A stretch of 51,407 nucleotides of DNA, taken from an uncultured SAR86 cluster bacterium. GTDB lineage: Bacteria; Pseudomonadota; Gammaproteobacteria; Magnimaribacterales; AG-339-G14. Under the pieces are notes generated by a model that was given only the letters and a program-made list of their open reading frames with translations, ran no database searches and was not told the DNA's origin. The stretch covers positions 1-51,407 of the forward strand of contig CACIUX010000007.1 in NCBI GenBank assembly GCA_902589965.1. The letters are read 5' to 3'. Shown here piece after piece: positions 1 to 51,407 of the stretch (the first letter of the stretch is position 1; each line of letters begins with the position of its first letter). Both the position numbers and the translations under genes were made by a program.

Positions 1-1190
1 GGCATCCTTTCATGTATTTCTCAGCAGTCCCCGTTGCAATCTCATTTTTTTTGATTTGGGATCCTCCCGATAACTTAACTCAATCTCAATTATTTTGGTT
101 TTTATTAATTATTGGCGCACTCATTAGAACTGCAATTACTATCTATGAGATTCCAAGTAATGCTTTAGGTCCTGAGCTTTCAAAAGATTACGTAGAAAGA
201 AGTTCATTGCTTTCTTATCGATATTGGTTTGGTTGGTGGGGTGGATTAGCTGTGTGGAATTCCTTATGGATTTTTGTAGTTTATAGCACCTATACCGGGA
301 CTCAAGATGCAAGATTTGTTGCGGATACATGGATGACTTACGGATTGGTGTGCAGTCCAATTATGTTTTTAGCCATTGTCGTAACCGCACTAGGAACCCA
401 CAGACACATAAAAGATTTACATTCTCCTGAAATACAAAGAAAAACACCAAAAGTTATATTCTCTGAACTTTACGAAACGATGACAGTGAGTAAAAACTAC
501 ATAATCCTTTTTATTGCCATGATTATGATGGGTGTAGCAGGCGGGATAGCTACTAATTTAACATTGTACTTTTATAGTTTTTTCTGGGAGTTTACTCCAT
601 TAAATATATTAACAATTGGATTGAGTTTATTTCTAGCTCCGCTTGTCGGGCTTGTTGTCTCACCTTTATTGGCGAATAAATTTGGTAAGCGGAACGGAGC
701 AATAATTCTTTTTGCAACATCATTAACGGTTGAAAACGGTGTCATCGCTCTTAGGTTGCTGGGTTTATTACCCGATAATGGCTCTCCAATTGTTCTAGGG
801 GCTGTCCTTCTGTTCCATTTTGTTGGTGTGGCGACATCAGTGATTTCCTTCACAACATTAAACTCAATGGTATGGGATACAGTCGAGGAAGTTGAAATCA
901 AAACAGGAAGACGAATGGAAGGAACATTACTTGCTGCACGATCCTTTGCAGCTAAATGTATGAGCGGCGCAGGAGCTTTTGCAGCTGGTCTAATTCTGAC
1001 TTACTCAGCATGGCCAAAAAATGCTATACCTGGTCAAGTTGATGAAACTATATTATTTAATTTCGGATTTACAGCTATTACTGCTTCAATAATTCTTTGG
1101 TCCATTTCTTTGTTTACAATCTCCTTGGTAACAACCACCAAAGAAAGCCATCAAGAAAAATTGAGTGAATTAAATTACATAGAAGACTGA
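1..1190 (+). CDS. MFS transporter, GPH (MelB-like) sugar:cation symporter family, 5' partial
   Basis: The reading frame is open to the left edge, so the true start lies outside the window and the N-terminal helices are missing. The visible 390-odd residues form about nine or ten hydrophobic helices separated by short charged loops. The conserved GPH-type stretch IPSNALGPELSKDYVERS follows the second visible helix, and loops such as LLANKFGKRNG and VEEVEIKTGRRMEGTL are typical of this family. Known members carry sugars or glycosides across the inner membrane with Na+ or H+. The substrate here cannot be inferred. bolA begins one base after the stop codon, so the two genes are probably cotranscribed. 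Confidence 0.8.
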   Translation, partial: HPFMYFSAVPVAISFFLIWDPPDNLTQSQLFWFLLIIGALIRTAITIYEIPSNALGPELSKDYVERSSLLSYRYWFGWWGGLAVWNSLWIFVVYSTYTGTQDARFVADTWMTYGLVCSPIMFLAIVVTALGTHRHIKDLHSPEIQRKTPKVIFSELYETMTVSKNYIILFIAMIMMGVAGGIATNLTLYFYSFFWEFTPLNILTIGLSLFLAPLVGLVVSPLLANKFGKRNGAIILFATSLTVENGVIALRLLGLLPDNGSPIVLGAVLLFHFVGVATSVISFTTLNSMVWDTVEEVEIKTGRRMEGTLLAARSFAAKCMSGAGAFAAGLILTYSAWPKNAIPGQVDETILFNFGFTAITASIILWSISLFTISLVTTTKESHQEKLSELNYIED

Positions 1191-1191
1191 G

Positions 1192-1497
1192 ATGATTCAA
1201 ACTGAAATTGAAAATAATCTAACCGATGGAATGGACTTGTTACATTTAGAAGTTGAGAATGAAAGCCCGAATCATAATGTTAAACCAGGATCTGAGTCTC
1301 ACTTTAAGGTTGTGGTTGTTTCAGATGAATTTATAGAAAAAAGATTAGTTCAACGACATCAAATGATTTACAGAATTCTTAAAGAGCAAATGACTAAAAT
1401 TCATGCTATCGCTATCCATGCTTTCACAAAGGATGAATGGCAGGAAAAAACTGGTCAGGATTTGAATTCACCTAAGTGTTTAGGCGGAGAAAATTAA
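1192..1497 (+). CDS. bolA: BolA family protein
   Basis: This 101-residue protein matches the BolA fold family. It shows the conserved stretch around residues 50-62 (KRLVQRHQMIYRIL) and the C-terminal IHAFTKDEW (residues 75-83). BolA proteins act with monothiol glutaredoxins in Fe-S and iron handling and also affect cell shape and stress responses. The length is typical of stand-alone BolA. It sits one base after the upstream symporter and 9 bases before trhO. An internal ATG at codon 14 is possible, but the chosen start abuts the upstream stop codon, which fits the packing of this genome. Confidence 0.88.
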   Translation: MIQTEIENNLTDGMDLLHLEVENESPNHNVKPGSESHFKVVVVSDEFIEKRLVQRHQMIYRILKEQMTKIHAIAIHAFTKDEWQEKTGQDLNSPKCLGGEN

Positions 1498-1506
1498 AAT
1501 ACAACA

Positions 1507-2373
1507 ATGTTTCATATTTCAACTTTTTATGATTGTTGCGAGAGAGATTATTCCTTTTTAAAGCAAAGTTTATCGAAAAAAGCCGATGAACTCTCTATTG
1601 TAGGAACAATAATTTTGACTCCCGAGGGTATAAATTCAACTATAGCCTGTTCTAATTTAGAAAATCTTTATTCTTTCGAGACATACATTGCTAAATATTT
1701 CCCATCAATTGACGTTGGACGCTCCTGCACAGAAAAAAAACCCTTTAAGAAATTTAAAATTAAGGAGAGGCAAGAACTCGTTCCCTCAGGAACAAATTTA
1801 AAACCAACAGATTATGCTACATCACACATAACCCCAGAACTTTGGAACGAGTTTTCAGAAAATAAAAATACTATCTTAATTGATGTGAGAAATAATTATG
1901 AAACCTCAGTTGGTACTTTTAAAGGCGCATTGAACCCCGACACGAGAAATTTCAGAGAGTTTAAACATTTTGTAAAAGAAAATAAGAAAAATTTTGAAGG
2001 AAAGAAAATTGGTATTTTTTGTACTGGAGGTATTCGTTGTGAAAAAGCATCATCTATTTTTAAGTCAGAAGATATTAATGATGTACATCAACTTAAGGGT
2101 GGAATTCTAAGCTATTTAGCAAATAGTAAAGACAAAAAATTATGGGAAGGGGAGTGTTTTGTTTTTGATGAGAGAGTTACAGTTGATAAAGATTTAAACA
2201 AAGGTTCTTTTTATCAATGCTTTGCTTGCAGAAGACCGCTTTCAGAGAAAGATTTAGAGTCAATTCATTATTCTGCAGGAGTCTCATGTCATCAATGCAT
2301 AAATGAAAAATCTGAAGAAGACAGATTAAGATATCTCGAGCGACACAAGCAGATAATTAAAAAAAGCAACTAA
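1507..2373 (+). CDS. trhO: tRNA uridine(34) hydroxylase TrhO (YceA), rhodanese domain
   Basis: 288 residues, close to the usual length of TrhO/YceA. The N-terminal acylphosphatase-like part (residues 1-95) contains the family stretch GTIILTPEGINSTIA. The rhodanese domain (about 110-215) has LIDVRNNYE and the active-site loop CTGGIRCEK, with Cys172 as the persulfide-type cysteine. The C-terminal segment has two Cys pairs (C238/C241 and C261/C264) that could bind a metal. In E. coli the enzyme makes 5-hydroxyuridine at position 34 of certain tRNAs using O2. The gene lies between bolA and an RND exporter, 6 bases before the latter. Confidence 0.9.
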   Translation: MFHISTFYDCCERDYSFLKQSLSKKADELSIVGTIILTPEGINSTIACSNLENLYSFETYIAKYFPSIDVGRSCTEKKPFKKFKIKERQELVPSGTNLKPTDYATSHITPELWNEFSENKNTILIDVRNNYETSVGTFKGALNPDTRNFREFKHFVKENKKNFEGKKIGIFCTGGIRCEKASSIFKSEDINDVHQLKGGILSYLANSKDKKLWEGECFVFDERVTVDKDLNKGSFYQCFACRRPLSEKDLESIHYSAGVSCHQCINEKSEEDRLRYLERHKQIIKKSN

Positions 2374-2379
2374 TTAACA

Positions 2380-4824
2380 ATGGCATTTGTACAAAAAATT
2401 TTACATTTTGTTGTCTACAGATCTTCAATCACTCTAGGGCTTGTTTTACTGATAACCTTCGGTCTAGCTTTTGGAGTTCAATATTTTCAGCTAGATGCAT
2501 CTTCGGATACCTTATTGTTAGAAGATGATGATGATCTTAAGTTTTACAGAGATACAAATAAAACTTTTGGAGGAGGGGGTGACTTTTTAGTAGTCACTTA
2601 TTCCCCTTTTGATGAATTATTCACGCAAGAAACCCTATCAAAAATAGAAGAATTATCTGATGAGTTAGAAGGACTTGAAGAAATTGATTCTGTTTTAAAC
2701 TTTCTTGACGTTCCCTTACTAGAAAGTCCAAGACAATCAATATCTGAAATTGCAAGTAATCCAATATCTCTAAGAAAAAAGAACGTTGATTTATCTTTAG
2801 CAAAAAAAGAATTCTCTCGTAATCCAGTCTATAGAGGCCTTTTGGTTAGTGAACAATTAGATACTGTAGCTTTACAAGCTATTCTCAAACCTGCCACTCA
2901 ATATGATTCCAAGATACAAGAAAGGTATCGAATTAATGAAGATTCTTCTCTAAGTGAAACTGAAAGACAATTACAACTTGATTTACTTTCTCAAGAAATC
3001 GATATCTTGCAGAAAGAAAATGTTGCCTCAAGAAAGAAGTTGGTTGCTGATACAAGAGCAATAATCTCTAAATATAAAAATGACGCTGAAATCTATCTTG
3101 GCGGCGGCCCAATGATATCCACAGACACAATACAATTTATTCTAAACGATATAGTTTTTTTTGGTTTTGCTGTGGGTCTACTATTTATAACTGTACTGGG
3201 CTTTATTTTTCGTCAAATTCGGTGGATTTTACTTCCTTTGATAAGCGCTTTTATATCTGCAATTGTGGTAACTGGCTTAATAAGCTTTGCAGGACTAAAA
3301 GTGACAGTTGTTTCTGCTAACTACATTGCTCTTCTGATGATCATTGCAATATCTTTGACAATGCATTTAGTCGTCAGATATCAGGAATTGCTATCTAAAA
3401 ACTCTGAGCTAAGTCAAAAGGAGATAGTGTTAATGGCTTCGACACAAATGTTTGTGCCGTGTCTTTATACAGCCCTAACTACAATAGTCGCATTTCTCTC
3501 ATTGATTGTCAGCGATATAAAACCTATTACAGATTTTGGTTTATTGATGGCTACCAGTATTGTCATCGCTTTCTTGGTGACTTTTTCCTTTTTTCCTGCA
3601 GTTATTTCTAAGTTACCCAAAAAAGAGAAAGATTATGTAGAAGATCAGTCCTCTGGAATAACATTATTTATATTCCAAATCTTTAAGAATTCCAGAATTA
3701 AAATTATTTTCTTTTCATTAATAGTTTTTGGATTATCTGTTCTTGGAATATCTATGCTATCTGTTGAGAATAAATTCATAGACTACTTCAAGTCTGATAC
3801 AGAAATATATCAAGGACTGTCTTTAATTGATGAGAAGCTGGGGGGAACGGCACCACTTGATTTGGTAATAAATGCTCCCGTAACAGAGCAGATTGATGAT
3901 GATTTTGAAGATTTTGATGATCCTTTTGGTATGGATGACTCAGCCAGCGGGTATTGGTTTACAAGTCAAAATTTAGATAGGCTCGAAGAAATTCACGACT
4001 ATTTAGAATCAAGAACTGAAATAGGAAAAGTTTTATCTGTATCAAGCGGAATAAAACTTGCTGAAATAGCTAACGGAAAAAAACTTAATGATCTTGAATT
4101 AGCTTTCATGAGAGAACTGTTACCGGAGGATATTAAAGAAAGTTTACTTAATTCGTATATCTCTGACGATGATAATCAAGTAAGGCTTCAAGCAAGAGTG
4201 AAAGAATCTCTAGATGGATTGAACAGAAAGAATCTCATCGATGAAATAAATTATGATTTAGAAAATAAATTTGGTCTTGATAATCAACAGTTTAGACTTA
4301 CAGGAATATCAGTTATTTATAATAATTTACTTCAGAGTCTTTTTTCATCTTTGATTGGCAGCGTGGGAATAGTTTTTATCGCAATCTTTGTCATGTTTTT
4401 ATTTCTTTTTAGGTCTGTCAGCCTAGCTTTGATTGGCATGGTTCCTAATTTTCTTGCAGCTGGTTTTGTCATGGGTTCCATAGGATTTTCTGGCGTTCCA
4501 TTGGATATTATGACCGTTACCGTTGCTGCGATTAGTATCGGGATTGGTGTTGATAATACGATTCATTACTTGCATAGGTTTAAAAGAGAATTTGATATAT
4601 CAAAAGACTACGAAGAATGCCTCAAGAATAGTCACACAACCATAGGAAGAGCGATGTTTTATACATCATCTACAATAGTCATTGGATTTTTAATCTTGTT
4701 GTCGTCAAATTTTAATCCTTCTGTATTCTTTGGAATTTTCACTTCATTAGCTATGATCATGGCAATTTTAGGTTCGTTGCTTTTATTGCCAACTCTTTTA
4801 TATTATCTAAAACCATTAAAGTAA
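2380..4824 (+). CDS. MMPL/RND superfamily exporter
   Basis: 814 residues with the duplicated RND layout: a helix at about 13-33, a large extracytoplasmic loop to about residue 240, five helices (about 250-405), a helix near 435-455, a second large loop, and a final block of five helices (about 655-810). Each helix block carries the small/acidic stretches typical of MMPL proteins, for example TVAAISIGIGVDNTIHY near residue 715-730. There is no adjacent membrane-fusion protein gene, as expected for MMPL or HpnN-type exporters, which often move lipids. The substrate is unknown. The CoA racemase gene starts two bases after the stop codon, so a lipid-related role is plausible but unproven. Confidence 0.82.
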   Translation: MAFVQKILHFVVYRSSITLGLVLLITFGLAFGVQYFQLDASSDTLLLEDDDDLKFYRDTNKTFGGGGDFLVVTYSPFDELFTQETLSKIEELSDELEGLEEIDSVLNFLDVPLLESPRQSISEIASNPISLRKKNVDLSLAKKEFSRNPVYRGLLVSEQLDTVALQAILKPATQYDSKIQERYRINEDSSLSETERQLQLDLLSQEIDILQKENVASRKKLVADTRAIISKYKNDAEIYLGGGPMISTDTIQFILNDIVFFGFAVGLLFITVLGFIFRQIRWILLPLISAFISAIVVTGLISFAGLKVTVVSANYIALLMIIAISLTMHLVVRYQELLSKNSELSQKEIVLMASTQMFVPCLYTALTTIVAFLSLIVSDIKPITDFGLLMATSIVIAFLVTFSFFPAVISKLPKKEKDYVEDQSSGITLFIFQIFKNSRIKIIFFSLIVFGLSVLGISMLSVENKFIDYFKSDTEIYQGLSLIDEKLGGTAPLDLVINAPVTEQIDDDFEDFDDPFGMDDSASGYWFTSQNLDRLEEIHDYLESRTEIGKVLSVSSGIKLAEIANGKKLNDLELAFMRELLPEDIKESLLNSYISDDDNQVRLQARVKESLDGLNRKNLIDEINYDLENKFGLDNQQFRLTGISVIYNNLLQSLFSSLIGSVGIVFIAIFVMFLFLFRSVSLALIGMVPNFLAAGFVMGSIGFSGVPLDIMTVTVAAISIGIGVDNTIHYLHRFKREFDISKDYEECLKNSHTTIGRAMFYTSSTIVIGFLILLSSNFNPSVFFGIFTSLAMIMAILGSLLLLPTLLYYLKPLK

Positions 4825-4826
4825 TT

Positions 4827-5960
4827 ATGAGCACGTTAAGAGGAACAAAAATTATTGAAATCGCTGGAATTGGTCCTGCTCCCTTTGCAGGAATGTTGTT
4901 AGCTGATATGGGAGCTGAGGTAATTTTAGTAGACCGTAAACAAAATTATGGCAAAGGTTCTAAATTTGAAGTATCTGGTCGAGGAAAAAAATCCATAGCT
5001 GTAGATTTAAAGTCCGAAAAGGGAATAGAGCTTGTTTTAAAGTTAGTAGAATCTGCCGATGCCTTGATAGAAGGATTTAGACCAGGGGTGATGGAAAGAT
5101 TAGGCTTAGGTCCAGAAATTTGTTTGCAAAAAAATGAAAATCTAATATTCGGCAGAATGACAGGCTGGGGTCAAACAGGCCCCTTAGCAAACGCAGCCGG
5201 ACACGATATCAATTACATATCGCTTGCTGGAGCTCTCGGCTCTACAGGAAGGAATGGGCAACCTCCTGCTCCTCCTTTAAATCTAATTGGAGACTTTGGA
5301 GGAGGTGGAATGTTATTAGCTCTTGGAATATGTGCTGCATTAGTTAACGTCAAAAACGGTGGGAAAGGACAAGTTATAGATGCCGCAATGACTGAAGGCA
5401 CTGCTCAGTTAATGTCTATGATTTATGGAATGAAAGCATCTGGATTTTGGACTGATCAACAACAAAGCAATCTTCTTGATGGAGCGACACATTTTTATGA
5501 TAGCTATGAATGTAAAGACGGCAAATTTGTTTCACTCGGATCAATTGAACCACAATTTTACTCAATCCTTTTAGATAAGATGGAATTAGATAGCAATGAA
5601 TTCTCAGAGCAAATGAATAGAGAAAAATGGAATGAATATAAAGCTAAATTTAAAAAAGTTTTTCTTTCTAAAACTCGCGATGAATGGTGTGAAATTATGG
5701 AAGGGACAGACATTTGTTTTGCACCCGTGCTTTCTATGGATGAAGCAATCAATCATCCCCACAATAAGGAAAGAAATGCTTTCAGCACTATAGATGAAGT
5801 TATCCAACCTTCACCAGCTCCTTTATTTTCAGAAACGCCCTCTAAAATCAAGCACCTTCAGAATCCTATTGGAGAAGATACAAAGGAAATATTAGATTCA
5901 ATAGGATGGACTGAGCAAATAGATGACCTTATATCATCAAACGTTATCGGTGGAGATTGA
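4827..5960 (+). CDS. mcr: Alpha-methylacyl-CoA racemase (CaiB/BaiF family)
   Basis: 377 residues, a family III CoA-transferase fold. The N-terminus RGTKIIEIAGIGPAPFAGML is characteristic of alpha-methylacyl-CoA racemases. The catalytic residues known from the mycobacterial racemase MCR fall at the same positions: His126 (in AGHDINY), Asp156 (in LIGDFGGGG) and Glu241 (in GSIEPQFY). The enzyme interconverts (R)- and (S)-2-methylacyl-CoA, which allows beta-oxidation of branched fatty acids or sterol and isoprenoid side chains. It starts two bases after the MMPL exporter. Its 3' end overlaps the convergent tatD by 17 bases. Confidence 0.9.
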   Translation: MSTLRGTKIIEIAGIGPAPFAGMLLADMGAEVILVDRKQNYGKGSKFEVSGRGKKSIAVDLKSEKGIELVLKLVESADALIEGFRPGVMERLGLGPEICLQKNENLIFGRMTGWGQTGPLANAAGHDINYISLAGALGSTGRNGQPPAPPLNLIGDFGGGGMLLALGICAALVNVKNGGKGQVIDAAMTEGTAQLMSMIYGMKASGFWTDQQQSNLLDGATHFYDSYECKDGKFVSLGSIEPQFYSILLDKMELDSNEFSEQMNREKWNEYKAKFKKVFLSKTRDEWCEIMEGTDICFAPVLSMDEAINHPHNKERNAFSTIDEVIQPSPAPLFSETPSKIKHLQNPIGEDTKEILDSIGWTEQIDDLISSNVIGGD

Positions 5961-6714
5961 AAAAATTTAAAGAGTTTTCGTAAGAAGAATTAATAATACT
6001 TTCTTTTGTCTCATTTCTTAATATTGCTACTTCCTCTGCAACATCAATTAAAAATTTTGGTTCATTCCGCCTTATTTTTTTCCTTGGGCTTAAATAAGGA
6101 GAGTCAGTTTCAATCAGAAGCTTATCCTCAGGAATTTGGTTAATGCATTCTCTTAGGTCTTTACCTCTTTTGAGATCGCAAACCCACCCTGTAATTCCAA
6201 TATAAAAATCTCTTTTTAAATATTCTTCCAATTCAGATAAGTTCCCAGTAAAGCAATGAACAATTAATTTCTGATTAAATTTATGATTATCCAGAACGCT
6301 TAAGAATTCTTCATGCGCATCTCTTTGATGAAGAAACAAAGGTTTACTTATTGAATTAGCTAAACCTAATTGAGACTCAAAGCATAAAATTTGCTCCTCT
6401 TTAGATGAAAAATTACGATTAAAATCAAGACCCATCTCACCCAGACATATTGCTTTGGGATCTTTTAAATAGACTGACATATCTTTTAAAAATTCAATTT
6501 TAAAATCCTTTGCATTGTGTGGATGAAAGCCAACGGAATAGTAGAGGTTTTTATATTTCTCGGTAATTTTTTTTGCATTTTTGACATCATCTAGATTAGA
6601 TGATGTTACGCAAATCTTTTCTACACCAGCTTTTAGGGAGTCATTAAGAACGACATCAAGGTCTTTTGAAAAATGACTGCTTGTTAAATTTGCACCAATA
6701 TCAAACATAATCAA
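5944..6714 (-). CDS. tatD: TatD family metal-dependent nuclease/hydrolase
   Basis: 256 residues, a TIM-barrel amidohydrolase-type protein. The start FDIGANLTSSHFSKD matches true TatD rather than YcfH, which has an HxH motif at this place. Later metal-ligand and family motifs are present: VGFHPH, GEMGLDFNR, HQRDAHEEF, HCFTG and ETDSPYL. TatD is a Mg2+-dependent 3'-5' exonuclease in E. coli. The gene is alone on this strand and its end overlaps the racemase gene by 17 bases. The short gap to the divergent thioesterase gene (41 bases) must hold both promoters. Confidence 0.88.
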   Translation of the reverse strand: MIMFDIGANLTSSHFSKDLDVVLNDSLKAGVEKICVTSSNLDDVKNAKKITEKYKNLYYSVGFHPHNAKDFKIEFLKDMSVYLKDPKAICLGEMGLDFNRNFSSKEEQILCFESQLGLANSISKPLFLHQRDAHEEFLSVLDNHKFNQKLIVHCFTGNLSELEEYLKRDFYIGITGWVCDLKRGKDLRECINQIPEDKLLIETDSPYLSPRKKIRRNEPKFLIDVAEEVAILRNETKESIINSSYENSLNFFNLHR

Positions 6715-6755
6715 TTTTAACTTTATTAATTAGCTCATACCTTTAATATAAAAAC

Positions 6756-7562
6756 ATGAATTCTAAAGAATTATTTGTGAGAGACACAACTGTAATTAAG
6801 AAATCAGATAATTTATTCATAGCAGAAGTTTCTGATAATTGGAGTATTGGTAACACAGCAAATGGAGGTTATTCAATGACTCTTGCTGCAAAAGCTATGT
6901 CGGAATTCTTAGAGCATAAAGATCCTTTGAGTATATCTGCACATTACCTTGATAGAGTTGATTTTGGAGCCACAGAACTTCATGTAACTCATCTCAGTAG
7001 CAGCAAGAGCTTATCTACAGCCAGAGTAGAATTGATTCAAAATAACAAAATAAAAATTATATTTATTGGCACATTTACAGACTTTTTTTTTAAAAATGAT
7101 TTGAATATTTATGAAAGAGATGTTCCTAGCTTCCCTGATTATGAATCATGTGAGGTTATTCCATACAAAGAGGGATTTAACCCTAAGTTAGATAAAAATA
7201 TTGAAAAAGCTTATTCTCAAGATTCTTTGTGGTGGAAAAAAGATAAAGAAAATTCGTCATCAACGTTGAATCTTTATATGTCTTGGCCTGAAAAGGATAA
7301 TATTGACTTATTTGATTTAGTGCTGTTCTTAGATGCGACTACTCCGCCAATTTATAATAAACTAGGGACTGTTGGTTGGGTTCCAACCATATCTTTGGCT
7401 TCTCATGTAAGAGGTCTTCCATCTGAAGGTCCCCTTAAAGTAATAGCCAAGACTGAATTTGTTACGGGTGGCTTTATGGAAGAAGATAGAGAAATTTGGG
7501 ATAGTTCAGGTAAGTTAGTTGGCCAGTCTAAACAAATGGCTAAACTAAGAATTAAAAAATAA
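6756..7562 (+). CDS. Acyl-CoA thioesterase-like protein (double hotdog, TesB/4HBT_3 type)
   Basis: 268 residues that look like two hotdog units in tandem, as in TesB-like thioesterases. Unit one contains the stretch ANGGYSMTLAAKAM followed by SISAHYLDRVDFG. Unit two contains LFDLVLFLDATTPP and ends with the strand-like GQSKQMAKLRIK. Such proteins hydrolyse acyl-CoA esters in the cytoplasm, but specificity cannot be read from the sequence. It is the first gene of a long same-strand run and lies 42 bases before the MoxR gene. Confidence 0.72.
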   Translation: MNSKELFVRDTTVIKKSDNLFIAEVSDNWSIGNTANGGYSMTLAAKAMSEFLEHKDPLSISAHYLDRVDFGATELHVTHLSSSKSLSTARVELIQNNKIKIIFIGTFTDFFFKNDLNIYERDVPSFPDYESCEVIPYKEGFNPKLDKNIEKAYSQDSLWWKKDKENSSSTLNLYMSWPEKDNIDLFDLVLFLDATTPPIYNKLGTVGWVPTISLASHVRGLPSEGPLKVIAKTEFVTGGFMEEDREIWDSSGKLVGQSKQMAKLRIKK

Positions 7563-7604
7563 GTCTCGAATTTTTTAAGATAGAGGCTACAAAGGGAATT
7601 TATT

Positions 7605-8459
7605 ATGAAATTTGAAGGAACTAAATCTTATATCTCAACAGAAGATCTTAGTATGGCGGTTAATGCTGCTATTAACTTAGAAAGACCTTTACTAATAAAA
7701 GGAGAACCGGGTACAGGTAAAACTATGCTTGCTCTTGAGGTAGCTAAATCACTGGGGTTACCCTTGTATGAATGGAATATTAAATCTACTACTAAAGCTC
7801 AACAAGGATTATATGAATACGATGCAGTGACAAGATTAAGGGATTCTCAACTAGGAGATGAAAGGGTAAAAGATATCTCTAATTACATAGAAAAAGGAAA
7901 ATTATGGGAAGCTTTCGTATCAGAGGAAAGAGCAGTCTTACTCATAGATGAAATAGATAAAGCTGATATTGAGTTCCCAAATGACTTATTGCAAGAAATA
8001 GACCGAATGGAATTTTATGTTTATGAAACAAAGGAAACAGTTAAAGCTATTCATAGACCAATTGTTATTATTACGAGTAACAACGAAAAAGAATTGCCGG
8101 ATGCTTTCTTAAGGAGGTGTTTCTTTCATTACATTTCTTTTCCTGATAGAGAAACCATGCAAGAAATTGTTAAAGTCCACCATCCGAAAATAAAACAAAA
8201 ATTAGTTAAAGAAGCTTTAGATATTTTTTTTGACGTCAGGAAAGTTCCAGGGTTAAAAAAGAAACCGTCGACCTCTGAATTAGTTGATTGGTTAAAACTT
8301 CTGATGTCAGATGATCTTCCAGATGAAATACTAAAAAATAGAGATGCTTCTAAAGCGATTCCACCTTTATACGGAGCATTAATTAAAAATGAACAGGATG
8401 TTCAACTACTTGAAAGACTTGCATTTATGGCAAGGAGAGAATCTGGAAATCAACAATAA
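7605..8459 (+). CDS. MoxR-family AAA+ ATPase
   Basis: 284 residues. Walker A GEPGTGKT is at residues 33-40 and Walker B VLLIDEIDKAD at 111-121. The sensor-1 region is VIITSNNEKELPDAFLRRC. MoxR ATPases act as chaperones for metal-centre insertion or complex assembly, usually with a VWA-domain partner. The partner is the next gene: the stop codon TAA and the next ATG share a base (TAATG), which implies translational coupling. A purine-rich AAAGGGA lies upstream of the start. Confidence 0.9.
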   Translation: MKFEGTKSYISTEDLSMAVNAAINLERPLLIKGEPGTGKTMLALEVAKSLGLPLYEWNIKSTTKAQQGLYEYDAVTRLRDSQLGDERVKDISNYIEKGKLWEAFVSEERAVLLIDEIDKADIEFPNDLLQEIDRMEFYVYETKETVKAIHRPIVIITSNNEKELPDAFLRRCFFHYISFPDRETMQEIVKVHHPKIKQKLVKEALDIFFDVRKVPGLKKKPSTSELVDWLKLLMSDDLPDEILKNRDASKAIPPLYGALIKNEQDVQLLERLAFMARRESGNQQ

Positions 8460-9634
8460 TGCTTTTAAACCTATTCGGCACGCTTAGAAATACTGGAGTT
8501 CCCTGTACTCTCAGGGAATTCTTAGACTTATTAGCTGGATTAGAGAAACAACTAGTTTTTGCTAACTCTGAAGACTTTTATTACTTATCGAGGGCAACAC
8601 TAGTAAAAGATGAGAAACACTACGATAAGTTTGATAGAGCTTTTGATATTTATTTTAAGGGTCTAGAAACTCTTGATGACATTATCGAAGCTCTAGTTCC
8701 AGAAGATTGGTTGCGTAAAGAGTTCGAGAAATTTTTATCTGAGGATGAATTAAAAAAAATAAAATCCCTTGGAGGTTTAGAAAAACTTTTAGAAGAATTT
8801 AAGAAAAGACTAGAAGAACAGAAAGAAAGACACGAAAAAGGTGATAAATGGGTTGGTACTGGAGGAACATCTCCTTACGGTAATGCCGGTTCTAACCCGG
8901 AAGGCATAAGAGTTGATGGCGAAGGAAAGCAAAATAAAGCAGTTAAAGTTTGGCAACAGAGGGATTACAAAAACCTAGATGATTCTATAGAACTAGGAAC
9001 GAGAAATATAAAAATGGCTCTTAGAAGATTGAGAAAATTTGCTCGCCAAGGAATCGAGGAGGAATTTGATTTAGATGGCACTATTAAGCACACTGCAAAA
9101 AATGCTGGGCTATTAGATATTAAAATGATTGCCGAAAAACAAAATGCCGTGAAGGTACTTGTTTTCTTTGATGTTGGTGGTTCTATGGATCCTCATATTA
9201 AAGTATGTGAAGAACTCTTCTCAGCAGTTAAAACCGAATTTAAACATCTTGAATATTTTTATTTTCATAATTTTATTTATGAATCTGTTTGGAAGGATAA
9301 TAAACGCAGACATAATGAAAGAATTAAAACAGACGATATTCTCCATAAGTATGGATCAGATTACAAAGTTATCTTTGTCGGCGATGCAACAATGGCTCCT
9401 TATGAGATCACTAATCCCGGAGGAAGCATCGAACACTGGAATGAAGAGGCTGGTTCCTTATGGATGAAAAAAATTACTACAATTTACGATAAGGTTGCAT
9501 GGCTTAATCCTGTGCCGTCTGAACATTGGGACTATTCTGCATCCATAGACATAACTAGAACTTTAATCGAAGATCGAATGTATGGTCTCACGTTAAAAGG
9601 TCTTGAAGATAGCATGTCTTATTTATCTAAATAA
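8459..9634 (+). CDS. VWA domain protein, CoxE-like, MoxR partner
   Basis: 391 residues. The N-terminal half is helical and charged, with a lysine/glutamate-rich stretch at about 95-130. It is followed by a glycine-rich segment TGGTSPYG (134-141). The VWA domain begins near residue 230 with the strand VKVLVFFDVGGSMDPH. The metal-binding MIDAS site therefore reads D-V-G-G-S (Asp238, Ser242) rather than the canonical DxSxS. CoxE-type proteins pair with MoxR ATPases, as here, and are known in maturation of the Mo-Cu centre of CO dehydrogenase. No cox structural genes are visible, so the client is unknown. Confidence 0.85.
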   Translation: MLLNLFGTLRNTGVPCTLREFLDLLAGLEKQLVFANSEDFYYLSRATLVKDEKHYDKFDRAFDIYFKGLETLDDIIEALVPEDWLRKEFEKFLSEDELKKIKSLGGLEKLLEEFKKRLEEQKERHEKGDKWVGTGGTSPYGNAGSNPEGIRVDGEGKQNKAVKVWQQRDYKNLDDSIELGTRNIKMALRRLRKFARQGIEEEFDLDGTIKHTAKNAGLLDIKMIAEKQNAVKVLVFFDVGGSMDPHIKVCEELFSAVKTEFKHLEYFYFHNFIYESVWKDNKRRHNERIKTDDILHKYGSDYKVIFVGDATMAPYEITNPGGSIEHWNEEAGSLWMKKITTIYDKVAWLNPVPSEHWDYSASIDITRTLIEDRMYGLTLKGLEDSMSYLSK

Positions 9635-9636
9635 AT

Positions 9637-10554
9637 TTGTCTGAGAACGCTCTAAAAATAGAAAATCTTTCCAAGATCTATCCTGGAGATCTTGTTGCCC
9701 TAAATAATATTTCATTAGAAGTTAAAAAAGGCGATTTTTATGCATTGCTTGGTCCAAACGGAGCAGGAAAATCAACCACAATTGGCATTATTAGTTCACT
9801 AGTAACTAAAACATCTGGTTTAGTTGAGTTGATGGGCATTGATATTGATGTAAATCACAGCAAGGCTAAAAAAAACCTTGGCGTTGTTGGTCAAGAAGTT
9901 AATTTCAATCAGTTTGAAACTGTTTTACAAATTCTCGAGCAACAAGCTGGTTACTTTGGCTTGCCCAGAAAAATAATCAAAGAAAGATCTGAGTATTACT
10001 TAAGAAATCTAGGCCTCTGGGATAAGAGGAAAGAACAGGGAAGAAATCTTTCCGGTGGAATGAAACGAAGACTGATGGTCGCAAAAGCCTTGATAAATAA
10101 TCCAGATCTTTTAATTTTAGATGAACCAACTGCGGGTGTTGATATTGAACTTAGGAGATCACTTTGGGATTTTTTAATTGAAATTAATAACAACGGAACA
10201 ACCATCATTTTAACCACTCATTACCTAGAAGAAGCAGAAAAGCTATGCAAAAATATTTCCATAATTGATAAGGGAGAGATAGTAAAAACTTCATCAATGC
10301 AGTCATTGCTAAGAGAGTTAGATACAGAGATCTTTATATTTGATTTAAAGGATGAAATTGATTCTAAAAGTATTTCAAACAGTCCCTTTGAAATTAAGAT
10401 ATTGGACACATATCAAATTTCAGTTGAGATAAATAAATCACAAAGTTTGAATGAAATTTTTGGATATTTGAATGAAAATAACCTGAATATTCTGAGTATG
10501 CGAAATGAAACCAATAGGTTAGAAGAACTATTTTTGGACTTAACAGAAAAATGA
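9637..10554 (+). CDS. yadG: ABC transporter ATP-binding protein, YadG type
   Basis: 305 residues, near-collinear with E. coli YadG. Walker A GPNGAGKST is at residues 39-47, the signature LSGG at 138-141, Walker B LLILDEP at 158-164, and the H-loop TTHYLEEAE follows. The C-terminal SMRNETNRLEELF also matches YadG. The start codon is TTG, two bases after the VWA stop codon; the next ATG would remove the Walker A region. It energises the YadH permease encoded immediately downstream (4-base overlap). The exported substrate of YadGH is not established. Confidence 0.92.
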   Translation: MSENALKIENLSKIYPGDLVALNNISLEVKKGDFYALLGPNGAGKSTTIGIISSLVTKTSGLVELMGIDIDVNHSKAKKNLGVVGQEVNFNQFETVLQILEQQAGYFGLPRKIIKERSEYYLRNLGLWDKRKEQGRNLSGGMKRRLMVAKALINNPDLLILDEPTAGVDIELRRSLWDFLIEINNNGTTIILTTHYLEEAEKLCKNISIIDKGEIVKTSSMQSLLRELDTEIFIFDLKDEIDSKSISNSPFEIKILDTYQISVEINKSQSLNEIFGYLNENNLNILSMRNETNRLEELFLDLTEK

Positions 10555-11324
10555 ATTACACAGAACAAATTAATGCTTTACTTAGCCTTATAAAAAAAGA
10601 ATTGCATAGGTTTTTCAGGATTTGGACGCAAAGTTTAATTCCTCCTGTAGCTACCTCAGTTTTATACTTTGTAATCTTTGGTTCTTTAATAGGAAAAAGA
10701 ATAGGAGATATGGGCGGGGTAGATTACATGCAATTTATGGCTCCCGGATTAGTAATGTTGTCAGTTATTACAAATTCTTATTCAAATGTAGTCGCTTCTT
10801 TCTTTGGAGTTAAATTTCAAAAAAGCATAGAAGAACTTCTTGTATCTCCAATGCCTATATATTTAATTATTATTGGATTTGTTGTTGGTGGAGTGGCAAG
10901 AGGAATAATAGTTGGTCTTTTAGTGATGATAACAGCTCTCTTTTTTACCAAACTTGAAGTTCAGAATATTCCTTTAACTCTTTTGATAGTGATTCTTACT
11001 GCAACTTTATTTTCTCTAGCTGGAATGATTAATGCAATTTTTGCGAACAGTTTTGATGATATAAGTATCGTTCCAACCTTTGTCCTCACTCCATTAATTT
11101 ATTTAGGGGGAGTTTTTTATTCTATCGAACTTCTTTCAGACTTTTGGCAAGGAGTTTCTAAAATCAATCCAATCTTGTATATGGTAAATTCCTTCCGTTA
11201 CGGGATGATTGGAATATCAGATATCAGTGTTGACTATGCCATTTTAATGATTTGTTTATTTATTTTAATTTTTTCCATATTTGTTTATGTTCTCTTAAAA
11301 AGAGGAATAGGGATCAGAACATAA
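10551..11324 (+). CDS. yadH: ABC-2 type transporter permease, YadH type
   Basis: 257 residues with six hydrophobic helices and the ABC-2 family pattern. Stretches such as EELLVSPMP, GGVARGIIVG and SFDDISIVPTFVLTPL are closely like E. coli YadH. The ATGA overlap with yadG makes a translationally coupled exporter pair in the inner membrane. The following exported beta-propeller-like protein starts two bases after the stop codon, but a functional link to the exporter is only positional. Confidence 0.92.
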   Translation: MNYTEQINALLSLIKKELHRFFRIWTQSLIPPVATSVLYFVIFGSLIGKRIGDMGGVDYMQFMAPGLVMLSVITNSYSNVVASFFGVKFQKSIEELLVSPMPIYLIIIGFVVGGVARGIIVGLLVMITALFFTKLEVQNIPLTLLIVILTATLFSLAGMINAIFANSFDDISIVPTFVLTPLIYLGGVFYSIELLSDFWQGVSKINPILYMVNSFRYGMIGISDISVDYAILMICLFILIFSIFVYVLLKRGIGIRT

Positions 11325-11325
11325 A

Positions 11326-12369
11326 ATGTTTGATTTTTTTATTGGTATATTATTTTTCGTTTCATCTTTTAGCTTTAGTGAATTTACAGAAATAAAGAGC
11401 TGTGACAATGATGATTCTTTTTCTATTGTTTGTGGATTTCAAAACCCTGAGGATTTATATTTATCTCCATCACAAAATAAAATAATTATTTCAGAATTTG
11501 GTTCTTTAGCTCCAAATACAAAATACGGAAAAATATCATTCTATGATTTAGTTACTGAATCAAAAGGAATTCCAAATTTTCTTTACGAAGAAAATACTTG
11601 GGGAGACCCAAAGTGTGAATTAAAAAGCAGACAATTATCACCTCATGGAATTGATTTGATTCAAAGAGATGATGGCAGGTATATGCTTGCAGTGGTGAAT
11701 CATCTTCCAAGTGAATCTATTGAGCTCTTTGAGGTAGTTGAAAATGACTCTATTGAATTAATTTGGAGAGGTTGCGTTGATGCACCTGAAAATAAATATT
11801 TTAATGATGTGGCACTAAAGATTGATGGATCTTTTTATATTACTCATATGTATGACTTTGATTCATCTCAGTGGGCAATTGCATTCGCTAGTATGATTAA
11901 AAATACCACTGGAGAAGTATATTTTTGGAACCTTGAAGAGGGCTTTGCATCAGTACCAAATACAAAAGGTTCTTTTCCAAATGGTATTGATTTAGACGCA
12001 AATGAAGAAAATTTATATATAAATTATTGGTTTTCAGGAAAAACAGTAAAATTTAATTTAAAAAGCTCATCTGTGGAATTTGAACATTTAGGCGGTGGCA
12101 AAGATAACTTATTGGTTACAGACTCAGGACTCTGGGTTGCTGCTCATGATTATTCTGGTTTGGAGAGCTTACAATGCGATTACTCAATAATTCAATGTCC
12201 TTTACCGTTCACGATACATCATTTAGCTTTGGAAAATTTAGACGTGCTAGGTGTTTATAGCTTTTCTAAAGGGCAAATGGGAGCCGCTACTGTTGCGCTT
12301 CCTTATGAAAATAAGATTTGGCTTGGATCATTTCATGGAGATAGAATAGCCAGCTTCGAATTGAAATAA
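11326..12369 (+). CDS. Secreted beta-propeller-like protein (SMP-30/paraoxonase-like)
   Basis: 347 residues. An N-terminal hydrophobic segment (residues 1-18) looks like a signal peptide, so export is likely. The rest contains repeated strand-turn units such as PNGIDLDANEENLYINYW, HGIDLIQRDDG and NDVALKIDGSFYITH, in the style of SMP-30/strictosidine-synthase/arylesterase propellers. Several acidic and Asn residues in those units could hold a calcium ion. I do not recognise a specific enzyme. It ends the long run that starts with the thioesterase; tRNA-Ser follows after two bases. Confidence 0.55.
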   Translation: MFDFFIGILFFVSSFSFSEFTEIKSCDNDDSFSIVCGFQNPEDLYLSPSQNKIIISEFGSLAPNTKYGKISFYDLVTESKGIPNFLYEENTWGDPKCELKSRQLSPHGIDLIQRDDGRYMLAVVNHLPSESIELFEVVENDSIELIWRGCVDAPENKYFNDVALKIDGSFYITHMYDFDSSQWAIAFASMIKNTTGEVYFWNLEEGFASVPNTKGSFPNGIDLDANEENLYINYWFSGKTVKFNLKSSSVEFEHLGGGKDNLLVTDSGLWVAAHDYSGLESLQCDYSIIQCPLPFTIHHLALENLDVLGVYSFSKGQMGAATVALPYENKIWLGSFHGDRIASFELK

Positions 12370-12371
12370 AT

Positions 12372-12461
12372 GGAGAGATGGCAGAGTGGTCGAATGCGCT
12401 CGCTTGGAAAGCGGGTAAGGGGGAAACTCCTTCAAGGGTTCGAATCCCTTTCTCTCCGCCA
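12372..12461 (+). tRNA. serX: tRNA-Ser (anticodon GGA)
   Basis: A 90-base gene with a 7-bp acceptor stem (GGAGAGA with TCTCTCC), an anticodon arm CTCGC/GCGGG around the loop TTGGAAA (anticodon GGA at 12406-12408), a long variable arm as required for serine tRNA, a GGTTCGAATCC T-arm, and an encoded CCA. It reads UCC and UCU. The gene name is a generic placeholder by analogy with E. coli nomenclature. Confidence 0.97.
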
Positions 12462-12469
12462 TCATTAAA

Positions 12470-13324
12470 ATGGAATATATAGATTCAAAATATTTTAGTT
12501 ACGCTGATCCTGATGATCCTTATCTAAAAAGGTTAATCATAAGAACCATTGAAAGTCTTTCAGGTCAACCTGAGCTCTATAAACTTTATAACGAATATCA
12601 AAGATCTCCTGAGTTATATAGAAATTTTTGGGAAGGAAGCGTTAAGAAGTTGAATTTGAATGTCAATTTTTCTGAAGAAGCTTTAAAACAGATACCCAAA
12701 GAAGGCCCGCTTGTAGTTGTTGCAAATCATCCTTTTGGTGTGTTGGATGGGTTGGTTATCTGTTGGTTAATGAGCCTAGTAAGAGATGATTTTAAAGTTC
12801 TAACTCATTCCTTATTACTTAGAGCGCCTGAGACTAAGGGATATCTCCTGCCAGTTGATTTTGCATTAACGAAAGAAGCAGTTAAGACAAATTTAGAAAC
12901 TAGAAAACTTTCTAGAGAATTTCTCTCGAACGGAGGATCAATTGTTATTTTTCCAAGCGGATGTGTGTCGACTAAGATGAAAATGAGCGAAAAAATTGCT
13001 TTTGATTGCGAGTGGAAGGTATTTACTTCTAGGCTAATTAAACAAACTGATGCAACTATAGTTCCTATTTATTTTCAAGGACAAAATTCTGAGTTATTTC
13101 ATTTAGCTAGTCGTTTTGGATTGATGTTAAGATCTGCACTACTATTCAGGGAAGTAAGAAGAAGAATGGGTACCGAAGTTCCCGTGACTATTGGTAAACC
13201 ATTGAAACTGAAAGATTTTGAGGAAAACATATCAAATCAAGATCTGGTAAAAAGTTTAAGAACTTTAACTTATTCTTTAGACCCCAATTTACCTCCAGAT
13301 CCTCCCATTGGCATGGAGTTATAA
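12470..13324 (+). CDS. Lysophospholipid acyltransferase family protein (PlsC-like)
   Basis: 284 residues. The acyltransferase block 1 reads ANHPFGVLDGL (near residue 85-95), the HxxxxxD variant common in the hemolysin/OlsA-like branch. A later block reads IVIFPSGCVS. These proteins transfer acyl chains to lysophospholipids or lyso-ornithine lipids at the inner membrane face. The gene starts 8 bases after tRNA-Ser, so it may share its transcript. No olsB-like partner is visible nearby, so the lipid substrate is open. Confidence 0.8.
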   Translation: MEYIDSKYFSYADPDDPYLKRLIIRTIESLSGQPELYKLYNEYQRSPELYRNFWEGSVKKLNLNVNFSEEALKQIPKEGPLVVVANHPFGVLDGLVICWLMSLVRDDFKVLTHSLLLRAPETKGYLLPVDFALTKEAVKTNLETRKLSREFLSNGGSIVIFPSGCVSTKMKMSEKIAFDCEWKVFTSRLIKQTDATIVPIYFQGQNSELFHLASRFGLMLRSALLFREVRRRMGTEVPVTIGKPLKLKDFEENISNQDLVKSLRTLTYSLDPNLPPDPPIGMEL

Positions 13325-13359
13325 AAATTTCTAATTAATAGAATTATAAATATCTTGAA

Positions 13360-13399
13360 AAATATTAGTTTTCCTAATAAATTAGGCTTATTAATATTT
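13360..13399 (+). promoter_or_regulatory. Nested hairpin in the csrA leader
   Basis: Two nested inverted repeats lie just upstream of csrA. The outer arms are AAATATTA (13360-13367) and TAATATTT (13392-13399). The inner arms are CCTAAT (13373-13378) and ATTAGG (13381-13386). The structure ends ten bases before the csrA ATG and is followed by a G-run. No U-tract follows, so it does not look like a terminator. It could be a DNA operator or an RNA element controlling access to the ribosome site; this is inference. Confidence 0.5.
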
Positions 13400-13409
13400 C
13401 TGGGGGGAG

Positions 13410-13574
13410 ATGTTAGTTTTAAGCAGAAAAAAAGATCAAAAGTTACTGATCGGTGAAAATGTAACCATCACTGTTCTTGAAATTAAGGGCAGCCAAGTCA
13501 GATTAGGAATTACTGCACCAAATCAAGTTCCTGTCCATCGAGAAGAGATAGTCTCTTTAGAGAAGACTACTTAA
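13410..13574 (+). CDS. csrA: Carbon storage regulator CsrA (RsmA)
   Basis: A 54-codon gene beginning [15 protein letters not shown], the hallmark N-terminus of CsrA. It continues with the conserved [18 protein letters not shown] (core positions 30-47), including the RNA-binding Leu4 and Arg44 region. CsrA is a homodimeric RNA-binding protein that recognises GGA motifs near ribosome sites and controls carbon storage, motility and biofilm genes. The leader bases GGGGGGAG abut the start codon and contain a GGA, so autoregulation is plausible. tRNA-Arg(ACG) follows 32 bases downstream, matching the csrA-tRNA neighbourhood known in enterobacteria. Confidence 0.95.
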
Positions 13575-13606
13575 CCCTTTCTACTTTATACTTAGATTTT
13601 TAACGG

Positions 13607-13683
13607 GCGCCCGTAGCTCAGTTGGATAGAGCACCAGGCTACGAACTTGGGTGTCGGAGGTTCGAATCCTTCCGGGCGTGCCA
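13607..13683 (+). tRNA. argV: tRNA-Arg (anticodon ACG)
   Basis: A 77-base gene. The acceptor stem GCGCCCG pairs with CGGGCGT (first pair G-U). The D-arm is TAGCTCAGTTGGATAGAGC, the anticodon loop CTACGAA (ACG at 13641-13643), the T-arm GGAGGTTCGAATCCTTCC, and CCA is encoded. A34 would be deaminated to inosine so that the tRNA reads CGU, CGC and CGA. Confidence 0.97.
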
Positions 13684-13705
13684 TTTTTTTATAGTAAAAT
13701 AAGTC

Positions 13706-15082
13706 ATGGCATTAGAACTAAATAGCAGTAAGCAACCCTTCGTAAAGATTAATTCCCCAAAATATAATCTTAAATTTTCTTTCGAAAGAAATTTTGATCT
13801 GACGGATCTAATGCTTTTTACTAAGGGCGATGAACCATATCAGCATTTTGCAAACCTACGAAATAACGCACCGGTATATTTTCATGAAACTGGTCCAGAA
13901 GATTCTGAACCTGGATTCTGGGTTTTAACAAAATATAAAGATATTGAGTTTGTATCAAAAAATCAGGAAATTTTTTCATCTCAGCTGGCTGGCGGAACTG
14001 CACTTACCCATGGTTTTGAACAACAAGATGATTTACCGTTATATAGATCAACCATGGATCATATGCTCAGTCTAGATGGTATGTTGCATTTGAGTATGCG
14101 AAATCCACACATGGCCTTTTTTAATCCGAAGTACGTATCTAATTTAAGAAAAAAAGTAGAGCTTAAAGTTGATCAGCTATTGGATCAAATTGCACCTTTG
14201 GGAAGATGTAATCTTGTTGAGACAGTTTCAGCAGAGGTCCCAATGTTTACTTTGTGTGAAATGTTAGGAGTCCCTGAAGAAGACAGACCCAAAATCATCG
14301 AATGGATGAAATTTCTTGAAATGGCTCAACTTATTGCTGCTACTCAAGCTGCAGAAAAAGGTGATATTGAATTTTCAGAAGAGCACACTCAAGAAGCTCC
14401 TGATCCTGCTTTAGTAGAAATGTTTACTAATATGGTCGCTGAGATGTTTGATTATGGTAGGACAATTCTAGAATCTAGGAGAAAGGATCCTAAAGATGAT
14501 CTTTTATCTGTGATTGCAAACATTGAAGTTGAAGGAGAAAAACTACCTAATGAGTATCTAGATGGTTCCTGGTTGTTAATAATTTTTGCAGGAAATGATA
14601 CGACAAGAAATTCTATCAGCGGAACGATGAATTTATTGTCTGAGAATCCTGACCAAAAAAACTTAGTTTTAAATGATAAAAGTCTTTTACCAAATATGGT
14701 TCATGAATCAATAAGAATGGTTTCTCCTGTAAGGTATATGAGAAGAACTACCAAATGCGATACTCAAATTGGAGATCAAGAGATTGGACCAAATGAAAAG
14801 GTTTCACTATGGTACGGCGCCGCTAATAGAGATCCAGAAATATTTACTAATCCCAATAAATTTGATGTAACTAGAGAGAATGCAAAAAAACATCTTGCCT
14901 TTGGTTACGGACGACACTTATGCCTAGGCAAACATACGGCTAACATGCAGTTAGAAGTCGTCTATGAAAAAATATTCTCAAGGTTTCCTGAAATGGAACA
15001 GGATGGAGAAATGATCTTAACCCCGAATAATTTTGTTAACGCCATTCAAGAAGTCCCGGTTAAGTTTAATCCAGAAAAATAG
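13706..15082 (+). CDS. Cytochrome P450
   Basis: 458 residues, soluble, no membrane anchor. The oxygen-binding I-helix is AGNDTTRN (about residue 295-302), the K-helix ExxR is ESIR (334-337), and the heme loop FGYGRHLCLG places the axial cysteine near residue 406. GNDTTRN occurs in bacterial CYP153-like and CYP125/142-like enzymes, which oxidise alkanes and sterol side chains respectively. I cannot separate these by eye. No ferredoxin gene is adjacent. Two membrane proteins of the steroid-reductase fold follow (9-base gap to the first), which gives a lipid or steroid context. No Shine-Dalgarno is visible; the tRNA ends 22 bases upstream. Confidence 0.93.
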   Translation: MALELNSSKQPFVKINSPKYNLKFSFERNFDLTDLMLFTKGDEPYQHFANLRNNAPVYFHETGPEDSEPGFWVLTKYKDIEFVSKNQEIFSSQLAGGTALTHGFEQQDDLPLYRSTMDHMLSLDGMLHLSMRNPHMAFFNPKYVSNLRKKVELKVDQLLDQIAPLGRCNLVETVSAEVPMFTLCEMLGVPEEDRPKIIEWMKFLEMAQLIAATQAAEKGDIEFSEEHTQEAPDPALVEMFTNMVAEMFDYGRTILESRRKDPKDDLLSVIANIEVEGEKLPNEYLDGSWLLIIFAGNDTTRNSISGTMNLLSENPDQKNLVLNDKSLLPNMVHESIRMVSPVRYMRRTTKCDTQIGDQEIGPNEKVSLWYGAANRDPEIFTNPNKFDVTRENAKKHLAFGYGRHLCLGKHTANMQLEVVYEKIFSRFPEMEQDGEMILTPNNFVNAIQEVPVKFNPEK

Positions 15083-15091
15083 TCCTTGATT

Positions 15092-15961
15092 ATGAAATCT
15101 CATCATATTTTATGTTTGTTTTGTTATTCGCTTAGCCTTGCAGCAGCAGCAGTTAGTCTAAGTGCAACCGATTCATTTGGATTGCATTTATGGGTTGATA
15201 TTGTCATTGCGCATGTTGTTAGCACTTTAGTAATTTTTCTATTCAGTACCTTCTATTCTAATTCTAGCTTATATGATCCTTACTGGTCTGTAGCGCCAGT
15301 TCCTATTTACTTTTTCATTGCTTTATCTGATGAAAGCGGGATTAACCTAGAACGTATTTTTCTGGTAGGTATTCCGATTAGTTACTGGGCATTCAGATTG
15401 ACTCATAATTGGTTGCGCACTTGGCCAGGTTTATCCAAAGAAGATTTTAGATATGTGAATCTGTACGAAACTTTTGGATCTTTCAAATGGTTCATAAATC
15501 TTTTTGGGATTCATCTTTTTCCTACTTTGACCGTAAATTTGTGTTTGTTCCCTTTATATTTTTATTTTATTGAAAACTCAGCAGATGTAAGTTCATTTGA
15601 TTATTTAATATGTTTGTTTACTCTCTCTATGGTTTTACTTGAACAGATATCCGATGAACAAATGCATATTTTTAAAGCGAATATTGAGAATAAAGGGAAA
15701 ACCATGAATGAGGGCTTATGGAAATATTCTCGTCATCCAAACTACCTTGGCGAAGTAGGTTTTTGGTTTGGATTATGTGGTTTTGGATTAATCGGTACAA
15801 ATGGTTCTGTTTTTCTTTTGATTTGCCCTATAGCTATGTTATTAATGTTTATGTTTGCATCTATTCCAATGATGGATAACAGAAGCCTAGAAAATAGACC
15901 TGATTATGCAGACTATATGAAAAAAACTTCCTCTTTAATGCTTTTTCCAAGCAAAAAATGA
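15092..15961 (+). CDS. DUF1295 family integral membrane protein (steroid 5-alpha-reductase fold)
   Basis: About 289 residues with roughly seven hydrophobic segments. The C-terminal part has the DUF1295 pattern: DEQMHIFK, NEGLWKYSRHPNYLGE and RPDYADYMKKTS, with the basic and His residues that bind the nicotinamide cofactor in related reductases and methyltransferases. I chose the ATG at 15092 rather than the in-frame TTG six bases earlier. The stop overlaps the next gene's ATG by four bases (ATGA). The family is known to be linked to fatty-acid or steroid reduction, but most members are uncharacterised. Confidence 0.85.
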   Translation: MKSHHILCLFCYSLSLAAAAVSLSATDSFGLHLWVDIVIAHVVSTLVIFLFSTFYSNSSLYDPYWSVAPVPIYFFIALSDESGINLERIFLVGIPISYWAFRLTHNWLRTWPGLSKEDFRYVNLYETFGSFKWFINLFGIHLFPTLTVNLCLFPLYFYFIENSADVSSFDYLICLFTLSMVLLEQISDEQMHIFKANIENKGKTMNEGLWKYSRHPNYLGEVGFWFGLCGFGLIGTNGSVFLLICPIAMLLMFMFASIPMMDNRSLENRPDYADYMKKTSSLMLFPSKK

Positions 15962-16704
15962 CGACTCATCAATTAGTAATGCTGGTTTGGAGCTTGGTAG
16001 GCCTGTCAGTATTTATTTATTTATTTTATCAAACAGCACCTTACGGAAGACATCAAGAAAAAGGGTGGGGCTTTGAAATAAGTTCTCGATGGGGTTGGAT
16101 CCTTATGGAATCTCCAGCTTTCTATTTAATGTTAATCTTCTTGATTTTGAATTTTTCAAATAGTTCAAATTTTTCAATTTTTGCTGCTATCTTATTTATG
16201 ATTCATTACTTTAACCGAAGTTTCATTTGGCCAATTAGAGCAAGAATAAAAAATAAGAGCATGCCAGTGACTATAGCTTTATCTGCTTTTTTATTTAATT
16301 TTGTTAATGTTTATATCCAAGGAACTTGGCTGTTTTATATATCAGACTATGCAACTAGCCATTTTTATTCTGTTCCATTTTTCTTGGGTCTTAGTCTTTT
16401 TTTTATTGGAATGTTTATAAACATTAAATCAGATGAAATTTTATTTTCTTTAAGAAAGAAAAATGAGGGATATCAAGTGCCAAAAGGGTTCATATATAAA
16501 TATGTATCTTGTCCGAATTATTTTGGTGAGTTTATAGAATGGTTAGGGTGGGCAATAATGACATTTAGCACAGCCGGTTTTGTATTTTTTTTCTGGACAG
16601 TAGCTAATTTACTTCCAAGAGCTGTTGCCAACCACAAATGGTACAAAGATAACTTTGAAGATTATCCTAAAGATAGAAAAGCTGTAATTCCTAAACTTTT
16701 ATAG
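15958..16704 (+). CDS. 3-oxo-5-alpha-steroid 4-dehydrogenase (steroid 5-alpha-reductase, SRD5A) homologue
   Basis: 248 residues with about six helices, collinear with human SRD5A1/2 along nearly the full length. Matching stretches include YGRHQEKGWGFEISSRWGW (29-47), HYFNRSFIWP, MFINIKSDEIL, YQVPKGFIYKYVSCPNYFGE, FIEWLGW, and the C-terminal NHKWYKDNFEDYPKDRKAVIP. These include the NADPH-binding Asn/Tyr/Glu/Trp/Arg positions known in the family. Eukaryotic enzymes reduce the delta-4 double bond of 3-oxo steroids in the ER membrane. Here it would sit in the inner membrane, coupled to the DUF1295 gene. The actual substrate in this bacterium is unknown. Confidence 0.88.
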   Translation: MTTHQLVMLVWSLVGLSVFIYLFYQTAPYGRHQEKGWGFEISSRWGWILMESPAFYLMLIFLILNFSNSSNFSIFAAILFMIHYFNRSFIWPIRARIKNKSMPVTIALSAFLFNFVNVYIQGTWLFYISDYATSHFYSVPFFLGLSLFFIGMFINIKSDEILFSLRKKNEGYQVPKGFIYKYVSCPNYFGEFIEWLGWAIMTFSTAGFVFFFWTVANLLPRAVANHKWYKDNFEDYPKDRKAVIPKLL

Positions 16705-16872
16705 TTTTTTTTCTATTTTGTCTATTCTCTTTTCTAGTTCAGAGATCTTCTTGAGAATCTCATTGATTTCATCACTTTTAGCAAAACCAGCGCCTTGAAT
16801 ATATTTTTCTAAAGCAGGTTTTAGGATTTTTTCTATATTTTTGATGTCTTTTGCAATAGTAAAAGGATTCAT
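16699..16872 (-). CDS. Small coiled-coil protein, hypothetical
   Basis: A 57-codon ORF on the minus strand (starts MNPFTIAKDIKNIEKIL, ends ISELEKRIDKIEKKL). The C-terminal 25 residues form regular heptads of Leu/Ile with Glu/Lys between, so a coiled coil is likely. A short hydrophobic/amphipathic helix precedes it. Its layout recalls small UbiK/BMFP-type proteins, but similarity is too weak to name it. It fills the only gap between 16704 and 16919, and its stop overlaps the reductase gene by six bases. Start choice rests on the sole in-frame ATG. Confidence 0.55.
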   Translation of the reverse strand: MNPFTIAKDIKNIEKILKPALEKYIQGAGFAKSDEINEILKKISELEKRIDKIEKKL

Positions 16873-16918
16873 AATTTTTGTAAGTTAATTGTTATAATTT
16901 TAACATTCGGAGGGAGAA

Positions 16919-17317
16919 ATGGATTTAACAACACAAGATATTTTGATTGTCTTATTTGTGTTTTTTGCAACACTTTCCCTTTTTTTTATTATTGATCCTA
17001 ATTTGATTAGCATTTTTCCCGGTGCGGGTTTTACCGAGCAGGAAATGTACGAGTGGAGATTACGAACAATCATTCCTTCGCTTTATCTTACAATTTGTTA
17101 TTTTATTTACAGATTTTTTGCAGGAAAAAATCCAACCTCAACTTTGTGGCCCATTTATATTGTGATAACTTCATTTGCAATTACCCAGTTTATAGCTTTT
17201 TTCTTTATGGGAATTTCAATAACTCAAGTCGTCTGCTTTCTAATAACAATCGCCACAGCTTTTGCTCTTAGAATGGCTGACTTAAAAAGAAGCAGGCAAA
17301 TAATAGGTAGATTCTAG
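16919..17317 (+). CDS. Hypothetical four-helix membrane protein
   Basis: 132 residues with four predicted membrane helices (about 8-28, 48-66, 76-97, 98-117) and a basic C-terminus. A strong GGAGGG ribosome site precedes the start. A TATAAT at 16893-16898 upstream could serve as the -10 element of a promoter. I do not recognise the family. It lies two bases before the quinone-oxidoreductase-like gene, so they are likely cotranscribed. Confidence 0.7.
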   Translation: MDLTTQDILIVLFVFFATLSLFFIIDPNLISIFPGAGFTEQEMYEWRLRTIIPSLYLTICYFIYRFFAGKNPTSTLWPIYIVITSFAITQFIAFFFMGISITQVVCFLITIATAFALRMADLKRSRQIIGRF

Positions 17318-17319
17318 CA

Positions 17320-18327
17320 GTGTCTTCTCAGGCTAAAGGACTTCTCTGTCAATATTTATCCGAGGATATGTCTGGCATAAATTTAGGAACTTTAGACCTA
17401 CCAGAAATCGAAAAAGATTTAGTAAAAATAAAAATATCACACGCTTCATTAAATTTTCCAGATTGGTTGATGTCCCAAGGAAAATATCAAAGAAAACCAG
17501 AACTACCATTTTTCTTAGGTATGGAAGGCTCTGGAATTATTGAATCAATTGGTTCGGATGCAAAAGAGTTACAAATTGGTGATGAAGTAATGTTTGGCGG
17601 TTGGGGACATGGGGCAATGGCCAACTATATTGTTTTACCTGCATCCAAAATAACAAAGAAACCTAGTGCTTTAAACATGGCAGAAGCAGCTGCTTTCGCA
17701 ACTGCTTACACTACTGCATATGTATCATTGATTAGGAGAGGGGAGATGAAACCCGATGATGTAGTTCTCATTCATGGTTCATCAGGTGGAGTTGGTATGG
17801 CTGCTGTTCAACTTGCAAAAATGTTTGGCAATAGGGTGATTGCAACAGGAACATCTGATGAGAAACTCCAAATTGTTAAATCATGGGGGGCAGATCATGT
17901 CTTGAATACTTTTAAAGATGGCATTACTGCTTTTCGAGAAGAAGTTAAAGATCTAACTGATGGTAAAGGAGCTGATGTTATCTATGATCCAGTAGGAGGA
18001 GATGTTTTTGATGAGTCCATTCGTTGTATAAATTGGAATGGAAGATTATTAATTGTTGGTTTCACAAGCGGGAGATTGCCTAGCCTGCCAGTAAATATAG
18101 CCCTTATAAAAGGTTTTTCGGTAATTGGCGTCAGAGCTGGTGAATACGGTATTCGAGATCCTGAAAAGGGAGCAGAAACGAAAAAAATTATCCATGAACT
18201 TGCGGAGACAGGAAATTTAAAGCCACATATATGTAGAGAATTTAATCTAACTGATGCAAAAGATGCCTTGGTATATTTATCTGAAAGAAAATTAGTTGGA
18301 AAAGTGGTTATCAAAAATAATTTATGA
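17320..18327 (+). CDS. NAD(P)H:quinone oxidoreductase-like protein (zinc-independent MDR)
   Basis: 335 residues, medium-chain dehydrogenase/reductase fold. The catalytic half contains GMEGSGIIE and lacks the Cys/His zinc ligands of alcohol dehydrogenases. The Rossmann half has VLIHGSSGGVGMAAVQLAK followed by GADHVLNT. Such enzymes use NADPH to reduce quinones or enones/enoyl-CoAs. Translation starts at GTG, two bases after the membrane protein gene. The end overlaps the MFS gene by four bases (ATGA). Confidence 0.85.
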   Translation: MSSQAKGLLCQYLSEDMSGINLGTLDLPEIEKDLVKIKISHASLNFPDWLMSQGKYQRKPELPFFLGMEGSGIIESIGSDAKELQIGDEVMFGGWGHGAMANYIVLPASKITKKPSALNMAEAAAFATAYTTAYVSLIRRGEMKPDDVVLIHGSSGGVGMAAVQLAKMFGNRVIATGTSDEKLQIVKSWGADHVLNTFKDGITAFREEVKDLTDGKGADVIYDPVGGDVFDESIRCINWNGRLLIVGFTSGRLPSLPVNIALIKGFSVIGVRAGEYGIRDPEKGAETKKIIHELAETGNLKPHICREFNLTDAKDALVYLSERKLVGKVVIKNNL

Positions 18328-19607
18328 ATTACCTTTCATCTAAGCTGTATGAGAAAAAATCATACGGTTACTTTGTCCTAGGAGTTTTAACTACCGTTTA
18401 TAGTTTTAACTTCATCGACAGACAGCTTCTAGTAATTCTCCAAGAATCTATCAAGGCAGAAATGGGTTTATCTGATACTCAGCTAGGACTTTTGTCTGGT
18501 TTCTCTTTTGCAATATTTTATGTTTCCTTTGGTATCCCGTTAGCAAAATTAGCTGATACTTGGATAAGGAGAGATGTCATAGCCATTTCTTTAACTGTTT
18601 GGAGTTCGATGACTGCTGTTAGTGGATTTGCTCAAAATTTTATACATCTATTGCTAGCAAGAATTGGTGTTGCTATTGGAGAAGCTGGTGGCAGCCCTCC
18701 AGCACATGCTATGGTCTCTGATATTTTTAATCAGGAGCAAAGAGCTACAGCTTTAGCGATTTATTCAACCGGCATTAACATTGGAATATTATTTGGTTTT
18801 CTATTAGGTGGCTGGATAAATGAATTTTATGGATGGCGAACAGCATTCCTTGTTGTTGGACTTCCCGGGATAGCTCTAGCTATTTTCTTGAAATTAGCTG
18901 TAGCTGAGCCCAATAGAGGAATGGCTGAAGAAAAAGTTGACGATGGAAGTGCTCCAAAGCTTAAAGAGACTCTAAAGCATCTGTGGTCAAGAAAATCATT
19001 CAGACACTTATCTATAGCGTGCGGGATTCATGCTTTTGTTTCCTATGGGGCAGGTAATTTCCTTCCCTCATTATTTTTAAGATTGCATGATATTGAGACA
19101 GGAGAGTTGGGAACTTGGTTAGCATTAAGCTCGGTTGCAGGTGGAGTTGGAACCTTCATGGGAGGATATCTTTCCGATAAATTAGGCAAGCAAGATCCTA
19201 GATGGTATCAATGGGTACCTGCTATAACTACACTTATCTATCTTCCCTTTACTTTATTTATATATTTAACAGACCAAACTTATTTAGCTTTGATGACCAC
19301 TTTCATCACAGGTATGTTATTTAATGCTTATTTGGCACCAAATTTAGCAATAACTCACTCATTGGTTGGATTAAGAATGAGGGCAATGTCCTCCGCGATA
19401 TTATTCTTTATTCTTAATTTCATTGGTTTAGGATTTGGTCCTATGGTTATTGGATTTGTTAGCGATATGATTAATCCAACTTACGGAATAGAGTCGATAC
19501 GTTATGCATTACTTATAGTTATTCCCATTTCAACATTATGGTCTGCCACTCATTATTTTATAGCTGCAAAGCATATTAGGAGCGATCTAGAATTAGCACC
19601 AAAATAA
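18324..19607 (+). CDS. MFS transporter (Spinster-like)
   Basis: 427 residues with about twelve helices. The first loop motif is FIDRQLLVILQESIKAEMG, a typical start for this MFS branch, followed by LSDTQLGLLSGFSFAIFY. Helix 4-5 contains RIGVAIGEAGGSPPAHAM. Proteins of this type in marine proteobacteria are usually annotated as Spinster-type transporters, with unknown organic-acid or lipid-like substrates. It is coupled to the oxidoreductase upstream and ends one base before the PPIase gene. Confidence 0.85.
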   Translation: MNYLSSKLYEKKSYGYFVLGVLTTVYSFNFIDRQLLVILQESIKAEMGLSDTQLGLLSGFSFAIFYVSFGIPLAKLADTWIRRDVIAISLTVWSSMTAVSGFAQNFIHLLLARIGVAIGEAGGSPPAHAMVSDIFNQEQRATALAIYSTGINIGILFGFLLGGWINEFYGWRTAFLVVGLPGIALAIFLKLAVAEPNRGMAEEKVDDGSAPKLKETLKHLWSRKSFRHLSIACGIHAFVSYGAGNFLPSLFLRLHDIETGELGTWLALSSVAGGVGTFMGGYLSDKLGKQDPRWYQWVPAITTLIYLPFTLFIYLTDQTYLALMTTFITGMLFNAYLAPNLAITHSLVGLRMRAMSSAILFFILNFIGLGFGPMVIGFVSDMINPTYGIESIRYALLIVIPISTLWSATHYFIAAKHIRSDLELAPK

Positions 19608-19608
19608 A

Positions 19609-20394
19609 ATGCCAAAAAAAATATTAATATTCTTATCGATTGCTCTTTTTTTGTATCTATTTGATTGGTTTTTAAATAGGGATGACGAAAATATGATTAA
19701 CGTTAGCGATAAAGACATAGATTTTTTGGTATCGACTTGGAACGATCAAATGCAAAGACCTCCGAATGAAGAAGAACTTAAGACCATCATAGAAAACTTT
19801 ATACAAAACGAAGTTTTATATCGAGAAGCTTTGAAGCTGAATTTAGATAGCGGAGATATCATTGTTAAAAGAAGACTAGTTCAAAAATTAGGTTTTTTAA
19901 AACAAGAAGAAGGAGTAAAAATTCCAAACGATAAGGAGTTAAAAGAATATTTTAATGAAAATAAAGTTGAGTTTAGGATTCCTAAGAGATTAAGTTTTAA
20001 TCATATCTTTTTCTCAAAAGAATCTCGCTCATTAGAGGAAGTGAGACAATATCTAGTAAATAAAAGTATAAAGAGTGATCCATTTTTATTAGGAAGAAAT
20101 TTTTCTGATAAAACAATAAGACAAATACAGAGAGATTTTGGAGATAAATTTGCTGCTTCATTAGATCAATTAACAACTCTTAAAAACGATTTAATAATTG
20201 AATCTATTTATGGTTGGCACATAGTAAATGTATCTAACATTGAAAATTCATATCTACCTGAATTTTATTCCATCAGAGACAAACTTTTAGATACCTACTT
20301 ATTAGTAAAAAAGGATGAAGTCTTAAAAAAGTATACAGAGGAATTAATAAAGTCCTACGACGTATCGTTAAGTAAAAAATACAGTTTTGAGTAA
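19609..20394 (+). CDS. Periplasmic peptidyl-prolyl cis-trans isomerase, parvulin type
   Basis: 261 residues. A single N-terminal hydrophobic segment (about 4-20) anchors or exports the protein. The SurA-N-like helical part (30-100) has FIQNEVLYREALKLNLD. The parvulin-like part (about 105-215) has RLSFNHIFFSKES, and GWHIVNV as the closing strand. The parvulin core is short and partly degenerate, so activity is uncertain. It overlaps the HupE-like gene by eight bases. Confidence 0.78.
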   Translation: MPKKILIFLSIALFLYLFDWFLNRDDENMINVSDKDIDFLVSTWNDQMQRPPNEEELKTIIENFIQNEVLYREALKLNLDSGDIIVKRRLVQKLGFLKQEEGVKIPNDKELKEYFNENKVEFRIPKRLSFNHIFFSKESRSLEEVRQYLVNKSIKSDPFLLGRNFSDKTIRQIQRDFGDKFAASLDQLTTLKNDLIIESIYGWHIVNVSNIENSYLPEFYSIRDKLLDTYLLVKKDEVLKKYTEELIKSYDVSLSKKYSFE

Positions 20395-21343
20395 ATTAGT
20401 TCTTTATTTTTTTTTATTAGTTGTTGCGAGCTTTGAGGTTAGTTCTCATGAATTTACACCCGCACAACTTGAAATTACCCAAATTTCAGAATCTGACTAT
20501 CTAGTTAACTGGAAATTTCCCTTATATCAATCTACTAAATCAAGGATAAATTTTCCTGAATTTTGCTCGTCTGAAGATGATTTATTTCCGAAAAGAAGTG
20601 GAAAATACCTATTAGAAATAATTGAATTAAATTGTACACAATCGCTTAAAGGATCCACTTTAAATGTCACCAATATGTCATTTATGACTGATGTGATGGT
20701 AACAATTAGATTTATTAACGATGAAGTCTTTCAAGACTATATTACTTCAGAAAATACAGATTTAGTCGTACCGAACGAAGTTGAATACTCTAACTTTTCA
20801 TATTTATTTATGGGGTTTGAACATCTGCTGGGAGGGTATGATCATATCTTATTTGTTTTTGGCTTAGTTTTTCTAATTAGCGGTTGGTTTAATTTAATAA
20901 AAACAATTACATCCTTTACGATTGCTCATAGCATTACATTGGCGTTGTCATCCTTGGGTGTAGTTAAATTACCTCAAACTGCAACCGAAGCAGTGATTGC
21001 TTTAACAATAATATATTTAGCCTACGAAATTTTAGATAAAAAAGATTTAAGAAAAATTCCTTGGCATATTCCTTTTGGATTCGGTTTGATTCATGGATTT
21101 GGATTTGCAGGAGCTTTAATGGAAATAGGATTTTCAGGGCAAAGTTTATTTCAAACTTTATTGCTGTTTAATGTAGGCATTGAATTAGCCCAGCTGAGTT
21201 TGTTACCAATAATTTTCTTTTTAATTTTTCTCTTTACAAAAGTTAATTTAAAAAATGAATTTAAAACAATATCTGCTTTTGCCATAGGAGGCATAAGTTG
21301 TTATTGGTTTATTGAAAGAACTATAAATTTATTTATTGTATAA
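20387..21343 (+). CDS. HupE/UreJ family membrane protein
   Basis: 318 residues. The first 19 residues look like a signal peptide ending near VSSHEF. An extracytoplasmic domain follows to about 140, then six helices. The helices carry the HupE_2 signature FEHLLGGYDHILFVFG, TSFTIAHSITLAL and PFGFGLIHGFGFAG, rich in His and Asp that could bind a metal. Related proteins are proposed nickel or cobalt permeases. No urease or hydrogenase genes are visible. Translation starts at TTG inside the end of the PPIase gene. Confidence 0.82.
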   Translation: MSKLVLYFFLLVVASFEVSSHEFTPAQLEITQISESDYLVNWKFPLYQSTKSRINFPEFCSSEDDLFPKRSGKYLLEIIELNCTQSLKGSTLNVTNMSFMTDVMVTIRFINDEVFQDYITSENTDLVVPNEVEYSNFSYLFMGFEHLLGGYDHILFVFGLVFLISGWFNLIKTITSFTIAHSITLALSSLGVVKLPQTATEAVIALTIIYLAYEILDKKDLRKIPWHIPFGFGLIHGFGFAGALMEIGFSGQSLFQTLLLFNVGIELAQLSLLPIIFFLIFLFTKVNLKNEFKTISAFAIGGISCYWFIERTINLFIV

Positions 21344-21372
21344 AAAAGGAGATTCAAAAATCTCCTTTTTTT
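21344..21372. terminator. Bidirectional rho-independent terminator
   Basis: The stem GGAGAT (21348-21353) pairs with ATCTCC (21360-21365) around TCAAAA. It is flanked by an A-run on the left and seven T on the right. The structure serves the HupE-like gene on the plus strand. Because of the A-run it can also end the lipoprotein transcript coming from the minus strand. Confidence 0.9.
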
Positions 21373-21384
21373 AAACACTTTTAT

Positions 21385-21999
21385 TTAGTTTAATGGATTA
21401 GAATCTGGCTGAAACTCATAGTAACCGTCAACTGGTATCATTAAGTGAGCATAAGGAGTTCCTTTAAACATTTGGTAAGGTGCTCCTGTTGTGAAATCTG
21501 TAGGGAAATTTTCTATAGTTTTTGTGTTTTTCGGCATCAACATTAAGTGAGGCCCTGACTCGATAAAGTGTCCCATCATTTTAGCTTTATCGTGATCACC
21601 TCCATAGAAGCTTGAATTCATATTATCTTCTCCCATATCACCATTTAGCATCCAAATATAGGCATCTCTTTCCATATTAGGTTTACCGCCAGTCATATAA
21701 GCTTCAGCCCATTTGAAGCCTTCTTCATCGGCACAAAGGGTATTTCCGTGTTGAGGAGTTTCAAATCCGCCTTCAGGCATTTCTAATGTAGCGGTGCAGG
21801 TCCATCCATTAGATCCTTCTCGAATCACTTTACCGTCTCCTCCAACAATTGTTGCAAATTCCCCTATAAAATCAGGTGCGGCCTTACTGTAAGCCCAAAT
21901 TTGCCACTCATCAGAATCATGAGACACGTTAGGCTCATCAGATGTTGAACTTGAACAAGAAATAAGAACTATAAAAAGTATGCTTAATAAATATTTCAT
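21385..21999 (-). CDS. Putative lipoprotein, paralogue A, unknown function
   Basis: 204 residues. The signal peptide ends in LISC with Cys15 as the lipidation site (lipobox). The mature part shares with the next gene: EWQIWAYSKAAPDFIG, the GGDGK/REGSNGWTC block, MERDAYIWMLNGD, FIESGPHLM, DFTTGAPY and AHLMIPV. The function is unknown. Only two cysteines apart from the lipidated one are visible (in WTC and LCAD), and they could form a disulfide. Its ATG lies 15 bases after the stop of paralogue B, so both are read from one transcript starting upstream of B. Confidence 0.8.
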   Translation of the reverse strand: MKYLLSILFIVLISCSSSTSDEPNVSHDSDEWQIWAYSKAAPDFIGEFATIVGGDGKVIREGSNGWTCTATLEMPEGGFETPQHGNTLCADEEGFKWAEAYMTGGKPNMERDAYIWMLNGDMGEDNMNSSFYGGDHDKAKMMGHFIESGPHLMLMPKNTKTIENFPTDFTTGAPYQMFKGTPYAHLMIPVDGYYEFQPDSNPLN

Positions 22000-22014
22000 A
22001 ATTACTCCGTTAAT

Positions 22015-22626
22015 TTAGTTTGAAGGAGACGATTCAGGCTGATACTTATAGTAATCTCCTACAGGTACCATTAAATGAGCCCATTTTGAATCAGGAAACA
22101 TAACGTAAGGTTCTCCTCGAGTAAAATCAGAAGTGAAGTTCTTTAAAGTATCAGGATCCTTTGGTACAACCATAAAGTGTGGACCAGATTCAATAAATTG
22201 TCCTGGTGTAGAATCACTTTTCGAAAGCACTCCTGGAACCAAATTATCTTCACCAACGTCTCCGTGTAGCATCCACATATAGCCATCTCTATCCATAATA
22301 GGGTCAACGTTATTCATAAAGGCTGCCATCCATTTCATTGCCTCAGTATCAGAACAGGTAGGCATCGCTTGATGCGGATCATCCCAACCAACTGAAGGAA
22401 AAGGCCTTGGATTTCCTGGCATACAAGTCCAACCGTTTGATCCTTCTCTTAAAATAGAACCATCACCACCAATGATCGTTGCATAGTCTCCAATATAACT
22501 TGGAGCAGCAGTGGAATAAGCCCAAATTTGCCATTCTGCAGAATTATGTGGAGCATTAGGCTCATCACTTACAGACTTAGAACAAGAGAGCACAAAAACG
22601 AAAAACATTAACGCTAAATATTTCAT
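22015..22626 (-). CDS. Putative lipoprotein, paralogue B, unknown function
   Basis: 203 residues. The signal peptide ends in LSCS, so Cys15 would be lipidated. It is a full-length paralogue of the downstream gene, with the same blocks: EWQIWAYSTAAPSYIG, GGDGSILREGSNGWTC, MDRDGYMWMLHGD, FIESGPHFM, DFTRGEPY and AHLMVPV. The family occurs as conserved hypotheticals in marine bacteria as far as I recall, without a known role. An AAGGAGAAT ribosome site precedes the start. This is the promoter-proximal gene of the pair. Confidence 0.8.
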   Translation of the reverse strand: MKYLALMFFVFVLSCSKSVSDEPNAPHNSAEWQIWAYSTAAPSYIGDYATIIGGDGSILREGSNGWTCMPGNPRPFPSVGWDDPHQAMPTCSDTEAMKWMAAFMNNVDPIMDRDGYMWMLHGDVGEDNLVPGVLSKSDSTPGQFIESGPHFMVVPKDPDTLKNFTSDFTRGEPYVMFPDSKWAHLMVPVGDYYKYQPESSPSN

Positions 22627-22722
22627 AATTCTCCTTTTGTTTCATATTTAAACCTTTTTTTTTAGTATTGAGAAGTTCAATTATAGTTTTTACAGAAAGT
22701 GTATAATCAAATTTCACACAAT

Positions 22723-22797
<75 letters not shown>

Positions 22798-22806
22798 CGA
22801 ATTGAT

Positions 22807-23943
22807 ATGAATATTCAAAATAAAATAAAAGAAAAAATAGATCAAGAGAACATTCCTTTTGCATCCTTTGCGGTTACTAATGAACACGAAACAGTGTTTC
22901 TAGAGCACTATGGCAACCAACTAGAAGGAAAAGATAAACCACCTTCGAACAGTACTCTTTATAGAATTGCTTCGATGACAAAGCCTATTGTTACTTTTGC
23001 AGCACTAAAGTGTGTTGAACTAGGACTGATTGATTTAGATAAACCTGTTCATAATTTTCATTCAGATCTAAAAGATTTAAAGGTAGGAAAACTTCAAGAT
23101 GGAAAAGTAATTTATGAAAGAGCCAATAAGGACATCACACTTCATCATTTGCTAGCGCATACTTCAGGTTTTGCATATGATTTTCATGATCCTTTGCTTG
23201 CCCACCTCATCTTAGAAGAAAAGATTGCTCCTCTCACAGATAAAGAAGGAAAATTTATAAATGTTCCGCTTTCATACCATCCTGATTCTAGATGGGAATA
23301 TGGTGTCGGTCTTGATTGGGTTGGAGTCATTTTAGAAAAATTATTGAATAAAAATTTAGAAGAGATTTGCAGGGAATTTGTTTTCGATCCTCTCGGGATG
23401 AACGATACCTCCTTCGATCCAGACTTTTTAGGAAAGGATAGATTGGCAGAGATGCACCTTATGGATAATGAAAATTTTATTCATTCAACTGGTCTTTTTG
23501 ATGACTCTGTTCAGTCATTTTTCAGCGGTGGCGGTGGGATCCTTTCTAATCCATCAGATTATTGTAAATTTATGAGAATTTTCCTTTCAGATACAAATCC
23601 ACTTTTATCTGATTCACTTACCTCTCTCATGACCACCAATCAAATCGGCGATTTAAATTATTCTTATCAACCTACGTTTAATCCTGTTTTGATTCATGGA
23701 AACGAATGGTTTCCGGAAATAAAGAAAAAATGGGGATACGGCTTTTTGATCAACGAAGAGGATATACCTGAGAGAAGAAAAAAAGGATCTTTATCATGGT
23801 CAGGTATTTTCAATACTTATTTCTGGATTGATCCACAATCAAAAATAGCAGGTACTGTAATGATGCAATTATCACCGCATTATGACGAAAAGTGCAAAGG
23901 TTTGCTTGAAGTAATGGAAAAAGCTGTTTACGAAGAGATGTAA
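22807..23943 (+). CDS. Serine hydrolase, beta-lactamase class C/EstB family
   Basis: 378 residues from the ATG at 22807. An upstream in-frame ATG at 22768 lies inside tRNA-Gly and is rejected. The catalytic SxxK is SMTK in IASMTKPIV (about residue 57-60), and the tyrosine motif is WEYGVGLDW. The C-terminal part has WGYGFLINEE and the closing GSLSWSGIFNTYFWIDP. No signal peptide is seen, so it is probably cytoplasmic. Such proteins are esterases, transesterases or peptidases more often than true beta-lactamases. Confidence 0.87.
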   Translation: MNIQNKIKEKIDQENIPFASFAVTNEHETVFLEHYGNQLEGKDKPPSNSTLYRIASMTKPIVTFAALKCVELGLIDLDKPVHNFHSDLKDLKVGKLQDGKVIYERANKDITLHHLLAHTSGFAYDFHDPLLAHLILEEKIAPLTDKEGKFINVPLSYHPDSRWEYGVGLDWVGVILEKLLNKNLEEICREFVFDPLGMNDTSFDPDFLGKDRLAEMHLMDNENFIHSTGLFDDSVQSFFSGGGGILSNPSDYCKFMRIFLSDTNPLLSDSLTSLMTTNQIGDLNYSYQPTFNPVLIHGNEWFPEIKKKWGYGFLINEEDIPERRKKGSLSWSGIFNTYFWIDPQSKIAGTVMMQLSPHYDEKCKGLLEVMEKAVYEEM

Positions 23944-24600
23944 TTATTCTTTGAATAACTGATCAGCAACATAAGGGTTAGTTTTCTTTTCTTGACCAAA
24001 TGTAGATAAAGGACCATGCCCTGGTACAAAGGTAGTATCGTCATCTAATTTCCAAAGTTTATTTCTAATGGAGTCTATAAGACTCTGAGTATTGCCTCTT
24101 GGTAGATCAGTACGTCCTATAGAACCTTGAAACAATACATCACCGACGATTGCAATTTTTGCATCAGCTTGGTGAAATACAACGTGGCCAGGAGTATGAC
24201 CTGGACAGTGATATACATCAAAAGAAATTCCATCTAATTCAATTTTGTCCCCATCATCTAACCACCTATCGGGAAGGAAATTTTTTGTTCCAGGTACACC
24301 ATACATTCTGCCTTGATCTTCTAAACCCATAATTAAGAATTCATCATCAGGATGAGGGCCTTCAATTTTTACATCGTGTTCTTGAGATAAATTAAAAGCA
24401 CCCCCAGCATGATCTAAATGCCCATGAGTAAGAAAGATTTTTACTAGTTTTAAATTATTCTTTGATAAAAATTCATTGATTTTATCCAGATCACCACCGG
24501 GATCTGTGACTGCTGCATTTTTAGTATTTTCATTCCAAATAACACAACTGTTTTGCATCAGTGGAGTGACAGGGATAATTGCTACTTTTAGGTTTTCCAT
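23944..24600 (-). CDS. MBL-fold metallo-hydrolase (glyoxalase II-like, YcbL type)
   Basis: 218 residues. The metal motif HGHLDH is in THGHLDHAGG (about residue 58-67). Further ligands are in HCPGHTPGH, GDVLFQGSIGRTD and PGHGP. Length and motif spacing fit short glyoxalase-II-like hydrolases such as YcbL, which cleave S-lactoylglutathione or related thioesters. The gene directly abuts the end of the serine hydrolase gene. Its start faces an epoxide-hydrolase-like gene across 15 bases. Confidence 0.9.
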   Translation of the reverse strand: MENLKVAIIPVTPLMQNSCVIWNENTKNAAVTDPGGDLDKINEFLSKNNLKLVKIFLTHGHLDHAGGAFNLSQEHDVKIEGPHPDDEFLIMGLEDQGRMYGVPGTKNFLPDRWLDDGDKIELDGISFDVYHCPGHTPGHVVFHQADAKIAIVGDVLFQGSIGRTDLPRGNTQSLIDSIRNKLWKLDDDTTFVPGHGPLSTFGQEKKTNPYVADQLFKE

Positions 24601-24615
24601 GATCTAATTATACAT

Positions 24616-25647
24616 ATGGAATATAAACATCTTAATGGAAATGGATTAAAAATTGGTGCAGCAATTGAGGGTGAGGGTCCTTTAATTGTTTTGGTTCACG
24701 GATGGCCTGAAAGTTGGTATAGCTGGAGACATCAAATACCTTTTCTAGCATCGCTAGGTTATAAAGTTGCCGCAATCGATGTCAGAGGATATGGCCAATC
24801 TGATAAGCCTTATGAAATTGCTGAATATTCGATGAAAAATTTAACTTCGGATGTTATTTCAGTAATTGAAGATCTTGGATACTCTAATGCAATACTATTC
24901 GGTCATGACTGGGGTGCGCCTATAGTCTGGAATACTGCGGCTCTTTTCCCAGAAAAAATTTCTGGTGTTGGCGCATTATCAGTTCCTTACACAGGTAGAG
25001 GACCAATGTCTTCCATAGATTTATGGAAAATGCTGTATAAAGGAAAATTCTTCTATCAACTATATTTTCAAGAAGAAGGCGTTGCCGAGGAAGAATTTGA
25101 AAAGGATTTAAAAAATGCTTTAGAGCTTACATATTTTTCAAGCGACGGAAGAGGAATGTCTTTTTTAGCTGAAAATGCTGATAATCTTAAATATCAAAAA
25201 AATGTTAATTCAAAATTTTTGGATTGTCTGCCTGTATTTGACGATTATCCAGATTGGATAAACAAAGAAGAATTAATGTTCTTTGTAAAAGAATTTGAAA
25301 ACTCTGGAATGAGAGGCCCTCTCAATAGATATCGTGCTCAAACTATTGATTATGAAGAATTAGTTGAGTTAGAAACTGCAAAAATATCTCAACCTTCTTG
25401 TTTTATTTCTGGAACTTTAGATCCTGTTGCATTTTTCTTAAAAAATTCAATTCAAGATGGGGCAGGAAAAGGGGCATTTCATGGTCCAACAGCTGAATCA
25501 ATGACCAAAGAAATGCTAGAGAAGAGAAGTGATTTATATGAAGATCTACGAATCGTTAAATTTATCGATGGTGTGGGGCATTGGACGCAACAAGAAGCAC
25601 CTGACACAGTCAATGAAAACTTCGAAAAGTTCTTGAAGAGTTTATAA
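24616..25647 (+). CDS. Alpha/beta hydrolase, epoxide hydrolase type
   Basis: 343 residues. The oxyanion motif is HGWPESWYSW (about residue 29-38), the nucleophile elbow is GHDWGAPIVW with Asp near 98, and the C-terminal catalytic His is in GVGHWTQQEAP. HGWPE together with an aspartate nucleophile followed by W is the usual signature of soluble epoxide hydrolases. Such enzymes open epoxides made for example by P450s. It is convergent with the metalloprotease gene, with 2 bases between. Confidence 0.88.
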   Translation: MEYKHLNGNGLKIGAAIEGEGPLIVLVHGWPESWYSWRHQIPFLASLGYKVAAIDVRGYGQSDKPYEIAEYSMKNLTSDVISVIEDLGYSNAILFGHDWGAPIVWNTAALFPEKISGVGALSVPYTGRGPMSSIDLWKMLYKGKFFYQLYFQEEGVAEEEFEKDLKNALELTYFSSDGRGMSFLAENADNLKYQKNVNSKFLDCLPVFDDYPDWINKEELMFFVKEFENSGMRGPLNRYRAQTIDYEELVELETAKISQPSCFISGTLDPVAFFLKNSIQDGAGKGAFHGPTAESMTKEMLEKRSDLYEDLRIVKFIDGVGHWTQQEAPDTVNENFEKFLKSL

Positions 25648-25649
25648 GT

Positions 25650-28142
25650 TTAAGCTGTTAGTTTTTTATCTATTTGGAGGCTAAGTCTATTTTTGTGATT
25701 TCGAGTCTCATCGTTAGACGATTGCCTTCTGAGCAGCTTTTGAATTTTTAATAGCTCACCAAATGCAGCAGATTGAGCAACTTCATCGTATTTTTTAAGG
25801 TTAGTGATGGATATGAGTTTACTAACATAAGTTGCTTGAAGATTCTGAGTAATAGTATCTATTTCTTTCATCTTTTCTCTTGGAAAGATTCCTTTTGTTA
25901 AGTCGCTCATCATCTCAGAAACGTTATAGTCATTTCCATAAAAAGAAGAATCCGTAATTCTTCTCAATACATCTTTATTGGTTAAATGATTAAGAATTCT
26001 TTTGTGACCGGAAAGAATGTAATCATGAAATTTAGGATCTTCGTTCTCATCATAAAAATCAAATCCTCTTCTTTCTCGTTGCATGTAAGCTGCAACTGAC
26101 TCAAGAGGCTTTAATCCTTCACTGTTAAAAGCATATTTATTCAATGTATCCATAGCTTTTTTTTGTATTTTGTAAGGAACGGCTTCATAAGGTTTTTTTG
26201 CCGATTTTGTATTCGAAGGATGACGAGTGACATAGACACCCCCGATCTGCCTAGATACGACATCCATACTGGTAATAATTTGTCTCATCAATATAAAATA
26301 AGATTGATATACAGATTCCCAAGTATCTGATTTGGATTTAATTTTTTCTACTATTCCTGGCATTATTTCCTGAACAAGCTTGTATCTACCAATAGCATAT
26401 TCAACTGGATCATCACTCATATCACCTATATTTACTCTTGGATCAATTCCTCTGCCAGGTGATCTCATATCGTCAGCATCATTGCCAAAAAAATGACCTT
26501 TCTCTTGCGACCTGTTTAATATGTTCTGTATTTCTTCTTCGGATAAATTTGGGGTATAAGCAAACTCGATTGCCCATTGGTCGTAAAGACCAGGTTTTAT
26601 ATCAGAAAACTGTCCTTGTTCGATGCCTGGAGGTGCAATGTTGATTGCATGATAATCCATAACTGAGGCAGATAGTCCTTCTTCATAAGTTATTTCTGGA
26701 TTATGAACATCTTCATTGTTGTGCAGAGTCGTTGCTCCCATATTATGGTTAAGTCCGAGAGTATGGCCAACCTCATGAAGTATTAACATAGTTAATTCTT
26801 CTTCAAATAACTTATTGGTATCTTCAAGTGAGAAATTCATTGAATTAGCAACCAAATTACCAAAAATTCTTTGTTCGTTTCTCATGGATGAGAAATTACA
26901 TCGTTCAGATGAAATTTCAGAAGATAGAAATATATCTTCGTATCTCATTCTATTGGTTAGAAAAATCCATTCCAACATAATATCCGCAGATAAAATTTCT
27001 CCAGTTCTAGGATTAGAAAAACTAGGCCCGTAACCCCCAAACGGTGGGTTGGGAGATGAAGTCCACCTTAATACGTTATATCTGATATCACCTGCATCCC
27101 AATCAGCATCATCTGGTTGAATATCAACTTCGATTGCATCAATAAAACCAGCTTTTTCAAAAGCTATGTTCCACGCGAGTACAGCTTTTTTTATCAGAGG
27201 TCTTAATTCATTAGGAGTGGTATTTTCCAACCAAAATTTTATAGGTTTGATTGGTTTTGATTTAGCAGATTCAGGATTTTGTTTTTGAAGGTTCCATTTC
27301 TGAACCAAGTCTCTATAAGGAGTAATTTCTGTGGAACTTAAATCTGTTACTCTGTCTGTAAAATAACCTATTCTCGGATCCTCGAAACGTATTTCAAACC
27401 CATTATCTTGTGGCATTTCAAGAAATGTATATCTTAATTTCACCGATGTATTTCTTAATGATTCATAGCTTGCAGGATTTGAAAAAACATAATCAACTTC
27501 AAAATCGGTATTTTTTGGATAATTGTAAATTTTGGAAATAGCGGTCTTAGATCTTGACAAGGATCCAACCTGAAAGCTATCTGAATCATAATCTCTTGGT
27601 TCAGATTTTAACTTGGTTAGATTATCACTTTTCAATAATTTAGTGATATCAATAAGATAAGTAGTTTCATCATCATTTTTGTGGGTAATCTCAAAATTTT
27701 CAATAACTGAATCGCTTATATTAGATTGAGACTGCCTACTAAGTTCTGAATTAGGATCAAAATAAAATCCCGTATTCACTCTTATAAGATTTAAGCTATT
27801 AAATTGCTTTTCAAATTTAATAACTGCTTGATCTATATGACTTCCTTTAAACAGTCCTGCTTCGACAGTCCCATTGATAATATGAGCAAAATAAATAAAT
27901 TCTTTTGAGATATCTTCATCACTCAATTCTAAGTAAGTATTTCCATTTTCTGGGTCTTGATAGCTTTTTAGCAAGCCTTCATAAAAAATAAATTCTTCAA
28001 CAAATTCTGAGATGAGTTCTCTGTCATCTTTTTTTGACTCTTCTTTAGCTTCCTTTTCGTTTGAACCATCTTCTGATTCATCTGCAATGATCTCAAAGGA
28101 CAAAAGTAGACTCAAAAAAACTAGTAAAATTTTAATCTTCAT
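25650..28142 (-). CDS. Exported zinc-dependent metalloprotease (DUF5117/DUF4953 type)
   Basis: About 830 residues from the ATG at 28142; upstream in-frame TTG is less likely. The signal peptide KILLVFLSLLLSFEIIA is followed by an acidic linker. The zinc site HEVGHTLGLNHN is near residue 450, an extended metzincin-like HExxHxxGxxH, and SVMDYHA about 30 residues later resembles a Met-turn. N-terminal and C-terminal flanks match the DUF5117 and DUF4953 layout of large secreted proteases. It is probably periplasmic or surface exposed and would degrade peptides for nutrition. Confidence 0.87.
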   Translation of the reverse strand: MKIKILLVFLSLLLSFEIIADESEDGSNEKEAKEESKKDDRELISEFVEEFIFYEGLLKSYQDPENGNTYLELSDEDISKEFIYFAHIINGTVEAGLFKGSHIDQAVIKFEKQFNSLNLIRVNTGFYFDPNSELSRQSQSNISDSVIENFEITHKNDDETTYLIDITKLLKSDNLTKLKSEPRDYDSDSFQVGSLSRSKTAISKIYNYPKNTDFEVDYVFSNPASYESLRNTSVKLRYTFLEMPQDNGFEIRFEDPRIGYFTDRVTDLSSTEITPYRDLVQKWNLQKQNPESAKSKPIKPIKFWLENTTPNELRPLIKKAVLAWNIAFEKAGFIDAIEVDIQPDDADWDAGDIRYNVLRWTSSPNPPFGGYGPSFSNPRTGEILSADIMLEWIFLTNRMRYEDIFLSSEISSERCNFSSMRNEQRIFGNLVANSMNFSLEDTNKLFEEELTMLILHEVGHTLGLNHNMGATTLHNNEDVHNPEITYEEGLSASVMDYHAINIAPPGIEQGQFSDIKPGLYDQWAIEFAYTPNLSEEEIQNILNRSQEKGHFFGNDADDMRSPGRGIDPRVNIGDMSDDPVEYAIGRYKLVQEIMPGIVEKIKSKSDTWESVYQSYFILMRQIITSMDVVSRQIGGVYVTRHPSNTKSAKKPYEAVPYKIQKKAMDTLNKYAFNSEGLKPLESVAAYMQRERRGFDFYDENEDPKFHDYILSGHKRILNHLTNKDVLRRITDSSFYGNDYNVSEMMSDLTKGIFPREKMKEIDTITQNLQATYVSKLISITNLKKYDEVAQSAAFGELLKIQKLLRRQSSNDETRNHKNRLSLQIDKKLTA

Positions 28143-28161
28143 AAACACCAACAGGCTGGCT

Positions 28162-28190
28162 ATTATAGACTCACTAACTATAATTTTTAA
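28162..28190 (-). promoter_or_regulatory. Possible promoter for the metalloprotease gene
   Basis: On the minus strand a perfect TATAAT (28167 down to 28162) is preceded at a 17-base spacing by TTAAAA (28190 down to 28185), four of six matches to TTGACA. Transcription would begin about a dozen bases before the ATG at 28142. The divergent O-methyltransferase gene must have its own promoter in the same 63-base gap; a plus-strand TATAAT lies at 28179-28184. Confidence 0.4.
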
Positions 28191-28205
28191 TTAAATCTTT
28201 ATTCC

Positions 28206-28925
28206 ATGAAAAATCTAAATCGATTACTTGATCTAGCTAAAATTGTATTAAATGAAATCTTTGATTATCTAGTTTCATATTTTGGTGTAAAAAAATTCAA
28301 GGTTGATACCGTTAAAGACCTTGTTTTAGTTAAAGATAATAAAAATAATCCGCAAGCTATTTTAGATACGATAGATCATTTTGGATGGAATAGAGCTTTT
28401 TTGATGAATATTGGTGATGAAAAGGGTCTTCTACTTGAAAATGCAATTAAAGAAAAAAAACCTAACAATTGTTTGGAACTGGGAGTCTACTTAGGATATT
28501 CGTCTATCAGGATTTTAAGAAATCTTAATGAAAACTCGATGCTAACTTCGATAGAGGCTAGTAATAAATACTATGAAATATCTCAAGAAATTGTTTCTCA
28601 TTCTGGCCTCAGCGATCAATGGAAACCATTAAAGGGCAAGGCAAAAACTGTTATTCCTCTCTTAAAAGAAAAATACGATTTTGTATTTTTAGATCATTGG
28701 AAGGATGAATATTTATCCGACTTAAGAGCGTTACAATGCTTAGAATTGCTTAATGATGAGGCTGTAATATTTGCCGACAATGTTGTTTTATTCAATATGG
28801 AAGATTATTTATCTTATGTTAGAGATTCATCAGTTTTTAAGAGTAAATTTGTACCTACAAAGAGAGAATATTCAAAGACTCAGCCAGACGGAATAGAGAT
28901 TTCAATATTTAATAAAGATGACTAA
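28206..28925 (+). CDS. Catechol O-methyltransferase-like class I SAM methyltransferase
   Basis: 239 residues. The SAM motif is LELGVYLGYSSIRIL, followed by SIEASNKYYEIS. The metal and catalytic block FVFLDHWKDEYLSDL contains the Asp, His-Trp and Lys that align with vertebrate COMT (Asp141, His142, Lys144). ADNVV supplies the second Asp-Asn pair. REYSKTQPDGIEISI resembles the C-terminal glutamate loop of COMT. The likely reaction is Mg2+-dependent methylation of a catechol-type hydroxyl. The physiological substrate is unknown. The 3' end overlaps the Smr gene by eight bases. Confidence 0.87.
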   Translation: MKNLNRLLDLAKIVLNEIFDYLVSYFGVKKFKVDTVKDLVLVKDNKNNPQAILDTIDHFGWNRAFLMNIGDEKGLLLENAIKEKKPNNCLELGVYLGYSSIRILRNLNENSMLTSIEASNKYYEISQEIVSHSGLSDQWKPLKGKAKTVIPLLKEKYDFVFLDHWKDEYLSDLRALQCLELLNDEAVIFADNVVLFNMEDYLSYVRDSSVFKSKFVPTKREYSKTQPDGIEISIFNKDD

Positions 28926-29142
28926 TCTAAAATTAGATCTGCATGGGTTTCGTCACCATGAAGTTCCTTTAAAGGTTGAAAATTTTTTATATCTTAACCA
29001 AGAGAATATGCCCATCCTAATAATCTGTGGTAACAGCCAAAAGATGATATCCATAGTAAAAGATGTTCTTGAAGATATAGATTGTACTTTTGAGGTAGGT
29101 TCTGGGATAAACTATGGCTGTGTTATTGTTCGTAAAATCTAA
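28918..29142 (+). CDS. Small stand-alone Smr domain protein
   Basis: 74 residues. LKLDLHGFRHHEVP gives the LDLHG motif of Smr (MutS2 C-terminal) domains, followed by an amphipathic helix and the strand MPILIICGNSQKM. The second family motif HGxG is replaced by CGNS here. Smr domains nick or bind DNA or RNA. This is a minimal version without any partner domain. It overlaps the methyltransferase gene by 8 bases and lies two bases before dihydroorotase. Confidence 0.7.
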   Translation: MTNLKLDLHGFRHHEVPLKVENFLYLNQENMPILIICGNSQKMISIVKDVLEDIDCTFEVGSGINYGCVIVRKI

Positions 29143-29144
29143 TC

Positions 29145-30485
29145 ATGCCTAACTTTGACCTAGTCCTTAGAAACTGTAACTTAATTAATGAGAATTCAAT
29201 ATCACAAGTTGATATTGCTATTAAAGATAAAAGAATAAAAAAAATTTCTTCCTCGATTACCGAAAAAGCCAAAAAAGAAATTGATATTAATGGGAAAAAT
29301 GTTGCGCCTGGAGTAATTGACGACCAAGTACATTTTAGAGAGCCAGGATTAACTCAAAAAGGTGAAATTAAAACTGAATCATTAGCAGCGCTTTACGGTG
29401 GTATCACTTCTACCATGGATATGCCAAATGTATCTCCAGCAAGCACTACTTTAGATTTATTAGAGGAAAGGTTTCAATTAGCTAAAGAAAAAAGTTGGAC
29501 AAATTACTCTTTTTATCTAGGAGCTACACCGGATAACATAGATGAAATAAAAAAAGCTAACCCAAAAGATATTTGTGGACTAAAAATTTTTATGGGGTCA
29601 TCAACAGGTGATTTATTAGTTAATGATGATGATGCGCTAGATTTAATTTTCAAAGAGTCACCTATATTGATTGTCACTCATTGTGAGGATAATAAAACGA
29701 TAGAAAATAATCTAGAAAAAATATCAGCTCAGCGTAAGGGTAAATTATCTCCTCCAGATCATGCTCTTATCAGAGATGAGTTGGCTTGTTATATATCCTC
29801 TGAAAAAGCAACAAGGTTGGCTAAAAAATACTCAGCGGATTTACACGTCCTTCATCTGACTACTGAGAGAGAAATTGAACTCTTTGAAGCCAAACCAACC
29901 AAAGATAAAAAGATTACTACAGAAGCTTGTATTCATCATCTTATTTTTACTTCTGATGATTATGAAGAATGGGGAAATTTCATCAAATGTAATCCTTCAA
30001 TTAAGGCTCCTAACAACAGAGAAGCATTGAGACAGGCATTAAAGAATAATCAAATTGATATTATTGCAACAGATCATGCACCACACACCAGAGATGAAAA
30101 ATCTTTACCTTATTCAGAAGCTCCTGCTGGGATACCATTAATTCAACATAGTTTTCAATTAATGCTGGAATTAGCTAATAAAGGTATTTTTACAATTGAA
30201 GAGGTAATTAAATTTGCATCTCATAACACAGCCGATAGATTTAAGATTATCGATAGAGGGTATGTAAGGGAGGGATATTTTGCAGATTTGGTCGTTTTTG
30301 AAACTGGAATAAAACATACAGTTACAAACGAAGAGCAAAAATCTAAATGCGGATGGACGCCTTTTGAAGGATGGGAATTAAGTTCAAAAGTAAACTCAAC
30401 TATAGTGAATGGTCATGTTTTGCTTGAAGATGGAGAGCTTCATCCAGAAAGAAGATCTAGCGAGAGGTTAGTTTTTAACAAATAA
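29145..30485 (+). CDS. pyrC: Dihydroorotase
   Basis: 446 residues, amidohydrolase fold of the class I (multi-complex) dihydroorotase type. Metal and substrate motifs are VIDDQVHFREPGLTQKGE, the lysine loop GLKIFMGSSTGD, VTHCEDN, HVLHLTT and ATDHAPHT. The first ligand of the usual DxHxH motif is Gln here (DDQVH), a variant I recall from other bacteria. The enzyme cyclises carbamoyl-aspartate in pyrimidine synthesis. It ends the three-gene run starting at 28206. Confidence 0.88.
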   Translation: MPNFDLVLRNCNLINENSISQVDIAIKDKRIKKISSSITEKAKKEIDINGKNVAPGVIDDQVHFREPGLTQKGEIKTESLAALYGGITSTMDMPNVSPASTTLDLLEERFQLAKEKSWTNYSFYLGATPDNIDEIKKANPKDICGLKIFMGSSTGDLLVNDDDALDLIFKESPILIVTHCEDNKTIENNLEKISAQRKGKLSPPDHALIRDELACYISSEKATRLAKKYSADLHVLHLTTEREIELFEAKPTKDKKITTEACIHHLIFTSDDYEEWGNFIKCNPSIKAPNNREALRQALKNNQIDIIATDHAPHTRDEKSLPYSEAPAGIPLIQHSFQLMLELANKGIFTIEEVIKFASHNTADRFKIIDRGYVREGYFADLVVFETGIKHTVTNEEQKSKCGWTPFEGWELSSKVNSTIVNGHVLLEDGELHPERRSSERLVFNK

Positions 30486-30653
30486 TTATTTTTTATCTAA
30501 ATTCTCTCGGTATTCAGCTTCAACATTTTCTCTGAATTCAGAATTTTGAATATACAGACCAAGAATTCCTGAAAGTATTCCCAAGATGGCAATTAAACCA
30601 AAGAAAACAACTAAATTTCTTACTATTTCAGAGTCTTTCATATTTTGTGACAT
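30486..30653 (-). CDS. Small single-helix membrane protein, hypothetical
   Basis: About 55 residues from the inner ATG (MSQNMKDSEIVRNLV). A longer start at 30686 adds eleven residues but would overlap the divergent MFS gene. One hydrophobic helix (VVFFGLIAILGILSGILGLYI) is followed by a charged tail EYRENLDKK. The family is not recognised. It abuts the end of dihydroorotase and faces the UMF1-type transporter. Confidence 0.55.
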   Translation of the reverse strand: MSQNMKDSEIVRNLVVFFGLIAILGILSGILGLYIQNSEFRENVEAEYRENLDKK

Positions 30654-30689
30654 ACTAATTCTCGACAGATTTTTTTGAAAACCCATTTT

Positions 30690-31934
30690 ATGTTGAGATA
30701 CTTATTAAATAAAGAAAGATTTTCATGGGCATTATACGATTGGGCTAATAGCGCTTTCTGGACAACAGTTGTAGCAGGTTTCTTTCCGATTTTTTTTAAA
30801 TCATATTGGGCATCAGAACTTGATGGACCTTCAAGCTCAGCAGTTCTAGGAAGCACGAATTCTATTGCAGGATTTTGTATCGTTTTGATGGCTCCTATTC
30901 TAGGAACAATTGCAGATAAGGCAGGGGCAAAAAAAAACTTTCTAGTTTTCTTTGCTCTCTTGGGAATAATTGCAACAGGTTCTTTCTTCTTCATACCAAG
31001 TGGTTATTGGATTGTTGCTTCAATTTTATTTGGAATTTCACTGCTAGGAGCATCAGGATCTAATATTTTTTATGATTCACTGATTGTTGACGTAAGCGAC
31101 GAGAATAATAGAAACATTCTTTCAGGTTTTGGTTATGGCTTAGGTTACTTAGGCGGAGGAATACTCTTTGTATTTAATGTTTTATTTTATTTGTATCCTT
31201 CTTGGTTTGGATTTGAAAATGAAGTTCAAGCTATATTAGTAAGTTTCCTTACCGTCTCAATATGGTGGCTTATTTTTACCATACCTCTTTTTATTAATGT
31301 TCAAGAACAAAAACCATCTGTCAAAACGGATCGTTTAATAAATTCTTCTTTAAAGGAACTAGTCAATACAATTTCCAATATTTCAAAGTATAAAAATATT
31401 ACAATTTTTCTAATCGCTTATTGGTTATATATTGACGGCGTAGATACGATTACTCGGATGTCAGTTGCTTATGGATCAGATATCGGTCTAGAAGCTTCAA
31501 CAATGATTACTGCACTAATAGTAGTTCAATTTATTGCATTCCCTTCTGCAATAATTTATGGATACCTTGCAGAACGTTACGGACAATTTTTATTTCTGGC
31601 TGTTGGTATAGCTGCCTACATATTGATCACTATCAATTCTTACTTTATGGAAACAGCTAGGGATTTTTATACCTTAGCAGTCGCAATTGGTTTAGTTCAG
31701 GGCGGAGTTCAGTCTGTTAGTAGAGCAATATTCAGTAAAATGGTTCCACCTGATAAAGTGGCAGAGTTTTTTGGTTTTTATAATTTCGTAGGAAAAAGTG
31801 CTGTTGTTTTCGGACCTGCCTTGGTTGGATGGGTTGCTTACTTGACCGGAGACCCAAGAAATGGAATTTTCAGTCTTCTTGCTCTTTTTATACCTGGACT
31901 GATTGTTTTATTGCTTGTACCGAAATTAAAATAA
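30690..31934 (+). CDS. MFS transporter, UMF1 (Atg22-like) family
   Basis: About 414 residues with twelve helices. The N-terminus RFSWALYDWANSAFWTTV is diagnostic of the UMF1/Atg22-like branch, followed by APILGTIADKAGAKKNFL. The second half contains GLVQGGVQSVSRAIFSKMVP and EFFGFYNFVGKSA, also typical. The yeast relative effluxes amino acids from vacuoles; bacterial substrates are unknown. I chose ATG 30690; an in-frame TTG at 30675 gives five more residues. The 3' end overlaps the phosphodiesterase gene by nine bases. Confidence 0.85.
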   Translation: MLRYLLNKERFSWALYDWANSAFWTTVVAGFFPIFFKSYWASELDGPSSSAVLGSTNSIAGFCIVLMAPILGTIADKAGAKKNFLVFFALLGIIATGSFFFIPSGYWIVASILFGISLLGASGSNIFYDSLIVDVSDENNRNILSGFGYGLGYLGGGILFVFNVLFYLYPSWFGFENEVQAILVSFLTVSIWWLIFTIPLFINVQEQKPSVKTDRLINSSLKELVNTISNISKYKNITIFLIAYWLYIDGVDTITRMSVAYGSDIGLEASTMITALIVVQFIAFPSAIIYGYLAERYGQFLFLAVGIAAYILITINSYFMETARDFYTLAVAIGLVQGGVQSVSRAIFSKMVPPDKVAEFFGFYNFVGKSAVVFGPALVGWVAYLTGDPRNGIFSLLALFIPGLIVLLLVPKLK

Positions 31935-32654
31935 ATTTGCTTTTGAGCATACGTTTTTTAGCAACTCAGCATCATCGGTCATTATTCCATCAACATTCAT
32001 ATTAATTAAAGATTCCATGATATCTTGAGAATTGATAGTCCAAACATGAATTTTAAGATCCTTTGAGTGAGCTGTTTTAATTAAATTATTATCTAGAACT
32101 TTAATCCCATTCCAATGAAGAGGTATTTGAATACAGTCAACTGTACTAATAAGGTATTTAAATAATTTTAAAAAGATAACATCTAGAATCCCCATTGAAA
32201 TGCATGCTTGATCTCTTAACTTTTTAAATGCTCTTAATCTTTTTGTATCAAATGAAGCAATGCATATTCTGTTATAAGCGTTATGACTATCAAGAATATT
32301 GGCAACTTTGTTAACGAGACCATTAATTTTTAGATCTACATTAAACTTAGTATCAGGAAATTGCTCCATTACTTCGTTAAATCTTGGAATATGACCTCCT
32401 TTTTTAAGAGGAATATTTTTTAACTCTTCATAAGTAAGATCGCATATATTTTTATGTTCTCCTGAGACTCTAAAAATGCTTTCATCATGAAATGTCACAA
32501 CTTCTCCATCTTTGGTCATTCTTAAATCAGTTTCGATGTATTCATAGCCTAAATTCACAGCATCCTGGAAAGCTTCTAAGGTATTTTCAGTAAAGTTGAC
32601 AGAATTACCTCTATGAACAAAAGGCTGAAATGATGAACTGAAAAAAGGGTGCAT
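31926..32654 (-). CDS. ugpQ: Glycerophosphodiester phosphodiesterase
   Basis: 242 residues from the ATG at 32654 (start MHPFFSSSFQPFVHRG). The GDPD motifs are present: FVHRGNSVNFTENTLEAF, the metal-binding ETDLRMTKDGEVVTFHD, and the C-terminal KIHVWTINSQD and GIMTDD. The enzyme hydrolyses glycerophosphodiesters to glycerol-3-phosphate and an alcohol. No signal peptide is visible, so a cytoplasmic UgpQ-like role is likely. A longer start would extend into the divergent oadA-like gene and lacks support. Confidence 0.87.
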   Translation of the reverse strand: MHPFFSSSFQPFVHRGNSVNFTENTLEAFQDAVNLGYEYIETDLRMTKDGEVVTFHDESIFRVSGEHKNICDLTYEELKNIPLKKGGHIPRFNEVMEQFPDTKFNVDLKINGLVNKVANILDSHNAYNRICIASFDTKRLRAFKKLRDQACISMGILDVIFLKLFKYLISTVDCIQIPLHWNGIKVLDNNLIKTAHSKDLKIHVWTINSQDIMESLINMNVDGIMTDDAELLKNVCSKANLF

Positions 32655-32689
32655 TTTTATATATAATTTAAAAAATAGCATTTTTTGCC

Positions 32690-34099
32690 TTGAATAAAAA
32701 CAAAAGAAAAGTTGGTTTAACAGAACTTGTTTTAAGAGATGGTCAGCAGTCGTTAATTGCAACTAGAATGAGACTCGATGATATGCTCGAGGTTGCAAAA
32801 AAAATGGATCAAGTTGGTTATTGGTCTATCGAAATGTGGGGCGGGGCGACATACGATGCTTGTCTTAGATACTTAAATGAAGACCCTTGGCATAGACTCA
32901 GGGAACTCAAGAAAATTTTTAAAAAAACAAAACTTCAAATGCTCATAAGGGGTAAAAATCTTGTTGGCTACAAACCATATTCTGATGAAGTAGTTAAAGC
33001 ATTTGTTGAGAAAGCTTCTTTGAATGGTATTGATGTTTTTAGAACATTTGATGCGCTGAATGATTTTTCAAATATTGAACTAACCATTAAGGAAGTTAAA
33101 AAAAATGGTAAGCATGCTCAAGGAGCAATGGCATATACGGTGTCGCCTGTGCATACACTGAAGAGTTGGTTAGATTTAGCAAAGCAAATTGAAGATGCTG
33201 GTGCAGATTCAGTGGCAATCAAAGATATGGCTGGGTTGTTAAAACCTAATGCTGCATTTGAGTTAGTTTCCAAACTAAAAGAAAATATTTCTATCCCTAT
33301 ACATATGCAAACACACGCTACAACTGGATTTTCAACAGCAACAAATATGAAAGCCATAGAAGCCGGTATTGATAACATTGATACTTCTATTTCCTCCATG
33401 AGTATGACTTATGGACATACAGCTACGGAAACTATTGTGTCCATGTTTGATGATACAAAGTTTTTTTCTGATATTGATAAAGATTTATTTCCTGAATTAT
33501 CCTCGCATTTTAAAAAAATTAGAAAAAAATATGAATTATTTGAAGGATCTTTGAAGGGCGTTGATGCAAGTATGTTAATAAATCAAGTACCTGGAGGTAT
33601 GCTGTCAAATTTAGAGTCACAATTAAGAGAAATGGATGCTGATGATAAATTTGAAGAAGTATTAAGTGAAATTCCAAGAGTTAGACAAGACCTAGGGTTC
33701 GTTCCATTGGTAACTCCCAGTTCTCAAATAGTCGGCGCACAAGCTTTATTTAATGTTCTCGATGAAGAAAGATATAAACATCTTAATATTGAAACAGTAA
33801 ATTTAATTTTAGGAAAATATGGAAAGGTACCTGGAAAAATAAATAAGAACCTTTCTGAACTTGCAAAAAAAATTAAGCCGGATGAATATATTCAGGAAGA
33901 CCTAGATTCTTCTAAATCAAGATTAAAATCTTTTTGCAAAGAAAATAAAATAAAAGATTTTTCGCAAAGATTAGAAAATGTATTGAGTTATATTTTTTTT
34001 CCAAACGTTGTTGAAGATTTTTTTCTCAAGAAGGGTTCAAAAAAAGAAATGGATTTAGAGCAACTCCAAGAGGAGATTGGATTTGTTATTAGAGAATAA
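32690..34099 (+). CDS. oadA: Carboxyltransferase of the oxaloacetate decarboxylase alpha / pyruvate carboxylase B type, lacking a biotin domain
   Basis: 469 residues, translation from TTG. The TIM-barrel part has ELVLRDGQQS, EMWGGATYDACLRYL, RTFDALND, the lysine loop KDMAGLL and the metal ligands HMQTHATTG. The PycB/OadA conserved domain continues to the end with NQVPGGMLSNLE and VTPSSQIVGAQA. Family members are usually near 600 residues and end with a biotinyl domain with AMKM; here the protein stops before it and no such motif follows. No decarboxylase beta/gamma or biotin carboxylase gene is adjacent, so the biotin carrier must be in trans or absent. Confidence 0.85.
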   Translation: MNKNKRKVGLTELVLRDGQQSLIATRMRLDDMLEVAKKMDQVGYWSIEMWGGATYDACLRYLNEDPWHRLRELKKIFKKTKLQMLIRGKNLVGYKPYSDEVVKAFVEKASLNGIDVFRTFDALNDFSNIELTIKEVKKNGKHAQGAMAYTVSPVHTLKSWLDLAKQIEDAGADSVAIKDMAGLLKPNAAFELVSKLKENISIPIHMQTHATTGFSTATNMKAIEAGIDNIDTSISSMSMTYGHTATETIVSMFDDTKFFSDIDKDLFPELSSHFKKIRKKYELFEGSLKGVDASMLINQVPGGMLSNLESQLREMDADDKFEEVLSEIPRVRQDLGFVPLVTPSSQIVGAQALFNVLDEERYKHLNIETVNLILGKYGKVPGKINKNLSELAKKIKPDEYIQEDLDSSKSRLKSFCKENKIKDFSQRLENVLSYIFFPNVVEDFFLKKGSKKEMDLEQLQEEIGFVIRE

Positions 34100-34128
34100 A
34101 AAAACCCTCTTTTTCAAGAGGGTTTTTT
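34098..34128. terminator. Bidirectional rho-independent terminator
   Basis: CCCTCTT (34105-34111) pairs with AAGAGGG (34116-34122) around a TTTC loop, flanked by an A-run on the left and six T on the right. It sits between the convergent ends of the OadA-like gene and the outer-membrane protein gene and can serve both. Confidence 0.92.
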
Positions 34129-34144
34129 AGAAAATATTTTTTGA

Positions 34145-34783
34145 TTACGGCGCGTAACTGATTGTTAAAGTTACTCCACTGTCACCAGCACCATCTTCCA
34201 TTTCTAGATCGTAGTAGTAAACACCGATACCAAAATCGCCGCCTACACCCCAGTCATATCCAATGAGGAAGTCGTTACTAGTGTCTTCGTAATCACCATA
34301 AGCAATTGAGAAACTACCTGGTCCAGCATCAATTCCATAACCAACTGATACATAATCAGCAGCACCATCAATACCAGCAGCGTAACTAATTCCAAAGCCA
34401 TAGATATCAAAACCTATGTAAGCTTCATCAAAATTAGCATCTGTAGCACCAGGGTAAGTGTAAGTGATGTATCCAACATCTAAAGAGATGTTGTCAGCAA
34501 TGTCTGTGCTGTATCCGAGGTAAACGTCCAATTCTAGTTCAGTTGTATCAACAGCTTCACCATCAGAAAATTGAACACTTGATCCCCAAGTTCCGATGTA
34601 AAATCCGCTATCAGTTGATAGATCAAATCCACCAGCCACAGCAGGACCGCCCGCGCTTTGAGTCATACCTCTCCAGATATAATCTGAAGTAAGTGCTATG
34701 TTTCCAGAAACAGAAACAGCACTTGCTAGTGATGAGACTATTAGCAAAGGAAGGGCTATAACAAACGTTTGTAAATTTTTCAT
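34145..34783 (-). CDS. TorF-family putative outer-membrane porin/beta-barrel protein
   Basis: 212 residues from the ATG at 34783, preceded by AAAGGAG. The signal peptide ends in LASA. The mature part begins VSGNIALTSDYIWRGMTQS, the conserved opening of the TorF/TIGR02001 family. It continues as alternating aromatic strands rich in Gly, Asp and Tyr and ends with an aromatic-containing strand TLTISYAP. It is probably a small outer-membrane barrel. An alternative upstream start adds 11 residues before the signal peptide and is rejected. The protein is very acidic, as is common in marine surface proteins. Confidence 0.82.
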   Translation of the reverse strand: MKNLQTFVIALPLLIVSSLASAVSVSGNIALTSDYIWRGMTQSAGGPAVAGGFDLSTDSGFYIGTWGSSVQFSDGEAVDTTELELDVYLGYSTDIADNISLDVGYITYTYPGATDANFDEAYIGFDIYGFGISYAAGIDGAADYVSVGYGIDAGPGSFSIAYGDYEDTSNDFLIGYDWGVGGDFGIGVYYYDLEMEDGAGDSGVTLTISYAP

Positions 34784-34980
34784 ATAAGCTCCTTTAAGAA
34801 AAAAACCATTAAACACTATAAATATTCACTTGAGTGCACTATTTGTAAGCATTTATAAGGCGCATCATACACTTTTGAAACATTTTTGTATAAAAAATGC
34901 TCCAAATACATACATTTTTTACTAGTATGTCAACAACCTTAAATTTTATATTTTGTTCTCTTTAAAAAAATCATTTATTC

Positions 34981-35988
34981 ATGTTTAATACTTCCTCAAT
35001 GAAAGATATAAAGTACAAAGCTTTTTTTACTCAAGAGACAGAATCTGGTTTTAGCAATTCAATAGAAAGTCTATCAATTGCGGATCTTGAGGAAAATGAT
35101 TTGCTTGTTAAAGTATCTTATTCATCTTTAAATTATAAAGATGCTCTTTCCGCATCAGGCAACAAAGGTGTTACAAGAACCTATCCTCATACTCCAGGAA
35201 TAGATGCCGTTGGTGAAGTTGTTAAAAGTAATTCATCTGATTTCAAAGACGGAGATAAGATTATTGTTACTGGTTATGACCTTGGCATGAATACATACGG
35301 CGGCTTTGGTCAATATATTTCAATTCCAGCTACTTGGGCTATATCTCTTCCCAATGAATTAAGCGAAGCTGAAGCAATGTCTATTGGAACAGCAGGTCTA
35401 ACTGCAGGCTTATGTGTCAGAAAATTACTTCAGAATGACTTAACTCCAGATTCTGGAGATGTTCTGGTCACTGGAGCTTCTGGAGGGGTTGGTTCAGTTG
35501 CTGTCATGGTTTTATCAAAATTAGGTTTTAACGTTGTCGCACTAACTGGAAAACAAGATCAAGTTGATTATTTAGAGTCATTGGGTGCATCCTCGGTAAT
35601 TATTAGAAGCCAAATGGAAGAACAAGGGAAACCACTTCAAAAAGGGATTTATCAAGGCGGGGTCGATACAGTAGGAGGAAACATTTTATCAAATTTCATT
35701 AGCCAAACCTCTCAAAGAGGAGCGATAACTTGCTGCGGTAATGTTGCAAGCGATAAACTGGAAACAAGTATTTTTCCTTTTATTCTTAGAGGAGTTACTT
35801 TGATAGGCATTGATTCAGCTGAATCTTTATTAGAAGTAAAAAAAGAAATTTGGAATAATTTTTCTAATGACTGGAAGATAGATTTAGAAAAAATCACAAA
35901 AGAGGTCTTTCTCGAATCTTTATCAGACGAAGTTGAAAAGATTTTAAAAGGTAATCAGGTTGGAAGAATTAGAGTTAATTTAGGGTAA
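34981..35988 (+). CDS. acuI: YhdH/AcuI-type quinone oxidoreductase (acryloyl-CoA reductase family)
   Basis: 335 residues; an inner ATG at 35002 (MKDIKYKAF) matches the usual family start and may be the real one. Motifs are SSLNYKDALSASGNKGVTR, TYPHTPGIDAVG, GTAGLTAGLC and the NADPH loop VTGASGGVGSVAV. AcuI reduces acryloyl-CoA to propionyl-CoA, which matters in DMSP use by marine bacteria. No other DMSP gene is in the window, so the role is inferred from family only. It precedes a small membrane ORF by three bases. Confidence 0.87.
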   Translation: MFNTSSMKDIKYKAFFTQETESGFSNSIESLSIADLEENDLLVKVSYSSLNYKDALSASGNKGVTRTYPHTPGIDAVGEVVKSNSSDFKDGDKIIVTGYDLGMNTYGGFGQYISIPATWAISLPNELSEAEAMSIGTAGLTAGLCVRKLLQNDLTPDSGDVLVTGASGGVGSVAVMVLSKLGFNVVALTGKQDQVDYLESLGASSVIIRSQMEEQGKPLQKGIYQGGVDTVGGNILSNFISQTSQRGAITCCGNVASDKLETSIFPFILRGVTLIGIDSAESLLEVKKEIWNNFSNDWKIDLEKITKEVFLESLSDEVEKILKGNQVGRIRVNLG

Positions 35989-35991
35989 ATT

Positions 35992-36114
35992 ATGAACGAT
36001 GAATTTTATGAAAAAAAAACTGATAAAGAAGATAGTAAATTTGATGCAATCGTATCTGTAGTTGTTATTTTAGCTGTAACAGCTGCGATCGTTCTTTATG
36101 TTTCATCTCAATAA
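35992..36114 (+). CDS. 40-residue single-helix membrane peptide
   Basis: A 40-codon ORF reading MNDEFYEKKTDKEDSKFD followed by a hydrophobic helix (about 19-38) and SSQ. The charged cytoplasmic head and single helix resemble many small bacterial membrane proteins with no assigned role. It lies three bases after the reductase gene and 18 bases before the nitronate monooxygenase gene, filling the gap exactly, which supports it being real. Confidence 0.6.
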   Translation: MNDEFYEKKTDKEDSKFDAIVSVVVILAVTAAIVLYVSSQ

Positions 36115-36132
36115 ATCTTAAGGAGTAAATTA

Positions 36133-37104
36133 ATGGAAGTTAAAGAATTATTAAAAGATTTAAGAATCCCAGTTATCGGAGCGCCTTTGTTTACGGTTTC
36201 TTATCCAGAACTTGTAATCGCTCAATGTAAAGCAGGGATTGTAGGAAGTTTTCCTGCTTTAAATGCAAGACCTGCTGAAGAATTAGAGAAATGGTTTCAA
36301 AGGATATCTGCAGAACTAGATCAGCACACTAAAGATAACCCTGATTCACCGGCAGCGCCTTTTGCAGTAAATCAAATCTGTCATAAGTCTAATGATAGGT
36401 TGGAACACGATGTTGAAGTATGTGTTGAATATAAAGTTCCAATGATAATTACAAGCTTAAGAGCACCAAAATTCGTTGTGGATGCCGTTCATAGTTACGG
36501 CGGAGTAGTTATGCATGATGTAATTAATATCAGACATGCTAAAAAGGCAATTGATGAGGGAGCTGATGGATTAATTTTAGTCTGTGCAGGTGCTGGAGGG
36601 CATGCTGGTACATTAAGTCCATTTGCTTTGGTAAGTGAAGTAAGAGAATTTTTTGATGGGCCCATTGCATTATCAGGATCAATATCTCAAGGTTCCTCAG
36701 TATTATCAGCTCAAGCTATGGGTGCAGATTTTGCTTACGTTGGAACAAGATTTATTGCTACAGAGGAAGCAAATGCTTCAGAAGGCTATAAACAAATGAT
36801 TGTTGAAAGTGCTGCTAACGATATTATGTACTCTTCAACTTTTACAGGAGTTCACGGTAATTACTTAAAGCCTAGCGTTGTCAAAGCTGGATTAGATCCA
36901 GACAATCTTCCAGTTTCTGGAAAAGATGATATGAATTTCGGTTCATCTGGCTCAGCTATGAAAGATAACTCTTCCAAAGCCTGGAAAGACATATGGGGTT
37001 CTGGCCAAGGTATTGGAACGATCAAAAATGCTCCTCCTGTTAAAGAGGTGGTTGATCAGATGGTAGAAGAATATCAAACCATGAAAACAAAATTAGCTGT
37101 CTGA
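36133..37104 (+). CDS. Nitronate monooxygenase-like FMN enzyme (NPD family)
   Basis: 323 residues, TIM-barrel FMN enzyme of the 2-nitropropane dioxygenase family. Motifs include PVIGAPLFTVSYPELV at the start, the loop GADGLILVCAGAGGHAG with a His in the active-site position, SGSISQGSSVLSAQAMGADF and YVGTRFIATEEA. Such enzymes oxidise nitronates or reduce enoyl substrates. AAGGAG is 7 bases before the ATG. The 3' end overlaps the crotonase gene by 12 bases. Confidence 0.85.
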   Translation: MEVKELLKDLRIPVIGAPLFTVSYPELVIAQCKAGIVGSFPALNARPAEELEKWFQRISAELDQHTKDNPDSPAAPFAVNQICHKSNDRLEHDVEVCVEYKVPMIITSLRAPKFVVDAVHSYGGVVMHDVINIRHAKKAIDEGADGLILVCAGAGGHAGTLSPFALVSEVREFFDGPIALSGSISQGSSVLSAQAMGADFAYVGTRFIATEEANASEGYKQMIVESAANDIMYSSTFTGVHGNYLKPSVVKAGLDPDNLPVSGKDDMNFGSSGSAMKDNSSKAWKDIWGSGQGIGTIKNAPPVKEVVDQMVEEYQTMKTKLAV

Positions 37105-37821
37105 ATAATTTTGAGTCAATAGAAATTGATCATAATCCATATGCATAATTGCAAGGGCATCATGGAAAGCGAGAACATTCATACTTTTTTTGATCATTTG
37201 AGAAGCTAATGGAGACCTTGATTTAAACTTCTTAACCCATTCATTAATAATTTTAATTTTGTCATCCTCATCAAACAGATCATCAAAAAAATTAAATTTA
37301 CTTAAATCCTCCGTAGAATAATTTAGCCCAGAAATAACCATTTCTTTTGTTTTTGTGGATCCTACAATATTTTGAAGTAAAGGTAGTCCAAGCCAATTTA
37401 GATTCATCCCTAAGACAATTTCTGGATAACCAATAATTGTATCTTTGTTACCTATCCTGAAATCGCAAGCTGTTGCAATTACTGCAGCCCCCCCTAGAGT
37501 ATAGCCATTAGTGACACAGATAGTTATTTGAGGAGTAGACAGAATGGCTTCTATGCATTCTTTGCCATAATTCTTTTGCCATCTTTCTAAGTTATTTTTT
37601 ATATTTGGTTTTTCTTTTATATCTGCCCCAGCAGAAAAATTATTTTCATTGGAATGAAGAACTATGATTTTAATTTTGCTATTCTTTGAAGCTTCTAAAA
37701 AGACTTTTTTTAATTCATCAAGAGTTTTTGTGTTAAGAGCATTCATAGACTCCTTTCGAGTTAACTCAATATAAAAAACACCGTTTTTAAGTTTCGTTTC
37801 TAAATATTTATACTTATTCAT
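37093..37821 (-). CDS. Enoyl-CoA hydratase/isomerase (crotonase) family protein
   Basis: 242 residues. The oxyanion-hole motifs are FSAGADIK and NGYTLGGAAVIATACD. In authentic hydratases the second motif contains a catalytic Glu (GGGCELA); here that place is Val. The second catalytic Glu is kept in YPEIVLG, but the following GAGGT is changed to MNLNWLG. This fits an isomerase or other crotonase reaction better than simple hydration. Lengths and fold markers are otherwise normal. It is convergent with the NMO-like gene and lies upstream-adjacent (23 bases) to trxB on the same strand. Confidence 0.8.
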   Translation of the reverse strand: MNKYKYLETKLKNGVFYIELTRKESMNALNTKTLDELKKVFLEASKNSKIKIIVLHSNENNFSAGADIKEKPNIKNNLERWQKNYGKECIEAILSTPQITICVTNGYTLGGAAVIATACDFRIGNKDTIIGYPEIVLGMNLNWLGLPLLQNIVGSTKTKEMVISGLNYSTEDLSKFNFFDDLFDEDDKIKIINEWVKKFKSRSPLASQMIKKSMNVLAFHDALAIMHMDYDQFLLTQNYSDS

Positions 37822-37844
37822 AAAGTGAAGACTATAAGAAAGAT

Positions 37845-38786
<942 letters not shown>

Positions 38787-38820
38787 CTATCTTTAAAAAT
38801 GTTAAAATACCTAAAAACTA

Positions 38821-41176
38821 GTGAACAAACGCAAATCAAATAAAAGATCTTTTAACGGATTCAATTCTATATCTTTAAGCCCATCAATAAAAACTTACTT
38901 AGTTGATGCTTTTATACTTTTTTTACTCTTAATAGCTATTATAAGCACAATCTCACTAGCTTCGTTTACAAGAGAAGATGCAGCATGGACAACACAAAAC
39001 ATTGTCGGTGAAACTTCGTATCAAAATGCAATTGGATTGATTGGAGCATGGATCAGTGATCTTCTTTATTCTTTTTTTGGTGTTGTAGCTTGGATAGTTC
39101 CTTCATTATTTTATTTAGTTGCTTTTGCTTATTTGTTTAACAAAGAGACCAAAGAGATAGTGACTCAATCCTCTTGGATAAGATTCTTCATAGCCATGCC
39201 ATTTGGTTTAGTGCTAATAGCTATTTCTTCGAGCGCTCTTGTAGCAATTCATTTCAATTTTGGACAAAATTATTTTCCTCAAGGCTCCGAAGGAATTTTA
39301 GGAAAAATTACTTCTTCTCCATTAATTTTGTATTTAAATAAAGTTGGCGCCACTATCTTTGTAATATTTTTATTTCTATTAGGGATCACAGCATTTTTTA
39401 AGATAAATTGGAAAAATTTTATATCAAATTTTTTAGACTTTATTGTTAACTCTTCTTTTTATATCAAACAATCTTCACTGTCTCTTAGAGCAAATATTCA
39501 ATCTTTTTTAAATAAAAGAAAAGAAAAAAATAGCAGACAAAAATTTCTGGATGAGCATAAAGCCAAGATCAACGAAATGCCAGAACCTAAAATTATTCCT
39601 GCAGAGAAAAAAGTTGAAGAAGGGAAAAAAGTTCACAAAGAAAAACAGCAGGAATTATTTAAGGATCCTGCACCTGGCGATATGCCCAAAATTGGATTGC
39701 TTGATGAAAAAGAGACTATCGGAAAAGAAATATCATCAAAGGAGAAGTATGAACTTGAAATCTTAAAAGAGGCATTAATTACTAAGTTGGCCGAATTCAA
39801 GATTACTGGTCCTGAAGGTGAATATGCAGTTGTTAAAGAGACTATGCGCGGACCGGTTGTAACAAGATTTGAAGTAGAGTTGCCCAAAGGTATTAAGGTT
39901 TCACAAGTTTCTAACTTGAATAAGGATTTAGCTAGATCTCTTGGCGTTGGAAGCATAAGAATTGTCGAAGTAATAGAAGGTCGGGAAACCATTGGTATTG
40001 AGGTTCCTAATTCAGAAAGAGAAAACGTTTTGCTGAGCGAGATAATTGCTTCAAAATTATTCGAAGATGCAAAAAGCTCTGTATCTTTGGCTTTCGGTAA
40101 AAACATTGAAGGCGTTCCAGTGGTTGAAGATCTTGCTGGACTTCCACATATGTTAGTTGCGGGAACAACGGGTTCCGGAAAGTCAGTTGCTTTAAATTCC
40201 ATGTTGATGAGCATCCTCTATAAAGCAACCCCCGATCAAGTTAAATTCGTTCTCATTGATCCTAAAATGCTTGAATTATCTGTTTACGAGGATTTGCCTC
40301 ATTTGCTATGTCCAGTTATCACCGACATGTCTGAAGCAGCAAATGGTCTCAGATGGTGTGTAAATGAAATGGAAAAAAGATACCGACTAATGGCATCACT
40401 TTCTGTAAGGAATTTAAACGGTCTAAACTCAAAAATAAGAAAAGCCAGAGAGGATGGAGAGCCCTTAACGGATCCTCTATGGAAAAGAAATCCAGAAAAA
40501 GAAGATGACAATCCTCCTGAATTAGAAGAACTTCCTTTAATAGTGATCGCAGTCGATGAGTTAGCTGACCTAATGATGGTAGTTGGAAAAAAAGTAGAAC
40601 ATCTAATTGCACGCCTTGCTCAAAAAGCCAGAGCAGCAGGTATTCACATGCTTCTAGCAACACAAAGACCCTCTGTCGATGTAATTACCGGTTTAATCAA
40701 GGCAAATATCTCTGCAAGGATGGCTTTTAATGTTGCCTCTTCGATGGATTCAAGGGTTGTATTAGATCAAGTAGGTGCTGAACAACTGCTCGGAAAAGGA
40801 GATATGCTCTATATAGGTTCAGGAACATCCATTCCTTTAAGAGTTCATGGTGCTTATGTTGGCGAGGAAGAAATTATCAGAGTAGTGGAGGATTGGAAAC
40901 ACAGACAAACTGTAAGTTATTTAGAAGAAGTCACTAAGTCTCCAGAATCTTCTGAAGGACCAAGTGGAGAATCCGATGAAGAGAAAGATGAGTTTTATGA
41001 CCAAGCAGTTGCATTTGTTATAGATTCTAGAAGAGCATCTATATCAGCTGTTCAAAGAAAATTTAGAATAGGTTACAACAGAGCAGCAAGATTAATAGAA
41101 ACGATGGAAAGTGCAGGAATCGTCAGTGAAATGAACTCCAATGGGAACAGAGAAGTTTTATCTCAAAAAGTTGAAC

Positions 41177-41184
<8 letters not shown>
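38821..41184 (+). CDS. ftsK: DNA translocase FtsK
   Basis: 787 residues from GTG. Four N-terminal membrane helices (about 28-48, 80-105, 115-140, 160-190) are followed by a short charged linker (to about 310), much shorter than in E. coli. The motor has Walker A GTTGSGKS (about 446) and Walker B LIVIAVDELADLMM (about 573). The C-terminal winged-helix gamma domain (about 725-787) contains VQRKFRIGYNRAARLIETME. FtsK localises to the septum and pumps DNA toward KOPS/dif for XerCD resolution. lolA overlaps its end. Confidence 0.96.
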
Positions 41185-42987
<1,803 letters not shown>

Positions 42988-43037
42988 TATAACAAAAAAA
43001 TTAAACTATTAAATTTTCTAAGTTGTAACATAGTTAT

Positions 43038-43060
43038 ATGAATTTTTAATTAAAATTCAT
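43038..43060. repeat. Inverted repeat upstream of the TonB-dependent receptor
   Basis: ATGAATTTT and AAAATTCAT (9 bp arms, TAATT between) lie 25-47 bases before the receptor ATG. They are followed by ATCATTATC, which equals one half of the Fur box consensus. The palindrome could be an operator. The receptor start has a clear AAAGGAG ribosome site. Confidence 0.45.
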
Positions 43061-43084
43061 CATTATCTAAAGGAGCGAATAAAC

Positions 43085-46000
43085 ATGATCCCCAAAAATT
43101 TAATTAAATTATTTCTGATAGCTTTTTTAAGTAGTTTTCTTTTTTCAGTAGAAACTACATCCAATTTCAAAGGTATAGTGACTGACCTTTCAGGCAATGC
43201 CTTAGAAGACGCTGAAATAACTATTGTTAATAATTCAACAAACAAATCCAGTACGACTTCTAGTAATGAATCTGGTGCGTTCGTTTTAACAAACCTTGCA
43301 GTTGGAGGTCCTTATACTGTAACTGTAACTTCAAGTGTAGGCTCACAGATTTATCAGGATGTTTTCTTAAATCTGGGTCAAACTTTATCTTTAAACGTTG
43401 TATTGTCTGACTTCGAGTCTCTTGTAGTAACAGGAGAACAGTTAGCTCAGGCGCAAGTGGCTTTAGGTCCAAATAAAGTATTTAACGCTGAGGATCTTGA
43501 TGCTGCAGTAGCATATGACAAAGATATCAAAGAAGTTCTTGCAGAAGATCCAAGACTCTACGTAGATATTACTTCTTCTTCGGCGTACAGAGGTTTGCAA
43601 TGTAACGGACAAAATCCTAGATACAATACTTTTTCAATAGATGGCATACCAATGAATGATGGTTTTGGGCTGAACAGTAATGGTTACCCAACCAATCGAT
43701 TGCCTTTTTCTTTTGATTCAATAAAACAAGTATCTGCTGAATTCGCTCCATTTGACGTTAAGTATGGTGGTTTTTCAGCTTGTGTAATAAATGCAGTTAC
43801 TAAATCTGGAACTAATGAGATTAGCGGAAGCGCTTACTATGAGTATGCGGGTGATGATTTAGTTGGAACTGAAATTGATGGTGTAAAAGGAAACATGGTG
43901 CCCTTTGAAGAGAATAAATACGGATTTACTCTTGGTGGTCCAATTGTTCAAGACAAAGCCTTTTTCTTTATATCTGTAGAAAGATACGATGATGTTGATG
44001 TTGATCCTTTTGGACCTCAAGGTTCTGGCGCTCCTTCTGAGCTAGATTTTTTAAGTGCTGCAGATTTCGACAGAATTGTTGATATAGCTAAAAATAAATA
44101 TGGTTTTGATCCTGGATCAATTGGTGGAGCCTTAGACAGTTATGATAATAAATTTCTTGCAAAATTTGATGTAGAAGCTGACGAAAATAATTCCTTATCA
44201 ATCACATTTAATTACAACGACGGATTTAATAACCAAGCATCAGATTCATCACCAAGTGAATTTGAATTCAGCAAGCACTTTTATGAAAGAGGTCATGAAA
44301 TGCTTGCGCTTAACTTAGAGCTTTACTCTCAAATTTCGAACAACCTCAGCAGCGAGTTAAGAGTAGGGTACAGAGACGTTGATAACAGACAAATAGGACT
44401 AGGTGGACCTTTTGGAGATTTTCAAATTGATGTAGTAAATCCAGCAAATAATTCTGAAGGTACTGTTTACCTTGGTGGAACAGATGATTCCAGACAGGCT
44501 AATAAGATGGACTACTCAACGACCATTCTTCAATTTTCTCTCGATCATTTAGTTGATAATCATCTCTTAACTTATGGAATTGAATACGAAGATACAAATA
44601 TCTTTAACTTATTTATGCAGCATTCCCTCAATGGTGAATGGGATTTCTATGGCGGTATTGATGATTTTGATGCAGGTCTCGCCAGAGTCTACTTTGGTAA
44701 CACTCCTTCCCTGAATGAAAACGCAGCTGCTGCGGATTGGGGTTATGGTCTTGCAACAATATTTTTTCAGGATGAAATACAAACTGGTAACACCGAAATC
44801 GTAATAGGCCTTAGATATGATACTTATATGGTTGATGGTAAGCCTGCAGAGAATCCAACTTTTAAAGCTGCTTATGGCTACTCAAATACAATCACTCATG
44901 ATGGTGCTGATGCTTTAATGCTCCGAATTGGTTTCAATACTCAAGTAACTGAATTCACAAATGTTTACGGTGGGTATGGAGGCTTTTCCGGAGGTAATCC
45001 TAACGTATGGTACTCAAATATGTTTTCTAACGATGGCGTGACTGCAATTCAAGTTAATCAAAGAAATATGGAAATCTTTACTGAGCCTATGTGTAACAGT
45101 GATACTGGAGCACCTACCGATGCAGGCCCAGGATATGCCGTTCCGTGTTCTCTAGTTGCCAAAGTACAAAGTGGATCTGCAGATACAGATACAAATACCA
45201 CAGATGCTAATTTCGAAGTCCCAATTGTCCACAAATTTGCATTAGGTCTAAATTCTAGTTTTGGAGTTGAAGATCTTTTATTCAATATGGATGTAATTGC
45301 AACTGAAGTTGAAAATCCAGCTATCATCAATGATATTAATGTTTCTAAGACAGGAGAAACAGATTTCACTGGAAGACCTTACTATAATTGCTCAGGTGGA
45401 AATGCTAGAGATTCATTTACTTGTTTTGGTCCATTTGACTTTCAACTTACCAATTCTAGTCAAAGTCCAGTTGGTCTAACATATTCATTATCATTGAGTA
45501 AGTTATGGCGAGAAAGTGACGTGAGATTTTCTATAGGTTATGCTAATACATCTCTTCAAGATGTGACTCCGATGACTTCAAATGTTGCTTACTCTAACTT
45601 TACAGGAGTTGCCACAATAGATAGAAACAATCCTACTGTTGCACAATCCAATCATGTTATCCCTGAGAGGATTACTGCATCGTTGAGATATCAACCCGTC
45701 ACTATAGAAGGCGGTTATCGTTTTAAAGCTTCGTTATTTATTAATAGATTCCAAAGTAGATCTTACTCATACACTTACGATGGTGAGGAACATGGACAAA
45801 CACCTGCTTTTACGGATCAGTCATTACTTTATGTACCAACTAATGCAGCTGATCCTAACGTAGTCTTTGATGGTATAAGTCCTGCAGCTTTCTTTGCTAT
45901 AACTGATGCTGCTGGCTGTCCTAGGGGCCAATATTGTCCTAGAAATTCAATCGATGGTGCTTGGAATACTTCTATCAACCTTAAACTTGCTCAAGAATTT

Positions 46001-46249
46001 CCTGGATTTGCTCCAGATCATGAAGCAGAAATTTACATGGTTATCAAAAACCTAGGTAATTTAGTTAATTCTAAATATGGAATTTTTAGAGAACCTGGAT
46101 TTCCTAGTATGCAAAAAGTAGCTAGATTAAGTGAGATTGATGATGAAGGAAGATATGTCTACGACAGACTTTATTCTCCAAGAGGTTCAAGCATTAGCCC
46201 TTACGCTAGTACTTATGAAGTTAAATTTGGATTCTATTACAGATTCTAA
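43085..46249 (+). CDS. TonB-dependent receptor, Oar-like, with N-terminal carboxypeptidase-regulatory-like domain
   Basis: 1054 residues. The signal peptide (1-20) is followed by a carboxypeptidase-regulatory-like beta-sandwich (about 24-95, FKGIVTDLSGNALEDAEI). The plug region (about 110-240) includes NPRYNTFSIDGIPMNDGF and INAVTKSGTNEISGSAYYEY. The barrel runs to the C-terminal aromatic strand KFGFYYRF. Extracellular parts carry paired cysteines, for example CNSD...VPCS and GCPRGQYC, probably disulfides. Oar-like receptors import or display large substrates at the outer membrane; the ligand is unknown. It stands alone in its transcription unit, closed by a hairpin terminator. Confidence 0.9.
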   Translation: MIPKNLIKLFLIAFLSSFLFSVETTSNFKGIVTDLSGNALEDAEITIVNNSTNKSSTTSSNESGAFVLTNLAVGGPYTVTVTSSVGSQIYQDVFLNLGQTLSLNVVLSDFESLVVTGEQLAQAQVALGPNKVFNAEDLDAAVAYDKDIKEVLAEDPRLYVDITSSSAYRGLQCNGQNPRYNTFSIDGIPMNDGFGLNSNGYPTNRLPFSFDSIKQVSAEFAPFDVKYGGFSACVINAVTKSGTNEISGSAYYEYAGDDLVGTEIDGVKGNMVPFEENKYGFTLGGPIVQDKAFFFISVERYDDVDVDPFGPQGSGAPSELDFLSAADFDRIVDIAKNKYGFDPGSIGGALDSYDNKFLAKFDVEADENNSLSITFNYNDGFNNQASDSSPSEFEFSKHFYERGHEMLALNLELYSQISNNLSSELRVGYRDVDNRQIGLGGPFGDFQIDVVNPANNSEGTVYLGGTDDSRQANKMDYSTTILQFSLDHLVDNHLLTYGIEYEDTNIFNLFMQHSLNGEWDFYGGIDDFDAGLARVYFGNTPSLNENAAAADWGYGLATIFFQDEIQTGNTEIVIGLRYDTYMVDGKPAENPTFKAAYGYSNTITHDGADALMLRIGFNTQVTEFTNVYGGYGGFSGGNPNVWYSNMFSNDGVTAIQVNQRNMEIFTEPMCNSDTGAPTDAGPGYAVPCSLVAKVQSGSADTDTNTTDANFEVPIVHKFALGLNSSFGVEDLLFNMDVIATEVENPAIINDINVSKTGETDFTGRPYYNCSGGNARDSFTCFGPFDFQLTNSSQSPVGLTYSLSLSKLWRESDVRFSIGYANTSLQDVTPMTSNVAYSNFTGVATIDRNNPTVAQSNHVIPERITASLRYQPVTIEGGYRFKASLFINRFQSRSYSYTYDGEEHGQTPAFTDQSLLYVPTNAADPNVVFDGISPAAFFAITDAAGCPRGQYCPRNSIDGAWNTSINLKLAQEFPGFAPDHEAEIYMVIKNLGNLVNSKYGIFREPGFPSMQKVARLSEIDDEGRYVYDRLYSPRGSSISPYASTYEVKFGFYYRF

Positions 46250-46257
46250 TATTTAAT

Positions 46258-47250
46258 CTAAGACGAAAACGCCGCTTTTGCGGCGTTTTTCGCTTTTAGT
46301 AGGTTTGGAAAATCTAAACAGGCTTCAAATCTCTGAATTGAGCAATGTGAGAAATAATTAGCTATATCTGCAGATTGCTGAATGTCTTTACTTTGAAAAT
46401 AATTTCCTAAAAAAGCACCAAGAAATGTATCGCCTGCGCCATTTAAAGATGCAATTTCAGTTTCAATGGAATTAGAGATAAATGACTTACCATTGTGAAT
46501 AACTTCAGAACCCAGATTCCCCTTTGTTATTAAATACACTTTATTTGTTTTATTGGAACTCTCTAAGAAGGATGAATTCATAGACTGCTGAAGATATTTC
46601 ATCTCTTTTTCATTGCCAGCTATTAAGAAGGTTTGATCAGAGTATTTTTTTATAAAATCCATATGTTTTCTCATAACGCTAATATCCGAAAGACTGAGAA
46701 TTAAATTTTCATTAGATGATAACAAGTAACTAATTGTTTTTTTATTCATATCAGAATTAAGCGAATATAAGTCAGTAAATATATAATCTATAGTTTCCAA
46801 ATCATTAAAATTAGCAAGTGTTAATTGACTGCTTGCACCAGGACATGCTGCCATTGTTCTCTCTTTATCAGGAGTTAAAAAAATTAAACAGCATCCAGTT
46901 TGCTGAAGATCTACATTAAGATAAGTTTTAATAGGATATGAATTCATGGTGTCTATTAAGAATTTTGAATCACGATCTTTTCCAACAGAACCAAGAAAAG
47001 TGTTATCAACCTTAAAAACAGATGATGTAGCCGCAGTTGTAAATATTGATCCGCCAAGATATCTATTTGTTATTTGATCTCGATAAACATCTAAGTATTC
47101 ACTCAATTGAATTGCATCAATTTCTATTGCTCCACTTTTTTTTATAGGTAATTTTGATAATTCATCGTCAGATATAGTTATTTCAATATCTACTAAAACA
47201 TTACCAACATTCAAGATTGAAACATTTTTGTTGCTATAATCTCCGGACAT
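46258..47250 (-). CDS. PfkB-family carbohydrate/nucleoside kinase
   Basis: 330 residues from the ATG at 47250; a longer in-frame start would run through the divergent gene and is rejected. The N-terminal motif is ILNVGNVLVDIEI, the substrate loop has GGSIFTTAATSSVF and LGSVGKDRDS, and the catalytic anion hole is SLNGAGDTFLGAFLG. The family includes ribokinase, adenosine kinase and inosine-guanosine kinase. A nucleoside transporter lies two genes away, so a nucleoside substrate is plausible. The last ten residues are encoded by the receptor's terminator hairpin. The start codon is one base from the divergent dioxygenase start. Confidence 0.87.
   Translation of the reverse strand: MSGDYSNKNVSILNVGNVLVDIEITISDDELSKLPIKKSGAIEIDAIQLSEYLDVYRDQITNRYLGGSIFTTAATSSVFKVDNTFLGSVGKDRDSKFLIDTMNSYPIKTYLNVDLQQTGCCLIFLTPDKERTMAACPGASSQLTLANFNDLETIDYIFTDLYSLNSDMNKKTISYLLSSNENLILSLSDISVMRKHMDFIKKYSDQTFLIAGNEKEMKYLQQSMNSSFLESSNKTNKVYLITKGNLGSEVIHNGKSFISNSIETEIASLNGAGDTFLGAFLGNYFQSKDIQQSADIANYFSHCSIQRFEACLDFPNLLKAKNAAKAAFSS
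46266..46290 (+). terminator. Rho-independent terminator of the TonB receptor gene, inside the kinase gene end
   Basis: AAAACGCCGC (46266-46275) pairs with GCGGCGTTTT (46280-46289) around TTTT, followed by T. The hairpin terminates the receptor transcript. On the minus strand the same bases encode the last residues of the PfkB kinase (KNAAKAAFSS). Confidence 0.9.
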
Positions 47251-47251
47251 T

Positions 47252-48163
47252 ATGATTTCAGCTAAAGAAAGTATTCCTCGTCTAGATTTTGACTTATTTG
47301 ATAAAGATAAAACATCTCTCGCAAAAGATACCATAAATGCATTTCATGATTATGGTTTTTGTGTCTTCTTCAATCACACCATTGATAAAGATTTAATTTC
47401 GAATTGTTTAGACATTTATCAGGAGTTTTTTAATTTTTCTGACAACGTAAAAGAATCATTTATAGTTCCAGATATTGGAGGAGCTAGAGGTTTTACTAAG
47501 TTCAAAACAGAAACTGCCAAAAATTACGATCGACCAGATTTGAAGGAATTTTGGCATGTTGGAAGAGATAATTTAACTAATCCAAAAAATATATGGATCG
47601 ATGAATTAAAAAATCATAAAAAACTTTCTCTGGATTTATATAATCAGTTTGATCTTTTAGGTCGAGATATTATGGAGCTTATAGGTATAGGCTTAGGTCT
47701 AGAAAATAACTTCTTTAATGAGATTATTGAAAAAGGTAACAGCATTATGAGAATAATCAATTACCCTAAAATTGAAAATTTCAATACAGATTCTTTAAGA
47801 GCATCTCCTCATGAAGACATAAACTTCATTACTCTTCTAATTGGTGGGCATCAACCTGGACTTGAAGTTCTTTATGGAGATAAGTGGCTCAAAGCAGATT
47901 TTTCCAGGGATGAAATAGTAGTTAATGTAGGCGATATGTTGCAAAGATATACAAATAAATATCTTATTTCTGCAACTCATAGAGTGACAAATGGAGAAGA
48001 GATGAATACTCAAAGGATATCTATTCCATTTTTTCTTCATCCTAGATCTGATTTTTTAATTAAGCCTCTTGAATCCTTGCTAGGTAGTCAAAATCACTAT
48101 CCTGATCCAATAACAGCAGACGATTATTTAAATCAGAGGCTAGCTGAAATTAAATTAAAATAA
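47252..48163 (+). CDS. Isopenicillin-N-synthase-like 2-oxoglutarate/Fe(II) dioxygenase
   Basis: 303 residues. The N-terminal DIOX_N-like part starts SIPRLDFDLFD, with FHDYGFCVFFNH. The iron ligands are His and Asp in SPHEDINFITLL and His in ISATHRVTN. The 2-oxoglutarate-binding RxS is QRISIPFF. The reaction is probably hydroxylation or desaturation of a small molecule; family members in bacteria are rarely characterised. The nucleoside transporter gene starts two bases after the stop codon, which suggests cotranscription. Confidence 0.87.
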   Translation: MISAKESIPRLDFDLFDKDKTSLAKDTINAFHDYGFCVFFNHTIDKDLISNCLDIYQEFFNFSDNVKESFIVPDIGGARGFTKFKTETAKNYDRPDLKEFWHVGRDNLTNPKNIWIDELKNHKKLSLDLYNQFDLLGRDIMELIGIGLGLENNFFNEIIEKGNSIMRIINYPKIENFNTDSLRASPHEDINFITLLIGGHQPGLEVLYGDKWLKADFSRDEIVVNVGDMLQRYTNKYLISATHRVTNGEEMNTQRISIPFFLHPRSDFLIKPLESLLGSQNHYPDPITADDYLNQRLAEIKLK

Positions 48164-48165
48164 TA

Positions 48166-49407
48166 ATGATTATTCAATCACTCATAGGAATAGTTGTATT
48201 AATTTTGATTGCCCTTCCTTTCAGTGAATCGATTCAGGAAATAAAAGTTAAATTCATAATTTATGCTTTATTAATACAAACATCTTTAGCTTTTATACTT
48301 ATAGAGATACCGTTTATATCGTCCTTTTTTGACGTAATGAGCATTGCTGTTGAGTCATTACGATTATCAGCAATTGAAGGAAGCTCATTTGTTTTTGGTT
48401 ATCTTGGTGGAGGGGAAGCACCCTTCGAAGTTTCGAATAATCAGAATTTACCGATATTCGCATTTACTTTCCTGCCAATGTTGATTTTTTTATCTGCTCT
48501 TTCTGCTTTGTTGTGGCACTGGAAAATATTGCCTTATCTTATAAAGCTTTTAGCAAAATTATTTGAGAAGCCCTTAGATGCAAAAGGACCTATTGGGTTA
48601 GCTGCAACAGCTAATATATTTTTAGGACAATTAGAAGCTCCTTTATTGATTAAGCCTTATTTAAACAAAATGAATCAGAGAGATTTGCTTATTATTATGA
48701 CTGTCGGAATGTCGACCATTGCTGGAAGCGTTATGGTTTTATACATCACTTGGTTAGATGATAAATTTTCAGGTGTCATAGGTCATTTTTTAACAGCATC
48801 GATTTTATCTGTTCCCGCAGCAATAATGTTCTCAAATATATTGATACCCTCTGCTCAAACCGAATTAAAGACCGCTAAAGAAGATTTAAAGATGTATGAG
48901 AGTTCAATGGATGCTATCAGCGTTGGTACAAAAGACGGATTAAATATGTTCTTGTCCGTAATAGCTTCGCTTATAGTTTTTTTAAGCTTGGTAGCTTTGG
49001 CAGATTTCATGTTAAGTATCATTCCAAATATTTATGGTCAGCCTATATCTCTTCAGAGAATTGCAGCTTTTATTTTTGCTCCAATTGCCTGGTTAATGGG
49101 GATACCTTTTTCTGAAATTATTCCCGCTGGAAACCTTCTAGGGACAAAAACGATTTTCAATGAACTAATTGCCTTTAATGATTTAAGAGATTTAGATACC
49201 AATATCTTAAGCGAGAGAAGTCAGTTAATAATGCTTTATGGAATCTGTGGTTTTGCAAATATATCTAGTGTTGGCATCCTTCTGGGAGGTCTCTCAGCAA
49301 TATGTCCAGATATAAGAGGTACGTTATTAAAAATTGCTTTTAGAGCACTTTTTGCTGCTACACTTGCCTCCTGCCTAACCGGAACAGTAGTCAGTCTTTT
49401 TATTTAA
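48166..49407 (+). CDS. nupC: Concentrative nucleoside transporter (NupC/CNT family)
   Basis: 413 residues with about eight to ten helices. CNT motifs are GYLGGGEAPFEVSN, IFLGQLEAPLLIKPYL (the conserved Q-x-E-A-P/L loop) and GFANISSVGILLGGLSAICPD near the C-terminus. CNT proteins import nucleosides with Na+ or H+. It lies between the dioxygenase gene (two-base gap) and sohB (three-base gap). Together with the PfkB kinase it suggests nucleoside or modified-nucleoside salvage. Confidence 0.88.
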   Translation: MIIQSLIGIVVLILIALPFSESIQEIKVKFIIYALLIQTSLAFILIEIPFISSFFDVMSIAVESLRLSAIEGSSFVFGYLGGGEAPFEVSNNQNLPIFAFTFLPMLIFLSALSALLWHWKILPYLIKLLAKLFEKPLDAKGPIGLAATANIFLGQLEAPLLIKPYLNKMNQRDLLIIMTVGMSTIAGSVMVLYITWLDDKFSGVIGHFLTASILSVPAAIMFSNILIPSAQTELKTAKEDLKMYESSMDAISVGTKDGLNMFLSVIASLIVFLSLVALADFMLSIIPNIYGQPISLQRIAAFIFAPIAWLMGIPFSEIIPAGNLLGTKTIFNELIAFNDLRDLDTNILSERSQLIMLYGICGFANISSVGILLGGLSAICPDIRGTLLKIAFRALFAATLASCLTGTVVSLFI

Positions 49408-49410
49408 ATT

Positions 49411-50433
49411 ATGGAAATCTTATTTGAGTATTTAATCTTCTTATTAAAAGCACTAACAGTAGCCGTAGCTATAGTTATCCCGATTCTAATAATCATTAGC
49501 TCTATAAAATCCAGTTCCGGCTCTTCTTCTGGAGGTTTGCGTGTTAAAAATCTCTCTACTAAATATGCTAATACTGCTGATGATCTAAAACTTTCAGTTT
49601 TATCAGCAAAAGAGAGGAAAGTTTTAGAGAAAAACATAAAAAAAGAGAATAAAAACAAAAAAAAGGAAAAGGTATCCCGAAAGCATATTTTTGTTTTAAA
49701 TTTTAATGGTGACATTGAGGCATCCCAAGTTGAGGAGCTAAGAGAAGAAATATCATCAATCCTTAATGCTGATACTAAGTGTCAGGAAGTTGTGTTGAAT
49801 TTAGAAAGTGGAGGAGGGACAGTCATCGGCTACGGTCTTGCAGCTGCTCAATTATCTCGTCTTAAAGATTCAAAGATCAAATTAACTGTTTGTATCGATA
49901 AAGTTGCTGCATCTGGAGGTTATATGATGGCATGCATCGCAGATAAAATTATAGCTTCACCATTCGCGCTTATTGGGTCTATTGGAGTTATAGGAGCTGT
50001 TCCAAATTTCAATAAACTGCTTAAGAAAAATAATATTGAATATGAAATGCATACAGCAGGTGAATATAAAAGAACAATAACTATGTTTGGAGAAAATACA
50101 GACGAAGGTAGAGAAAAATTCAAAGATGACTTGGCAAATATTCATGAACTATTTAAAAAACATGTCGCTAAATATCGTCCATCTTTGGATGTTAATAAAG
50201 TTGCTACCGGAGAAGTCTGGCAGGGTATTGAGGCTATAGAAGTTGGTTTAGTTGATAAAATCCAGACAAGTGATTCTTATCTTATTGAACAAAACAAAAA
50301 ATTTGATATTTTTGAAGTTTCCTTCAAACCTAAAAAAAATATGCAAGATAGGTTTTCTAGATTCCTAAGTTTTTCTATTACCAGGACTATCAATAAAATA
50401 TTTGAGAATTTTTCAAAACAAAAATTTATGTAA
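49411..50433 (+). CDS. sohB: Inner-membrane peptidase SohB (SppA-like, S49)
   Basis: 340 residues. One or two N-terminal hydrophobic helices (about 5-32) are followed by a basic segment KENKNKKKEKVSRK (about 70-90). The protease domain has the serine motif DKVAASGGYMMAC and the lysine motif TAGEYKRTIT, as in E. coli SohB. SohB is an S49-family serine protease at the periplasmic membrane face. The 3' end overlaps the convergent hydroxylase gene by eight bases. Confidence 0.93.
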   Translation: MEILFEYLIFLLKALTVAVAIVIPILIIISSIKSSSGSSSGGLRVKNLSTKYANTADDLKLSVLSAKERKVLEKNIKKENKNKKKEKVSRKHIFVLNFNGDIEASQVEELREEISSILNADTKCQEVVLNLESGGGTVIGYGLAAAQLSRLKDSKIKLTVCIDKVAASGGYMMACIADKIIASPFALIGSIGVIGAVPNFNKLLKKNNIEYEMHTAGEYKRTITMFGENTDEGREKFKDDLANIHELFKKHVAKYRPSLDVNKVATGEVWQGIEAIEVGLVDKIQTSDSYLIEQNKKFDIFEVSFKPKKNMQDRFSRFLSFSITRTINKIFENFSKQKFM

Positions 50434-51407
50434 TTAGAGAAAATTGGTTTTCTAATTCACTTAAAGCTTTTTTTAATTCTGATGTGGTTTTCGATCTAGA
50501 AAATAGGTATTTATCAGGTCTTATCAATAAGTAGTTAGCACCCTCAAAATAATTTTTAAGTTTAGGATGAGAGACTATTAGAACCTTAATATTCATTTGT
50601 TTTAAAATTAAATCTATCTCTTCTGTTAATTTATTTTTGGTAATCAATCCAAAATTCCATCCAAAATATCCATCACTATCTTTTTTAGAACCATCTAAAT
50701 CAAATCTACAAAATGGAGTTGCGATAAGTCCATCAGTTGGATCTCCATAATATCCATTTGTTAAATGTGGAAAAACTTCACCATAGCCAGTGTTAGAGGG
50801 AATATATTTTTCTCCTTTTTCTTTGTAAGAAAATTGCTCCATCATTTCACCAATTATTTTAGCTTGTTGAATAGTCCAATTAGCATGAGGTTCTCTTTCA
50901 AGTTGATAAGTTTCAAGAAGGTTTTCACCAGCCTTGCCTTTTATTACTAAATAAATTTTCCAAGCTAAATTAAATACATCTCTTATACCTGTTCCCATTC
51001 CAGCGCCAAGAAATGGTGGCATTTGATGTGCCGCATCACCTGCAATAAATATATTTTTATCTCTCCATTTATCTGCGATACAGGCATGAAATTTATAAAC
51101 CACTGCTCTTTCTATTTTGCTGTTATTTCTATTTATCCAAGGAGATAAAAGTTCCCATACTTTCTTTTTTGTGAAATCTTTTTCTGATTCTCCTTTAAGA
51201 AGCTTAAATTCAAATCTTTCATGATTTCTTCTGCCAGGAACATATGTCTTTAATCGATTAGGATCACATATTTGCTGCACTTCATCCTTGGAAATATCTA
51301 ATTTTTTTGTTGTATGAGCATCGATAACAATCCAATCTTGATCAAAACCAAAATCAATTAACCTTGCTTTGATATATTTTCTGACAAAACTATTTGCACC
51401 ATCACAA
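50426..51407 (-). CDS. FAD-dependent aromatic hydroxylase, MhpA-like, 5' partial
   Basis: The frame is open to the right edge, so the N-terminal FAD-binding motif is outside the window. The visible part starts CDGANSFVRKYIKAR (the DG motif), then FIAGDAAHQMPPFLGAGMGTGIRDVFNLAWK, the second FAD/ribityl motif of flavoprotein hydroxylases. The rest is the C-terminal thioredoxin-like tail typical of MhpA-type enzymes. It probably hydroxylates an aromatic acid such as 3-(3-hydroxyphenyl)propionate with NAD(P)H and O2, but specificity is open. An internal GTG at 51280 is not the real start, since the motif upstream is conserved. Confidence 0.87.
   Translation of the reverse strand, partial: CDGANSFVRKYIKARLIDFGFDQDWIVIDAHTTKKLDISKDEVQQICDPNRLKTYVPGRRNHERFEFKLLKGESEKDFTKKKVWELLSPWINRNNSKIERAVVYKFHACIADKWRDKNIFIAGDAAHQMPPFLGAGMGTGIRDVFNLAWKIYLVIKGKAGENLLETYQLEREPHANWTIQQAKIIGEMMEQFSYKEKGEKYIPSNTGYGEVFPHLTNGYYGDPTDGLIATPFCRFDLDGSKKDSDGYFGWNFGLITKNKLTEEIDLILKQMNIKVLIVSHPKLKNYFEGANYLLIRPDKYLFSRSKTTSELKKALSELENQFSLIT

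Follow-up and report, generated by a model that had tools for sequence, protein, structure and literature searches.

A SAR86 gene trio with a genuine SRD5A-family reductase: a candidate for sterol metabolism without ring cleavage

The 51,407-nucleotide stretch of DNA analysed here (the window), from a bacterium of the SAR86 order (Magnimaribacterales), encodes a genuine member of the SRD5A family alongside a CYP125-like cytochrome P450 and a DUF1295 membrane protein, and among 116 genomes of the order SRD5A is never found together with the ring-opening marker KshA. Overall, we lean modestly towards a role for the trio in sterol metabolism without ring cleavage, in which the sterol side chain would be oxidised and the nucleus would undergo 5-alpha-reduction; a steroid substrate, although inferred, has good support, and the pathway itself is inferred. 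SAR86 bacteria are among the most abundant in the surface ocean. They present a puzzle, in that they carry cyp125 and side-chain beta-oxidation genes without, in most lineages, ring-cleavage genes (PMC11582366), and the finding that SRD5A never accompanies KshA offers a testable answer to the question of what becomes of the sterol nucleus. The presence in SAR86 of cyp125, side-chain beta-oxidation and, in a subset, ring degradation had already been reported (PMC11582366, PMC4810484), the 9,10-seco pathway being found in SAR86 relatives (PMC4810484); the SRD5A/KshA exclusion was worked out in the present analysis, and the main text of PMC11582366 makes no mention of a 5-alpha-reductase. A steroid role would also connect a widespread marine family, found in bacteria and, by bin labels, in archaea, with an enzyme of plant hormone synthesis and a family of human drug targets.

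The three genes are co-directional and their reading frames intact (Table 1). The P450 frame stops at 15082, the DUF1295 frame starts with TTG at 15086 (with an alternative ATG start at 15092), and the DUF1295 stop and the SRD5A start share an ATGA (15958-15961), confirming the adjacency and overlap described in an earlier note on this DNA. The conservation of neighbourhood that the note proposed as a check holds within the genus, where 9/9 genomes carry the trio with the ATGA overlap and gene order preserved across SRD5A protein divergence of up to 8% (dN/dS against two genus-mates is ~0.02-0.06), but breaks down beyond it: the sister genus g3 keeps the P450-DUF1295 pair and has SRD5A at another site, where the 132-aa gene again follows it, and other genera of the order have the parts unlinked. 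Since the three genes part outside one genus, the "cluster" is a genus-level arrangement. Such confinement, together with the separate g3 locus, is what one would expect if SRD5A had moved next to P450-DUF1295 by chance and the genes served separate pathways; nonetheless, we consider this quite unlikely, given the persistence of overlap and order within the genus and the fact that all three superfamilies include sterol-active members.

Table 1. Features of the window in and around the trio
Feature	Position	Strand	Basis
MMPL/RND-type exporter	2380..4824	+	Pfam MMPL 7.5e-32, Sterol-sensing 9.7e-7
CoA-transferase family III protein (alpha-methylacyl-CoA racemase, AMACR, type according to the earlier note)	4827..5960	+	Pfam CoA_transf_3 1.5e-82
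Acyl-CoA thioesterase	6756..7562	+	Pfam 4HBT_3 / 4HBT_3C
PlsC/OlsF-GlsA-like acyltransferase	12470..13324	+	Pfam Acyltransf_2; NCBIfam OlsF-like below cut-off
csrA, upstream of P450	13410..13574	+	Pfam CsrA 3.2e-23
tRNA-Arg (acg), just upstream of P450	13607..13683	+	ARAGORN
Cytochrome P450, CYP125-like	13706..15082	+	Pfam p450 2.3e-26
DUF1295 membrane protein, predicted sterol-reductase/ICMT superfamily fold	15086..15961	+	Pfam DUF1295 3.9e-42
SRD5A-family steroid 5-alpha-reductase homologue, 248 aa	15958..16704	+	Pfam Steroid_dh 6.2e-50
Putative membrane protein, 132 aa, no Pfam family	16919..17317	+	neighbour cluster 18 in 17 loci

Among the neighbours, the acyltransferase gene precedes that of the P450 in three of the family's genera (synteny in L167 and L168), and the 132-aa putative membrane protein adjoins SRD5A in genera g1 and g3. 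The suggestion that the MMPL exporter and the AMACR gene fit steroid metabolism survives in part: the two also adjoin each other in sister genus g2, where the block is syntenic with the P450, but they add little because they belong to broad families. Scans for sigma-70 promoters and terminators returned sites no more numerous than in shuffled sequence.

The third protein resembles Pfam Steroid_dh over its full length, scoring 169.5 bits where the cut-off is 22.6, and it aligns end to end with the solved SRD5As (PbSRD5A, 8.5e-57; human SRD5A2, 8.5e-39), while a TECR-type enzyme matches it at only 6.5e-11. The motifs picked out by eye beforehand (YGRH, NYFGE, EW and YPK..IP) are all present, and the near full-length resemblance to SRD5A claimed with them is real. 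In a tree that took in PbSRD5A and SRD5A2, plus provisional sequences of SRD5A1 and DET2, the window protein branches with the SRD5A family and not with TECR, which sits on a very long separate branch, and the characterised steroid reductases branch inside this family. Sequence, fold and tree together place the protein in SRD5A and not with TECR or methyltransferases. The structural model (pLDDT 91) has the 7-TM fold, with TM scores of 0.90 to PbSRD5A (7c83) and 0.86 to SRD5A2, the only two structures that match it under E 0.001. No SRD5A relative was found in the viral contigs searched.

The residue map against solved homologues bears on chemistry. The predicted catalytic E51 and Y84 are kept, and do not vary among 29 marine homologues, whose sources include Pseudomonadota, Bacteroidota, Fidelibacterota and archaeal bins; almost every NADPH contact is retained as well, and the Gln of the Q-E-Y motif is M50. 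PbSRD5A (PDB 7c83; PMC7815742) shares with the window enzyme 41% identity, the 7-TM fold, the E/Y pair and most NADPH contacts, but differs at Q53 (M50), F94 (W91) and the NADPH-contacting H230 (N225). PbSRD5A reduces progesterone, and E57 and Y91 of human SRD5A2 are required for activity (PMC7815742, PMC7591894), the human Q56A/L substitutions being reported as damaging (PMC7815742). Human SRD5A1 and SRD5A2 are 36% identical to the window protein, which has the equivalents of E57 and Y91 but does not retain Gln56 of SRD5A2 and has S109 in place of the steroid-pocket R114. The provisional sequence of plant DET2, an enzyme of the brassinosteroid pathway, is 43% identical and has MESP replacing QELP, as do the marine bacterial homologues; it groups with PbSRD5A and the human enzymes and not within the SAR86 clade. 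Because this DET2 sequence also has Met, membership of the family may not require Gln at that position. The window enzyme is nearer in sequence to this DET2 and to PbSRD5A than to the human enzymes. By analogy with the solved homologues, it would be a membrane enzyme that uses NADPH for the 5-alpha-reduction of 3-oxo-delta4 steroids, with Glu51 and Tyr84 polarising the C3 ketone and NADPH delivering hydride to C5.

The P450 has intact catalytic motifs (I-helix AGNDTT at residue 295, ESIR at 334, heme loop FGYGRHLCLG at 399). Its best PDB match is CYP125MRCA, a reconstructed CYP125 ancestor, at 278 bits, with the runner-up at 203, and the same protein leads the profile search (409 bits against 290), in keeping with the earlier proposal of a P450 of the sterol side-chain hydroxylase type: the closest clan is that of the sterol C26-hydroxylases. 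At the same time, identity to CYP125MRCA is 35.7%, below the family membership line of about 40%, and several other CYP families match as well as the extant CYP125 sterol C26-monooxygenases do, so that we class the enzyme as CYP125-like and not as a named CYP125. It would hydroxylate the terminal carbon of the sterol side chain in the manner of CYP125, feeding beta-oxidation.

The proposal of two proteins with a steroid-reductase fold stands only in the wider sense, for both share a broader fold but DUF1295 is a separate family (144.8 bits against the curated cut-off of 20.4 for PF06966). Its alignment to that of SRD5A by hhalign reaches 96.2% across the NADPH-binding half. Foldseek returned nothing significant for the model (pLDDT 86); the best VIA-align match is the delta14-sterol reductase MaSR1 (4quv; Z 13.6 over 254 residues but 12% identity), and ICMT (Z 9.3 but 10% identity) and SRD5A2 are also among the best matches. 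The protein has the predicted sterol-reductase/ICMT superfamily fold, and may be a second membrane reductase acting on the same lipid class, the weakest step of our proposal.

Could the substrate of the trio instead be a lipid other than a steroid, either an isoprenoid or a polyketide-like compound (a polyprenal, an algal terpenoid, or a relative of carotenoids or hopanoids), with the SRD5A fold re-used for some other enone? The Gln to Met change, the loss of steroid-pocket residues such as human R114, the HpnA and OleD types among the matches of SRD5A-linked SDRs, and acyltransferase and MMPL neighbours suited to general lipid export would all fit. Against this stand the retained Glu/Tyr pair and NADPH contacts, the position of characterised steroid reductases within the family, and a P450 closest to sterol hydroxylases, and we judge such a substrate unlikely.

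Distribution across the order bears on the fate of the rings. SRD5A occurs in 63/116 genomes and KshA in 19/116, with a co-occurrence of 0; at genus level the counts are 13/21 and 5/21 (hypergeometric p ~0.003), and the exclusion may be the product of few evolutionary events. The P450 is broader, present in 89/116 genomes including 18/19 of those with KshA, in one of which (G059) it lies ~5 kb from a KshA-family gene, and some genomes, in genus g4, have it without SRD5A. Apparent in-frame stops in the P450 of the ring-degrading genus g17 proved an artefact, because the alignment ran beyond the natural stop after EMPVKF; the genes are intact. KshA_C has no match in the window's own genome (86% complete) or in eight genus-mates, and the steroid genes catalogued in the own genome, an incomplete list, include one for a ChsH2-type OB protein that adjoins the gene of an SCP2-type thiolase. 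Full steroid degradation through unrecognised ring-opening enzymes, with SRD5A as a side branch, has the 9,10-seco pathway of SAR86 relatives (PMC4810484) in its favour; with KshA_C missing from 9/9 genomes of the genus and KshA never beside SRD5A, we hold it extremely unlikely.

Because KshA was not found in the genome, sterol metabolism without ring cleavage would have the cell oxidise or modify the side chain, saturate the nucleus and leave the rings unopened. The absence of the known ring-opening enzyme beside SRD5A and a sterol-type P450 suggests that SAR86 trims or modifies algal sterols and does not fully digest them. We entertain more tentatively, and with considerable doubt, an extension to most SAR86 lineages, in which the CYP125-like P450 and beta-oxidation would strip or trim algal sterol side chains, a DET2-type SRD5A and a 3-beta-HSD-type partner would saturate the nucleus and the 5-alpha-steroid remnant would be discarded, rings being opened by sister lineages with KshA. 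If true, SRD5A and KshA would each signal an ecological strategy that rules out the other, and the bearers of SRD5A could supply saturated steroid-like matter to sea water. Literature searches on 5-alpha-stanols in sea water yielded indirect material only; since free stanols were absent from a Baltic water column (PMC7292411), it is unlikely that much of the end product there is free 5-alpha-stanol.

A partner for SRD5A is suggested by its neighbours in many marine microbes, where in 46/101 loci its immediate neighbour is an extended SDR with a match to Pfam 3Beta_HSD. What we took for one conserved SDR partner was a single-linkage cluster that contained two subfamilies, ~23-25% alike, and the matches of these SDRs extend to HpnA and OleD types. 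In most Bacteroidota, Neomarinimicrobiota and archaeal bins the two genes share a strand and overlap briefly, whereas in SAR86 family f3 and SAR92 they converge, with a 4-8 bp overlap. The window's own genome encodes an SDR 48% identical to a linked DFR-like SDR, unlinked to SRD5A in another operon; no dedicated delta4-3-ketone-forming enzyme was identified.

Algal sterols might also be taken up for biosynthetic use, as 5-alpha-saturated, acylated or exported lipids for the cell's own membrane. The gene order SRD5A-SDR-MMPL-LolA in Bacteroidota, an MMPL near the pair in archaeal bins, and the acyltransferases that precede the P450 in the family and accompany SRD5A at close range in SAR92 and OCS116 agree with this; the nearby beta-oxidation, racemase-type and thioesterase genes and the published emphasis on beta-oxidation in SAR86 (PMC11582366) point to catabolism, and the window MMPL is only ~24% identical to SRD5A-linked MMPLs. 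We therefore rate this use improbable, and continue to favour side-chain oxidation with 5-alpha-reduction. Initial readings of two further neighbours of SRD5A did not find support: the GMC oxidoreductase beside it in f3, considered as a cholesterol oxidase, matches choline-dehydrogenase and alcohol-oxidase types, and the P450 near it in OCS116 shares just 25-26% identity with the window P450 and is not the same enzyme.

The interest of this locus rests on its SRD5A family, on the 3-beta-HSD-type partners of that family, and on its mutual exclusion with steroid ring opening. The third gene, which the earlier note read as an SRD5A-family enzyme, indeed belongs there: a phmmer search of the PDB returned only three matches, to the characterised steroid-reducing homologue PbSRD5A at 8.5e-57, to human SRD5A2 at 8.5e-39 and, weakest, to a TECR-type enzyme at 6.5e-11, and a model made with AlphaFold from marine homologues (pLDDT 91) gave TM 0.90 to 7c83 (PbSRD5A) and 0.86 to 7bw1, the structure search yielding no further match below E 0.001. 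In a tree that took in provisional DET2 and SRD5A1 sequences, the characterised SRD5A enzymes nest in a bacterial and archaeal family, with TECR far outside. When published residues are mapped, Glu54 and Tyr87 of PbSRD5A are kept as Glu51 and Tyr84, as are most of its NADPH contacts, whereas Gln53 becomes Met50 and His230 becomes Asn225. Met50 is near-invariant among 29 marine homologues, and DET2 presumably also has Met at the Gln position. Either Met50 is a tolerated alternative, as DET2 would suggest, or it marks a different substrate. One of these readings is needed because Gln56 substitutions are harmful in human SRD5A2 (PMC7815742).

A scan of named genomes for SRD5A produced 80 loci and over 570 candidates, those listed being mostly marine (SAR86, OCS116, PS1, SAR92, Flavobacteriaceae, Neomarinimicrobiota and Euryarchaeota-labelled bins). 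An extended SDR lies directly beside SRD5A in 46 of the 101 loci examined, and these SDRs form two subfamilies only ~23-25% alike: one DFR-like and convergent with SRD5A (SAR86 family f3, SAR92), the other with a high Pfam 3Beta_HSD score, on the same strand and mostly overlapping (Bacteroidota, Neomarinimicrobiota, archaeal bins), followed in most Bacteroidota loci by MMPL and LolA-like genes. Two separate recruitments of a like partner are good evidence for SRD5A acting together with an oxidoreductase of the hydroxy/keto-steroid type. Acyl-CoA dehydrogenases flank SRD5A in SAR86 family f2. In f3, the DFR-like SDR lies on one side of SRD5A and a GMC oxidoreductase on the other; next come a small gene, rhodanese-like by eye, and a patatin-like lipase that resembles CBASS phospholipases below cut-off. 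Contigs L145, L087 and L103 were binned as Euryarchaeota, Opitutia and Flavobacteriaceae; the first two labels are probably wrong, because the gene neighbourhoods are SAR86-type.

Of 116 SAR86-order genomes with a completeness of 80% or more, 63 (13 genera) carry SRD5A and 19 (5 genera) carry KshA_C, the marker of ring opening; none has both (hypergeometric p 4e-8 when genomes are counted and 0.003 when genera are, genera not being independent). Both states occur within f2 and within f3. The P450 (89/116 genomes) is common to the two states, since 18 of the 19 KshA-positive genomes carry it; in one, G059, ~5 kb separate it from a KshA-family gene and ~18 kb from DUF1295. Two KshA-positive genomes have DUF1295 adjoining F420-biosynthesis-like genes (FbiC, CofC, CofD), with KstD-like flavoproteins close by (all by eye).

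The analysis establishes families, predicted folds, residue conservation and distributions; we infer the substrates and products of a working model in which algal sterols would be taken up, their side chain oxidised by the P450 and shortened by racemase-type, acyl-CoA and SCP2-thiolase/ChsH2-type proteins, and ring A/B saturated by SRD5A, perhaps with an SDR, the nucleus staying unopened as KshA is absent. The source genome's own SDR is unlinked and 48% identical to the linked DFR-like SDR. Such a ring-sparing route would account for the published finding that most SAR86 lineages have side-chain genes but lack those for ring cleavage (PMC11582366). A contrary datum is that stanols, though present in sediment, were missing from a Baltic water column (PMC7292411).

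The P450 has intact catalytic motifs, and its clear first match in single-sequence and profile searches is the CYP125 ancestral reconstruction CYP125MRCA (35.7% identity); we assign it to the clan rather than to CYP125 because CYP124, 126, 268, 153, 142 and extant CYP125s score nearly alike. In-frame stops flagged in the P450 of genus g17 (L191-L200, genomes G070-G081) are natural stop codons. In OCS116 alphaproteobacteria SRD5A adjoins a different P450 (~25% identity), an SDR and an acyltransferase distantly PlsC-like, forming a second P450-SRD5A neighbourhood.

For the second protein, the description "steroid-reductase-fold" is fair as to fold: its profile aligns with SRD5A across the NADPH-binding half (96.2% probability), and the best VIA-align match is delta14-sterol reductase (Z 13.6 over 254 residues), ICMT and SRD5A2 also ranking among the top five; Foldseek returned no significant match for the model. 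By family it is DUF1295, distinct from Steroid_dh in Pfam, and not SRD5A. Nearly all members of the order also carry another DUF1295, a distant one.

The source genome (1.12 Mb, 86% complete; the window is its contig C7) is that of a SAR86-order marine gammaproteobacterium and belongs to family f1, with four genera among sampled genomes, which appears to fit Magnimaribacteraceae of PMC11582366. The three adjacent genes are real: intact, co-directional ORFs (Pfam p450, DUF1295, Steroid_dh) with dN/dS ~0.02-0.06 each against two genus-mates, an ATGA overlap at the DUF1295/SRD5A junction and a P450-DUF1295 gap of 3 to 9 bases, set by the start codon chosen. Downstream are two neighbouring paralogous lipoprotein-like ORFs (203-204 aa); a Pfam scan of one (22015-22626) gave no family.

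Coordinates of features in the window and in related loci
Feature	Location	Context
csrA + tRNA-Arg		upstream of P450
Putative membrane protein, 132-133 aa, without Pfam family	window 16919-17317; L037:10064-10462	3' of SRD5A in the window's genus and g3
Lipoprotein-like pair	window 21385-22626	minus strand
SRD5A + same-strand abutting/overlapping 3Beta_HSD-type SDR	L124:7013-8736; L131:9021-10741; L146:8982-10738; L149:8996-10744	Flavobacteriaceae/Bacteroidota and Euryarchaeota-labelled bins
SDR-SRD5A-GMC	L046:8251-12994	SAR86 f3, with ~31 like loci
P450-SRD5A	L117:11475-13594; L132	OCS116
DUF1295 with F420-like genes	L162:3365-19787; L164:8389-19707	KshA-positive genomes

The earlier note took separation of the three genes in relatives as a refutation of its reading, and such separation is seen in part. 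The trio stays together in 9/9 genomes of its genus and comes apart outside it: its genes are separate in two genera, g2 and g4, and two families, f2 and f3, and in g3 P450 and DUF1295 are paired with SRD5A at another site, where its neighbour is homologous to the 132-aa gene that follows it in the window. The AMACR-TatD-thioesterase-MoxR-VWA-ABC-acyltransferase-P450 block is syntenic in g2, so the P450 was probably at that site ancestrally and SRD5A arrived later. The "cluster" is a genus-level arrangement whose parts are widespread in SAR86. Other SAR86 families have small proteins near P450 and DUF1295, some DUF4345-like or PsiE-like.
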